Below are positions 1-64,000 of a DNA stretch of 64,000 bases, piece after piece. The position numbers were made by a program, and so were the translations under genes. Position 1 is the first letter of the stretch; every line of letters begins with the position of its first letter. Source of the DNA: Nannochloropsis salina CCMP1776 (taxonomy: Eukaryota; Sar; Eustigmatophyceae; Eustigmatales; Monodopsidaceae). The notes below the pieces were generated by a model. That model did not search any database and was not told where the DNA came from. It was given only the letters and a program-made list of their open reading frames with translations. The stretch covers positions 1,709-65,708 of the forward strand of contig SDOX01000153.1 of assembly GCA_004565275.1 (NCBI GenBank), read 5' to 3'.

Positions 1-2164
1 GCTGACCGTTACCACGTCATACCCTATCACGCAGGTGGACGAGGTAAGGTATACATAAATGTTGACGAGGTAAGTGCGTATACTCAGTTCTATCTATATA
101 TACACATGTATGTATACATATGGCTAGATAGCCGAAGAGACAGCGGACTTTATTCCTTCCAATGCTTCTCCATCTCCCTCTCTGGGTATTCTCCCCTACT
201 TTTCCCCTCTGCCTTCCCTCCTCCCTCCCTCCCTCCCTCCCTCCCTCCCTCCCTCCCTCCCTACCCAGCCCTCGGGCATCCCGCGCCGTGGACTCCACGC
301 ATTGGTTGGAGATCATTCCCGCCAAAATTAAGGTGGTAACGCCCAAATTTCTTAAGGTGTAGTGCAGGTTCGTGGAGGTAAAGACACTGAAGGAGCGAGG
401 GAGGGCGGGAGGGAGGACGGGAGGGAGGGAGGGTCCCACCAGTCAGCAGAGGATGAGCGTGATCGACAAAACGGTGAGAGGGAGCACGGAGGGAGGGAGG
501 GAAGGAGGGAGGGAGTTAGAGCGGGACAGAGGGAGGGAAAGAAGGAGGATAAGGGGCACGCGCCTTCCCTTATCGGAAGGACGCAGGAAAAAGAGCCCAA
601 AGCCGCCGCTTGGCAAGCACCTCCCTCCCTCCTTCCCTCCCTCCCTCCCTCCGTCACTCCCTCCGCACCTGGCGGCTGTCTTGGGGAAAATCATCTCGTC
701 GGGCCAGGGGTCGATCTCAGGAGGGATGCGGGCGAACGCGTGTCCCTTGGGGACTAGGAAGGGGGGAAGGGAGGGAGGGAGGGAGGGAGGGGAGGGAGGG
801 AGGGACGGGTGAAGGCGGTGGGCGAAAGTAGTGGTACCCACGTGCTCCTGGGACTGACAAGAAAACGCAAGAAAATTAAGAGAGCAAGAGAGAAGGGAGG
901 ACCATGGAGGAAGGGAGGAAGGAGGGAGGGAGGGAGGGAGGAAGGGAGGGAGGAAGGGAGGGGCACCGTCGATGTTGCTGAGTTTGTAGTCGAGGCTCCG
1001 GTCTCTTCCGTCCTGCGTGCCATTCTCGATGCACGTGAAGAGGACCTCGTGACCCAGAGCCCGGCATCGGCGGAGGAGCCTGGGGAGGGCGGGCAGGAGG
1101 GAGGTGTGAAGGCGGTGGGGGAGGTAGGGAGGGAAGGAGGGAGGGAGGGAGGGAGGGAGGGAGGGAGGGGGTCGTGCATGCCGCCGTCTCCGGGGGAGGC
1201 GCAATAGGTTTGGACGTCGATGATCAGGAAGGCGATAGGGGGGTGCTTCGAAGGAGGGCGGGAGGGAGGGAGGGAGGGAGGGAGAGCTCCGCCAGGATCT
1301 GGGCAGTGGACCGAAGCCGGGCGAAGCCCTTGAGGTTCTGAGGGAGGAAATGATCACGAAAAATTGTCCATGACAAGATAAGTGAGGCCTAAAGTCAATA
1401 TCCAGCTCATTGTCGCGTTTTATGACGGCTTCCCTGATGTCTCTGCCAATGCCTTTCTCCCCCCCTCCCTCTTCCCCTCCCCCTCCCTCCCTCCCTCCCT
1501 CCCTCCCTCCTTCCCTCCCGCCCTCCCTTACATAGGCCGTCCTCGTCTCGCGTTGAGTGGAGGATCCACTCACTGCGTCCGTGACGTACGTGACTATGTA
1601 TCCCATATCTGCAGCATCTCGCACGGTGCTCTCCAAGGCCGTATCCGCTTTCGCTCCGGCGATAACGAGGTGATGGAGGGGAGGGGGGGACAGAGGGCGG
1701 GAGGGAGGGGAGGGAGGGCGGGCGGAGGTGGACATGGCAGCGAAGAGCCGGGCGAGGATGTAGTCGAGGTTGGTGGTGTGGAACACACTGGCTTCGGCAT
1801 CGATGAAGCGACCGAGGGCAGGGCAAGGGACTCGTGGCTGAAAGAGCTGCCCTTCGTCGCAGTCGGCGGTCACTGTTCCTCCCTGCACAATGAGCACGTT
1901 GGGTGAGGAAGAGAAGACGTCGCCAGCATTTCCATCTTCGCCCTCGTTTCTCCATGCATTTATTGGTTTCCTCCATGCCGCTCGTAACAGCGAGATGTTT
2001 TGTATCACTGGAAATGGGAGATCACCCGGATGTAAGAGAAGGATGGTATTCCGCAGATCAACCAGAATGCCTTCACGTCCAGCATGACCGAAAAGTGGGG
2101 CCGGCATGGATAGAAAGGAGGAGGTGTTGGTACGTGACGGGGCTGACGATGGTATCGGCGGCAT
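1..2164 (-). CDS. Tandem isochorismatase-fold cysteine hydrolase (3' end cut by window edge)
   Basis: Two isochorismatase-like domains lie in one reading order. Domain 1 (about 2164-1532, then near 1440-1280) has the acidic strand start VDLRNTILL and the signature GAKADTALESTVRDA, and ends with NLKGFARLRSTAQIL. Domain 2 starts near 1230 with AFLIIDVQTYC (catalytic Asp) and continues through exons 967-1079, 669-753 and 265-386 to a last piece at 1-23. It has FPKTAASVF (candidate Lys) and GMISNQCVESTARDA, which contains the nucleophile Cys. Splice phases agree for 967-1079/669-753/265-386/1-23. The family hydrolyses small amides, ureides or vinyl ethers; the substrate cannot be told here. In domain 1 the Cys position is Ala (TALEST), so that half looks non-catalytic. 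The ATG at 2164 was chosen because homology starts shortly after it; an in-frame upstream start at 2287 is possible. The junction between about 1200 and 1079 has no GT donor. CCCT/GGGA arrays fill the introns. Confidence 0.8.
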
Positions 2165-3038
2165 ATTAGGCTGTTGGTACGGCCCTCTCCCGTAAAATTG
2201 TCTAGATAGGGGGGGCGGGAGGTTAATGCGGCAATAAGTAATTTGTTGTGTTTCATGAAGACGGACCGCCTTTTGATGTATGTGCACGCATCTTCCGCCG
2301 TGCCATGAAAAAACAGGAAGTCAACACAAGCAGACCCCAAAACGCCGAGGGGTAAAAATGGTTGCATTGGGCCGTGGTATAGGAACGCCCTCCGCTTCGG
2401 TTTTCCGTTGGCGACTGCGATTCGAGGACTGCATGTAAGACAATTTCCCATTCATGTCAAAGCTAGGGCACAACTGCCGTTCCGGGGTGTAAAGGCCAAA
2501 AAGTTCCCAAAAGTTACAAGGGTCAGATGCGAAGATGTAGGAGTGTAGGTTCTTTTTATCCGACGGACAAGGGGCCCTCCAGGCCTGCTGGGGGTATATA
2601 TCCCCTTCAAATGAGCCTAGAATTTCAAGTGCGCTCTTGTCCATGGTTTTCTCGATTACCTGTCCGGCCATGTGTAGAAATAGGGGCACAAGTGTAGGTA
2701 AATTCATCGAGCTGGAGGAGAAATGACAAAACATTCATAGCAGCAATGTAATAAGAGAGCTTCACATGCTATGGGCTCGTCAGAAAGTAAAACCCGCCAA
2801 AACGATTCGAAGCCTCGATTTCAACCCCTGGTCGACACAAGACGCCGTCCCATTGCTTGATATTAACAACGCATTGATGCGCGCGGCAGGCGGGAACGTG
2901 GAACGGTGTCTCGACCCGCCTGCCACGTGGCTCCATGCGTGACACCCGGCTACCTTGCCAGGCTATTCCTCTTGCACACTCGTGCACATGGAAGATATTT
3001 CGTTGGGAAGGCGTCTTTCTGCGTTCCTCCCCCACACG
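2165..3038. other. No confident gene
   Basis: A 137-codon minus-strand frame (2734-2321) is open and free of simple repeats, but shows no recognisable domain. It could be an upstream exon of the hydrolase to its left or chance. Nothing else is supported between the hydrolase and the 3' end of the next minus-strand gene. Confidence 0.4.
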
Positions 3039-5429
3039 TTAAAATATGGGCGGGCCCCTCAACAACTCCATCGCCGACTCCCTCCGCCCCGCCCTCTGTC
3101 CCTCCCTCCCTCCTCCCTTTCTTCCTCCCGCTCCTCCCTGCCCCTTCCTCTCCTCCCAGGCCACCACTTCCTTCCGCTCCTGGACAAAGGCCCGAGCCAG
3201 CGCCACCGCCAAGACCTGCCGCTGCGTCTGCTTCCAGCCTTCCTTCCCTTCCCACCCCAAGAATTCCTCCCGCCGATGAGTCACTTGGACTTCGGCCATA
3301 CAGGTCATGAGGGCCGCCGCCTGTGCAGGAGAGAGGGGAGGAGCGGGCACCTCCGGCCCCGGATTGCTCTCTTGGTCCCGCATTATCGTCTGCAGGAGCG
3401 CGAGGCAGGTTCGAAGCAACGGTGGCCAGAGACGTTTGGGGGCCACCCCGCCCAGGGGGGGGAGGGTGGACAAGAGCGGTCGCAAGGCTCGCGCGAGGGC
3501 ATCGGTCCCGCCATTTTTCGGTGACGTCGAGGTGTTGATTAGGGAGGCCAAGGTCAAACGACACGCGTAAAGCACGGAGAGCTCCGGGCATTGGACCCTC
3601 ACCAGTTGGGACGCGGCTGGGAAGGCGCTTTCCCCCCACCCTCCGTCCCGCCCTCCGTCCCGCCCTCCCTCGCCACCTGCCTGCTCGCTGCCCTCGGTCG
3701 CCACCGCCTCCACCACCGCCCGTGTGATCGCTTCCATTTCCCCCAAGGAGAAGGCCGGGCGGGAGGGCGGGGCAGAGGGCGGGGCGGAGGGCGGATGTTC
3801 CAGCACCTCCGCCAAGCCGGCCATCAAGGTCAAAAAATCGCTGCACATGACCTCGAGGTGGTCTCTCAGCTCCCTCCGGCCCCAGTCGCTCTTGATCCAC
3901 AGCACCACTGCCACCTGCAAGGCTTTCAACCCGTTTTCGAAGCCGCTCTCCCTCCCGCCCGCCTCGAACCGCTTCCACGACGCCATCCCCCCCTGCACAC
4001 TGGCCTCCATCCACGGGACTTCCAAGAGTCCCCCCGTCCCTCCCTCCCTCCCTCCTTCCCTCCCTCCCCCCAACCGTTCCAACCATCGCCGTGTCTCCCC
4101 AGACTCGTCCGCTAACCAAGGGCCCAGCTGGCGGAGGATCTCTCCCGCCCTTTCCAAGCCCGCCCTCCCTCCCTCCCTCCCTCTCTCCCTCTCTCCCTCC
4201 CTTCCTCCCTCCCCCGCCCCCAACGCGTAGCTCACTGCCCACCGCCAATATTGGTGGGGAAGGAGGGTGGTGGAGAGAAAAGCTTCTAGAAGCTCCGCAC
4301 GCTTCGAGGCCAAGGCTGGGGTTCGGAGGGCCCGCAAGGACGGGGCAAGGGAGGCAGACAGGTCGAGGAGGAGGACGAGGTGGTAGAGAGCTGCGAGGGG
4401 GAGGTTGAGGGGATGGGGGAGAGGATGATGGATTGAGAAGGCACCTTCTGCGTTGCTCGCCAGAGCCACGAGGAGGGGGCCGAAGTCCCGCTCCAGGACC
4501 GCACTCAGCACCGAGTCGAGGCCGTCCTCTACCCCTCCCTTCCCACACCCCCACCCCTTCCAGCACCCGGGCCGCTGCCTCCACCTCACCAGCCAACACT
4601 GCCTCCCACGCGCAAAACCAAGGGCCTTCCGGCCCTCCCTCCCTCCATCCCTCCCTCCCTCCCTCCTGCGCGGCCTGAGCCCAGCCTACCACCTCCCACC
4701 CCCCTACTCCTTCCCCGTCCTCTGTGAGCAACACCAACTCCATCAACGTCCAGGCCCTTTCCATGAATTGCAGGATACCCAAGCCCTCCTCCTCCTACAA
4801 GGGAACCGGGGAGGGAGGGAGGGAGGGAGGGAGGGAGGCCGCGAACGAGTGAGAGAAGAGATGCTGGATACCTCCTGACTTCCCTTCGCCACTTGCCAAC
4901 AAGGCTGGGCTTAAGGAAGAAAGAGAAGAGGGGGGGAAGGGAGGAAGGGAAGGAGGGAGGATCGAAAGGAGAGGAGGAGGGGGATAGGAAAGGAAGGAGA
5001 GAGATCATGTCTCCCTCCCCTCATCGCTTCCACACTCATCACCTGCGCGGTTAACGCTGCCACGGCATCTCCCCGTGCCTCCCGGTCCATGACGTCATCG
5101 ACGTGGGCCAAGCACCTGCGGATGCTTCTTCGCATGCGCCGGGACGCCCATCGCAGGATGGAAAGGGAAGGGAGGGCGGGGCAGCGCTCCCGGTGCCCCG
5201 ACCGTGAAAGGGGCAGGGACGGAGAGGAAACACCCTCGACGCGCTCGAGAAAGTCGATGCCGGCGGGGCGGACGGAGACGGGTAGGTGGCGGAAGAGAGC
5301 ACGGTAGGTGGCATACAAGGATGAGAGGAGGTACTGCCCCTCTGCCGCGAGGAGGGAGGAGCGTGAAGTGAGAAACGTGTCTTCGGTCCCATCGGGAGGG
5401 GCCACCTGCATCTCGGCATCGTCGTACAT
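3039..5429 (-). CDS. Unidentified large helical protein
   Basis: Coding-quality sequence on the minus strand in several exons: 5429-5234 (starts MYDDAEMQVAPPDG, then SSLYATYRALFRHLPVS), about 5160-5043 (RRSIRRCLAHVDDVMD), about 4797-4695 (LQFMERAWTLMELVLL) and a long open stretch of about 4640-3039, interrupted by GGGA arrays that are probably introns. The long part is rich in Leu and Ala with amphipathic helices such as LAALYHLVLLLDLSASL, FLTLMAGLAEVLEH and ALARALRPLLSTLPPLG, like an alpha-solenoid or HEAT-type protein. It ends SAMELLRGPPIF-stop. No catalytic motif, signal peptide or membrane span is seen. A scaffold protein (for example nucleoporin or exocyst type) would fit, but I do not recognise a family. 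Exon borders inside 3.1-4.6 kb are uncertain because the arrays are open in frame. Confidence 0.5.
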
Positions 5430-6495
5430 TGCAATAACTTCCTATATGTAGGAACATGGGTAAAATGCGTATCAATGATACGTTGATGGTAGGAGATTTG
5501 ACAGGTGATGTATTGAGTCGGAGAAGTGCTTGTCGGTGATGATGAGGTGGGCGATTATCGGAAAGAAGGAAATTTGCCTTCCAACAAGCCGAGAGCACTA
5601 GTAAGCCCCATCGATGGAATGTCAGTGACTGCTGAGACTTCATACCGTGCATGACATCTATATGTCCGAATGCGTCGGTACCTGACCACATTTTCCTGGT
5701 CTGAGGTCCCTACGACTGTTCATGTTTTCTTTTTTTTAGCGCGGAAGACAGCTAGCCATTGGACTGAACGGCTTCACCCAGCCGTTCAGTCCAATGGCTA
5801 GCTGTCGACCTTCAAAAGGTGAAAGAAACGGTCCGAGAAGAGACTGGCGAGGGTCGTGGCCATGATCCTTGAGCTGGTTGAGGAGGCGAAGGAAGCTCGC
5901 ACCGGGATATGGTGCGGGGTACTCGTCACGGAGAGGGCAGCCGGGCAGCTCTGTGTCATGAGGTGTGTAGGTCGGGTACTGCGCCATAAAATTATGCGGC
6001 CTATGAATGCCTGCTCTGGTTTTTATTTTATTTTTGTTTCGTCGCATGTGACGCGACCGCGGGAGGGCAGGCACGACTCGTTCAAGGCCACTGGGGGGGT
6101 TGCGTCACACGGATTTCTAAAGCGTTCATGAAAGTGTGCCTTTGAACGTCGAAGCCGTCGGGAAGGTAACGCACAGAGCTTGATAGATAAAAGAAATCAA
6201 AAATGCGAGTAGGCATCCATCCTCATACTTTACCTCCGCGGGGAGATTGAAGACTGATACGCATGCGGTAAGAATGCGTGTGAGTCATCAACAGTGCTTG
6301 TCCAGTCTAAGAAGGAAGAAAGAAACAACAACATTTTTTTCTTGAGCAACGTTTGAAGACATGCCCGACGGCACACGCAACTTTCTTCCTTGTAATCATT
6401 TCCCTCCCTCCCTCCCTCCCTCCCTCCCTCCCTCCCTCCCTCCCTCCCTCCCTGTCCCCCTCCCTTCCATTTCAGGCAAAGCATAGTGCTCGTAC
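5430..6495. other. Region with unassigned ORF and missing Sm-D3 3' exon(s)
   Basis: This holds the unresolved 3' end of the Sm-D3 gene. A minus-strand frame at 6395-6230 follows a possible acceptor, but its sequence does not resemble an Sm tail. A second minus-strand frame at 6074-5736 reads HNFMAQYPTYTPHDTELPG and looks protein-like, without a recognised family. It runs into the perfect hairpin at 5747-5806. Confidence 0.35.
5747..5806. repeat. Perfect 27-bp inverted repeat (hairpin)
   Basis: Arms 5747-5773 and 5780-5806 are exact reverse complements over 27 bases, separated by the 6-base loop tcaccc. A pyrimidine tract (ttttcttttttttag) lies just upstream on the plus strand. No second copy of the arm was noticed in the window and no target-site duplication is evident. 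Confidence 0.95.
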
Positions 6496-7361
6496 CTTGA
6501 TGCGCTTGAACATGGGCGCCTTTTTCAGCATGTCGGGCAGTATCATAAAATTCACCTGCCGTGCCCAAGGGGAAGTCAAAGAAGGAGAGAGACGCCGAGG
6601 TGAGCAAAGACCGAAGCCGAGACTGAGCAAGGAGTGGCAGCGACCCCCAAGCCAGGAGGACTAGGCAAGGCCGGACGAAGCTTACACACACGGTCGACAA
6701 GTCCCCACTATGGAAAGTAAGATGACAGATGCAAATGCACTGCAGTACACTGCAATGGGTTTGGCCACACGAAGGCCCCGCGACCGAGGCCGAGCAGGAC
6801 CGACGGGAGCGACCTCACGGAGGCTTTCCCGACCTGGCCCTGCCTTCCTCTCCTCTTACGTAACCTCCAAATCTATGGCTCCTCCCTCCCTCCCTCCCTC
6901 CCTCCCTCCCTTCCCTCCTGACCTGGGAGCCCTTGATGTAGATCAACTCCACTTTACTCTCCTTGCCGTGCACGTTGGTTTTGGTCACGTCCCTCAGGAT
7001 TAAATTCATGTTGTCTTCGGCTTCGTCCAGCAGGCCGCGATAGAGTTCGCCGGTCCTAGTTTCAACTGTGATGATACCCCCCTGGAGGAGTACAGGATAA
7101 GATGGCGGGCGGGAGAGTGGGCGGAAGGGAGGGGGGGAGGGAGGGAGGAAGGGAGGGGGGGAGGCAAGAAGAAAGGACGTATAATAATAGGCACTTGCTT
7201 GTCAGTCACACATCTTCCAGAGCGTGCACACAGAAGAGAAAGTAGCGGGAAGCTCTCTCATGGGTAGGATAACAGTACATCTCCATTCCCCCCGCACTCA
7301 CCTCGGCGTCGTGCAATAAGATGATGGGGATACCGACCCCGCCCTTCCCCGTCACCGACAT
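6496..7361 (-). CDS. SNRPD3: Small nuclear ribonucleoprotein Sm-D3
   Basis: Three exons join in phase: 7361-7302 (MSVTGKGGVGIPIILLHDAE), 7081-6923 and 6555-6496. Exon 2 carries the Sm1 motif region with GELYRGLLDEAEDNMN and then NVHGKESKVELIYIKGSQ. Exon 3 carries the Sm2 part FMILPDMLKKAPMFKR, typical of Sm-D3. The protein is a subunit of the heptameric Sm ring on U1, U2, U4 and U5 snRNAs in the nucleus. The recognised part is 93 residues; the usual RG-rich C-terminal tail and the stop codon were not located, so one or more 3' exons remain unplaced to the left. Intron 1 is 220 bp. Introns 2 and 3 hold long GGGA arrays in the sense strand (CCCT on plus). The gene is divergent from UCHL5, with an 847-bp gap between start codons. 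The ATG was chosen because it is the first before the conserved GIPI(I)LLHDAE. Confidence 0.9.
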
Positions 7362-8208
7362 TCACAACACGAGCTTCTCACGGCGTGATTCGACAGAGAT
7401 TTATGATGAACACGCGAGTGCCCTGCTCCAAAGTGATTTTTCCGCTTCCTTTGAGCGTAGTGCGAGGAACCTGGTGCCAGCCAAACAGATTATATCAGAG
7501 TTGGGTTCCCTGTAGCCGCTGCCTCCCTCTGACTGCTGCACTTATCCCCGTCCACAAGCTTGAGTATTGTCACAGTGGTTTCTTCTTCCTACACGTGCGA
7601 GATGAAGAGAAGCGTGACGGCATGAATATAGAGGTCAGGCTGGCACACGGTTTCGTGGAAGGCCAACAAGGAGGTCGCCTCGTTGGGTCCCGATACGCGG
7701 CCCGTCTCGCATGGAATGAGGGAAGGACTCTGTCACCCACAAAGATCCAACATGGAAAGCCAGTACCATGCCCACATTCCACCCTGATGACACACACACA
7801 CAAGACGCGTGCAGGCAGGTTGACGCGTTCTCCACCTTGCTTTTGCGACGTTTGCCTCAGACGATGCGCTCTCTCGCCCGCCCTCGCTAATTTTTCTTCG
7901 CATTTCACTTCGCAACCAGCTCAAGAAGTACCAAATCCTTAGAAACCCCTGCCTTCCTCCCCTTTTTTTCCCAACCACCTTCCATCCACTCCTATAATAT
8001 GCGCGTGACGAATGCTCGGCCACCTTCGCGTCGTTGTTTTCGTGTTCGCACGGGCCTCTTTAGGCAGAGTCAACTCATACCTTCACGTCTTCATTGTATT
8101 GACGGTCAGGCCGTCAATATGACCGTCAGGATGAGTCCCTCCCTTTTGCTTCCCACCGCTTTACCCACTCACTCAACATATGCCCCGCAGGTAGTGTTGC
8201 TTGTCGAC
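7362..8208. other. Divergent intergenic region, Sm-D3 / UCHL5
   Basis: Probably a shared upstream region for Sm-D3 (left) and UCHL5 (right). Open frames occur on both strands but none shows a recognisable protein. It contains a small inverted repeat around tgacggtcaggccgtcaatatgaccgtcag (8099-8128), in which the motif gaccgtca/tgacggtc recurs. Confidence 0.5.
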
Positions 8209-10751
8209 ATGGCCGAGAATTGGTGCACGATTGAATCGGACCCTGGAGTGTTTACGGAGGTCATCGAGAACTTTGGGGTTGAAGGGGTTCAGGTAAGGGA
8301 AAGGACGGGGATGACTCGTTTCCTGTCGGGGTCGCACGGCTTTGTTTCACCCAATGCGTGTTTCCGCAGGTGGAAGAGATTTATGATTTGGATCCGGCGT
8401 CCTTCGCCGACCTGGCGCCCGTCTATGGCCTGGTCTTCTTGTTCAAGTGGAAGCAGGTGACACAGGAGGGAGGGAGGGAGGGAGGGAGGGAGGGAGGGAG
8501 GGAGAGAGGGAGGGAGGGAGAGTGCAAGGGAGGGAGGAAGAGTTGGATGAAGAGGGGGGAGAGAGGAGGCGAGGGAGGAGGGAGAGGAAGTCCCTTTCTC
8601 TTCCTGGCCTTTAAAAATACTTCGGGGACACGAGGAGACGGGAGAATCAGGCACCCAAGAAGCTTAGAATTCATGTTGCCAGCGTTCCCTTTTCCCCCTC
8701 TGTCTCTGCAGGAGGAGGATCCCAGGCCCATCATGGACGCTGCGTCGGAGCCGGACCTCTTCTTCGCCACCCAGGTGGGGAGGGAAGGAGGGAGGGAGGG
8801 AGGGAGAGAGGGAGGGAGGGAGGAAATGCCCGCTCCTTATCCTGCGCTGACTCCTGTCTCCCCCCATGTTAGGTCATTAACAACGCCTGTGCCACCCAGG
8901 CCCTCCTCTCCATCCTGATGAACATCCCATCCTCTCAAGTACGAACCCCTCCCTCCCTCCCTCCCCTCCTCCCTCCCTCCCTTCCTCCCTCCTTTCTTCC
9001 CTTCCGTTCTCCCTTCTGTACCCGTTCCTTCAATATCCCTTGTACCGTACCTACCTCCCACCCCTCCCTCCTTCCCTCCTTCCCTCCCTCTCTCCCTCCC
9101 TCCAGGTCAACCTGGGCTCCACCCTCCAAGAGTTCAAGAGCTTTTCCTCCCAGTTCCCTCCCGACCTGAAAGGTCTCGCCATCAGCAACTCGGACACCAT
9201 CCGCCGGGTAATTCTTCCCTCCCTCTCTCCCTTTCTCCCTCCCTCCCTCTCTCCCTTTCTCCCTCCCTCCCTCCCTCCCTCGCACTGACCTCGTCCACCT
9301 CTCCAGGTGCACAACTCCTTCTCCCGACAGGAGCCTTTCGTCATCGAGGAGAGCAAGGCCACGGAGAAGGTGGAAAGAGAAGGGAGGGAGGGAGGGAGGG
9401 AGGGGACCCGTACATTGGGCGTCTCGCGTTTGGACTCTCCTGGTCCGTGGTGGAGGGAGGGAGGGAAGGAGGGAGGGAGGGAAAGAAGGATGGGAAAGAA
9501 GAAGGGAGGGAGGTCTGCATGTGCATGGATATATATGTATATATACATATAGAAGAAGGGAAAGAGGTCTGCATGTGCATAGATATATATGTATATATAG
9601 CATAGATATATGTGTGTATATATAGCATAGGTATATGTGTATACATACATGCTCATGCGATCCCTGGGCAGGCGAAGGCGACGACTGGCTCTCTGTGGCC
9701 CGTCCCGCTGTACAGGCTCGGATCGAGCGGTGGGTCTCCTCCCCTCCTCCCTCCCTCCCTCCCTCCCTCCCTCCCTCCCTCCCGTTATAAACCTTGTTCC
9801 CCCTCTCCCTGTCTTATATTCCCTTCCTCCCGACCGGCGATACACTGCCTCCCTCCCTTCCTCCCTTCCTCCCTCCCTCCCCTCCAGCTACGCCTCCTCT
9901 GAGGTTCGCTTCAACCTGATGGCCGTCATCAAAAATCGGAGCCAGGTGGCCCATGAAAACATGGGCCATCACCGACAACGGGTCGAGCGAATCGACTCCC
10001 GCCTGGCCCTGGTCCGCCCCCTCCCTCCCTCCCTCCCTCCCTCCCTCCGTCCTCATATGTTCCTTCCCTCCCCCTTGTCTCGGCCTCAACAGCCTCTCGC
10101 TCTCCTCTTCCTCCCTCCCTCTCTCCCTCCTCCTCCCTCTTGCACCAGCTGGAAAGTTCCGGAAGCCTCCCGCCGGTCGCGCCCGACGAAAGCGATCCTG
10201 AATTCACCTTAGCTTCCACACTCGAGGACCTGAGAGAGCAGCAGGTGGGGGGGTGGTCCGAATCATAGCTTGTCTGGAGGAATTTGGAAAGACGGGGCAT
10301 CGTGGGTGTTGGTAGGGTCGCTTGACATGCTTGCGTCCAGACCTTGCTCCCCGAAACATGAGCTGCAGGCGCAGGACGAGGGATCAGCTCTGGTGGATGT
10401 CTCCACCCTCCACCTCTGACAACCCTGTCTGCACCCATTAATTTTTGACCAGGTGAAGGAACAGAGCGCAATTGAAGGGTTCCAGCGACTCATCGAGGAC
10501 GAGGACCGCAAGTTCAGGACGTGGCGGGTAGGGCGGGAGGGAGGGCGGGAGGGAGGGCGGGAGAGAGGACGAGAAGGAGGGCGGTGTTTGATACAATGGG
10601 CGCCTCCCACGACTCCCCTCTCCCTTTACATTCTTTTTCGTCTCCTTTCACTGCCTGGATGCAGGAGGAAAACGTCCGGCGCAAGCACAATTATATTCCT
10701 TTCGTGATGAGCCTTCTGAAGGTGCTGGCCGAGAAGGGGATGCTCAAGTAA
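8209..10751 (+). CDS. UCHL5: Ubiquitin C-terminal hydrolase UCHL5/UCH37 (catalytic His/Asp segment absent)
   Basis: Eleven exons are placed: 8209-8292, 8370-8456, 8712-8774, 8873-8938, 9106-9207, 9307-9369, 9672-9729, 9888-10011, 10149-10244, 10453-10527 and 10665-10751. The start MAENWCTIESDPGVFTEVI matches the UCH N-terminus. VINNACATQALL holds the nucleophile Cys (about residue 84) and NSDTIRRVHNSFSRQEPF follows. The C-terminal DDWLSVARP, RFNLMAVIKNRS and KHNYIPFVMSLLKVLAEKG match the UCH37 ULD/KEKE-side helices that bind the proteasome subunit ADRM1 or INO80. All junctions are phase-consistent except one: exon 6 ends in phase 0 but exon 7 needs one leading base. Exactly there, the roughly 35 residues that in this family carry the catalytic His and Asp are missing. 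The intron at that point (9370-9671) is filled by GGGA and TA-rich tandem repeats, so lost sequence is likely. The C-terminus stops soon after KHNY, shorter than the human protein. Confidence 0.93.
9501..9655. repeat. Imperfect tandem repeat with TA-rich core inside UCHL5 intron
   Basis: Two copies of a unit beginning ggtctgcatgtgcat followed by atatatgtatatata, then two shorter derivatives built on tatagcata(g/t)gtatatgtgt. It sits where the His/Asp exon of UCHL5 should be. Confidence 0.85.
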
Positions 10752-11305
10752 GGCGGGCGGTGGGGGGAAAACGAGGGCAACTGGGACGAAATGATTCGCG
10801 TACGAAAGATGAGTGCTTTGGAACACTGCAGGTACTCAACGCGTTGTGTGATTCCAAGAATGCGTAGAGAAATGAGGAAGGGTGTTCCATCTTGAACGAG
10901 AAGTCTGACATCCTGCGTACGAAAACACGTACCACCACACAGAGGGATGGTGGAAGCCGCCAAAAAGAAAGCGGCCGACGCGCAGGCAGTGGGTGGGAAC
11001 AAAGTGAAGTGATGTGGAGAAATCGGCAAGAAAAAGAGGTGGCATGGGCCGGAAGAGAGGGAGGAAATGAAAAAGGCCTGGGAAGACACGCGAGGAAGAA
11101 AAATACACGAAGACAGTACTCGCGCGACAAGTTTGTTTGTTTATTTAATTATCACCTCGTGCTAGAAGAAGGAAAATCTTATTGACGACGAATAAAAAGA
11201 AGTATATTATTCACTGACGATATATTCCAGTCCATGCTGTCCTACGAGACCAGGTGAAAACATTTTCAAGCTGTATATATACAATATGGTTTTTCGGTTA
11301 GGATA
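10752..11305. other. UCHL5 downstream / 5S upstream spacer
   Basis: Probable 3' UTR of UCHL5, then AT-rich spacer. Frames on the minus strand (for example 11089-10691) show no recognisable product. No GGGA array is present. Confidence 0.5.
11273..11283 (+). promoter_or_regulatory. TATA-like box upstream of 5S rRNA
   Basis: The sequence tatatatac lies about 25-30 bases before the predicted 5S start. An upstream TATA element is used by RNA polymerase III at 5S genes in some eukaryotes. Role inferred from position only. Confidence 0.45.
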
Positions 11306-11422
11306 GAAGCGGCCACCTCAACGTGGAATACGCCGGAACCCGTCCGCTCTCCGAAGCTAAGCGCGTTCGAGTCCCAATAGTACTGCCGTGGGTGACCAGG
11401 CTGGAAGGTGGGATGTCGCTTC
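11306..11422 (+). rRNA. 5S ribosomal RNA
   Basis: About 117 bases with the universal 5S features: a closing helix between GAAGCGGC (5') and GTCGCTTC (3'), the loop A/box A segment CTCCGAAGCTAAGCGCG and the box C region AGTACTG.CGTGGGTGACC. A T-tract follows directly. It is a single copy here, away from other rRNA genes. Ends are set by the terminal helix and could be off by a few bases. Transcription would be by RNA polymerase III through the internal control region. Confidence 0.93.
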
Positions 11423-11427
11423 TTTTT
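11423..11427 (+). terminator. Pol III T-tract after 5S rRNA
   Basis: A run of five T (part of tctttttctttg) starts immediately after the 3' strand of the closing helix, as expected for RNA polymerase III termination. Confidence 0.75.
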
Positions 11428-13975
11428 CTTTGTTTATACGTGCGATTCTCGTTTGTCCTTTGCTCATGGGTTTGATTGTCCGACTGCTTCGTAGTATTCC
11501 TTTCCCAAAAAACGTACAGCGCAGAGCTCCCTGCATGTCTTGAAATATGCGGCGCTGCCTCTGATTTACATTTGCGTGGGGGATGCGTTTTGGGTTTTTT
11601 GTCGGCCTTATAAATTTGGATGGACCCATGTGGCGCACGAGTTTTTGACATGAAACCCGATGCTTCACTCAGCTCCAAGGGATTTTTCCATAAGCTTGTA
11701 ACCAAAGGTCAGCTACTGCTAACAAGGATGATTTTTATTGGGGTTTGAAAGGATGGCATCCATTTGCATCGCTGCTGTTGCTGGGGGGGGGGGATCGGAA
11801 GAAGTTTCCCTCCCCCCCCTCACTGCGGATCTTATTTCGTTCGGTCTTTATCCATAAGAATATATAATTTCTACCTTAATTTTACCTTAAATTACTTAAA
11901 ACATTGATATATATTTACATAATATAGTAAATAAAGGATTTTATTCATTTTTATAGAATTATAAGGAATTATATAGAAAAAGAAAGAAGATGACCGACTA
12001 TATTTACCGTGGATATCAGGATCGGAATTATCTTTAATGCAGATCTAGAATCTATCACTAAGATGAACCTTGTCAGTCAAATACTTTTATTTTTAAAAAG
12101 GGACGTAAAATATTCTAAGCGTCTCTGTACAATATGTGAAATATATTCTACTTAGCTATTATGTAATGTTTAAGCCGAAGTAAATTACATTTCACCTGAT
12201 AAAATAACTCAGTCCGACGCCAAAAAGCACCCAGGGTACCTACTTTCAATTCGGTTTATTTAGAATTTTTCCTTCCAGGTGTTCTTCGAAATATACGTCG
12301 TTCATCGCTTGATAAAAATCGTTCATTGACCGATTCATCTCCTTCGCGAGAAAATGGATGGCACTACACCCATACAAGTGCATTAATACGAATATGTTCA
12401 TTTGACCACTTTGTTTGGCCCGGGCTGCTCAAAGCGTATCTGGGCCGGTTTTCGTAACACATATATTATGCATCATCAGGGCTCTCGTAGCGCAAATTTC
12501 TACCTATGCACGAGCAGTAACTAACCATTCACAATGGTAAGCCGTTAAATTTCCTTTCTCATTTGGAACCATTGGCTATGCCTGCACAGCGACCTTCACC
12601 ACTTCCCCTTACATTGGGGATTTTCAGTCGCATTTTCTCAGAGCCATCTTCTTCTATGTCCCTCTCTCAAGGGCACGTGGGACAATTTCTTGTCTATCTA
12701 GGCGGGCTGCACTCCATCCAATTGCACAATTTAGAGTCTAGGAGGAGAACAAGGAGGAAAAACGTATCATGAAATTGAAGGTAGTGTGCCCGGCCCCGGA
12801 TGACCCAAAAAAGAGTGACTGGGGTTCGTTCCTGCACGCGTGAAAAGAGCATAGATTTTGCATGTCATTTTCGGTAACAGCCATTCTGGGAGAGAAGAGT
12901 CAGACGTCGGGCGATCGATATAAGTGGATAGATGAACAGAGCGGTAAACTAACGCATATATTCACTATTTTTCCCGACCAATCTCAAATATCTCTTTACT
13001 TTTCCATTTTTCCTTGTGTGATCTTTATTCTTTGTGGCAATATTTCGAATGCAAAGAAGTCCACGATGACCTGCTTTTCCGTTATTTTTGTGATTTTCAA
13101 GCCCAACGTGTGGCGGCGCTTGCCAAGGTACCAATTCATGTCTATGCGCACACCGCCTGTGATGCCCAGCACGAAGAAAGAGAAAGTTCTCCATTTTTTT
13201 TTAAGTCTGGAAGCCGAAGCAGGCATAATAGGCCCAACTCGAGCAAATTGCGACGCTGGAACTTGGCCTGGAATACGGAAGCGGCGGAGAAAAGTGCCTG
13301 GAATAGGGGAATACATCCAAGGATGGCATGACGCGCTGCATGAGGAAAAGATTAGGCGGACATGGACGTGAGTAAATTGAAGGATGAGATGGCAGGATAG
13401 CTGAGGAGAAGATTTCGCGGACCTCTTTTGAAAAAAATTGCAATGCAGAGCGTAGACAAGTTTGGTAGATGGAAAAGTCTCGTACTACGAAAGTATGAAT
13501 GCTCGTGAAAGCATTCACCGCTGCTCCCCATACAAGCCCACTTACTCCTACTTCATGATTGTCTATCCCAGTTTTTTACCAATTTGCGCGACGGTGAACC
13601 TCCATGAAAGGGGAGACAGCATCGCAAGGCGGGGGAAAGGGCAAAATGAGGGAATGAATCGGATCGGAACGGATCGGAACGGATCGGATCGGATTTGGCG
13701 GAAGAAGATCGTCAGCCTCCCCGCCCGAACGTCAACAACACCACCCCATCCCTTCTTGAGGGAAACCTGCCCCGATGGTGCGTGAATGATTACCCAATCC
13801 GGGCGCATTTTGATCAGCGTGGGTGAGAAAGACGAGGAAAGAGGGCTAACTCACGGTCTGCGCTGGTCGATGCGATAATAAAAGGGCGCCGACTTGGTTT
13901 TTTAACCTATCGACGTGATGACCGCTAGCCTCGGATGCTTACCACCCTACTTCGCTCCTCCACCCACGCAGAGCC
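11428..13975. other. Gene-poor, partly AT-rich interval
   Basis: No confident gene. 11.85-12.2 kb is strongly AT-rich with no coding look. A 51-residue minus-strand ORF (12401-12246, begins MNIFVLMHLYGCSAIHFLAK) is intact but unsupported. 12862-13371 (+) is an open ATG frame of 169 codons; antisense to it, 13316-12996 (-) reads GGVRIDMNWYLGKRRHTLG, which looks more protein-like. Neither is assigned. Another minus-strand stretch, 13808-13700, reads MRPDWVIIHAPSGQVSLKKG. These minus-strand pieces might be exons of one unrecognised gene. GGGA arrays are absent. Confidence 0.4.
13659..13693. repeat. Short tandem repeat ggatcggaac/ggatc
   Basis: Two exact ggatcggaac units followed by ggatcggatcgga. 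Confidence 0.85.
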
Positions 13976-16900
13976 ATGGAAACAAAAAGGAGGAGACGGA
14001 GACGAAGGAGACGTCCACAGTATGGGGGACTTCCCCTACTCATTCTGTTGCTAGGTAACTACATTGTCCGCTTTTTCAAACCTTTGCTTCGTCTTCCTTT
14101 TGTCCGTTCCTCGCGACGATCTCCTGGCACAAATTAGATGATTACTTACCTCGATGATGTGTCTTTACATACAGGCCTCGGAAGCTCCTCTAAGATTCCC
14201 GCATTGTTTTCCTGTCTCTCGACGCGTGCGTCGACGACAAAGCGGAGAAAAAAGGGTGGGAGGTCGTTCCTGACCCCCTCGTTCCCCCCCACCCTCCCCT
14301 CTTCCTCCTCCTCTTGCTTTTCGTCGTCTTCCACCCAGCCCTTGAACCTGCCACCGACGCCTCCCGATGATCAGGTTATGGCTGCCCCAAATCCTGGAGC
14401 GTCAGTCTCCAGTTCATCCCCGCAAACAGCTTCGGCGTCCCCAAACCGAAGGTTGCATGCCCCGCAGGCCCTGGAATTGGAAGGAGAAGACTCCGAAGGA
14501 GCAGGAAAAGGGCCAAAAAGGCCGAAAAAGACAGCCAAACCGGTGGGGAGCCGGGCCATTACCGCCCTCTTGCACAAGCACGACGGGGACGTGGGGGCCC
14601 TCCTGGACGTGATCGAGACGCACGTGGGCGGGTTCGAGAAACAAAACTGCGCCATGGCCTTCAACCGGTAGGTGGGGGGGGAGGAAGGGATAGGAGGGGG
14701 GGGTCCGGTGGCACTGTGCACGCATCGCACGCAGTGGATGCCCGGGCGGGAAGAGAGGAGGAAGGTGGAGGCCTCCGCCCCCTCCCTTCTCTGCGATGGA
14801 ATCGTAGAGGAGGTAGAGGGATGGAGAGGGAAAGCTGCCAGAGCATAAGGGAATAAGACTAGGGGCAGTGACTAAGACCGACAGGAATGAGAGAGGGACA
14901 CGGCGACTCGTCCCCACCCTCTGCTCCAGCCCTCTTCTTGGAGTACCCTTTTTCCCAACTGCCCAATTTGAAATTTTGAAACGTAACGGTCCCCACGCTC
15001 GCCCCCCGAGATCTTGGCGGGGGACCCATGGCCCTCACACTGGTCGATACCCTTGCTCCTCCCTCCCTCCCCTCTAAGTCTTTATCTTTCCGTCCTCCCC
15101 CCCCACCCTTCTGACTGGCCCCTCCCCAACCCCTCCCTCCCCTCTTCGGCCCAGCCTCGGGAAGGCAGCGTTGGCGAGCCGCCGCCAAAGGCCGACAAGC
15201 CGACATCCCGCGACGCGTCGGCTGGTGGAACGGACGGCCACGGTCCTCCACACGTTCAACGCCGTGGAGCTCGCCAACACCATCAACGGCTTGAGCAAGC
15301 TCGGGGTCCAGCCTGGGGAGGCCTTTGTCGAGGTCGGGAGGGAGGGAGGGAGGGAGGGGTCGACGGAGGCCATGGTAGGGGTGCATGAGCAGAAGAGGGT
15401 GTTGCTGACGGGCGCAATCCCGTACACAGGCATTTTTGGAAACGGTCTCGGCGACCCTCTGGATGTTCCATTCCCAGGTGAGACGGCGTTCCTCTCCGCC
15501 CCCGCCCCTTCCCCTCGCTTCCCTCTCCCCTCCTTCTGAACCCTCCCTCCCTCCCTCCCTTTCCTCCACCTTAGGAGCTCGCCAATCTCCTCAACGGCCT
15601 TGCCTGCCTGCACGTTCGGCCCTCGGACGAGTTGCTCTCCCGCCTCCTCTGCGAGGCTGAAGCCAAACTGGCCACCTTTAAGCCCCAGGTGCCTTTCTCT
15701 CTTCCTCTCTCCCTTCCTTCCCTGTCCTTTCTGTCTTGTTATGCTCTTTTTGCTCCTCCTTCCTTCCCTCCTCCTTCTTGTTCTTCTACCCCCACCTCGG
15801 TCATTGTCCTCCCTGCCGCGCCACATACATGCATGCAAGTTCCACCCATCATCAACCTCGATAATTACCATCTATATTCATACATGTATGCACGACTTGT
15901 GCCTCCATGGCTGACAGGAACTTGCCATGCTCTTGAACGCCCTGGGCAGGCTCATCATCCTGCCTCCAGCGGCCACCAAGGAGAGGGAGGGAGGGCGGGA
16001 GGGAGGGCGGGAGGGAGGGAGGGAGGGAAGGGGGGCCAGGGGGGCCACCTTTAAGATTTCGCGCATTTTTATGGAGAAGGCACGAGTCCTCTTTCAGGGA
16101 AAGGTATGGCGGGGAGCGAGGAGGAAGGGAAGGAGGGAGGGAAGGAAGAAGATGGAAGAGGATCTGTTGTGAGGAGGAAGGGAAGGAGGGAGGGAAGGAA
16201 GAAGATGGAAAAGGATCTGTTGTGAGATCAAGGGAGGGATGGAAGCAGGGAGGAGTCAAGGTTTCCATCCACCAGACCCCCTCAGTCTTGGGGTCGTCCG
16301 ACTTTCGATACCTCCCTCCCTCCCTCTCTCCCTCCCTCCTCCCTTACTCTGTCCCTCCCTTCCTCCTTCCTCCCTCTATCCCTCCCTCCCTTTCTCCTCT
16401 GGGGTACTTAGGTGGATGAGTATACGCCTCAGAATCTCGTGAACGTATTCGGCTCCTTCCCTAAGCTGGGCTACGTCCCTCCTCCTTCATTTTGGGAGGG
16501 AGGGAGGGAGGGAGGGAGTGAGGTCGAGGTTCATAAAATGCCTGTATCCGATGACACCCCAAACAACAGGACCTGTGTTCTGGAAAAGGCTGGATGCGCT
16601 GCTTTTCCCCGCTGGGGCTCGCCCCCCTTCTGACCCTTCTTCGAGGTCCGCTCTCCGGTCTCCTCTCCTATCTCTCCCCCCCTTTTCCCTCCCTCCTTCC
16701 CGACCTCCACTTGCTCTTTCCTCTTCCTACACGCCATCCCTCTTGCCCTCCCACCCTCCCTCCCCCCCTTCTAGACCGCCTCCCTCCTCTGGTCCCCTGG
16801 CCGTCCTCCAATCTCCTCACACTTTCCACCTCGCCCACCACCTCCTACATCACGTCTGTCAACTCCTTCCCCAGGAGAAGACAGGTCTACCCCTCCCTCC

Positions 16901-19212
16901 TTCCTTCCCTTCCTCCCACCCTCCCTCCCTCCCTCCCTTTCTCCCTTCCTCCATCCTTCTTTCCCGTTCTTCCTTCCTTCTGCTCTCCCACTTGTCTGTC
17001 TTCCCAGTTTCCTCTACCCGAGCTTCTTTCTTCCCTCCCACCTTCCCTCCCTCCGTCCCTCCCTCCCTTCCTTCCTCTATTCAGTGCCAGACGACATCCT
17101 CATCCAGCTTCGACAGACTCTCCTTCACTTCCAGGACCTCCAGGTGGGCCTCGAAGGGATGGAGGGAGGGAGGGAAGGAGGGAGGGAAGGAGGTAGGGAA
17201 GACGCTCAACTTCTCTTTCTCGCGCGCTCCAGGCCCGAGGGACCTCGACACCGCCTATCTCCCCTTTCCAAGCGGCTCTAGACAAGATTGTGACGCAGTC
17301 TGCCTCCCACGGTGCGCCCTCCCCCCCGCCCTCCTTCCCTCCCTCCCTCCCTTTCTCCCTCCCGCCCCGCCTCTCAACCTCCCTCCCTCCCTCCCTTCCT
17401 TTTTTTCCTCCTCTAGCCTCACTCAGGGCGCCCACCGTCTCGCAACTTCAAGAGGAGGTGGGAACGGCCTTGGTCAAGATCTTCGGGGAGAACCTGAGGT
17501 AGGTAGGGAGGGAGGAAGGGAGGGAGGGAGGGAGGGAGGGGGCAGGGGGAGGGAAGGATTGAGTGCATATATATAGATATATGTAGCATTGACAGCTCCC
17601 TTGGTATGGATTGACAGGCACGAGGTGAGCGACGACGGAGTCTTCGCCTACGACTTTATGCTGCAAGCCCCCTCCCCGCACGCCCGTGCCACGAGCCCGA
17701 AAAGCCAAGGTGAGGGCTCGGTGTCTTTCCCCTTCCTTTCCTCTTTCCATTTCCATTCCTAGTGCCTCTGTGTAGGGGCGATGCGAGCTGGGCTAAAACA
17801 GAAAGGTTTCCAAGGCTCTCCCTGGCTCCCTCCACCTTCACTCGTCGTCTCTCCCTCCCTATCTCCCTCGTTGTACCTTCACTCGTCTTCTCCCGCTCCT
17901 TATGCCCGCACCCGCGGGAACCTTTGCCTTGCCTGCCTCTCTTTCCTCGAACGTGCTCCCTGACTTCCGATGCGCGCCTAGCAGGGTGGCCATGCTCTTG
18001 CTCTTCCCGAGGATCCCCCCCTCCCTCCCTCCCTCCCTCCCTCCCTCCCTCCCTCTCATTATCCTCTTTTTTCCCCTGAACCCTCTCCAGCCCTTCTCCC
18101 TGTCGTCCTCGAAGTGGACGGCCCCCTCCATTTCCGCCTGAACGACATCCAATGCCCCATGGGCGACACTGCCTTCAAACGCCGCCTCGTCCGCGCACAG
18201 GGTCTCCCCTCCCTCCCTCCCTCCCTCCCTCCCTCCTTCCCTCCCTCCTTTCCATGACTGCTGGAAAAGATGTGAACGATCGAGGGAGTCGCCATCTGCA
18301 GTCATGCCTCTCCGAAGTCTTACATTTTCCTCGTTCCCTCTCCCTCTCTTCCTCCCTCCCGCCCGCCCTCCCCCAGACCCATTCCTACGCTGGTTTGGTT
18401 CCCATCCCGTGGTTCGACTGGCGCCAAGCGACCTCCCTCCTGAAGAAAGGGAGGACCGGACAGAACACGTCCGAGAGGATGCGGGACGTAGAGGGCTACA
18501 TGCGCAAGGCGTTCAGGTGGGGAGGGAGGGAGGGAGGGAAGGAGGGAGGGAGGGGGGCAAGGAGGGAGGGGGGAGGGCGTCAGTCCATGCGTCCTTCAGG
18601 AAACGAGAGGGGAATGTCAGGTCTGGACAAGGGGAGAAGGGGTTGGTGCACGGGGGGGGTCCAAGGGTGAGGAGGAAGGGGAGAAGGAGGAGGGCAAGCG
18701 CGAGGAGGCAGGGAGGAGACGATGGGGGAAGGGAGCCAGGAGGATACATATATTTACAACCCCAACCCTCCCCATTATGTATATGTACATTTTGATATGC
18801 ATATATCCATACATATTCATTCTTCCAGAAAATGGGAAATCGTGCCATACTTGCATGATTGTAGGATAGATGAGGGGCGATGGTCAGCTGTAGGAGAGGA
18901 ATCTGTGAGAGTTAAGGTTACAGTTAGGGCCAAAAAGAGCATTGGCGGACTTCACTGCCCAAACGAGGCAGGAGAGACGTGAACATCTCCACCTCCCAAG
19001 CCTGACACAGGCCCATGTCAGACCCTTCACCTGCCTCCCTCCCTTTTCCTTCATCCTCCCTGACGCAGGGCGGAGGGTCTCTCCATGGAGGACTACCTCC
19101 CTTCTCACGCCAACCGCTCCGTGCCTGCCCCGCCCCCTCCCTCCTTCCCTCCCTCTTCCTCCCCTCCTCTACCGGCGCCCAGAGCCAGGACCCGCCAGAC
19201 GCCGACTACTAA
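13976..19212 (+). CDS. RAP-domain organelle RNA-binding protein (OPR/FASTK-like repeats)
   Basis: Multi-exon gene. Exon 1 (13976-14054) reads MET, nine Arg, then a hydrophobic run PLLILLL; exon 2 (14175-14667)continues GLGSSSKIPALFSC, so an N-terminal signal or transit peptide is likely. Exons 15155-15332, 15430-15477, 15575-15688, 15918-16103 and from 16412 carry helical repeats with the family hallmark ELANTINGLSKLG, ELANLLNGLACL and ELAMLLNALGRL. Further exons are 17085-17143, 17233-17311, 17417-17498 and 17618-17709. The RAP domain is at about 18091-18200 (VVLEVDGPLHFRLND, then PMGDTAFKRR) and 18377-18516 (YAGLVPIPWFDW). The last exons are 19069-19120 and 19183-19212, ending DPPDADY-stop. 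Such proteins act in plastid or mitochondrial RNA processing or translation. Between 16.45 and 17.08 kb the exons are unclear, and the 18.2/18.38 kb junction lacks an in-phase GT donor. If the last intron is not spliced, the frame would continue to 19717. Confidence 0.82.
16118..16223. repeat. 53-bp tandem duplication in a RAP-gene intron
   Basis: Two copies (16118-16170, 16171-16223) of a purine-rich unit beginning gaggaggaagggaaggaggg and ending gatctgttgt, differing at about one base. Confidence 0.9.
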
Positions 19213-19324
19213 AAAAGTCTCCCCGTCTACCCCTGCCTCATCGATACCCCTCCCTCCTTCCCTCCCTGCTATCAATAACCCCCACTCTCTGAGAAAAGTG
19301 ACTTCCGCGACGGGAGTCTCGAAA

Positions 19325-19717
19325 ATGGAAGCTCCAAAAAAGAGGCGTGGACGCCCAGCAAAGAGGAAAATGGACGGAAAGGAGGAAGAAAGCAGAGAGA
19401 GTGGGGGGGAAGCGGGGGGCGGAAGGTCGGGGGAGGGGCAGGAGGGACGAAAGGAAGGAAGACGCAGCCGGAAAAAGGAGGGAAATGGGAAGGAATTCCA
19501 GGATCAGACCGACTTGTCAACTGCCGAAGCGACGGAAGTGGCAGAGGGCTCTCCCAAAGAGAAAAGTGGACGTGCTCGGAGTGGAGCCACCGCTCCAGTG
19601 GAATCGAGGAGAAAGAAATCGAAAGTGCCTCCAGCAATCGCAAAGTCGTCGATGGACGGGAGTGCACGGAACGAGAAGTTTGTTTCGCGATCAGGAGTGA
19701 CGAATGAGAATGGGTAG
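19325..19717 (+). CDS. Putative AT-hook, Lys/Glu-rich protein or extension of the RAP gene
   Basis: An ATG frame of 130 residues begins MEAPKKRRGRPAKRKMDG, which contains an AT-hook core (RGRPAKRK) flanked by basic residues. It is followed by a Glu/Lys/Gly-rich low-complexity tail and the basic patch SRRKKSKVPPAIAKSS. AT-hooks bind the minor groove of AT-rich DNA. The frame is also open leftward and would be the C-terminal tail of the RAP gene if that gene's last intron (19121-19182) were retained. No separate promoter or splice signals settle this. It is unlike its neighbours in having no GGGA array as intron. Confidence 0.4.
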   Translation: MEAPKKRRGRPAKRKMDGKEEESRESGGEAGGGRSGEGQEGRKEGRRSRKKEGNGKEFQDQTDLSTAEATEVAEGSPKEKSGRARSGATAPVESRRKKSKVPPAIAKSSMDGSARNEKFVSRSGVTNENG

Positions 19718-20447
19718 ACCGACGGGGAATACATGCCAAGAGAGAGGAACGCCCCTGAATGTGGGCGGAAGAACGGAGGTCGCAGACGAGAAACAAATTA
19801 TAGAACCATTGTGAAATTAGTTAATGACTAGATGTGAGAATGTTAGCGGCTAATTCATATGGGCTCAACGGGTTTTGATTGATCTGAAAGATTAATATAA
19901 TGCTCTCTTTGGTGACGATATCGCACCTTTACCTTCGAAGCAAAGGGCAGGTAGGACTAGGTGTGATGGTCATACTCCGTCATCGAAAAAGTACACGTGC
20001 GCATGTATATATATTGGAAAAGAACGACCCTGGTTGACCGAGTGAAATGCCTTTTCTTAAATGGTGTTGTCCTTCTCATTTGAAAACGCTTTAAAGTTAA
20101 CCTCCCCTGTCCAAAGTGTAATTTGTTGTAAGGACATTTTGAATGTCGCGTTGAGGTCAGGAATATCCCAAAGCATGAACACGAAAATATCTCCCCACAT
20201 AGAAATTGGAAGATGCGAGTTGCACTTTAGCGCCAGGCTGAGCTTGGTCGTAAACGACTATAAATTTAGCTACCCGCTAATGTAACGCATACCGTTTTAA
20301 ATTGAAGAGGGGTTGACTTCGCACACCGTACCCAAACGGGGGCCTTACGATCCCGTGCTTTCCCTCTTCATTGCTTGTTCTTGGCATATTTTCCCTTCAA
20401 ATCAGCATACATGACGCGTACATTTCCATTTATATTCTCAACAGGTC
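19718..20447. other. Intergenic spacer before glycolate oxidase
   Basis: AT-rich, with no recognisable gene. A plus-strand frame at 20061-20285 has no domain. The sequence just before the glycolate oxidase ATG (tctcaacag, 20435-20444) looks like a 3' splice site, so a 5' UTR exon may lie here. Confidence 0.45.
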
Positions 20448-22810
20448 ATGGGTGACGTGAAAAGGCAGCAGGCTGCGGCAGTGGAGGCTTCTATTCATCA
20501 ACCCCTGGAACGCCTCCTGTCTCTCGACGATGTTCAAGCTGAAGCCCGAAAACGTCTCCCCAAGTAAGTGAGGAAAGTGCGAAGGAGACGAGTGATAGGC
20601 GCGGAGGTTCATGAATCGTGTGCATGGAAGTGCCCGTCTCGGATGTCTGTCATGAACTGACGGTGAATACTATTCCTGTACATGGATGGTGGACTGACAG
20701 GGCCCTCTATGAGTACGTCGCCTCGGGTAGCGACGACGAGCAGACATTGTGGGAGAATCGACAAGGATTCAAGCGCCATCTTCTCTGTCCAAGAGTGGGT
20801 GTAGACGTGTCAAAAGTGGACATGAGGTGAGCATAGCATTTATCCGGAGGGCGAGGTGTTGGCTTTTTTTATTCCATTCGTCGACTGCACGCAGAAGTCC
20901 TCCCCAAAAGCAACGTGTGAAAATTTGATTCACTCATCCTGCATGGTGATATTCATCGACCTGTTCGATGCGGGCTCACTCCGTAAAAACATCGCACCAG
21001 TCTGACCCTCTTCGAAGATACCGCCCACGCCCAGCACGCTTCCCTCCCAATCATGATCTCCCCGGCCGGCGTCCATTGCCTCATGCACCCCGACGGTGAA
21101 ATCGCCACAGTCAGAGCCGCGCAACGTGAGCAGGTCGTCATGGGCGTCTCGCAACACGCCACCACATGCATGGAGGACGTGGCCAAGGCCGCCGTAACCC
21201 TCCCCACGCCCTCCCCCGCGTCCTCCCCCCCGCCCTCCGCCCCTCCCTCCACCCCCCTCTGGTACCAACTCTACATCCTCCGCGACCGGTCTCTCACCTT
21301 GTCCTTGGTCCGACGCGCCGAGTCCTCCGGGTATCAAGCCTTGATCCTGACGGTCGACTCCCCCGTCTTTGGCTTTCGGGAAGCTGACTGGCGGAATGGG
21401 TTTGCGGGCTTGCCGGAAGGGATGATTTTAGCCAATTACCCTACAAAACGCGCGTATGATGACAGAATGAAGGGGGGCTGGGACCAGAATTCTGAAGGTA
21501 CGCGAAAGTATGCAGAGAGGCCCTAAGGGATGGCCCCATGCTCAGTTCCCTTGTCTGTCTCTTTTTCCTTGAAGCCTTGCTGGACCGAAGCAGCAGCTTC
21601 GAGAGAGACTTGCCCTGGCTGTGTTCGGTGACTTCCTTGCCTGTGGTTGTCAAGGGAATCGTCGCGCCCGAGGACGCGGTCGCGGCGGCCGAAGCCGGTG
21701 AGTAGGGGTTAGGGTTAGGGTTAGGGTTAGGTTTAGGGTTAGGTTGCTTTAAGTGACGCGGCTATGCGTTTGAAAAGGCGCCAGCAGAAACTTGAAAAGG
21801 TGGAGGTCGGGGACAACGAGGGGGGCGGGGAGGGTGTCGAGGGGGTGAGGCTGCTGTCGACGTGCAGGCGGGTAAAGCCTTACGGTCGAGTACGCTGCGT
21901 GCTCCTCCTGTTCCCCATCAACCCCAGGCTGCCACGGCATCATTGTCAGCAACCACGGCGGCCGACAATTGGACTCCTGCATCTCGTCCATCGAAGCCCT
22001 ACCCGACATTGCCGAGGCCCTGCGCCAGAAAGGCTTTCTTCTCGACGCGGACCGCCGGGCGCAAAGACCTCGCGCGCGCTTGGCGGGATCTCAAAGGGGT
22101 AGGGCCGTGTGTGTCGGTGCCTGGTCACGACGTGGGCTCTTTGTTGCTGTGTGTGTGTGTCATGTTCGATGTATGCTAGGAGGCGTCTCTGTTGGGTGAA
22201 GAAAGGATGATGAGTGTGCACGGAGACGCCCCGCGGGAGGGGCTGAAGGCTTTGGGTTTCGGGTGGGCGTTAGGGTTGGGAAGAGGTTGGAGGTCGGGAG
22301 GAAGACTCGCGTCGGGGTAAGGAGTCTGACCGTATCCTCAGCCTTTTATTCCGGTTTTCTCTCTTGATTTAGCCTGGCTCCCTCAAGCCTTTTCCTCCTC
22401 CTTCTCCTCGCTATACCCCAGCGTGTCTGTCCCCCCACCCCTTCTGCCGCCATCCCCCCGTCCTTCGGTCTCAGCGCCCTCCATCTTTCTTCCCTCCCTA
22501 TGTCCTCTCCCCCCACCCCTATTCCATCATTCCCTTAGTGGTCTCCCTCTTCCTCGACAGCGGCGTCAGGCGAGGCACCGACGTTCTGAAGGCCATGGCC
22601 TTGGGAGCAACCGCGGTCCTCTTGGGCAAACCCATCTTCTTCGGGCTGGCGGTGGGAGGGGAGGAGGGCGTGCGGCGGGTGGTGGAGATCCTTCGGAGGG
22701 AAACGGAGGTGGCCATGATTTTGTGCGGCTGCTCGGACTTGGGCAAGGTGGGGAGGGGGCTGGTAAGGGAGGGCGGCCGGGGGAGCTATATCCGGCCTAG
22801 TAGATTGTGA
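20448..22810 (+). CDS. FMN-dependent glycolate oxidase / (S)-2-hydroxy-acid oxidase, peroxisomal
   Basis: Six exons join in phase: 20448-20563, 20701-20826, 21001-21497, 21575-21697, 21928-22098 and 22539-22810. Family landmarks in order: [81 protein letters not shown] (FMN-binding Lys); [12 protein letters not shown] (catalytic His and substrate Arg); [32 protein letters not shown]. The protein ends PSRL-stop, and SRL is a type 1 peroxisomal targeting signal, so photorespiratory glycolate oxidation producing glyoxylate and H2O2 is the likely role; lactate oxidase activity cannot be excluded. Oddities: a Pro/Ser-rich insert ([17 protein letters not shown]) before WYQLY with no possible AG acceptor, an Arg-rich insert of about 20 residues before VVSLFLDSG, and Asp-Ser-Gly in place of the usual Asp-Gly-Gly. 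Intron 4 holds TTAGGG repeats. Confidence 0.93.
21704..21745. repeat. Interstitial telomere-like repeat (TTAGGG)n
   Basis: About six mostly perfect ttaggg units directly after the donor of intron 4 of the glycolate oxidase gene. Confidence 0.95.
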
Positions 22811-23591
22811 AGGTGGGGGGCATCCTTTCGTGGCTAGAGGATCACTGCGTGGATGTGCATGCATGGGAAGGGCTGGAGTCATTTATGCAGGGCTGGGCGT
22901 GGGCCGAGGGCGTCTCGGAACGACGCGGAGCTATCACCCGGCTTGTGGTCGGGACTCGACCTGTTATTCTAAATTAAAGATGAGGCGACTGTGGACCCCG
23001 GGCCCTGTGGCGCATTTTGCATTGCGTGGGGATCCGTGCAGTTTGTGTTATGTTTGGATCATGTGCCTGTATACCTAGTGCTTGTGGCGATAGTCAGGGG
23101 AGCGGGGACGGCATGGAATCGCGGCTTCTCATTGCCGAACTTCCACCGGTGGGATCGAATGCTTCGGCGCACCTGCTGAATGGGCGGACGGAGTGGATGG
23201 CCTCCTGACAGAGTGGTTTTGGACGTCGATGCGATGGATTCCCCTGCGTCTGGGCGGGATAGGCATTCTGACAGAGGCAAAGCAAGGAGCTTGGCTTGTC
23301 TTCTTGAATGAAAAGAAAAAAACAAAGGGAAACATCGACGGATACAGGGGGGAAAGAACATCGCGTGGAGACGACCCTCCCTTGCCACGACTCTGTGCCT
23401 CCCCAGGACCGAGGAAGACAAACCGATCCCTCGGGCGGATTCCATGGCAGAGTTGTCATGTCCTTGCTTTGGAGCGTGGCAGGAGAGCAAAAATGAAGCG
23501 GGCCGCCACCCGAGAAAGGAGTGGGTCTATTTAAAGCAACGGCTTTTCGTAATTTGTCTTCTACACTTGAAGCTGCCTCATTGGTGCGCTT
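22811..23591. other. Convergent spacer, glycolate oxidase / PET100-like
   Basis: Probable 3' UTRs of two convergent genes. Frames on both strands show no recognisable protein. Confidence 0.5.
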
Positions 23592-24201
23592 TCATGCCTT
23601 CCAAAGCCCTCCCCATTTACCCTTTTTCGTCTCAGCTGCAGTGTCATCTCCTTTTGATTTTGTGTCTTCTTTTTTTTCAAGGGCAGCTATCGCTCTTGCC
23701 CTCTCTTCTTTGCTTATGCTTTGCCCCACGAGTATGTCTCCGTCGCGGTTATCCTCGGCAGGATATTCCACGTAACGGAATTTATTCACGATATTTTGCA
23801 TATTATCTGGAGTGCCATAGATGATGGACGCGATGACTGGAACTGTTGGCACATGAAAGAGATAAGGGGGGGGAATGTAAGAAGCGAACGGAAGCGCGAT
23901 GCCTCAGAGCATCTTAAGATCTGACTCATTGAACGTACGAGCGTACGCGTGCTTCCACTATCACATGGTTTTGCTCGGTCGTTGAAAGCGCACAGACGAC
24001 GCAGAGCATCCTCTTTCCTTCTCTTGCTTCCATCATCTTCTTTCTCCAATCCACTTTCCTGCCTCCCTCCTCCCTCATCGCTCTCCTGCTCACTCCCATT
24101 CCTGCCTTACTTGATACATAAAGGCCAAATTTGAACATTTCCAGCTTTCCGTTGCCTTTGCCACCGAATCTAGGAGGACGTGATGATGGTGGTATAGACA
24201 T
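23592..24201 (-). CDS. PET100: PET100-like cytochrome c oxidase assembly factor
   Basis: Two exons (24201-24111 and 23842-23592) join within an Ile codon to give a 113-residue protein. After an 18-residue Pro/Gly-rich start it reads KLEMFKFGLYVSIPVIAS, a close match in pattern to the PET100 start (K-L-E-x-F-x-x-x-x-Y-x-x-x-P-V), which forms the single inner-membrane helix. VNKFRYVEYPAEDNRDGD follows, then a charged coiled segment ISKEERARAIAALEKKED and a Lys/Gly-rich end GKWGGLWKA. PET100 is a mitochondrial inner-membrane chaperone needed to assemble complex IV. Length is close to the family. The spliced junction restores the conserved Pro-Val, which supports the intron. Divergent from the polyprenol reductase gene. 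Confidence 0.78.
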
Positions 24202-24880
24202 GCTGTGTGTGTCTGGATCTAAAATGCCAATCGCAGTCGCCGCAACAAAGTTTTAACAGGGAATGAGCTCCGTTATTTACCCCCCCTTCTTCCTGTGGGA
24301 TGGATGGATGACGTAAAATGTTAGCTTAAACGACGATCTAACCGCATGCCGCGAGTCCAATCCGTGTTGGAAGACTATGCTTCCAGACATACGTTAATTT
24401 CGAGCCAGAACGTGGCTGAAAATGTGGGGAAAAGCCCTTAGCGGTCTTGATCACAAGAACGGGGTTGGAGAAGACAATAACCTCCTGGCTTTCACTTGAT
24501 TTTGTTGTCGAGGAACAAAAAGGGTTGTTACGAGCACATTTCGGGAGTTTCGCATCGTAAATGCCCAAGATGTGTGGGATAAAATGTGAGTTCGTGTGGA
24601 TTGCTTGTCTTTGTTGCGTCGATCTGAAGGGAAACCAATTAGTTTTCACAAGCTATGTGCAAGCGATGAACGACGTGCAGCGTGCATAAACAACAAAATA
24701 TGCTTTATTCAAGATGTCACCGAATGTTGGGCAAAGGAAGAAAGGTGATCTCAGTCATTTTAAAATATAATTTAACCCTTTCTATACGTTTTCAGGGAGT
24801 TCTTGAAAGGCTTGGGATTAGGGTTACGCCGCTTCCTTCTACGGTCGCACATTTCCATTCCAAACCTACAACCTCACCAA
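24202..24880. other. Divergent upstream region, PET100-like / polyprenol reductase
   Basis: About 680 bp between divergent start codons. A minus-strand frame at 24649-24338 has no recognisable domain. Short telomere-like gggattagggtt at 24813-24824. Confidence 0.45.
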
Positions 24881-26165
24881 ATGCCGGACCTCCTCCTCCT
24901 CCTTTTCTCCCATTGCCACATCCTACTCCGCACTGCCTGGGCTGGCATGTCTGCTCTCGCCCTCCTGTCTCTTATCTGCCCTGCTATCGATGCGTTGGCA
25001 GACCATGGGAAGCTCCTGCTGCCTCCCTGTGCAACTTCTTCCCCTCCAAGATCATATCCCGCGCGATGTCTCGATTCAAAGACAGTAAATGCAGCTTCAA
25101 ACTCATCGTTATCACGGAAAAGACGCAATACCCACACTCGCCATTCAGTCCCCCCCTCCCGCCAGCAGGCCGTCCTCCCTCTCTCTTTTCTTGGGCGGTT
25201 CCAAAGTCTCACTGTACCGAAGCGTCTTTTCTGGCATTTTTACGCCTGGTCCATCGCGTGGACAGCCATCCTCCTACTCTACACCCTGCACCCTCCCTTC
25301 CTCCCTCCCTCCTTCCCGCCCTCCCTCCCCACCTCTTCCTCCTCCTTCTCGGGCATCTCCCGTGTGGCCCTGGGTCTCCTTTTGCTTCATTCGATGAGGC
25401 GCTTGTACGAGTCCTTCCACGTCTTTGCGTACGGTGACGCCAAGATGCATGTGACAGGTACCTGGCTGGGCTTGGAAGGGCAAAGCGGGCCCCAAATATT
25501 TCCTCCCTCGTCTCCTTTCCTTTCCTCCCTAACGTCTCTTCCATCCGCCCTCCCTCCCTCCCTTCCTCCCTTCCTTCTTCCTCCTACCCGTCTCATTCCA
25601 GCCTACCTTGTCGGCATCCTTCACTACACACTCGCCGGTCTCTCCTTCGTCTTCGATCCCGCCTCCGCTTCCTCCTCCCTACCTCCCTCCTCCCCCTTCT
25701 CCCTTCCTCCCATCGATGCTACTCTCCTACTTGCCCTATCCCTCTTCCTACTCGCTTCCTACCAACAAACAAGTGTACACACCGCTTTCTCCCGGCTCCG
25801 GGACCCCCTCCCTCCCTCCCGCCCGCCCTCCCGCCCGCCCTCCCACCTCTTCCCCACCCCTCAGGATCATTGGTCGTTCGCTTTTTTGGGTCTGCCCGCA
25901 CTATGCTATGGAATGCCTCCTCTACATCGCCATCTTCCTTCTTCTCGTTGGCGGCAGGTCGAGAAGAAGAAAAGGAGGGGGGGTGGGAGGGGGGGAGGGA
26001 AGGGGGGAGGGAGGGATGAACCAGACGGTAGCTTGGATGGCTCTGTGGGTGTGCATCAATCTGACGGTTACAGCTAGGAAAATGAAGCTGTGGTACTTGC
26101 AGAAATTTGCGCAAAAGAAGGAGGAGGTGGAAGGCAGGGCACTCCTCCTTCCTGGAGTGCTATGA
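24881..26165 (+). CDS. SRD5A3: Polyprenol reductase (SRD5A3-type steroid 5-alpha-reductase family)
   Basis: The ATG at 24881 starts a hydrophobic helix (MPDLLLLLFSHCHILLRTAW). Family landmarks follow in order: VPKRLFWHFYAWSIAWT; LLLHSMRRLYESFHV; AYLVGILHYTLAGLSFV (after a GT-AG intron, donor at 25459, acceptor at about 25602); ASYQQTSVHTAFSRLR; GRSLFWVCPHYAMECLLY; and the end WMALWVCINLTVTARKMKLW followed by a stop at 26165. The enzyme reduces the alpha-isoprene of polyprenol to dolichol in the ER membrane for N-glycosylation. Several membrane spans are evident. The Cys-Pro-His-Tyr segment aligns with the family's conserved C-terminal NADPH region. The junction near 25800-25865 is a problem: no GT donor gives the right phase, so a frameshift, non-canonical intron or sequence error inside the CCCGCCCT array is likely. 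The final intron (about 25948-26020) consists of GGGA repeat. Confidence 0.82.
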
Positions 26166-26668
26166 GAGGGAGGGAGCAAGGAAGGGAGGGAGGGAGGCCC
26201 TGCGTGGGGAAAGAGGCAGTGGTTGGGGAACATATGTAAAGCGATTAAATCATGAAAGAAATCTTGGAAGCGGGTGTAGAGCAATAGCCGAAGAGAAAAC
26301 CCTAACCTCTTTCTCCAGGAGTGTTTGACATCATCCTGGGAGAGCTGGCACCCCTCCCTCCATCCCCCCTTCCACCCTCGCGCCCGCCCCCAATGCGAGA
26401 CTATCCTCCGGCTTTCTTCCTCTAGGTTTGTCCTATCTTTGCATTCGCTCACCTTCCCTTCGTCTATTATTCCACTCTTTCCGACCACTGCCTCCGTGGC
26501 TTTTTTTTAAAACTTTTTCTCACCCATCTTGTCCTGTCCCCCACCTCATCTCCCCCCGCCCCCCCTCCTTTTCCTCCTCTTTCTACCTTCTTTCTCTCAT
26601 TCCCGCCCGTCTCCACTGCACCGTCCCTCCACTGCTTTCTATCATGTCTATCGATCTCGTCTCCCTCC
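26166..26668. other. Convergent spacer, polyprenol reductase / SRPBCC
   Basis: Pyrimidine-rich on the plus strand from 26.33 to 26.65 kb. No recognisable gene. Confidence 0.5.
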
Positions 26669-28048
26669 TCATTTTCGCGCGAAAAGATCGTGGAGCCCTT
26701 GCAGACCCTCGCCTGCGAGACGAACGGAGGAGGAAGGGAGGGAGGGCGGGAAAGAGGGTGGCAGGAGAAACAAAGCTTGGAATCGGTTTGACGCGCTTGC
26801 ACTCGTTAAGGGAAAGAGACGAGACGACGGGAAATGGACTGGGAAAATCAGAGAAAACGAGGACGACACAAGAAGGGAGGTGACCCAATACACGAACGAA
26901 ACTATCCATGGACGTGAGAAAAAAAGAGGTAGGTGGCCGAAGGGTAGACAAGGAGCAGTACGTTTTTTGAAGCGCGAGTCGAGGACGGCGTCAGCGGACG
27001 CATCGTTGCTGAAGTCGGTGGACCAAGACACGAAGGTGTGGTCCGTGGCGGTCACAGGCTGAGGGAGGGAGGGAGGGCCGGAGGGAGGGAGGGAGGGAGG
27101 GAGGGGGGGGGGGAGGGTGTCACGAAAAGACGTGGTCTACGCGACAATCTTAATTAGCGCACGAGAACGATGAGCCGGAGGGTTGTCTTGGTCGCCTCTC
27201 CATCCCTCCCTCCCTCCCTTCCTCCCTTCTTCCTACTTTGCAAGTGAGCGTGTGCAAGGCGGAGGAGACGGAGATGCTGGGGTTGCTGCTGATAATCTCG
27301 AAGGACACAAATCTGTACGTGAAGGAAGAGGGGATATGAGAGGGCGCGGGAGAAAAAGAAGAAATGAGACTTCTGGCGCAAACATAGAGAAGAAGACAAG
27401 GCGACGCGTCACCAGTGACCCGGTTCTCGAAATGCAGGCTTTCCCCCTTCCTGTTCCTTTCCCTCCCTCACTTGTGGAGCTCGCTGGCCTCTACGATGAC
27501 AATGCCCCACTGGGTGCCGTCCTTGAAGTGCAGCGTGTAGGTGCTGCCCAAGGCCAAGCCGGTGCCAGGGGAATCAGGGGTGGCCTGGCATGATTCAGAG
27601 GTATGTGCAGATGGACGAAAGAAAGCTATCATAAGCGTTATAAGAGGGAAGACAAACGAAAGCTATCATAAGCGTTGCAGATTGTGACTGAATTGCTCGC
27701 GTACACCCGTCAAGGTCTCTGTCACCTCCCCCTGGCCCCCCTCCCGTCAGCTTGTCCTTGGACAGGAGTGAAATACCTTGTCTACCAGATTCCACCACGT
27801 CTCCATCTTCATTCCTTTGATGACTGGCCAGACTATTTGGAACGGAGAAAAATCGAAAAGGACGCGGGATAATCAGGTCAAGAGCGAGAAAGGGAATGGT
27901 ATAAGGCAGCTTCCTTTACAGTGATGATAGACTGATGTCTTCAGGTGCGTGCCCTTATCCTCCCGCCTCTACCTTCGGTAATAGCGCTAGGAATCACATG
28001 TGTCTCCTCGATATGGGTGGCGATGGCAGTGGGCGTGGGTGCGGCCAT
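26669..28048 (-). CDS. SRPBCC (Bet v 1 / polyketide cyclase-like) small-ligand-binding protein
   Basis: Six exons join in phase: 28048-27973, 27832-27777, 27584-27472, 27312-27237, 27058-26962 and 26712-26669, giving 153 residues. Order of segments: THIEETHVIPSAITEVWPVI (helix 1 with the Val-Trp seen in plant MLP/SRPBCC proteins), METWWNLVDK, LGSTYTLHFKDGTQWGIVIV, FVSFEIISSNPSISVSS, TATDHTFVSWSTDFSNDAS and the C-terminal helix ending GLQGLHDLFARK. The strand order and helix-grip pattern match the SRPBCC superfamily at its usual length. Ligand and role are unknown; no signal peptide is seen, so it is probably cytosolic. Intron 5 (27236-27059 on minus) carries a CCCT array and intron 2 a small duplication (acgaaag..agctatcataagcgtt). 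Confidence 0.82.
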
Positions 28049-28296
28049 AATGCTATTCGAATAACAGGACGGCTCTGTGGCTGGAAGGGGAGGTGGAGGG
28101 AGGAGGTTGCTTCGTGAGGGAGGAAAATGAATTGACACGCGGCTGGACGGTCTTCGACAGATTAATGCAATACGTAGCGGAAAATGAATGCAAGGAATCG
28201 GTGGATGGGGGCTCGCTTTTTGATTTTCTTGCCTGTCTTCAGTCTCGACAATGTCCAGTCCTTGGAAGGAGGAGGTTGAGGTAACCTCCTGCATTC

Positions 28297-30876
28297 ATGC
28301 TTGAAGCTTCACGAATTTCTCAAAACACTGGCGATACACGCAATTTATGCACAGGGAACAAAATCAGAGTACAGGCTCATGCAACTGTAGCAGCTATGCG
28401 CGGTATCTTCGCTCCTGTTCTCACGCCTTTCCTCCCATCGGGAGCCCCAGACATAACGCGCTTTTTGTGGCATGCACGATGGCTCCTGTCAAATGACGTG
28501 AACCTGGCAATATTTGGAACCAATTCGGGTGAGACAAAACACAACCAAAGAATAGAAAAACAAGGGGGTCAATGTTGCTTGACAGTGCTTGGCCGCATAA
28601 TCTGTCTTATGTTGACCTTCGTGTTCGCTTGCCCCCTCACGTCTTACGCTCCATCCCTCCCAAATTCTTTGCAACCGGCAGAGGCCAACTCCATGACCAC
28701 CTCGGAAAAACTGACACTCCTGCATACGCTCGTTGAAGGTTCGTGCAACATTACATTTTTCGTTCTGTTTTCTGCTCCTTCATCATCCTGAGGCGTCACA
28801 ATGCGGTGCTCAGCCCTCCCGCTGCCCCTCACATTGGCTCCCGCTGTCTTGACTCATAGAAGGAAAAGCAGATCCCAATCGCTTGATGCCTGGTACTGGC
28901 GCCTGCGCCGTGGGTGACGCCGTCACTCTCTCGAAAGCATCCGTCAGACTTGGGTAGGGAGGGAGGAAGTGCGGGCAGGAGGGATGCAGGACGACGTGAG
29001 TCAATCTATTAGTCGTATTCATAAATCCCTCACATCTGCCCAGATGCGGAGGTGTCCTGGTCCTTCCTCCCTTTTATTACAAGGGAGTCGGCGACGAGGG
29101 TGTCTTTCGGTATTACGCCCATCTGATCGAGCAGGTCGCAGACGAGAGGTACGCGCACCTAAGCCCTTCCTCCCTCCCTCCCTCCCTCCCTCCCTCCCTC
29201 CTTTTCCCCCAGGTTTTTCCTTTCTCACCTCCATGCGTCCCTTCCTTCCTTGCGTCTTCCTGCCCCATCAAGTCCTACCCTTTTCCGCCGTCTCAGCCTC
29301 CATGGGCCCGCCCCCTCATTCTCTCTCCACACAACCTGTGCAGGCTGCGGGTCTACCTTTACCACATCCCGCAAGTCAGCGGGGTAGGGATCAGCCATTC
29401 CCTGATCGAACGCCTCATGAAGGTACCGCGCACGGGGTCGAGTCGGGGGAAGAGCTCTGGGGTTAGGGTTAGGGTTATGGTTAGGGTTATGGTTAGAATG
29501 AGGGTTAACTCAACCTTGGTGCTAGTATAAAAATCCGGTGACCCGGCTGTCTTCTCTCTCAGACCCTTTTTCTCCTATCTCACGCGTGGCCTCTTCGATG
29601 GGCTCAAGGCGGTCGAACGCGATTTCAATGATTACACCTCCTCTCCCTCCCTCCCTCTCTCCCTCCCTCCCTCCCTCCTTCCTTCCTGTCCTCCAGGCTT
29701 ATCCGGGTATTATTGCCGGCATAAAGGACTCGGCGGGGGACTGGAAACACACAGCCTCCCTGATCACCCATTTCGGTAGGGTTCTTCCTCTTCGTATCCT
29801 TTCTATCCTTTTCGTTACTCTTGTCCTTCCCCCTTGTGCTTCCCGCCCTTCTTCCTCCCTCCCTCTTTTCCCATCGAACCTCATGCTTCAAATGCATCCT
29901 CACCGCATGCCCCTCCCTCCCTTCCTCCATGGGCCCGTTCAGGCAAAGGTCTCGTGACGGAGGGGAGCGGTGCCTACCTCCGGGTATTCGCGGGGAGCGA
30001 AGCCTTCCTCCTCCGCACACTTCGGGCAGGGGGGCAAGGGTGCATCTCCGCCACTGCCAACGTGAACCCCGCCCGGATTGTCGAGGTAGGAGGTTACTCT
30101 TTTACCGTGTTGCGCGGGCCTGCTGCCCTCATTGTCGGTCTCTCTTTCCTTCTTGTCCCTTCTTTGTCTGGTGGCTTTCCCTCTCCTTGCTTGTCTTTAG
30201 TGGACCCAGCTTCGATCCGGCAGGACTCGATTTTCCTGTCTCCTCCCTTGCCAGTGTTCTACCACCCTCCTCTCCTTCCGTTACTCTAGCCCCTCCCTGT
30301 TTCCTCTCTTTGTCCCTCCGTCATCACGAACAGTCTTTCAACTGCTATGCTCCCTCCCTTCCCTCCCTCTCTTCCTCCCTCTCAGCTCTACCACCAACAC
30401 GAGACCAGCCAGGCAGACCGCCTCCAGGACGCGTGCCAGCGCCTTCGAGAAGCTTTCCCCCCTCATGCACTCATCCCTTCCATGAAAGCGACCATAGCGC
30501 ACTTCACGCAGGACAAAGGGTGAGACGGGGAGGGAGAAGGAGGGAGGATGGGGGTCGAACCCCCTTGATATTCTTCCCTCCGACACAGCAAGGGCTTCCT
30601 TGGCTGGGAAAAATCCTTCATATTCCCACCGTCATCCTCCGCTTTCTCCGTCATGCGTGGAGCGATCGTCCTCACCCTCCCTCCCTTCCTCCCTCCTCCG
30701 GCCCCTCTTTCCCCCCATTCCCTCTCTCTTCGCCCTCTTCTCTTCTTCGTCTTCCACCTCTCAGCTGGGAGCGGGTGCGCCCCCCCCTGGTGGAACTTGA
30801 GGAGGAGGAAAAGGAAAGTTTGCTGCGGCGATTGCACGAGTTGAAATTCAAGATGCCAGACCCGGGCGCCTGCTAA
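28297..30876 (+). CDS. DapA-family class I aldolase (DHDPS / N-acetylneuraminate lyase type)
   Basis: Nine exons: 28297-28528, 28682-28738, 28860-28953, 29044-29148, 29344-29422, 29697-29775, 29943-30085, 30386-30519 and 30765-30876, all in phase. Landmarks: MRGIFAPVLTPFLPSGAPD at the start of the barrel; ANSMTTSEKLTLLHTLVE; GVLVLPPFYYKGVGDEG (Tyr pair); LRVYLYHIPQ; GIIAGIKDSAGDW with the Schiff-base Lys; ISATANVNPARIVE. The family cleaves or forms C-C bonds with pyruvate; members include dihydrodipicolinate synthase, 4-hydroxy-2-oxoglutarate aldolase and related lyases. Which one cannot be decided. If the first ATG (28297) is used, a 33-residue extension could be an organelle signal; the ATG at 28396 starts the catalytic domain directly. 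Intron 5 holds TTAGGG-like repeats. No missing catalytic residue was noticed. Confidence 0.87.
29461..29510. repeat. Interstitial telomere-like repeat (ttaggg/ttatgg)
   Basis: About six ttaggg units with ttatgg variants in an intron of the DapA-family gene. Confidence 0.9.
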
Positions 30877-31606
30877 GTATTGGGTTGATACCGGCGAGGC
30901 TTTCTGAACCAGGAGATCTCATTCATTTCGGTGCAAAAAGTAAATCGGGCATGATACCACAAACCAATGCGACCTCTCGACAAAGCCACCCCTGCTCGTT
31001 GCTTTCTCAGAGAGGCACTGGGAGGGATGAAAGGGCATTCGTGTTGGCATTGGACACACGTCGGTCCCCTACAGCCACCTCCCGAATGCCTCTCCGTCGG
31101 CCGCAGAGACACGCCTGTCTGCGCCCGTCCCCTTCTCCCTCTCCTTCTTGGTCATTCATAATCTGAAACACCTTTTCTTTATTTCTAAATCTCGAGCTGA
31201 ATCTCGGAAATTTCCAAGGCCGCTGGCACCAAAAGCAGCGGGGACTCCGTCCTATAACCATGGTGTGCTCTCGTCGAGAAAAGAATCGTTGCATCGAAAA
31301 ACAAAAAAGCATGATAGAGTGGGCAAATTCAGATCCCAAACACAGTGTTAAGCCAGGCTGGAATGTCTTCAAATGTGGGTGCAATGTTTCTTTTCCCGCG
31401 CTCGGCAACGGATGAAAGTTAAGGTACCATCATGACAGCCCTTACACCAATATTTGATCCTTCTGTTCCCGCCTCTCGCCTTCGATCCTGGCTTTCTTCT
31501 TACTTACTCTCTTTCGATATGTTCCCCTCCATCCTCCCCCTGCCTGACCTCATTCTCTCCTCCAACCCCCTCCTCGCCTCGCTTTCCTCGCGGCCCTACG
31601 CCCGCT
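30877..31606. other. Convergent spacer, DapA-family / HemL
   Basis: No recognisable gene. Probable 3' UTRs of both neighbours. Confidence 0.5.
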
Positions 31607-33073
31607 TTACAAGGTCTTGAACACTTCTTTCGCCGCCGCGATGGTGGCGTCGATATCCGCCTCGGTATGCGCCAAAGACATGAATCCGGCCTCGTACTGG
31701 GAGGGCGCCAGATACACACCGTGCTCGAGCATCCCCCGGTGCCACTTGGCGAATTTGGCCTGAGGGAGGGAAGGAGGGAGGGTCAGGGAGGGAGGGAGGG
31801 GGGGTGGGAGGGTCAGGGAGGGAGGGAGGGTTTGGGATCGGAGAGACTGCCCGCATCCACTGGACGGGCGGCGGGAAGGTCGGGAGTTGGCGGAGAGGGA
31901 GGGAAACGCAAGTCTAACCCTGACAGCAAGCTCCGTGCGACCAGAGTATGCCAAGGTGGAACACAAAACCCATGGAAAGACAGCAATTGTTCGAATGCGG
32001 GTTGGCAAACGTGCACAGTCGGGGGACTCCCTCCATCAGAAAATGCGCGAACCAAAGAAAGAAAGGACGACGGACAGGATGGTGTTTGTCGTACCGTGTC
32101 GCTCTTGGCCGCGTCGGTGAAGCAGCGGACAGGCCCTTCCGTGAAGAAGAAACCGAACATGCCGCTCACGTGGCCCCCGCAAATCGCGTGGCCGGCCGCC
32201 TTGCCTTCCTTGAGGATGCTGCGGAGGGAGGGAAGGAAGGAGGGAGGGAAGGAGGGAGGGAAGGAAGGAGGGAAGGAGGGAGGGAAGGAAGGAGGGAGGG
32301 AAGGAGGGAGGGAAGGAGGGAGGGAAGGAGGGAGGGAAGGAAGGAGGGAGGGAAGGAGGGAGGGAAGGAGGGAGGGAAGGAAGGAGGGATGGAAAGAGGG
32401 AGGGAGGGAGGGAGGGAGGGAGGGAGGGAGGGAGGGAGGGAGAGAACTCAGCCGGCTGACCCGACAGCCCCCACCCGCTCCCTGCTCCCCTGCATATCCA
32501 GCCCCTCCATCCCTCTCTCCATTGCTCGCGCATCGCCCGTACCTCCCTCACGCCTCCGCATTCCTACTGCCCTGAACCCCTCCGTGCTCAAAAATCCTGA
32601 CAACCTCTTGTTCCGTCCCTCCCTCCCCTCCGCCCTTCTGACTAAGCGGGGTCTTCTATCTCCCCCCCTTTTGTCCACACGAAATCTTGCACTGTCCCCT
32701 CCCTCTCTCCCTGACGCAGCATCCCCTTCAACCCCTGCTCCCTCTCAGCCGTACCTTCGCCTCTTCAAAGACCGCTGAGGACTTATCAGTCTTATGGGGG
32801 GCCATGGTAGCAGCCATCATCCGTACTGGAGGGAAGCACCCCACAAGGGGGAAAAAATATCAGCTGTCAACAGCATACACAAGACACGTTCAAGGTGATA
32901 TATACATCTCGCGCGACGTTGGGGACCCCCATCATCCTCCTGGTCGGGGGCTTCCCTCTATTCCTCGTTCCTTCCGCTTCGCCCTTACCTTGCTGCTTAG
33001 CCGGAACAGGCGTCAAAAACGCCGTGGCCAGGGCCGGAATTAAAACTGCGGCAATAAGAGCGTACTTCATCAT
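31607..33073 (-). CDS. hemL: Glutamate-1-semialdehyde 2,1-aminomutase, plastid (central part absent)
   Basis: Exon 1 (33073-32989) encodes [20 protein letters not shown], a signal peptide ending ATA|FLTP, the bipartite plastid-targeting signature of stramenopiles. Exon 2 (32825-32755) reads [17 protein letters not shown], the usual start of the mature enzyme. Then come 32218-32095 ([20 protein letters not shown]) and 31759-31607 ([17 protein letters not shown] and [18 protein letters not shown]), which match the C-terminus of HemL. The enzyme makes 5-aminolevulinate for tetrapyrroles using PLP. Everything between exon 2 and 32218, about 330 residues including the PLP Lys and the PGGVNSPVR region, is absent. 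Exon 2 ends in phase 0 while the next exon begins one base before a codon. The gap coincides with a 220-bp GGAA/GGGA array (32221-32440), so missing sequence or a large deletion is likely. As it stands the gene could not make active enzyme. Confidence 0.9.
32221..32442. repeat. Long GGGA/GGAA array in HemL
   Basis: Roughly 220 bp of gggaaggaagg/gggaaggagg units ending in a pure (ggga)n run of about 40 bp. The higher-order period of 8-12 bases suggests repeated slippage or unequal exchange. Confidence 0.95.
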
Positions 33074-34059
33074 TATCTGTGTGTACTGAAAGGGGTGAAT
33101 GCGGACAGTACGCAAAAAGGAAATGCTACACGTAAGTGGTCATGTGGTATCAATCTGATGCAGCAGCACCAATCGCACCATCATGTGCCCTGACTACTGC
33201 GACCAAGGGGGGCTGATCACAGATTCATTCCGAGACTATTGACACGAGTAGTAAATGGTGGATGTTGACGTGAAAGTGTGGAGTTTGTTGAGTGGAGGAA
33301 AAACCGCAACAAGGACAAAGGCTCAGATGCACTGCAACTAGGTTAAAAGCCGGAAGCAGCCAGATTTGGAACAACACGACAATGGACACCACAAACCCAC
33401 GCCAGAAACAGCCCCGGCCCCCATGCCTGTACACCTCGAGCAACCTTTTTATTCTCTGGTTGTACACCGGTGTTTGTCTCGACGCGCACGCACATTGTCC
33501 TCCACTCCTTTCGCACAAGGCAAGATACTACTCGGCGTGAGCGGCTGGGAACTCGCTCAAGGCCAAAAGTACGGTAAAAATAACACAAAATTGACAAAAA
33601 GTCACCCGACTTCTCCAAAACCTGGGCAACCAGGGTGGTCGTCGGCTGGTAAGAGGATCGCACACCTTTTTAGGGCGTGTGTGCGTGCGTGCAGGTCGGA
33701 TAGTACCTACGGGTTTGGCTGGTGGTTTTAATTTGTGGGCTTCAGCGTCCTTTTGCTGCTTACACCCACCGCGATGCCGTCATGTCTAGCCATGGCCCCG
33801 CCATCGTCCCTCTTCCACGCCCATGTGGAGACATACATGCAGGGTGCACTGTGAGGAAATAGTCGTGCTTGTGCACGCCGGTGATGTTGGAGATCGTGCC
33901 CTTGTAATTGTGTTTTTGGGCCACTTAATGCTTGTCGTCTGCTCGTGCCTCCTTTGTTGCCCTAATGCAGTATAACCTTCCCCTTCACAGCCTTCACGTC
34001 AACGCCGGAGAAGGAATACCTTCAAACCCAAGACACACGACAGTAGAAACATTGAATAC
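33074..34059. other. Divergent spacer, HemL / RBX
   Basis: About 1 kb between divergent genes. Frames of 60-120 codons on both strands show no recognisable protein. Confidence 0.5.
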
Positions 34060-35667
34060 ATGGCGGAAGAAGCGAAAGGCATGGTGGGCATGGACGAGGA
34101 TCGCCCCGTCCCTCATGGAGGTGAGGAGAGAAAGGTGGATGCAAGAGGGCTTGTGAGGAAGCCTTCCCCACGTCTGTTCTGGTGCAACTTTCGAACATGT
34201 CCTTGCTTGGACCGATCCCATGTATCATTTGTGTATCGTGGGCATTTGGTTACGATCGAGACCATCTACGCGAGCCTCTTGTACGGGTGGTCCTTTTTTT
34301 CTTGTTTTCCCCCCCATGCGTCTTTCCATGGTTTTGCTCCGCCTGAAATCACACTCCTCTCTGTGTGTACGCCTTATGAGAGCTTGCAAGTGGACACGGC
34401 ATGTCGAGAGGGAGGGGGATTTAAACCGTGTTGCGCGTCATTTTTGCCGGATTCTGCGCGCTGCCAAATTCCTTCTCCCCGGGGGGGGGGGGGGGGGGGG
34501 CGACTTTGATAAAAGGGGTGTCCCTTTGCTTCACCCCCAGTTAGCTGGGATCTCCACACATTCTTATTTCCCACGTTCATCTTCGCTTCTTGGATCCGAA
34601 ACCTTCTCACCCGTCCTCATTGCCGCTCCTTTCCTATCTTCGAGCAGGGGGCGCCGAAGAGGGCTGTGGGCTAGGCGGTAGCACCAGTGGGTCCACCTCT
34701 GGGGCAGCAGGTAAGCTGTGGGATGGACGGCTATAGCAGGAAGTAGGGATTTGTGTGCAAAGGCGGCATTCAGAGCGGGAGATGCAGGGGGGAAAGCGAG
34801 GGTGGGTAAGGTGGGGGCGGGAAGGACAGGAACGGGGAAAGAGGACGAGGGAAGGAAAGCCGATTAACCAGCCACATGATTCCAGAAACAGAACAATGGA
34901 ACAGTTCATGTTGTAAGCTAAGATTTTCCACGTTACGGTTCGTCTCCCTTCCATCCCCTTGTCTGGACAGCCCCTCGCTTCGAGATAAAGAAATGGAACG
35001 CTGTCACCATGTGGTCCTGGGATATCTGTGCCGACACCTGTGCCATTTGTAGAAACAATCTGAACGAGCCCTCCATCGAATACCAGGTCGGAAGATTCGT
35101 CTCCGAACTCAGGCCTGATCTCCCCCTCCCCCCTGCCTTGCCCTCTGCTCCTTGCGTTGCACGTCCTCGCCTGTTCATCTACCCTAATATACCGTTCCTG
35201 TCTTGATTTGAGGCGGATTCAGATGTCATTTCTTCTTTGGCGTCTATCTGATCTTCTACCTACCCTCTTGCCCTGCTCCTACAGGCCAACCCGTCTCCCA
35301 ACAATGAAAATGGACTTTCCATCGCTTTCGGTTGCTGCTCCCACGTCTTCCATCTCGATTGCATCCAGGTACTCACCCTCTAATTGAATCTGTTTCTGTC
35401 CCTTTTTTGCCATGAGCCTCGTCTTTGATCATTACAAAATGCGAGATGATATATGTATGTGTGGATGTATGTGTGGTGAGATCGATCAATACATATAGTA
35501 GTGGGATCTCACAATGCCATGTTTCCTTTCCCTTTGTCTTTTTCCAATTTTTTTTCCTTTCATTGCAGCGCTGGCTGAAAGCTCGCTCAGTCTGTCCGTT
35601 GTGCAATAAAGAGTGGGAATTTAGCAAGATTGAGCGCATTCCGGGATACAATGCCTTGGGTATATAA
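34060..35667 (+). CDS. RBX1: RING-H2 subunit of cullin-RING ubiquitin ligases (RBX1/RBX2 type)
   Basis: Five exons join in phase: 34060-34120, 34648-34710, 34971-35086, 35285-35368 and 35569-35667 (140 residues). After an acidic, Gly/Ser-rich start (MAEEAKGMVGMDEDRPVP) it reads PRFEIKKWNAVTMWSWDI, the beta-strand that inserts into the cullin, then the zinc ligands of the RING-H2: CAICRNN, CCSHVFHLDCIQRW and CPLCNKEW. The protein recruits E2 enzymes to cullins and is nuclear and cytosolic. The last ligand pair is Cys-Pro-Leu-Cys as in RBX2/SAG, whereas RBX1 has Asp there; the middle (CAICRN, RWLK) is closer to RBX1. The C-terminus EWEFSKIERIPGYNALGI is about 10 residues longer than human RBX1. 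Intron 1 carries a 20-G run. Confidence 0.9.
34481..34500. repeat. Run of 20 G
   Basis: Twenty consecutive G preceded by CCCC, inside intron 1 of the RBX gene. Length may be inexact because such runs are hard to sequence. Confidence 0.9.
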
Positions 35668-36363
35668 TGGTCTCGGGTAGGTAGGACCTCCTCCCCCATC
35701 CGGCACTCCCTGTGGTTTCTTGACTTTTCGCCCTACGCCTTGGAGTGTGACCCTTGAACATACCTTGCTTGGTGTGGGGAGGCTGGCGGGTAAATACTCG
35801 TGAATTTGGGGGAGAACCAAGCCAGGTTCTGAGCAAAGTCGATAAACGGTTTCTCAACCGTGTGAAATTGATGGGAATAGCTAAGGCATACCTGTGTAAG
35901 TCTATGAAAATGCGCAAAGTGATAACATACAAAGAAAAATAGAAAGAAACGCAGCATATTTTCGAATGCATGTCGATCAAATATCTTTTCGCTTTGTTTG
36001 AGTAGGTGACCCCGTGCCCCGATCTCTTGCTCGATGCCCGCCTGTCTCATTCTCCCAGGGTGCCCTGATTGACAATTATAATTAAAATTGTGAATCCAAT
36101 TGGACCATAAACATTTCCGATACCGAGGGATTTGTGCTGAACAATTATTCAACATTCTATAGTTGATAAGTGAACTTTCCTCACATTTGATCCGAGAATT
36201 CAAAATCAAATTTCAAACTTTGGACAGTCCTTTGGAACCCACATGGCTATGACCCACCAGGCAAAGCGTTGCACCAGCTGTTTTCCCCAAAATATTTCAC
36301 CAGAACTTACCGACCTATCATTTTATTGCATGCAGAAAGGCTTTAGGCTTTATTTTCACGGAA
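35668..36363. other. Spacer, RBX / zinc-ribbon gene
   Basis: AT-rich with no recognisable gene. Open frames on the minus strand (36209-35733) have no domain look. Confidence 0.5.
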
Positions 36364-36799
36364 ATGTGTTACGAGATTCCGTGTAAACAGTGCGGTAATG
36401 CGACTTACTCTGGATGTGGCCGTCACGTCGATGCGGTATGTCCACAGCAAATAAAATGAGGATGCATATTTTACAGACAAAATTTAAATATTCTTGCTGT
36501 GGCAAATGCTTATACATTAGTATATCTCGTGCGTAGTTTGATTCCCGCTTGCAAACGCGTCAGCCTTTGAGCTTTCGCGAATTGTCCTTCTTGAGCTCAC
36601 TGCGCTTTCAAAACAGGTGAAAGCCCAAGTTTTACAAGCTGGACGACAGTGGTGCACATGTGAGACCAGGATTAATATGAAGGGGTCCACTTCTTCCTCC
36701 TTGTCCGCCAATACCTCATCAGTAAATTCTTCAAGCAAAGGGAGTACGAGCACGAGCAACAGCTCGGACCCATCCACAAATGAGTGCGTGATTCACTGA
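36364..36799 (+). CDS. Small Cys/His zinc-binding protein (uncharacterised family)
   Basis: Two exons (36364-36435, 36617-36799) join in phase 0 to give 84 residues. The first 45 residues carry CYEIPCKQCGNATYSGCGRH followed, after VDAVKAQVLQAGRQ, by WCTCET. The pattern C-x2-C, GCG-x-H, CxC is that of a short zinc-ribbon protein found in fungi, plants and algae with no known function. The C-terminal half is a Ser/Thr/Asn-rich low-complexity tail. No signal peptide. The ATG is the first before the Cys motif. Confidence 0.7.
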
Positions 36800-37413
36800 G
36801 ATAGCAAAGCTTTGTGTAAATAGGCTTATTAAATTGCAAGTGTGAGAGGCTAGAAGAAAAACAATGGTGTCTAGTCTATAGGTAAAAATGGAAGCACATT
36901 CTCCTTAAATAAAGCGATTCGGGTACACTTAAGTAGAATGAGAAGTAATATCAGTCGGGTTAGAATGGCAAGAGAAGGCAAAGAATTAATGAGTGTCTCG
37001 AAAATGTAACATTCAATATAAGCGCTTGCCATGGACAGGTTAAACTCAGCTTATTGTTGACCATATAGCTTTTCAGAAGTGCACCTCATGTTGATTCCTT
37101 CCTCTTGACGTCTTTCCTCTTGTGAATAAGCGACCCGATAGAAAATGTTGTCTATATGTCTAGCAGGAAAGTGAACAATTTTGAGGGCTTTTATGAAATC
37201 CCGCCAAAATAAGTGGTGAGCAAAGTCATTCCTGAGGAGAAATCATAGAAAATCGTATTGTATGGAATAGCCTCCGTGAGGACATCATGAAACCGTATAC
37301 ATGCTGTCAAATACAATTTGTTACACCTGGATATTCTTTGCTTTTTCCCTCAGGATTCCCGCAGCTTAAACACTGAAAATTGATAGGATAGCAGCTGCTC
37401 AGATGCTCAGAAA

Positions 37414-37491
37414 CATATATATATATGTATATATATTGCAGGGATGTATATACATATATATATATATATATGTATATATATTGCAGGGATG
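37414..37491. repeat. Duplicated TA-rich unit ending ttgcagggatg
   Basis: Two copies of catatatata...tgtatatatattgcagggatg separated by a few bases; they differ in the length of the TA run. Confidence 0.85.
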
Positions 37492-38113
37492 GGCATGACT
37501 CTCTAATATTTCACGAGGGCATCTCTTTAAATAGAGGAAAAGAATTTAAACGACATGAAACAAATTGACTGATTAATGATTACGAATAATTTTGATACTT
37601 CGGATATAGAGGTCGCTCATCCTAAGCTCGACTCAGTGTATGTTGCTAGACCAGCGGTACTCAAGTTGAATATCCAGACCGTAGAAAAGCCGATACAGGG
37701 AGTCTTGCCGGCGAGTCGTGCAAGATTTTGTGTGTATACAGAAAATGAAACGAGGGTACTGCAAGGTTGAAAGCGTATTTCGCAAAAGTACTTCCGGCTA
37801 GCTTGGTGAAACTTACATGTGCAACAATGCCATTCTATGAGGTCTACTCCTAAACTCTCTATTGACTGAATTAAAGCAAGCATGTGACGAAAAAGCTTAA
37901 AGGATAACCACCGGCCAGTCAAGCGACTAGAACCAAGCAAGATGACTCCTTAGTCCGGAGTGTGGACTCAGGAGCTGGCAATACGCGAATCAGACCCTGC
38001 GCCACAAGCACCCCATCTACCGAATCTTTCATTTTCAATCATTTTATGCATCCCATTATCTTACTTTCTCCGCCGGTCTTGTTCATGCATGGGGCATTCA
38101 AAGTCCTAGCTAG

Positions 38114-38209
38114 TGCTATTCCCGGGCTCACCTATGGGGATTGCCGACGGCATCGCCTTAGGCTGCTATTCCCTGGCTCACCTATGGGGATTGCCGACGG
38201 CATCGCCTT
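38114..38209. repeat. 50-bp tandem duplication
   Basis: The segment tgctattccc(g/t)ggctca followed by cctatggggattgccgacgg and catcgcctt occurs at 38114-38159 and again at 38164-38209, with one difference. Confidence 0.95.
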
Positions 38210-38546
38210 TTGCCCAAGGCAACACTGAACGTGGTATGGAGGCATGGTCTTTCCTTCTCATTTCTTGCATATGGTTGATGTGCGCGAGCTTGTAAAGTTT
38301 AATGAGCCTTGCTTACTCTTTAGGATCACTTTGCGTCATCGAACAGGTGTGCAGACCTCCGAGTTGGTGTCTTTTCACGATAAAAACAATTACCGAGGGT
38401 GAAGCCATTTGTGCAATCTTTCTTCTGAAAGCCATCAGCACAACGACACTGGACAATAAGATTGTGAGCGTTTCTGACCACATGCAGATCAGTTTAGAAA
38501 TGAGGCGGGAAATGAAGCACACTAGCATTGAAAGGCTGTGGTAAGC

Positions 38547-40995
38547 ATGGACAATTTGGAATACAGGAGAGTAGTTCGAGTGGCGCACTTGGGAGCCGGC
38601 AACAAGAAACAAGAAGACATTTGCGAAGTAAGCGTGGTGGTGAGACCGTTACTATCGAATCTATCTGAAGAACGGCTGCTCCAAATCGTCAAAACTGTCG
38701 TATCCTCGATCAATTGGGGTTCAGAGCGACCAGCAACGGCGGAAGGTAGCTGTGGCAGGTAAGCTACATGCTGGAGAGAAGCCTCTGTCCGCATTGAGAG
38801 CGAACCACGCACGTATTCTCACCTTATAAACGCTCAAAAAGGCTACAATGGCTTTAGGGGAAGGGATGAGGATAGAAGTAGACTGTGTTTTTGGCATTAC
38901 TAATCGCAAGATTCAAGATTTTCCCGCACTATGACGCAGCAAATTAGGCTAGTTCATGCTTCTTGCTCAACATTTACCAAACAGTGCAACTTCAGCCTCA
39001 AGTACTGGCAATGAGGTGACGTTGTCGTATCCAACTCAGATGCCAGGGACGCGGCCTTTCTCGGCAAGTCCGGTCAAGATAGATAATGTTGGCAGCCATG
39101 TTCACGTAGACACGTTGCTAATTATAGATGATGAGCAAAGTACAAATGCAAGTCAGGGGCTAGGAGCTACCGAAGACATCATCCATGCTGATCGACCCCG
39201 CAAGGAGAATACTTTGGAGAGTAATCGCGTTGACCGTGACAGAGGGGAGTGCGGCCAAGAGAAGCAATTTCAGGATGACGAGCTGCTTTCATGTCATAGG
39301 CTCGAAGACTCGACATCAATGCTGAACATCGGTTCAATGGGGAAGCTGCGTTCGCACGCGGGTGTTGCTCTGTCAAGAAGCAGCGCGGACGCGGGTGGCG
39401 AGGGGCTTCGTCGTGGGCGAAAAGGCGCGTCTTTGAGCACGCTCAAATCTTGCGAATTTTGCTCGCTTAAAAAGATGAAATGCGACCGAAACCTGCCCTG
39501 CAAAGCTTGTCTTACGCGGAAACAAATTTGCGAGTACCGAGAGCGGAAGCGTCGTCTCCCTCAAGGCAAGAGGTCTTCCTCCCCTCCTAAGATTGTCAGG
39601 CGGGCAGGTCCTCCCATTGTGCCGGCCGCGGTGGCTTCCAAGCCGGACTTTTCCTCTTCTACTATCGGCTTATTTTCTCAATCGACATACAGCGGAGGAA
39701 GATCGACAAGCGAGCTTGCCATAGGACTCAGGGATAGACGCGAAGGTGGCTTGGCCGCGAGCACGCAAGAATTTGCAAGCCGCGAGCAATTCGCAGAAAC
39801 AGATCCCAGGGCTTATTTCCACAGGGGAGCACTCGACACTGAGGTCGTGATTAGAGAGGATCATGCCATCCTGACAAACGACAGTGCTTCTGAGGCCTCC
39901 CTCCCCTTGCGAGATGGAACGTCGATGCCAAGAAGTGACGTCATCAGGACATGGCTTTCTGGTAAGGCAGCTATTCACCCATCGCCAACAACACGACAGG
40001 AAGGACAGCTTACTGAGGCTTCCCTCCCTTTGCGAGATGGAACGTCGATGCCAAGAAGTGACGTCATCAGGACATGGCGTTCTGGTAAGGCAGCTATTCA
40101 CCCATCGCCAACAACACGACAGGAAGGACAGCTTACTGAGGCTTCCCTCCCTTTGCGAGATGGAACGTCGGTGCCAAGAAGTGACGTCATCAGGACATGG
40201 CGTTCTGGTAAGGCAGCTATTCACCCATCCCCAAGAACACGGTGGGAGGCGAGAGGGCAGACAGAGATTGTCAGTAGGCATCGCGACGCAAACGAGGAAA
40301 GTATGGAGCCATCTCTCCGACGCTACCGGGGGAAGCACCACTCCCATCTATCACTTCCTGCGGAGGCCCTAAACGTGGCGGATCGCGAGGTTGCTGCGTT
40401 GACAGAGATGACACCGACCCTGATGTGGAGCGTGATGGATGAAAATCCATCTATCCTATCAGGCCACATGACCGGGGCTCCAGAGGAGGACAGCGGCGGT
40501 GGAAGGGCACGGCCTAGCCCGCAACGCACCATCGGCGTGGAGGACGGTCCCCCCACATCCCCTCACACATTTCCTAGCATTGCAGCTTTCGAAACGGTAG
40601 ATAGATCGGCAAAAACTCCGAGGACCCGTCAGAAGGAGCATCAGCACTCTACCAAGCACGAGCGGGAGGAATCAGTTGAAAGAGACGACATTTGGGAGGG
40701 TGAACAATACCAGGACCAGTCGAGACATTTGCAACAGTCGAACGATGATTCAGAGCGCTCGAATTCTCAGAGAGGTGTTCAATGGCAGATGTCAAGTCCT
40801 GGCTCAGCCGGTTCCACCTCCCCTTCCTCTTTCATTCTGTCATTCCCGACTACTGAAGATATGAATAAAAACGTGAACACATTTCGAGCGCGAGAATTGA
40901 CCACAGACGCAAATGATAACGGTCTGCAAGTGGAAATCTCTTTTCTTGATCCTTGGAGAAGACTGGATGCCATGAACGCGTCAAATCAAGGCTGA
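38547..40995 (+). CDS. Zn(II)2Cys6 transcription factor, copy 1
   Basis: Two exons, 38547-38758 and 38985-40995, joined within an AGT codon (740 residues). The N-terminal exon holds a small unknown domain (EVSVVVRPLLSNLSEERLLQ). Residues about 227-253 form a complete Gal4-type binuclear cluster with spacing C-x2-C-x6-C-x5-C-x2-C-x6-C (SCEFCSLKKMKCDRN then LPCKACLTRKQIC), followed by the basic linker YRERKRRLPQGKR. Residues about 374-496 are three 41-residue repeats (core LPLRDGTSMPRSDVIRTW). Then come a conserved-looking helix AALTEMTPTLMWSVMDENP and a Gln/Ser/Glu-rich tail suited to activation. Zn2Cys6 factors are mainly fungal but are known in Nannochloropsis. Intron position and phase are the same as in copy 2, so they are paralogs. 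No GGGA arrays are present. Confidence 0.88.
39892..40260 (+). repeat. Three in-frame 123-bp coding repeats (copy 1)
   Basis: Units start at 39892, 40015 and 40138 with an exact 123-bp period (41 codons); the third loses similarity near its end. Each includes tgacgtca (39936-39943, 40059-40066, 40182-40189). Confidence 0.95.
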
Positions 40996-42585
40996 GGTCG
41001 TGGTATCTCAAATGGAGTGCGGACGGTCGGATTTGTTGGAATTAGCGGAAGTCGGAGCTCTTACGGCAATGAAAAAAAAGTAAGGAAAGTGCGATGTTTT
41101 GCAATTCCGGCACACCATTTCGTTGTTTAACTCTTTGAAACGCGGAATATAGCTAGACATCAATTACACGTGTCAAAAGACGCTTGCAAACTGCATAGGA
41201 GGAAGATACCCTGCTCTGTCTTACTCACCTTTTTTGTTTGCCAAAAAGTCATCCCTTCGCGTCGTAAAAAGCGATTTATAAGCCAAACTAAAATAAGAAC
41301 GGATACAGGAAGGTGCAAGACAAAATTAAATACGGCACTTTTGATTCAATTCAGAATCTCATTTTTGCAAGTCAAAGGACGCACGCGTCTTTTTCAATTA
41401 TCGATTAACTCGGCCCCATCTAGATTCCTTTCACTAACCAATTCCAGTACATGCAAATCCTTTAAGGATATTTGCATTTTTAGGCTCATCTGAAAGATTG
41501 AAATATGTGCTGCCTAGAATTAAGACAAACGGTACAGAACCTCATAGAGCTTTGTCACGAAATTTTAGGTAAACGTGAGCCAATGACCGCCGCTAAAAAA
41601 GCTATTGATTCATATTGATGTTGAACTTAATGCTTGTGTCGGCTATCAATAAGTGCTAAAGAAACAGACGAGTCTTGAGCGAAAACGATAGGACACAATT
41701 GTGAACTGTAATTCAGAAAGTGGAGAAATACTCATGCTACATTTTTATCCAATGTCTCGGAAGCTTATTGCCATGTATTTTGTAGATCTTCATACGTGAT
41801 ACCATTTTGTCGCTTTCGTAATCCCTATAACCGTCATATGTGGTCGAGTTTGTCTTTCTCCCTCTTGAAGAGATTATCTTATCACGAGGCGAGTGACCGG
41901 CGGTACAAGGAATGAAGGCCGCTGCTAAAGTGGTATTTTTATGCGTTGTATGTGTCGGGCAAATAACCGAGGGAAAGGAGGTCAATCGAAGCCCTGGATC
42001 ACCTTTGGGACTGTATATGGCAGGATACGTACGGAGCACTTTCCTTGTCTTTCCTCAACAGGAGACGAAACTGTCCCCCATCCCTACCCATTCAAGGTTT
42101 TTTTTGACGCCCTATCCGCCGACTTAGGCGACCCCTATATGTTGCGTTGTCGTGGACATGTTTACGCGTCTGATATCATCCAGAGCGCACTTACATGTAA
42201 TAACGCGCTATTTCCGTTCTATTTCCGAAAACCCGAACTGAGGACCTGTCGTCAAGACAATGAGGACCCCAAACCGGGATTTGAGCAATTTTAAGTGTAT
42301 TTTGGATGTTTGAGATTGATTGAACACGGTACAGGAACTTGGATAGTGGCCGTTCTCATGTCTTCCGCCATAATATGAATATAAACTTTTCAGGTCTCAT
42401 TTTTCCAATTATTGCGCAACAAGAAAGTGACCTGTGCTGCCTAAGGGGCTCCCGAACCCCGGCTCGGTGTTTATGCGTACGAATGAAAGAATAAGATGTC
42501 GGTGCACTTGGGTGCGATGCGGCCTTTTCGACTGTAAGATTATTCAACATTCAGATAAATAACGAAATATATCGCAGGTCAGGTG
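40996..42585. other. AT-rich spacer between the two Zn2Cys6 genes
   Basis: About 1.6 kb without a confident gene. A plus-strand ATG frame at 41912-42127 begins MKAAAKVVFLCVVCVGQITE, which resembles a short signal peptide, but the rest is unsupported. No GGGA arrays. Confidence 0.5.
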
Positions 42586-45243
42586 ATGGAGTTGTCGAAT
42601 CCAGGTTCGAGTTCGCTCACGGAACAGAAATCTACGATTCGAGTGATGCGTGAAGGGCAGGGCAGCATGGAAGTAGTGGATGTGTGCACAGTATCAGTGC
42701 GGGTACAAGCACCTCGTGGTTTTGCAAAGGAATACATTATCAGTGTCATCGAAGCTGCCTTGGCATCTTTTGGCAATCAGGGAGAACAAAGTTTGGCTAC
42801 GGGTTCAGAATCCCATCACAGGTAAGGGAATACACCTCGCTTCAGGATCCCTGTCATCGCTGCATTTACTGCTGCCTAGGCGACGTAGATGATGTTACAC
42901 CCATAGGACCTGATATCGACCGGGAGTCTACGCTGTATTGATTTGATAAAAGTAAAGATAAAAGATGGACGAGGGCCAGAAGGGTGTGTCTCATCATTTC
43001 TGTGGGAGATATCGCTTCACTTCACCCTTCAGCATTTACGCAATCGATAACATTCAGAGGGATGTCCCAAAAAAAGGGATGTCCCAAAGACAGCACAATT
43101 GAAAGTTCTAAATAAAGTTCTAAATACTTCGCTGAATTTAACCTTTTTCACCAACAGAAGCGACATTGATGAGGCATGTACTCCAAATTTCCATGAGATC
43201 TTTGCCGTCTCAGGAGTGCCGCTTCCTCCGGTTTCTGAACGTAAGCCTGCCCAGGAACAAAATATAATCGTCAAGCTCATAAATGTGGCTACTCGTGATA
43301 TGCGCTTGCGCAGCACCAGTCTCCGTGAAGGGAGGCGCCGTCGATCAGAGGACAGCTATGTATCCGCCAGCCCCTTCGGCTCGACGCATTGGAGTGACTC
43401 TGTCAAGGACAATACGAGTGGAAGGAGGGACGCTTGTAGCAGTAAAGAGAGGAGCAAGACTGGAAAGACAGCCGGTGACGACTTAGGTACCCATGGCCAC
43501 CCCCCTGACCATGGGGAGGAGGGCGGGTGCCTAGAGACGTGTGTGGCTGGAAGGCTTTCCTCGATATCCTCCGCTTCATCGGTTCAGTCGTTGGGAATAG
43601 AGGGTGGCATGAACACACATTTAGACTCCGGGACCGAGTCAGAAACCGATCCCTCAACTGGCCAGGTGATAGGAGGGCAAAACTGCGCACGCGAGGCTGT
43701 GGTTGGTGGTCTTGCCAGCGCCCAGCCCATCTTTTCCCTTCACCGAAGGAATGAGAGGAAGAAGCACGCGGTTCGAAAATCCTGCGAGCAATGCAGACAC
43801 AAAAGAGTGAAATGTGACGGCTTGCTTCCTTGCTCTCGTTGTAAGCACCGCGAATTGGAGTGTTTCTTCCTTGAGCGCAAACCTCGCCTCCGCCCGGGCG
43901 AGACACAGGGGAAAGCTTTTATCCCTTTGGTCATAAAACGTGCTGTTCCTCGAGCTGGGCAGAATGACCTTGCAGGGATGAAAACCACTGTGAGCGGAAG
44001 GGAGAGGCCTTCTGTGCTCGCTCAAACTGGCTGGGCCAATGACGGTGTGTGCATAGAAAGGAGGAAGACATTAAACAGCGGGGGAGCTTTAGCAGCAGCC
44101 ATGGCTCGTGAAAGTGTAGGCGCACAAAAGAGACAGGCGCCGTATGCTGCAGTTATTGCTCCTTCGCCCATGCAGGACCTCGGAGGGTCTTTAGCATTGG
44201 ATGAGGATAGCTCCCTCCCTGTTCAACACATCTTCCGTCTTTCAGAGCCACAACTAGCAGTGGACAATGGAAGTACTTCCTTGGCGAAAGAGGAGGGGCG
44301 CATCGCTTGTAGGGAGCTGGAGGAAATGCGACAGCGACGGGAGCAACGAGCATTACCCGTGCCTCCAGAGCCACCTGAAGATGAGGACGAGAACGACCGG
44401 GAGTTGGCCTTCCTCCTGGAGATGGAGCCGAGTCTCTTGAGCCCAAATGTGCGACCTGCCGCTGCCCCAGTCTTATCCTTTTACGGAGTGGCATCACCGA
44501 AAGGAGAGGATGAAGATCACGGCTTTTCCACGAGACCCGCTCTCCTCGAACCTGATCGCCCTGCCCCAGCGTGGCCGATCTCCCTCTCATTAGGGGTTAC
44601 GGACACGAAACAGGAAAGACAGCTTACTGAGGCTTCCCTTCCTTTGCGAGATGGAATGTCGATGCCAAGAAGTGACGTCATCAGGACATGGCGTTCTGGT
44701 AAGGCAGCTATTCACCCATCGCCAACAACACGACAGGAAGGACAGCTTACTGAGGCTTCCCTCCCTTTGCGAGATGGAACGTCGGTGCCAAGAAGTGACG
44801 TCATCAGGACATGGCGTTCTGGTAAGGCAGCTATTCACCCATCCCCAAGAACACAATGGGAGGCGAGAGGGCAGACAGAGATTGTCAGTAGGCATCGCGA
44901 CGCAAACGAGGAAAGTATGGAGCCATCTCTCCGACGCTACCGGGGGAAGCACCACTCCCATCTATCACTTCCTGCGGAGGCCCTAAACGTGGCGGATCGC
45001 GAGGTTGCTGCGTTGACAGAGATGACACCGACCCTGATGTGGAGCGTGATGGATGAAAATCCATCTATCCTATCAGGCCACATGACCGGGGCTCCAGAGA
45101 AGGACAGCGGCGGTGGAAGGGCACGGCCTGGCCCGCAAAGCACCATTAACGTAAAGTACAGCCCCCCTACCTTCTATTTCGCACGACCACGCGTTGTAGA
45201 CATTAGACAGAAAGGGCTGTACGATGCCGAGAGCCCTGTCTGA
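42586..45243 (+). CDS. Zn(II)2Cys6 transcription factor, copy 2
   Basis: Two exons, 42586-42821 and 43158-45243, joined in the same phase as copy 1 (773 residues). The N-terminal exon has VVDVCTVSVRVQAPRGF, faintly like copy 1. The binuclear cluster is at about residues 288-314 (SCEQCRHKRVKCDGL then LPCSRCKHRELEC) with the basic flank LERKPRLRPGE. A segment DRELAFLLEMEPSLLS near residue 430 resembles copy 1's DREVAALTEMTPTLMW. Further downstream, from about 44614, the protein repeats that region again as a nearly identical copy of copy 1's C-terminal half, including two 41-residue repeats. It then ends abruptly in a short unrelated tail (KGLYDAESPV). The cluster sequences of the two copies differ at most non-Cys positions, so the shared patch is far younger than the gene duplication. 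Confidence 0.88.
44629..44874 (+). repeat. Two in-frame 123-bp coding repeats (copy 2)
   Basis: Units start at 44629 and 44752, period 123 bp; they correspond to units 2 and 3 of copy 1 at a constant offset of 4614 bp. Each contains tgacgtca (44673-44680, 44796-44803). Confidence 0.95.
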
Positions 45244-46130
45244 ATCACCGTCGACGGAGGCTCCCATGCTCTATCGCCTTGATTCTTGAAGCATGTGAGT
45301 CGCACGACTCCGTCGTACCTTCGACCTTTTTCTTTTTACTGTATCATTCCCAGCTGTTGGCACCGAGATAGGAGGAGAACAATGCTACGATGCTAGCGAT
45401 GGAGACGAGCCCGCAGAAGTCAGGACAGCAGGCTAGTGAAGATGACAAACAGGCCTCTATAAACTCCATACCCATGAAGACACGTGCCCGAATGCGGTAT
45501 GATGGATAGAACGATTGCGAGGAGTGCAAGAGCGGGTAAGGTTTGTGTAGGATATAGGGGAGGCCGTGGTGATGGCGCGGGGACAAGGTGTATAAGGAGG
45601 AGCTGAAATATAGCGAGGTCCATGAGGAAAAAGCCATGAATAAAATGACTTCAACCAAAAAACAAGACAAAAAGATGTGAGTCACTTACTTGGAAGGGGA
45701 GAACAAAGCGAGCGATAGGCTCGAGGTCTGAGGAAAGGGAGGACGCGGAAAGGGATATCCGAGGAGAGTGCATCTGCATCTACATCAACGCCGCCATGAT
45801 TAAAAGCGATGAAAATTAAAAACTTCCGAACCACCTACACTTGATTCTTATGACGTGATGATGTAGAGCATACTACAGAGAAAAAGGTCGGGGGAGAAAG
45901 ACTACTGTGGCTGGAAAAAGACCTAGTTTCACATCAACGCGTGTGAAATTAGGTCAGTACTGAGGACACATTTCGCTGCTTAAATCCACTTTTCAGAAGA
46001 ATATAGAGACACTCATGTCTCTCCAGTGGCAAGAGGATACGGTTGACATCTTACACTCGACTGACTACTTTCATTTGTGAATCTCTTCCATCTACGTCCA
46101 TTTCTTTCTTTGCCTTCCCACATTTGCATA
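45244..46130. other. Convergent spacer, Zn2Cys6 copy 2 / ABC-class ATPase
   Basis: No recognisable gene. Contains a 14-bp inverted repeat with a G-U pair (arms 45920-45933 and 45942-45955, cctagtttcaca / tgtgaaattagg), possibly a 3' UTR structure. Confidence 0.5.
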
Positions 46131-49100
46131 TCACGCCTCGGATGAGGGCAAAATTTCGCTTCTCGCCTGCAGCGACCGAAATCGATTCAAGGCGGCCGCG
46201 ATTTCGAATCTTCTAGGTCTGGCCAGATTTCCCACGGCCTGCGCCCGCCCATGCTCATGTCTTCCCTCGCCTCCCCCCACGAGGGCGTCGAGCCCATCCT
46301 CCATGCACCGCTCGATTGCGCTCACGCCTTCTCGCAGAGAGAGACGGGGATCCAGTCGGGCCATGGCCTGGAAGGCGAAGCCAATGGCCCGCGTCTGGCC
46401 AATCTAGGGGCGAGGCCCGGGGGAGGCAAAGGAAGAGGGCAGTCACACGGGGGGGGAGGGGGGCGTGGAGAGAACGGAATAGGAAATAAGCGCGACCGTT
46501 TCGAGTGTTCGAGGCACAAAAGGCAGAGGGGGACGGGAAAGAGGGTCATCTGAGAACAAGGGAAGAGGATACTTGGTCGGTCCATCCCGCCAAGCCGCAA
46601 GACGTGAGAATATCAGCACAAGGGCGGTTGAAAGAAGCAACCTAAGCACACCAGACGATGATACTAGTTCCTCAACCTAAGCACACCAGACAGGGATAAC
46701 CCGACCCTAGCAGAAGCAAAAGCTCACCTCCACGAGCTGCTCGACCCCCGACAGGTCCACATCTTCCTCCCCGTACTGAAGCTTGTCCTTCCCGCGGGCG
46801 ACCACCTTCCCCTGCGAGGAAGAAGCGAGCGCGTGTAGGGGAGGAAAGGGGTAGATGAAGACTCGTGTCAGCACCACAGCGAGGTGCGACGGAGAGAGGT
46901 AGAACGACTGGGACGAGGCCTGGCATTTGCCCACCCACAGAACATCTCACGCATCCTTTGAGTGTGCGACCCCTCTCTCGGCCTGGCTCCCTCTTCCCTC
47001 ACCTCTGTCCTCAGGGAGGCGGGCACAGGCAACCGACGCGAGAGAGTGCCGAAGTGAGGGGCGAAGAAGGAGGTGCCGGCCGAGGAGGAGTACTGGTCGG
47101 CGATGGCCTTCGCTGCCACAGTCTGTGTCCGGGGCGGCAGCCAGAGGGATGGGGCGATGAGGTTGAGCGCGACGGAGGATTGAGAGGCGAAGGGTGGGGA
47201 CAGGGGTGTGAGTGACTCGAGGGCAGGAGGCCTCGATCGAGGGGATACAAGGCTCAGAGAAAGGGAAAGAAGGGAAGGCAGGAAGGGTATGGGGCGACAT
47301 CGGTATAGCAACGATGTCGATGTCTCCTTGGTTGGCTGGAGAGAGGGAAAGGGGGAGGAGAAAAGGGAGAAAAGCACATACACGCCTATACCCAAAAGAG
47401 GGAAGAAAGAAAAGAAGGGAGGGAGGAAGGAAAGAAGGTGGGAGGGAGGGAGGAAGGAAAGAAGGTGGGAGGGAGGGAGGGAGGGACCGGCAGACCTTGT
47501 CGAGGGGCGTGTAGTTATCCATCATGATGACGGTATCGGCCACCTCGAAGTAATCGCCCGCCCCGCCGATGACAAGGAGGGAGGAGACTCCATGCTGGGT
47601 GTAAAGCGCTTGGACCTGAGGGAGGGAGGGAGGGAGGGAGGGAGGGAGGGAGGGAGGGAGCGGGGGGGAAGGAAAGGTGGAAGTAAAATGAGAGCGTCCG
47701 CGCGTGGGGAGCGTGAGTAAGAAAGGAGAAAGGAGGGGGCAAAAGCGTCACCTTGGCGAGAAAGGGAGTGATGGGCTCTTTGTCCTTGGAGACAAGGAGC
47801 TGCATCCTAAGGTCGCGAATCATGAAGTTGGTGGCACACGTGTCCTCATCCATGAGGAGCACCTGGGCGCCGACCTGAGGGCGAATGTCAGGGGGTGCGA
47901 GGGGGAGGCCGGGAGAAGAAGGGGAGATGGGACAGAGAGAGACGCGGGGGGCGGGTTGAGAGATGTTGGTTGAATGGGAGTGATGAGGAATGCGTTGATT
48001 GAATGGAAGTGATGAAAGATACGTTGATCGAATGGGAGTGATGAGGAATACGTTAATAGAATGGGAGTGATGAAAGATGCGTTGGTTGAATGGGAGTGAT
48101 GAAAGATGCGTTGATTGAATGGGAGTGATAAGGAATACGTTGATCAAATCAGTGAGGAAAGGGCGGGGTCAGCGTGCGCCGGGGCGACAGGTCGAGGAGG
48201 GGCGTAAGAATCCCACAGCTACCTCGAGGGCTTCGATGATGCTGGCAGCCTGGGAGGTGGAGCCTGAGGCGTCCGCGGTGCAAAAGCTGTCGGTGCGCTT
48301 CCCGAAGGGCAGGTTGTCGATGAACGGCGTGATGTTCACCTTGGGGGTGGGAGGGAGAGGAATGCTGGACGTCAGAACCCTTGGAAAGACGTACGTGCCG
48401 CCTTGACTTAGGTTGCACTCCATCGATTACTGACGTCGAAACGCGTGGCTTGGCGTGATATTCCATCATTTCCACCGGCCCCTGTCCTCGACGTCCCCCG
48501 CAAGTTCCTTTTTGCCCCCCTCCCTCCCCGCCCCTCTTCCTCCGTCCCTACCTCCGTGACCGCCCGGCCATCTTCAGCCCTCACTTTTACAGCACTGGGG
48601 TCCACGCACACGAATTCCCGCCCGTCCCCGGGGATGTGGTTGTGGATGCCTAACTCCAGTGCTTGCAGGAGCTGGGGGGGGGGGATACAGGGGGAGGCGG
48701 CGCCAAGTGAGTAAGGAGCAAAAGGTGCGGGGGCAATAGAAATAGAACGGGAAGGAGAAAAAGAGCGACGACCGATAGCTTTGTGCTCGGAAAGGAGGGG
48801 AAAGAGAGGGAGGAAAGCGGAGAGGGAAGGCGGGGAGGCCTGACCGTGCTTTTCCCATGGAAGCCCCCGCCGACGATGAGGGTGATGCCCTTGGGTATTC
48901 CCATGCCTTTCATCTTCCCCGCATTGGGCAGCGTCACCTCTCGCTCCAGGGTAGGGGGCGACTGGAAGGGGAGGGCGGTGGCGGCGTCCATGGGCTGGTC
49001 CACGTGGCCGGACTTTCGGGGCAAGAGGGCGCCGTTCCGAATAAAGCCGACGAGGCCCGCCGATGGGAGGAGGGAGCGGAGTACTTCCTGGTCCTCCACG

Positions 49101-49840
49101 GAGAGGATGTGGGCCCGGAGGTGGGCAGCGTCCAGGGAGGAGAAGAGGAGGGAGCGGGCCACCAGGTCGGGGAGACGTTCTAGAAGGATCTTGGAGCACC
49201 AGAGGCCTTCGATGCTCCGGCCGCGCGCCGGCAACGCCACCGTGAAGCGCGCCTCTACCCCTCCACCGCCGCCGACGTCGATGATCACGTTCGTGCGCGC
49301 CAGGACGTGCTGACCGGGTGCCTCCATTGTGATCTCCCCGCCCTTCTTCCCTTGCCATCCCCCGCTCTCCACCCGCTGGTCATCCCCCGCCGCCTTGGCC
49401 GCGCGCACGAACATGCGAGACAAGTAGTCCGCGAGGACCACAGCGCGCGTGGGAGTCGAGTAGGACTCGGGCGGGAACTTGGCCACGTCTCCCGCCACCA
49501 CCACGTGCATCCTGGTGGGGGGGGCGAAGGGGTCCGACTGGGCCCGGTCCACGCTCAGGCGGAATGGCACTCGCCCTCCGAAATCAAAGGGAGCATGCTC
49601 CATGTCTCGGTACGCCGGGTACGCCGCCCCGTCGATGCGACGCAGCAAGGCACGCAGGTCGTCCGCGCTCCGAGGAGGCCCTTTGTTCCCACCGCCTTGC
49701 ACGGACGCAGAGTCTTCCTGATAACCCCCTCCTCCCCCTCTTCCTCCGCCCCGCCCTCCCCCTCCTCCGCCCCTCCCTCCCCCGCGCCCACCCCCGCCAT
49801 ATTTTTGCTTGTAGTACTCCCCGCGCCCCCGTCCGCTCAT
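46131..49840 (-). CDS. Predicted ATPase of the ABC class (ABC_ATPase family) with RGG-rich N-terminus
   Basis: Eight exons in phase: 49840-48845, 48671-48552, 48339-48223, 47874-47752, 47615-47496, 47122-47003, 46811-46728 and 46403-46131 (650 residues). The start is an RGG-type tail (MSGRGRGEYYKQKYGGGGRG and more Gly/Arg). Landmarks: LLRRIDGAAYPAYRD; Walker A GGGFHGKST (about residues 324-332); HIPGDGREFV and RAEDGRAVTE; the signature-like ASGSTSQAA; Walker B region QVLLMDEDTCATNFMIRD with Asp-Glu; SLLVIGGAGDYFEVADTVI. The family (Pfam ABC_ATPase) is common in bacteria and also found in algae and plants; its function is not established. The RGG box suggests RNA contact or Arg methylation (inference). 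All family blocks are present, so the gene looks whole. Introns carry CCCT in the sense strand. Confidence 0.9.
47965..48139. repeat. 29-bp minisatellite in intron 3 of the ABC-class ATPase
   Basis: Six units plus a partial one, starting at 47965, 47994, 48023, 48052, 48081, 48110 and 48139. Consensus gttgattgaatgggagtgat followed by garrratrc. Confidence 0.95.
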
Positions 49841-51021
49841 GGTGCACAGGCTACCTCGTTTACTTACGTCTTTTGAAAAAAACAAGCTTACGGCTCCAAA
49901 GAACCTGCAGGATACATGCGTTGGAGTCATTTAATGCGTCAGTAAATCCAAAATAGAACATTCAATTAAATGCCTTGTATAGAGTATCATCCATGGTTAT
50001 TGTCCTGCTGCATGCTTACTTCTCAATACCGGTGCCCTTGGTGAGGGAGGCATGTGTAGCAAGTTAGAACATGTAGTGCCCCAGTATGATCCGCGAAAAC
50101 TTTTACGGGCTCGAGCGAGAGTAAATATCAATATATACACCAGGGTTGATCCGACAAAAAGATTGTATCAAATCCACTCATCACACGTTCTTCTCATCCA
50201 AGAGCAGGAGGTTGCCTCCAGTTGCGGGTAGCCGGGGGGCAAGTCCTACTTAGCATCAGGCACTGAGGGCCAAATGGAATGCTCACACTTACGGCGTGAC
50301 TAGAACTGAAATACCCGAGAGTCCTCCATCTGTACGCTTCGCGTGAGCACAACGATGCATTCCCATCTGCGAGAAGTCTCGAATCATACACAGCGAGGGG
50401 GATACGCCAGACAGCAATAAGCGGATAGGAACAAGTTGAGAAAGAATTCATCCATGGCCTCGGCGGGGCACGAGGAAGGACAGTTCAATCATAATGCACA
50501 CAGAATCGGTCAACCGAGCACTCTACGCACACCTCCTCAAAATGGAATGGCCCCCAATAATGTGTGGAGGAACAGAGTCTCCACACGGCCGGCCCATATG
50601 CCCGGACTGCCTTTGCCGGATCTCGTTTACCGCCACTCATGCAAAGAGGTCCGTAGACAGTGTAGAGATGGCCTAAATTTGATATTTCGTTAACGTACAA
50701 CCGCGACCTCGTCATTCTCGGGAATCAAGTAAGCAATAAAAAAATCTGTCGAGACAAGTCAACCTGCCATCAACGTTCTACGCTTCATTACAAAGTCGGA
50801 AAATTGTTTTTCAAGCAGAAAATTTAAGTGCTTCGAGTTAGGCATGTGGGGAGCGATGAAATCGCTTCTCTGGCCCCTTACAATTCGGTAAAATCGCTGC
50901 TTCCAATTATTCGCAGTCCGTCCTCCCCGATCTCCTCGCTCTTCTTCAACACTTTCATGCGTGCCACAGGCATCGACGCGCTTCCACTCCCCTGTGACTC
51001 CTCCCTACTTCCATGTGCTCC
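49841..51021. other. Spacer, ABC-class ATPase upstream / kinase downstream
   Basis: No confident gene in 1.2 kb. A plus-strand frame of 60 codons at 50494-50676 contains ICPDCLCRISFTATHAKRSV, unsupported. Confidence 0.45.
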
Positions 51022-54414
<3,393 letters not shown>

Positions 54415-55708
54415 AGATTGTAGCCGAGCCTGGTGAAGGATGAAAAGAGACAAATCACCAGCGTGAGAAACTCGAAGAGATTAAGACAAAAATGGGACTG
54501 GAAAATTGACATGAGGCCAAAAAGTGAAGCTCTTCGAGGCCGAGCCGTCGCGCGCCTGCTGAAGAGAAAAAAGGCGACGGACGATATTTACGCAAACTTT
54601 GGGGGGAAAACTGATATGAGTTCGCTACGTATCACAGAGTGTCACATACGTACAGTGGGAATGCAATTGCCCATACGACAAGCACGATAGGAAGCAACCG
54701 TGACTTGAGAGACACACTGGAGAGGAGATTGGAGCGGAACACTCTGCTTCGAGCTCCCGTCAATCGTGGATCCGGTACTGGGGCAGGTCGATCACCTGGC
54801 ACGTACGGTGGCCCAACAGTATTTCAATTCTGCGCGTGGATAAATGCGTAGAGAATGGGGTGAACTTATGCTGAAGGCGTGAAGCTTGTCACGGGGACAC
54901 GGTATCGAATCTTCTTGAGGGTTAGCTCGCAGAGTTTCCCCGAAACTTTCATCTGCCTATTCTGGGAAGGTAACAAATCTCCCCACGACAATCAGCCTAC
55001 CATATTATCAGTCCAAAGTTAATCGTCTTGGTGAAAAGTCTCGATTCGAGTCCATCGCGTCGGGCGGTGCCGAACGCGTTAGAGGCCCTGGCTGGGCAGA
55101 AACGTATGACAACATCAATGAGGACAAGGTCGGCCCCAAGATTCATCATCTCCGGACATTTTCCTATTTAGCGTTATGGCCCCATCAGTCCCACTACCGT
55201 ACAGCAAAGGGATCAAGGAGGTCTGAACAGTCGTTTATACAAGAGTTTATGCCTTGTAGCGGCACCCAGAACACGATAATACCTCCAACGCGAAGTCTTA
55301 CTCTGACGGGCTTACACGTACTACGGTAGTACGCGCCATAACCGGAAAAGCAAGAAATTGTCGGGGAAATTGGGACTTTATCAGCCTTGGAGAAAAAAAG
55401 AGCATGGATGCAAGTTATGCCAGCAAAGCGAGGATGAGAGATGGGAAAAGAGAGAGACACGGTGTTCAAGGGAATAATAAAGGTCTGCACTTGTTTTAAT
55501 TTATCCCCGCAGCCGCCGCGAGTTAAAGATCCGATCTCGAACATCGAAACTGTCCGATGATCAGGCCAAAGCCACAAACTTTGTAAAATTGCTTTTTCAT
55601 GTCATACTTGTGAGCAAAGCTCATTGGAAATCACATTCGTCGGTCAATGTTTTTTTTCGATTTCTCAACGTCTAGTGCTGGTGGTGCTCGTTATTGCTCG
55701 CACGCTGT
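54415..55708. other. Spacer, kinase upstream / lumen protein downstream
   Basis: No recognisable gene in 1.3 kb. Frames on both strands (for example 55577-55194 minus) lack domains; no GGGA array. Confidence 0.5.
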
Positions 55709-58005
55709 CTACTTTGGCAACCGCAAAATATCCATGATGTCTTCAAATGCTTCCAAGGCTGGTGTCATGGCTTCGTGGCTCTGTTCCATGAAATCCAATG
55801 CACCCCCACCGTTTCCGAACGAAGCGAAATTATTGCTGTAAGCTGTAGGTGTGAGAGGCACCCACAGAATGGTGGATTTTACAAATTAGTCGAAGGGTGA
55901 GATAGGGATAAGACTTACACGGGTTATTAGAACATGTCAACCTTCTTGCCTGTCACGTTTCATTTCTGCACAAGCTCGTATCTACTCTTGCTTCACTTTC
56001 TATTTTTGCCACCTTTCCGAACTCTGCTTTTCTTTAATGAAGCAACCCGATATGCATGTCACCATGAAAACCTATGATGTCCACCCTTCCTCCTTCTTTC
56101 ACCACCACCATTATAACCGATTCGCTTCTGGTCATGAGCTTCCCCACGCATATCCCTTTTCATATACCCAATGAAGCTCGATACACTCATTTTGTGCTCC
56201 CACCGTCCTTGCCACCTTCCGTCCTTTCTTACCGAGGAAGTCCGCGTTCTTGATGCCGTCCAAGACGCGCTGAGAGGCATCCACGAAGTCCAGAACGTCT
56301 CCAACCTGACAAGAGGGGAAGAGCAGATCGAGAGAAGGACGGACAACGTTAATTCCTTAAGTGGATAGTGGCCGCACCAACGGGCAGCAGGCCTCGGCAA
56401 AGCGTCGACAGGGTGCGACAACAGGACGAACTAGAAGGGACCTCTGAGCACGGAAGAGCTCGGACGCCTTTCATGAACACCTCCCCCCCAGGATAAAGCT
56501 AAAGTGGGTATGAGCCTTCTGCAAGCCGCCCATCCTCTCTGGACCCCTCTCTTCCTTTTCCTCGCCTCCGCCCCCCCGCTTACATCCTCCCCCAGATCCC
56601 CCTCTAGGAGGGCGTTTTGCACCGCCTTGATTGCCTTGTCGATGCGGAATAGGGGACTCTTTGTACCCACGATGCCTGTGGGAGAGAGGACGAGGGGAGG
56701 ATGCGAGAAGGGGAAAAGAGGGTTGGAGAGAGGTAGAGGCACAAACAGACGATGACCTCGAGAGAGTCAAGCAAGATTAGAGCGGCAAGCCACACGTAGG
56801 AGTCGACTGCCAGATGTGGTAGCCAAACACGTAGGACTCGAGTCTTGAGCTATGTCTCGCGGAGTGTCACTGAAGCGATGCCTCGACGAGTGAGTGATCA
56901 CAGTCCCGAGGCCTTCCTCTCCTTCCCCACCCCGTAGCTTCCCTGAAGGCATTCGAAGCATTTTACTTCACTTTCCGCACTCCCCTCTTGCCCCCTTTCT
57001 CCCTTCCTCCTGCTCTCTCACCGAGCCGTCGGCGCACCTCGTCCCCTCCCTTGGCCTTGGTGGATGCCCACTCCTCCTGAAAAGGAGTAGCAGGGACAAG
57101 GGCGAGAATTGAGAGGGGTATGACAGGCAAAAGGGAGGAATGCGATATGGGTTGACATGTTGAACAAGGTAATAGTGAGCTAATGATGGCACAAGAGATT
57201 TGGGCACGGATAGGGGTGATGAACGGAGGTGGCTCTCGAAATTGTCCAGAGACCTTTCTTCAAAGTTCGACATGTCATTCGTGCGGACGGAAGAGGAAGC
57301 TTCTCGGTTTCGTACTGCCTCTCATGTTTCATCACATACACACCTTGTACATGGTTTTTAGCTCCTTGTAGCCCGACTCTATCTAAGGTATCAGGGAAAT
57401 GAAAGAGGAAGAGCAAACGCGCAAGGGAAAATATGGTGAGGACATTATGAAAGGAAGGGCAAATGAGATGAAGTGTTGCCAAGGATCCATGGGAACCAGC
57501 TACTCTACCGCTGATCAAGAAGTCGAGTGAAACGTTGCAGAAAGGATCCTCTCACATAGTCAGAACTATCCTCTTGAAATCTGCTGCTTTTGCATCTTGG
57601 AAGCTCATCTGCAACCGTATCACTCTTAAGTAATTCTAGCTAGCTATGTTATTCTCCCTCCCAAAACTTTCTGCTCCCTCATACCTGAGAAACATAAGCG
57701 GTTATCGCTGTCTTATTCGTGGCCGCGATGGTTGGAGATGGGAAGGAGAGCACTTGAAGAGCCGCCGCGCTGAAGAGCCCTTTCGAGAAATACCCGGTAA
57801 GTATACGGCGACGCGTGGCTTCACAATTTGTTTCTGTTTGACTGGCTTCCAGTTTTGTTGAAAGGCGTCCGCATTTGGAACTGACCTCCGCAAAAGACGC
57901 TACGGACGGAGAGGTTATAGCGTGGGAGGGAATGAAGGCGGAGGCAGCCAATGTTGTGAGGTGAACATAGATTACAACAGTCAGCAGACACCTTATATTT
58001 GACAT
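55709..58005 (-). CDS. Thylakoid-lumen four-helix protein (PsbQ/Psb31-like candidate)
   Basis: Six exons in phase: 58005-57685, 57382-57344, 57076-57022, 56675-56584, 56305-56233 and 55842-55709 (about 237 residues). The N-terminus is tripartite: a signal peptide (MSNIRCLLTVVIYVHLTTLA) ending ASA|FIPS, a Ser/Thr-rich transit region, then RRRILTGYFSKG with a hydrophobic stretch ending IAATNK, which resembles a twin-arginine lumen signal. The mature part forms four predicted amphipathic helices: YKELKTMYKEEWASTKAKGG, FRIDKAIKAVQNALLEG, VLDFVDASQRVLDGIKNADF and FMEQSHEAMTPALEAFEDIM. This architecture fits PsbQ-like or Psb31-type extrinsic subunits of photosystem II, but I see no diagnostic motif, so family membership is inference. 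No GGGA arrays in the introns except short pyrimidine tracts. Confidence 0.7.
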
Positions 58006-58632
58006 TTTTCCAGCAGAGCTATTTCGTCGGAGGAAACCGTAGCTTATTGCACAAAGTAAAGCTGGGTGCTGGAGAGATCGCTCGTTCTGCCTGAACTGTG
58101 ACGAAGCAAGGATGAGAACAAAATTTAGTGCCATGGAAAAACAAGATCTCGAAGCCACACCTATCATTGGTTTTATATCAATTTGGAGTAGGTACTTTCT
58201 GCTTTCGGGAAGGGTGACCTTTCATGCGGTATTACAGAAAAGCTTTCAGAGGCTGACGTACGCGTGGGCCTCCCTTCAACAGCCTGATAAGGCTCGAAGG
58301 CGATAGCGATTTCACTAAAACACGAAGGCCGCGCCGGGGGCGATACCTATTGGCGGGTGGAAAGGGCGATTTGACCGCGAGGGGCAGCAGTTCCAGATTC
58401 GTGCAAGAGTTGAAGGCAGTGTTACGGAGTTTGGTCCCGTGCACAGGGAAGTGTGTATCTTTCATGCATCAGCCTTCTTTGTTTCCAAGTTTTAACTTGG
58501 TCGTTATACAGCCCTTACATACATCCCTGGTGTGTTTCATACGGATATCTTGGCTAATTTTACAGATGGATATGTTCCACCTCACAGCCAGTCCGAGTGA
58601 CAAACATTGAACCCTCTTCTCAAGTTCACACC
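58006..58632. other. Divergent upstream region, lumen protein / small secreted protein
   Basis: About 630 bp between divergent start codons, without recognisable coding sequence. Confidence 0.5.
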
Positions 58633-59229
58633 ATGCAGCGAGGAAGCATTTTCATGCGAATTCTCTTGTCCACCCTCATCGTCCTTGCCTCTGTCTCCGC
58701 TACCGAGGTGAGACGCATTAGTTGAAGAGATGCTTTACTTTCTTTAAATACTTGCGGGGAAAATTGGGAAGGAATTCTGGTTTGAGTAAATTATTGGTCA
58801 TCCCCCCCAACGCGAGAAGAGCCTCCGCAAGTATGCATATCATTCAAGAAGTCCCATTTCTTTGGATTTCGTTTTCCCCAACGCCATATCACCCTCGCGA
58901 TCTACAGACTACTGCGCAGGACGCAAGCACGGTAGCAGTCGTGGAGTCGACCTTCACACCTGTTGAAAAGGCTGACGTCACTTTCCTTCGGGTAAGCATC
59001 TCTCATTTAAACAACTCACGCTATTTGAAGCGCGGATAGGGGATTTTCCCCTGTACATGCACAAAGTTAAGCGCTGAAAGTCTTATCGAACCTTCCGCTT
59101 CCCTCCTCCGCCTCCTATCATGCATAGGGCACGGAGGCTGATAAAGTGATGTGTGACGGCGTGGAGTGTCCCAAAGGAGAAATGTGCATGCGCAGCAGCT
59201 CGGGCAGTCGCTACTGCATGAAGATGTAG
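58633..59229 (+). CDS. Small secreted Cys-containing protein
   Basis: Three exons in phase (58633-58707, 58908-58991, 59128-59229) give 86 residues. The first 24 residues, MQRGSIFMRILLSTLIVLAS followed by VSAT, form a clear signal peptide. The next 40 residues are acidic and Thr/Val-rich. The C-terminus has CDGVECPKGEMCMRSSSGSR and then YCMKM-stop, with four Cys spaced C-x4-C-x5-C-x8-C that could form two disulphides. The protein is probably secreted or retained in the endomembrane system. No family is recognised. The pattern CDGxxCPxGxxC is met in granulin- or EGF-like short modules, but four Cys are too few to assign it. Confidence 0.65.
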
Positions 59230-61011
59230 ATCTTGAACATCAACTGTTCAATCAACATCGATCCATGCAAGGCGTTACTACCAAAGAAGAATGCCTGGCA
59301 CGACGAAATGGGGAATGGCCTCGTTCCTCCAGGATTTGCGTTTCCAAAGGCCCGGTAGGATTTTATTTAAAGATGAATTGAGACATTGTACGTGCAAGAG
59401 TGAGTTGCGTAATGTTGGGTAAAGGCTAGGAGCTCCCGAATGTTTTTCTCTTTTGCCCAGTCCACATCTGTGTCTGTGGTATTTTTTGGTCGCGCGTGAT
59501 CATTTCTCTTAACTTCTACGAGACCGACTTACTGTATGGTGTCGAAGGCCAAAGCTAATATTGATGTTGGAAGCCAGGGTCTTGACACGCTCGACGTTAA
59601 TTACTTGCTTCCGAAGCGTGCACGAAGCACGCGAGCTCATAACGTTTTAAAAAAGGAGACGGAGGCTACCCATGTGTGGGTTCGGGACCAGGGTCAAAGC
59701 CCTTTTACTTCTCCCTCCCCTCCTTGTCCCTTGACATTTTCACTCCGTGCCTGCTTTCTTAATCTTTTTACTTCTCCCTCGAGTGTTACAGCCCTCTCTC
59801 CTTCTCACCCCTTCGTCGCTCCTTGCTGGTGCCGACCTTTTCCGTTGCTGGGCTTCCCACCTTACCCTGGTGCCTCCCTCTTTCCATGTCGATCCTCGTC
59901 CTCATATCGGCCTCCTTCCACACCTTTTCACCTCCGTTGTAAGGGCTGGTTCCGTGTGCCCAGATATCATTGATTACGCCTCGACCCCGATGTACGTGAG
60001 GGTCGGGGGGGGGAGGAAAGCAGGGGAAGAGCGAGATTGGGAGGTGGTGGAATCCTGGTCTGTTAGGAGAAGAAGGGTTATCGTCATCATGCCCACCGTT
60101 GGTAAAAATTATAATAACAACGTGTCTGGTGACATGTCACCAAACATGGGATCCGTCATTATACGCGCAGGAGACGCTGACGAGGTCCCCATGCTTGTTC
60201 TTCGGGCGCGCCTACGTGCATGAGAGCAAGTTGAATGTTGAGCCGTAGAGAGAAGAGAGTTGAAGGATTCCAGGGCACAGATTATACGCTATTTCCACAC
60301 AAGACTGACTTAAAATTGTAGCCACATCAGCATAGAGCCCAGAGCAGGAGTTACAATATCACGTGCGTGGCTTGAAAAGTGCACTACCACGCACTCGTTC
60401 CTTATCGCGCAACGGCTCAATCATTTCTTTTGGGCTCGATCCGATCCGTTGCCAGGGGCCGTGGGGTCACGATCTGATTTCGTTGTAATGTGCTTTTTCT
60501 TTCTGCAATAATCTCGTCAGGACGGCATCCGTCGGAGAATGCGCATGATAGAACCAGATAACCGCCTTTCATTCCCCTGGTTAGCTCCATATTGGAACTT
60601 AACCCTGTCCCGAACCCTACCGTACAGCTCAGTGCGGAACTGAACGGGTACAATGCTTTTGAACGGGCATGATGCTCGGGCGCTGGTGAGGGTAGCAAAG
60701 AGGCCCCCTAAGTAAGAAGCCTGACACTTGTTACTAAGAATAAAATCTCCAGTAAGCCGCAGTGAGCAATTATCATTTGAATGAGAAGGACTCCGAGGAG
60801 AAGAAACAAAAAAGCGGTGCTGCGACGTAATTGTTTTTTGTCACATGTAGGACATTAACTTCTCGGGCACTTTGGTCATGGAACATCCATCCCCCATCGT
60901 ATATCAGCGTAGTACTATCGTGGGCCGCCTGCTTTCCTCTACTTTTTCCCGCTTTCCCTCCATCGATTCATTCCCTTCCTTCCTCTCTCCTCCCCTCCCT
61001 TTCCTCCTTAC
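59230..61011. other. Spacer without confident gene
   Basis: 1.8 kb. Pyrimidine-rich on plus at 59.7-59.95 kb and again at 60.94-61.01 kb. Missing C-terminal exons of the JmjC gene should lie here but were not found; in particular no second Fe-binding His segment of the W-H-x-V/A type was seen. Confidence 0.45.
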
Positions 61012-61420
61012 CATCCTCGGATGGGTGGACGCCGGGCGGGGTAGTGTGAGGAGGGAAGAAGATCCATTCCTTCCAACTCTTCAACACGGCATTCCAAGCT
61101 GCAGTGGCGTTAGGGTCCTGGGAGGGGAAGTGGCAGGGAGGGAAGGAGGGGGGAAGAAAGGGAGGAAGAAGTATAAGGGGGTCATTAAATGGAAGGGAAC
61201 CATCGAGGGAGACGAGATTGAGCGCAAGTTTTTTTTAATTTTTAAAAAGCATGTCTTTTTCTACACGTCTCCTTCTCCTCCCTCCCTTCCTCCCTCCCTC
61301 CCCCGCTCCATTCCTCCCTCCCTCGTACCTTGTGGAATATGAGCCCGAGCCCTTTGGCCCCCAGATCAACCTGCGGTAGTCCGGTCTGTGCATGCCCAGG
61401 AGGGCAAAGTAGTCGGCGTC
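61012..61420 (-). CDS. JmjC-domain oxygenase fragment (JMJD6/JMJD4-like), frame-disrupted
   Basis: Two exons, 61420-61329 (DADYFALLGMHRPDYRRLI then WGPKGSGS) and 61117-61012 (DPNATAAWNAV, KSWKEWIFFPPHTTPPGV). Together they give the JmjC core with the Fe(II)-binding His-x-Asp in IFHKDPNATAAWN. However, GPKGSGS and IFHKD lie in different frames of exon 1: exon 1 read from its acceptor ends in phase 2, while exon 2 starts in phase 0, a one-base discrepancy near 61340. The second metal His and the N-terminal part were not found. JmjC enzymes of this group hydroxylate proteins using 2-oxoglutarate. Pseudogene, sequencing error or misassembly are all possible. Confidence 0.7.
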
Positions 61421-61460
61421 CTGCGATTAGGAAGGGGAGGAGGGAGGAAGGGAGGGAAGA

Positions 61461-61494
61461 TTAGAGTTAGGGTTAGGGTTAGGGTTAGGGTTAG
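61461..61494. repeat. Interstitial telomere-like repeat (TTAGGG)n
   Basis: Four to five perfect ttaggg units between the JmjC and Nudix-like exons, next to a GGGA array. Confidence 0.95.
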
Positions 61495-61537
61495 TCTAAT
61501 TGCGTGCCCATTATCGCCGTCACAGACCTCGCCTTAC

Positions 61538-61655
61538 CCTCGTTCTCCGATAAGGCATAGCGGCACAGGGCGTTCACGCAGGCATGGAGGGGGAAAGCGA
61601 GGAACGGGGCGTGGGAGAGGAAGAGGGAGAGGGGCACCCAGTCGCAGGCGGCAAT
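61538..61655 (-). CDS. Exon resembling a Nudix C-terminal segment, inverted relative to the Nudix gene
   Basis: A minus-strand exon bounded by an AG acceptor and a GTAAGG donor reads IAACDWVPLSLFLSH, then HACVNALCRYALSENE. The IAxCxWVPL.xFL pattern is what normally follows the substrate-facing strands of Nudix hydrolases such as the NUDT6 group, and such an exon is absent from the plus-strand Nudix gene at 62.08-62.83 kb. It is not obviously part of the JmjC gene. Identification rests on a short pattern only. Confidence 0.45.
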
Positions 61656-62083
61656 CTGGTGGGGGCAGGGCTGGAGACTGGGGGGGTGGGAGCACACGTT
61701 AAGGGAGAATGTGCGGGCAGTCCTTCACGAGACGCTTTGACAAAGGACCACCTCCCTGCCACACCGGCAGGGCGAGGAGTACGATGATTGAGCGCACGGG
61801 GAGAAATGTTCTCACTACCGACGCCGGAGAGGCCTCTAGGACTCCTCGCACACACGGCCCCAGGCGTCTGGAAGGTAGATCGGGAGGGTGGGAGTTAGGG
61901 AGGGAGGGAGGAAGGGGCGTGTAGCTCTGGCGTAGCTTCCCGTCCACCAAGCTGCGAGAGAGCGTACAGGTCCCAGCTCTTACCCTTACGTCGGCGTGCC
62001 CGCCTCTTTCCCTCCACGTCCGAACGTTTCCAGCGCTTTGTTCTCCCTCCCATCGTCCCTTTTCCTGTCTCTCTTCCTCCCAG

Positions 62084-62825
62084 GTGCCCACCGGACTCCT
62101 TGACGTCGGGGAAGATAATGGCGCGGGCGCCGAGCGCGAGGTGCACCTCCTCTTTCACTCCTTTCCCCCCCCTGTCCCTCCCTCCTCCTCTCTCTCCTCT
62201 CTCCTCACATTCGACCCACCCCTTTTCTCCAAAAACCAGCCTTTCTGCGGAGTGAATCTCAACCTCTCTGGGGTACACTAACACCCCCCACTCCTCTCCC
62301 CCCCTCCCTCCTACCTTGCCGTCCTTCCTCGCCTCCCTGCCTCCCTCTCAGGTGAAGGAGGAGACGGGGGTATCGGCGCGCTTCAAGCACCTGATCGCCT
62401 TCCGTCATGCCCACGCTTTCGCCATCGGGAAGAGCGACCTCTTCTTCCTGACGCGCCTGGAGGTGGAAGACGACAGCAGGTGGGCGGGGAGGAGGAAGAG
62501 AAGGGAGGGCCACGGGATGATCGGACCCGAAGGCCCTGGGGCCTTACATCTCTTCCTCCTTCCTTACACCCCCCCCTTAATCACATTCTTCCCTCTTTTC
62601 CCCTCTCACTCCTGCCGCGCCCTCTTCCATGTTCCCTTTCCACCCTGACCTACCCAGGTGATTTTGAGCAAAAACGGGTCGCAATTTCTGGACAAGGAGG
62701 AGGATTTTGACACGATCCGGAAGGCATTAAAGGACGCGGTTTATCCTTGCTTTAAGTACGACCTGACCACCACGGCAAGCGGGTGGAAGGAGGAAGGGAG
62801 GGAGGGAGTGAAGGAGGGGGTCTAA
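62084..62825 (+). CDS. Nudix hydrolase (partial)
   Basis: Exon 62084-62140 reads VPTGLLDVGEDNGAGAERE; exon 62352-62462 (or to 62479) continues VKEETGVSARFKHLIAFRH and then AIGKSDLFFLTRLE. Joined in phase 0 they form a perfect Nudix box, G-x5-E-x7-R-E-V-x-E-E-x-G-V. The third exon, from 62658, reads VILSKNGSQFLDKEEDFDTI and runs open to a stop at 62825; it shows no known Nudix feature and may end earlier at a gtacga donor. The N-terminal part of the domain and its start codon were not found upstream. Nudix enzymes hydrolyse nucleoside diphosphate derivatives with Mg2+. GSDLFF-type sequence (KSDLFFLTRL) is typical of the NUDT6-like subgroup. Confidence 0.75.
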
Positions 62826-64000
62826 GGCGAAGGGATGTAAATACGAACAAAGATGAGGAGGGTCACGGCTGAGACTTCCATCCCCCGACTCGGTCCCCTG
62901 CGTCGACCTTCCGGTCCTCCCGCCCCGAAGAAATGACACGTGTCGAGGGGGCAGGTGGGGGAAGGATAGTGTGGAAGCCTGGGGGAGAGAGGAAAAAGAG
63001 CATGCTTGGATGGGAGAAGAAGGGAGAATATGGAGGGAGCGCGTCATGGGGTGGAAGGCTACGGTGGAGGAGGCAAGCAGGCGGGAAAGCGGTTGGAAAC
63101 AGAAAAGAAAGGAGTACATGCGACGGATGGCTGGCTCTTACTGCTTTAATCCCTATTGGTCTCTTCTCTGAACGACGAGGATGCCTCCCTTGTATCCTTT
63201 TTCTTCTTTGTGATCACCTCAAAGACCGTAGGCGTTCATTCAGAGAGCTGGTTAGGCTTAACCCTCTTGTGTGGACCATCTATAGACAATGGGCCGCGTG
63301 AAGGATCCCAGGGGCAGGGTTATTGATGTCTCGTACCACCAAGATTGATGTGAGGGTGCGATAGCCCCATGCGTATGACCATGCCTATCTCCGTCACCCC
63401 GCGACATAGCCCCACACCTTCGTTTGGCAGCGTTGTTTGTGTGATAGTCAGAGGCAACCTTCATCCTCTATACGCTACAGTGGGTGTCGGACCAACGAGT
63501 CCCCACCCTCGCACCCACATGGTTGGTTCCGTGAGTGCGCTGGAAGTGTGACAGCGACAGGAATACAGAATGAGCGAGAACATACATCGGGGATATCAGT
63601 GGAGCTAAAAAACCATCAAAAAAAATGGTTGAAAATCAGCATGCATGAAGCAATGCGACGTCATGAGCCATCCTCCCAAAAATATGACATCGGAGGACAC
63701 TTACCCGTATCACCTGTTTTTATCCCTCTTACTTCTAATCTACCCATCTGAATCCATCAGTTTTGTCACCGATATCTTTTCCACAGCTTTCTACTTCCGA
63801 TATTCCAGTTTGTGAGGTAAAACAGCGACCATCAATGCATGAGCCGCTCAGCTTTTCTAATACCTTCCTCCTCCTCTTCCCATTAGCTCCCTCCCTTGCC
63901 CAGCCCACCTATCTTACATTCTGTCGGTATTTTCTTCCGTTATAAGAAACAATATCGTTCTCCAAGTCATTTTTCCTCTTTCCTCATCAACCGAATTGCA
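62826..64000. other. Right end of window, no confident gene
   Basis: Purine-rich on plus at 62.9-63.1 kb, then mixed sequence. Several frames of 60-120 codons on both strands show no recognisable protein. Confidence 0.5.

Follow-up and report, generated by a model that had tools for sequence, protein, structure and literature searches.

A near-identical coding patch in two diverged tandem Zn2Cys6 regulator genes of Nannochloropsis salina, probably a product of ectopic gene conversion

A stretch of 64,000 nucleotides from contig SDOX01000153.1 of Nannochloropsis salina CCMP1776 (hereafter the window; GC content 0.54) possesses two tandem paralogous genes, namely, copy 1 and copy 2, whose predicted models share a layout of two exons separated by a phase-2 intron. 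The coordinates of their features are collected in Table 1. Both genes contain a zinc cluster of PF00172 with the cysteine spacing CX2CX6CX5CX2CX6C, as read from the translations, which bears out the assignment to Zn2Cys6 regulators made in a preliminary description of this DNA; binding to DNA and transcriptional control are putative functions of both proteins. A Pfam scan with E up to 1 detected no domain beyond the zinc cluster in exon 2 of either copy, and exon 1 of copy 2, the only first exon covered by the scan, gave a sub-threshold match to DUF7436 (14.1 bits against a cut-off of 34.2). The exon-1 proteins of the two copies were aligned with a score of 66, which was reached by 0 of 5000 shuffles, and the exon-2 regions before the patch described below also aligned across the copies, the zinc-cluster block included (0 of 2000 shuffles as high). 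No similarity was detected between the copies in the interval from the zinc-cluster block to the patch (score met by 1799 of 2000 shuffles). The exon-1 similarity, the intron phase, and the zinc-cluster block indicate that the host genes are paralogous outside the shared tract.

Table 1. Features of the two Zn2Cys6 genes, in positions of the window
Feature	Position	Strand	Remarks
Copy 1 exon 1	38547..38758	+	ATG 38547; phase-2 donor GTAAGC at 38759
Copy 1 exon 2 to stop	38985..40995	+	predicted gene model; with exon 1, a 740-aa protein
Copy 1 Zn2Cys6 cluster	39448..39555	+	PF00172, 28 bits, cut-off 21
Copy 1 repeat array	39886..40241	+	2.9 units of 123 bp (41 aa): U1 (degenerate start), U2, U3
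Patch, copy 1	40000..40531	+	U2, U3, and 290 bases of non-repeat coding sequence
Patch motif DREVAALTEMTPTLM in copy 1	40381..40425	+	inside patch
Old in-register homology past 3' edge, copy 1 side	40532..40591	+	pS 0.607, pN 0.399
Copy 2 exon 1	42586..42821	+	ATG 42586; phase-2 donor GTAAGG at 42822
Copy 2 exon 2 to stop	43158..45243	+	predicted gene model; with exon 1, a 773-aa protein
Copy 2 Zn2Cys6 cluster	43780..43884	+	PF00172, 34.6 bits, cut-off 21
Copy 2's own upstream motif DRELAFLLEMEPSLL	44395..44439	+	outside patch
Copy 2 repeat array	44610..44854	+	2.0 units of 123 bp: V2, V3
Patch, copy 2	44614..45145	+	524/532 bases identical to 40000-40531
Copy 2's second DRE motif	44995..45039	+	inside patch
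Unconverted copy 2 end	45146..45243	+	32 codons and stop; first ~60 bases: old in-register homology

The two genes share a patch at an offset of 4614, which lies inside predicted coding exons of both and differs at exactly 8 of 532 bases, in agreement with the roughly 530 bp and about eight differences counted earlier. At this offset, the ten 50-base bins within 40001-40500 are 94-100% identical, whereas identity in the three bins that cover 39851-40000 is 14-22%. The BLAST match is wider (39991-40556 and 44603-45170, 96.7% identity) and covers 566 and 568 bases, respectively, a difference of 2. The reading frame of the patch is identical in the two copies and is open across both edges. By a GENECONV-like measure, the shared segment scored 498, whereas 2000 permutations of the codon alignment gave no value above 27. 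When the 26.5-Mb genome was searched with the patch DNA, three matches (a lower bound) were obtained, namely, the patch in each gene and the additional repeat unit in copy 1, and at the protein level copy 2 exon 2 matched only these two genes with E up to 10. A mobile or dispersed repeat was rejected as the identity of the patch on this absence of a further locus in 26.5 Mb. Among solved structures, no match to the patch was found at E up to 10.

A 123-bp tandem repeat, which was absent from the preliminary description, makes up the 5' half of the patch. The order of the units is kept between the copies, with U2-U3 corresponding to V2-V3 at three diagnostic sites, and the alignment in this register contained 4 differences in 242 bases, as against 9 in 226 when it was shifted by one unit. 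Within copy 1, U2 and U3 differ at 3 of 123 bases. The third, degenerate-edged unit U1 is found in copy 1 only.

Comparison of synonymous divergence inside and outside the patch had been proposed as a check on its age. The patch contains 2 synonymous and 6 non-synonymous changes and showed a pS of 0.015 and a pN of 0.015, whereas the corresponding values were 0.605 and 0.498 for the exon-1 block, 0.758 and 0.436 for the zinc-cluster block, and 0.607 and 0.399 for the codons just past the 3' edge (40531-40590). The zinc clusters and N-terminal exons are thus strongly diverged, as had been noted by eye, and the contrast strongly supports the recent ectopic transfer suggested at that stage. Because pS in the patch is so low, recent sequence transfer explains the near-identity and protein constraint does not; identity that extends to synonymous sites is what is expected of a conversion tract.

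The two edges of the patch were compared with frame-matched placements. In register, the first 30 and 60 bases past the 3' edge contain 18 and 32 matches, values reached by 17 and 7 of 187,220 placements, respectively, and past the 5' edge 13 of 60 bases match, a value reached by 150,001 of the 187,220; these placements overlap, and the resulting fractions are not p-values. When a 2-base gap was allowed, 7 of 12 bases matched at the 5' edge, which is abrupt and lies within the repeat array as arranged in copy 1. In register, flanking homology was seen on the 3' side and was undetected on the 5' side, and local alignment caught neither: the score of the 5' flanks was met by 96 of 500 shuffles, and that of the 49 bases past the 3' edge, under stricter scoring, by 342 of 500. 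Given the 32 in-register matches in 60 bases, related coding sequence was probably present in copy 2 at this edge before the transfer. The proposal that copy 2's original C-terminus had been replaced was not supported in that form. The last 32 codons are unconverted and are copy 2's own, and since their first ~60 bases retain an old in-register match to copy 1, the C-terminus appears not to have been simply replaced. No relic of the long tail of copy 1 was detected after the stop codon of copy 2, either in the six frames of 45146-46600 (90-294 of 300 shuffles as high) or as DNA (296 of 500 and 55 of 200 shuffles as high).

The patch carries a DRE motif (DREVAALTEMTPTLM in copy 1), and copy 2 has a further such motif of its own upstream (DRELAFLLEMEPSLL), with 9 of 15 residues alike between the two. 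The local-alignment score of the region around the upstream motif was met by 5 of 2000 shuffles, and no similarity was detected in the sequence before or after the motif (1858 and 1599 of 3000 shuffles as high, respectively). Hence, of the earlier view that copy 2 keeps an older version of the region upstream, the motif itself was recovered, but nothing alignable was found around it. The distance from motif to zinc cluster is 178 aa for the upstream motif of copy 2 versus 284 aa in copy 1, or about 165 aa in copy 1 without the repeat array. DRE motifs were not detected in other zinc-cluster proteins of the genome, for which five PF00172 loci of ~3.1 kb each were used, with four frames cut and with the pair itself and three partial matches set aside; the lowest of the ten tests (locus L010 with the copy 2 motif) was met by 17 of 300 shuffles. 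A 9aaTAD hit in the patch (TLMWSVMDE) was given no weight, as the simple regular expression used hits six times per protein. The module in the patch is a putative regulatory or activation region.

The differences between the copies are also informative on direction. All four differences that can be polarised by the repeat units, a small sample, are derived in copy 2. Together with the presence of U1 in copy 1 only and the motif spacing, they point to copy 1 into copy 2 as the likelier direction, which favours the preliminary description. At seven of the eight core differences, copy 1 has G/C where copy 2 has A/T (p = 0.07 for the bias alone), and over 40000-40561 the same holds for 17 of 20, including three adjacent GG-to-AA pairs. 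The eight differences are unevenly placed, with three in the first 50 bases, three in the last 50, and two, an adjacent pair, in the middle 432. Only 391 of 20,000 uniform placements were as close to the edges, or 44 of 20,000 when the adjacent pair was counted once, both counts being post hoc. Because of this uneven spread, the tract need not have arisen in one clean event.

We consider that non-allelic (ectopic) gene conversion of ~530 bp between old tandem paralogues is likely to be the correct explanation, with good confidence. An old duplication would have produced two tandem Zn2Cys6 paralogues that are now near saturation at synonymous sites, and the alike N-terminal exon, the intron phase, and the type of zinc cluster would be its traces. 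Much later, ~530 bp of exon 2, which encodes two 41-aa repeats and a further ~97 residues, would have been copied with the frame kept, copy 1 being the most likely donor and copy 2 the recipient. On its 3' side, the tract would end in coding sequence that was already homologous yet diverged, and the abrupt 5' end would fall inside the array, beyond which there would be no clear homology save a few bases. The transfer is evident from the low synonymous divergence, the frame, the uniqueness of the patch in the assembly, and the edges; its repair route is what we infer. Since the flanks now have no long runs of identity, two-sided conversion would need a tract that was formerly more alike, or else a one-sided or end-joining route would have been taken. 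As a process, gene conversion is common and well known, and the present locus would be a local example that is ordinary in kind.

Two other readings are, like ectopic conversion, variants of recent transfer, and the probabilities that we assign to them overlap with that of the conversion. Concerted evolution, in which rounds of homogenisation after the duplication have acted on the module with its repeats and the patch is the latest of several nested conversions, is a possibility that we entertain tentatively. The eight differences lie nearer the edges than in 98% of uniform placements, as nested tracts give, although such clustering could also result from mutagenic end repair or chance; the near-identity of the repeat units within copy 1 and the old in-register 3' homology, which fits a shared ancestral module, are consistent with this history as well. 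Segmental insertion is rather unlikely. Here, a 530-bp fragment of copy 1 would have been joined into exon 2 of copy 2 with no overwriting, by one-sided repair synthesis and then end joining or by template switching, so that copy 2 gained a module while its own DRE motif stayed upstream. The 5' edge without detectable homology agrees with such a junction, as do the second DRE-like motif of copy 2 with the spacing given above and the similarity around the upstream motif, which few shuffles met. However, the 3' edge runs in register into old homology, which is unexpected at an unrelated site, and the upstream motif is alike at 9 of 15 residues with either side unsupported.

A further reading, one-sided mutagenic repair synthesis, seems improbable to us. 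A break near the C-terminal coding end of copy 2 would have invaded copy 1 via the old 3' homology, ~530 bp including two repeat units would have been copied, and the 5' side would have been closed by end joining; the recipient would in addition have gained the G/C-to-A/T changes, densest near the tract ends. If this were true, a second putative activation motif would have been added to a regulator in one step.

We regard as very unlikely an assembly artefact in which short-read contigs were collapsed or misjoined and one locus thereby received the patch of the other. The match of 532-568 bp exceeds most short reads, and the N. salina CCMP1776 assembly is described as built from Illumina and 454 data (PMC6953503), so that an artefact would be possible if the assembly used here is of this type. 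However, a copied contig would be identical and would have sharp edges, whereas the copies show 8 differences and unequal numbers of repeats, the 3' edge grades into old in-register homology, the frames are open across both edges, and the window is free of N. Purifying selection on a strongly conserved domain, keeping the patch alike while the rest diverges, can be dismissed almost entirely: the patch is coding in open frames in both genes, but identity is as high at its synonymous sites as at the remaining ones and the zinc cluster stands alone in the Pfam scan of both second exons, and domain constraint was rejected on those synonymous sites unless constraint at the DNA level is invoked.

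Ectopic conversion at this locus resembles known non-allelic conversion between tandem paralogues in its short near-identical tract, which includes synonymous sites, in the kept frame, and in the diverged neighbours, but its 5' edge without clear homology is not textbook two-sided, and the tract holds a tandem repeat. According to PMC6448821, a chimeric maltotriose transporter of S. eubayanus arose by ectopic recombination between paralogues, and its function was shown experimentally. Recombination between paralogues would likewise have yielded a new combination of parts here, whereas the present comparison is one of sequence and the copy that likely served as donor has persisted. Partial duplicates with recruitment and chimeric duplicates, as treated in PMC3449122, also place a coding fragment beside unique coding flanks; by contrast, the hosts here are old paralogues with related exon 1 and zinc cluster, and only the fragment is young. 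The pair offers a clean and recent example in which a module other than the zinc cluster moved between two old regulator paralogues. Whole-protein trees of copy 1 and copy 2 would be misleading. Should the module be functional, it would represent a testable route to changed regulator output with the DNA-binding cluster unchanged.

No orthologue was confirmed among 12 pattern-matched stretches of viral contigs (query, copy 2 exon 2) or among 219 such stretches in a set of genome contigs without a related eukaryote (query, patch). Among the titles listed by a literature search on Nannochloropsis and gene conversion, none concerned such a gene pair. For Nannochloropsis gaditana, 10 Zn2Cys6 ('Fungal TRF') regulators are listed in PMC4827209. 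The genes described here likewise have the PF00172 cluster, but exon 2 of both copies matches Pfam at that cluster only. A six-frame search of the present genome gave 10 PF00172 matches, 3 of them partial. The genome also contains 34 matches to PF00504 (light-harvesting genes). The best PDB matches of one light-harvesting gene, L023, were chains named FCP-D and Fcpb5, which we take to be diatom proteins, and another, L028, matched three LHCI chains of PDB 9vfj with E up to 1e-40.

The two neighbouring Zn2Cys6 regulator genes, hereafter copy 1 and copy 2, differ at only 8 of 532 positions between 40000–40531 and 44614–45145 (constant offset of 4614 bases), which bears out the near-identical pair of about 530 bp reported in the preliminary description. 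Directly 5' of this patch, identity at the same offset was only 14–22% per 50 bases. When the window was compared with itself by BLAST, the longest of the eight rows paired 39991–40556 with 44603–45170 at 96.7%, and in a codon alignment of both genes the segment score was 498 against a maximum of 27 in 2000 permutations. Within the 26.5-Mb genome assembly, patch DNA matched nothing beyond these two loci and the additional repeat unit in copy 1, and protein searches gave supported matches only between copy 1 and copy 2, the next best (on contigs C30 and C29) having E values of 0.11 and 0.65. Using Nei–Gojobori-style counts without multiple-hit correction, we obtained a synonymous divergence (pS) of 0.015 over the 177 patch codons, with 2 synonymous and 6 non-synonymous changes, compared with 0.605 over 63 codons of exon 1 and 0.758 over 69 codons of the zinc block, the latter two stretches being short and picked for being alignable. 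Patch pN was also 0.015; the identity is therefore that of young DNA, and this equality with pS rules out a constrained protein as its cause. The synonymous test, which the preliminary description had called for, supports the recent transfer proposed there. That sequence passed locally and recently from one old paralogue to the other is well supported, and the event is ordinary in kind.

Predicted genes and tandem repeat arrays of copy 1 and copy 2
Feature	Coordinates	Extent
Copy 1, predicted gene	exons 38547–38758 and 38985–40995	740 aa
Copy 2, predicted gene	exons 42586–42821 and 43158–45243	773 aa
Copy 1, repeat array	39886–40241	2.9 units
Copy 2, repeat array	44610–44854	2.0 units

Both predicted genes contain a phase 2 intron and match PF00172 above its cut-off. 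Their exon-1 proteins align with a score reached by 0 of 5000 shuffles, and exon 2 upstream of the patch aligns as well, by way of the zinc cluster (0 of 2000); the two genes are therefore old tandem paralogues. The interval from zinc cluster to patch showed no similarity between the copies (score reached by 1799 of 2000 shuffles). A 46-base direct repeat (38114–38209; period 50, 97–98% identical) lies 5' of the start codon predicted for copy 1. The genome gives 10 PF00172 matches, 3 of them partial; for Nannochloropsis gaditana, 10 such regulators are listed in PMC4827209. A Nannochloropsis-like alga would be a plausible source.

The preliminary description also suggested that the C-terminus of copy 2 had been replaced. 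The 60 bases 3' of the patch contain 32 in-register matches (level reached by 7 of 187,220 frame-matched placements, which overlap one another) and the first 30 contain 18 (17 of 187,220), falling to 14/30 and 6/30 in the following blocks; pS and pN over the 60 bases (0.607 and 0.399; 20 codons) are similar to exon 1. This homology depends on in-register comparison and was missed by a stricter-scored gapped local alignment (49 bases, 342/500 shuffles; whole tails, 296/500). The terminal 32 codons of copy 2 are thus its own, and their relationship to copy 1 probably predates the transfer; the claim of replacement does not stand as worded.

The 60 bases 5' of the patch contain 13 matches, a level reached by 150,001 of the placements; a 2-base gap at this edge lets 7 of 12 bases match, and it is here that the BLAST match continues to 39991. 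The patch starts within a tandem repeat whose unit is 123 bp (41 aa). Three sites distinguish units U2 and U3 of copy 1, and at these V2 and V3 of copy 2 equal U2 and U3, respectively, so both units predate the transfer. Upstream, DRELAFLLEMEPSLL (44395, copy 2) shares 9 of 15 residues with DREVAALTEMTPTLM in the patch, and 5 of 2000 shuffles scored at least as high as the region, but the flanks show no likeness upstream (1858/3000) or downstream (1599/3000). The copy 2 motif lies 178 aa from its zinc cluster and that of copy 1 284 aa, or approximately 165 aa minus the repeat array, which is close to the copy 2 spacing. With this moderate support, the 44395 motif may be copy 2's own version. 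Non-allelic gene conversion would account for the low divergence, kept frame, and 3' edge; the 5' edge and the presence of two motifs in copy 2 agree about as well with a one-sided route closed by end joining.

For four of the eight core differences, which fall in repeat units, the other units allow polarisation; all four are derived in copy 2. Copy 1 has G/C where copy 2 has A/T at 7 of the 8 (sign test p = 0.07), at 14 of 15 through 40546 (p = 0.001), and at 17 of 20 through 40561 (p = 0.003), end points chosen post hoc; differences beyond 40531 are probably part of the old divergence. Because of these patterns and a third repeat unit found in copy 1 only, we consider a transfer from copy 1 to copy 2 the likelier direction, which is as far as the direction given earlier is upheld. 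Transfer alone does not predict the one-way excess, which would be expected if copy 2 changed faster or if repair synthesis was mutagenic. Adjacent GG (copy 1) versus AA (copy 2) doubles occur at 40241–40242, 40534–40535, and 40539–40540, the latter two just beyond the 3' edge. The first 50 bases of the patch contain three of the eight differences and the last 50 another three, leaving a single adjacent pair for the middle 432; this closeness to the edges was matched by 391 of 20,000 placements (44 with the pair as one) in a post hoc test on few differences, and suggests nested tracts or mutagenic ends more than a single clean event.

Sequence comparison of the transferred module gave no Pfam match (E up to 1) and no match to a solved structure (E up to 10). 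In zinc-cluster regulators, activation regions are located away from the zinc cluster, and by analogy the module is most likely a putative disordered regulatory or activation region.

Elsewhere in the window, a 29-bp minisatellite of several copies (47936–48167) lies in or adjoins minus-strand frames matching ABC_N/ABC_ATPase (PF20446, PF09818). Elsewhere in the genome, the partial PF00172 matches, three in all, sit in short frames within approximately 9 kb (G000:C86:12964–21980); they may be low-complexity matches, since the opposite strand at one of them (L012) reads very cysteine-rich. Among 34 light-harvesting matches in the genome, those at G000:C6:829578–834272 are oppositely oriented and score 61.7 bits each, possibly an inverted pair kept alike and maybe a second example of homogenised neighbours.
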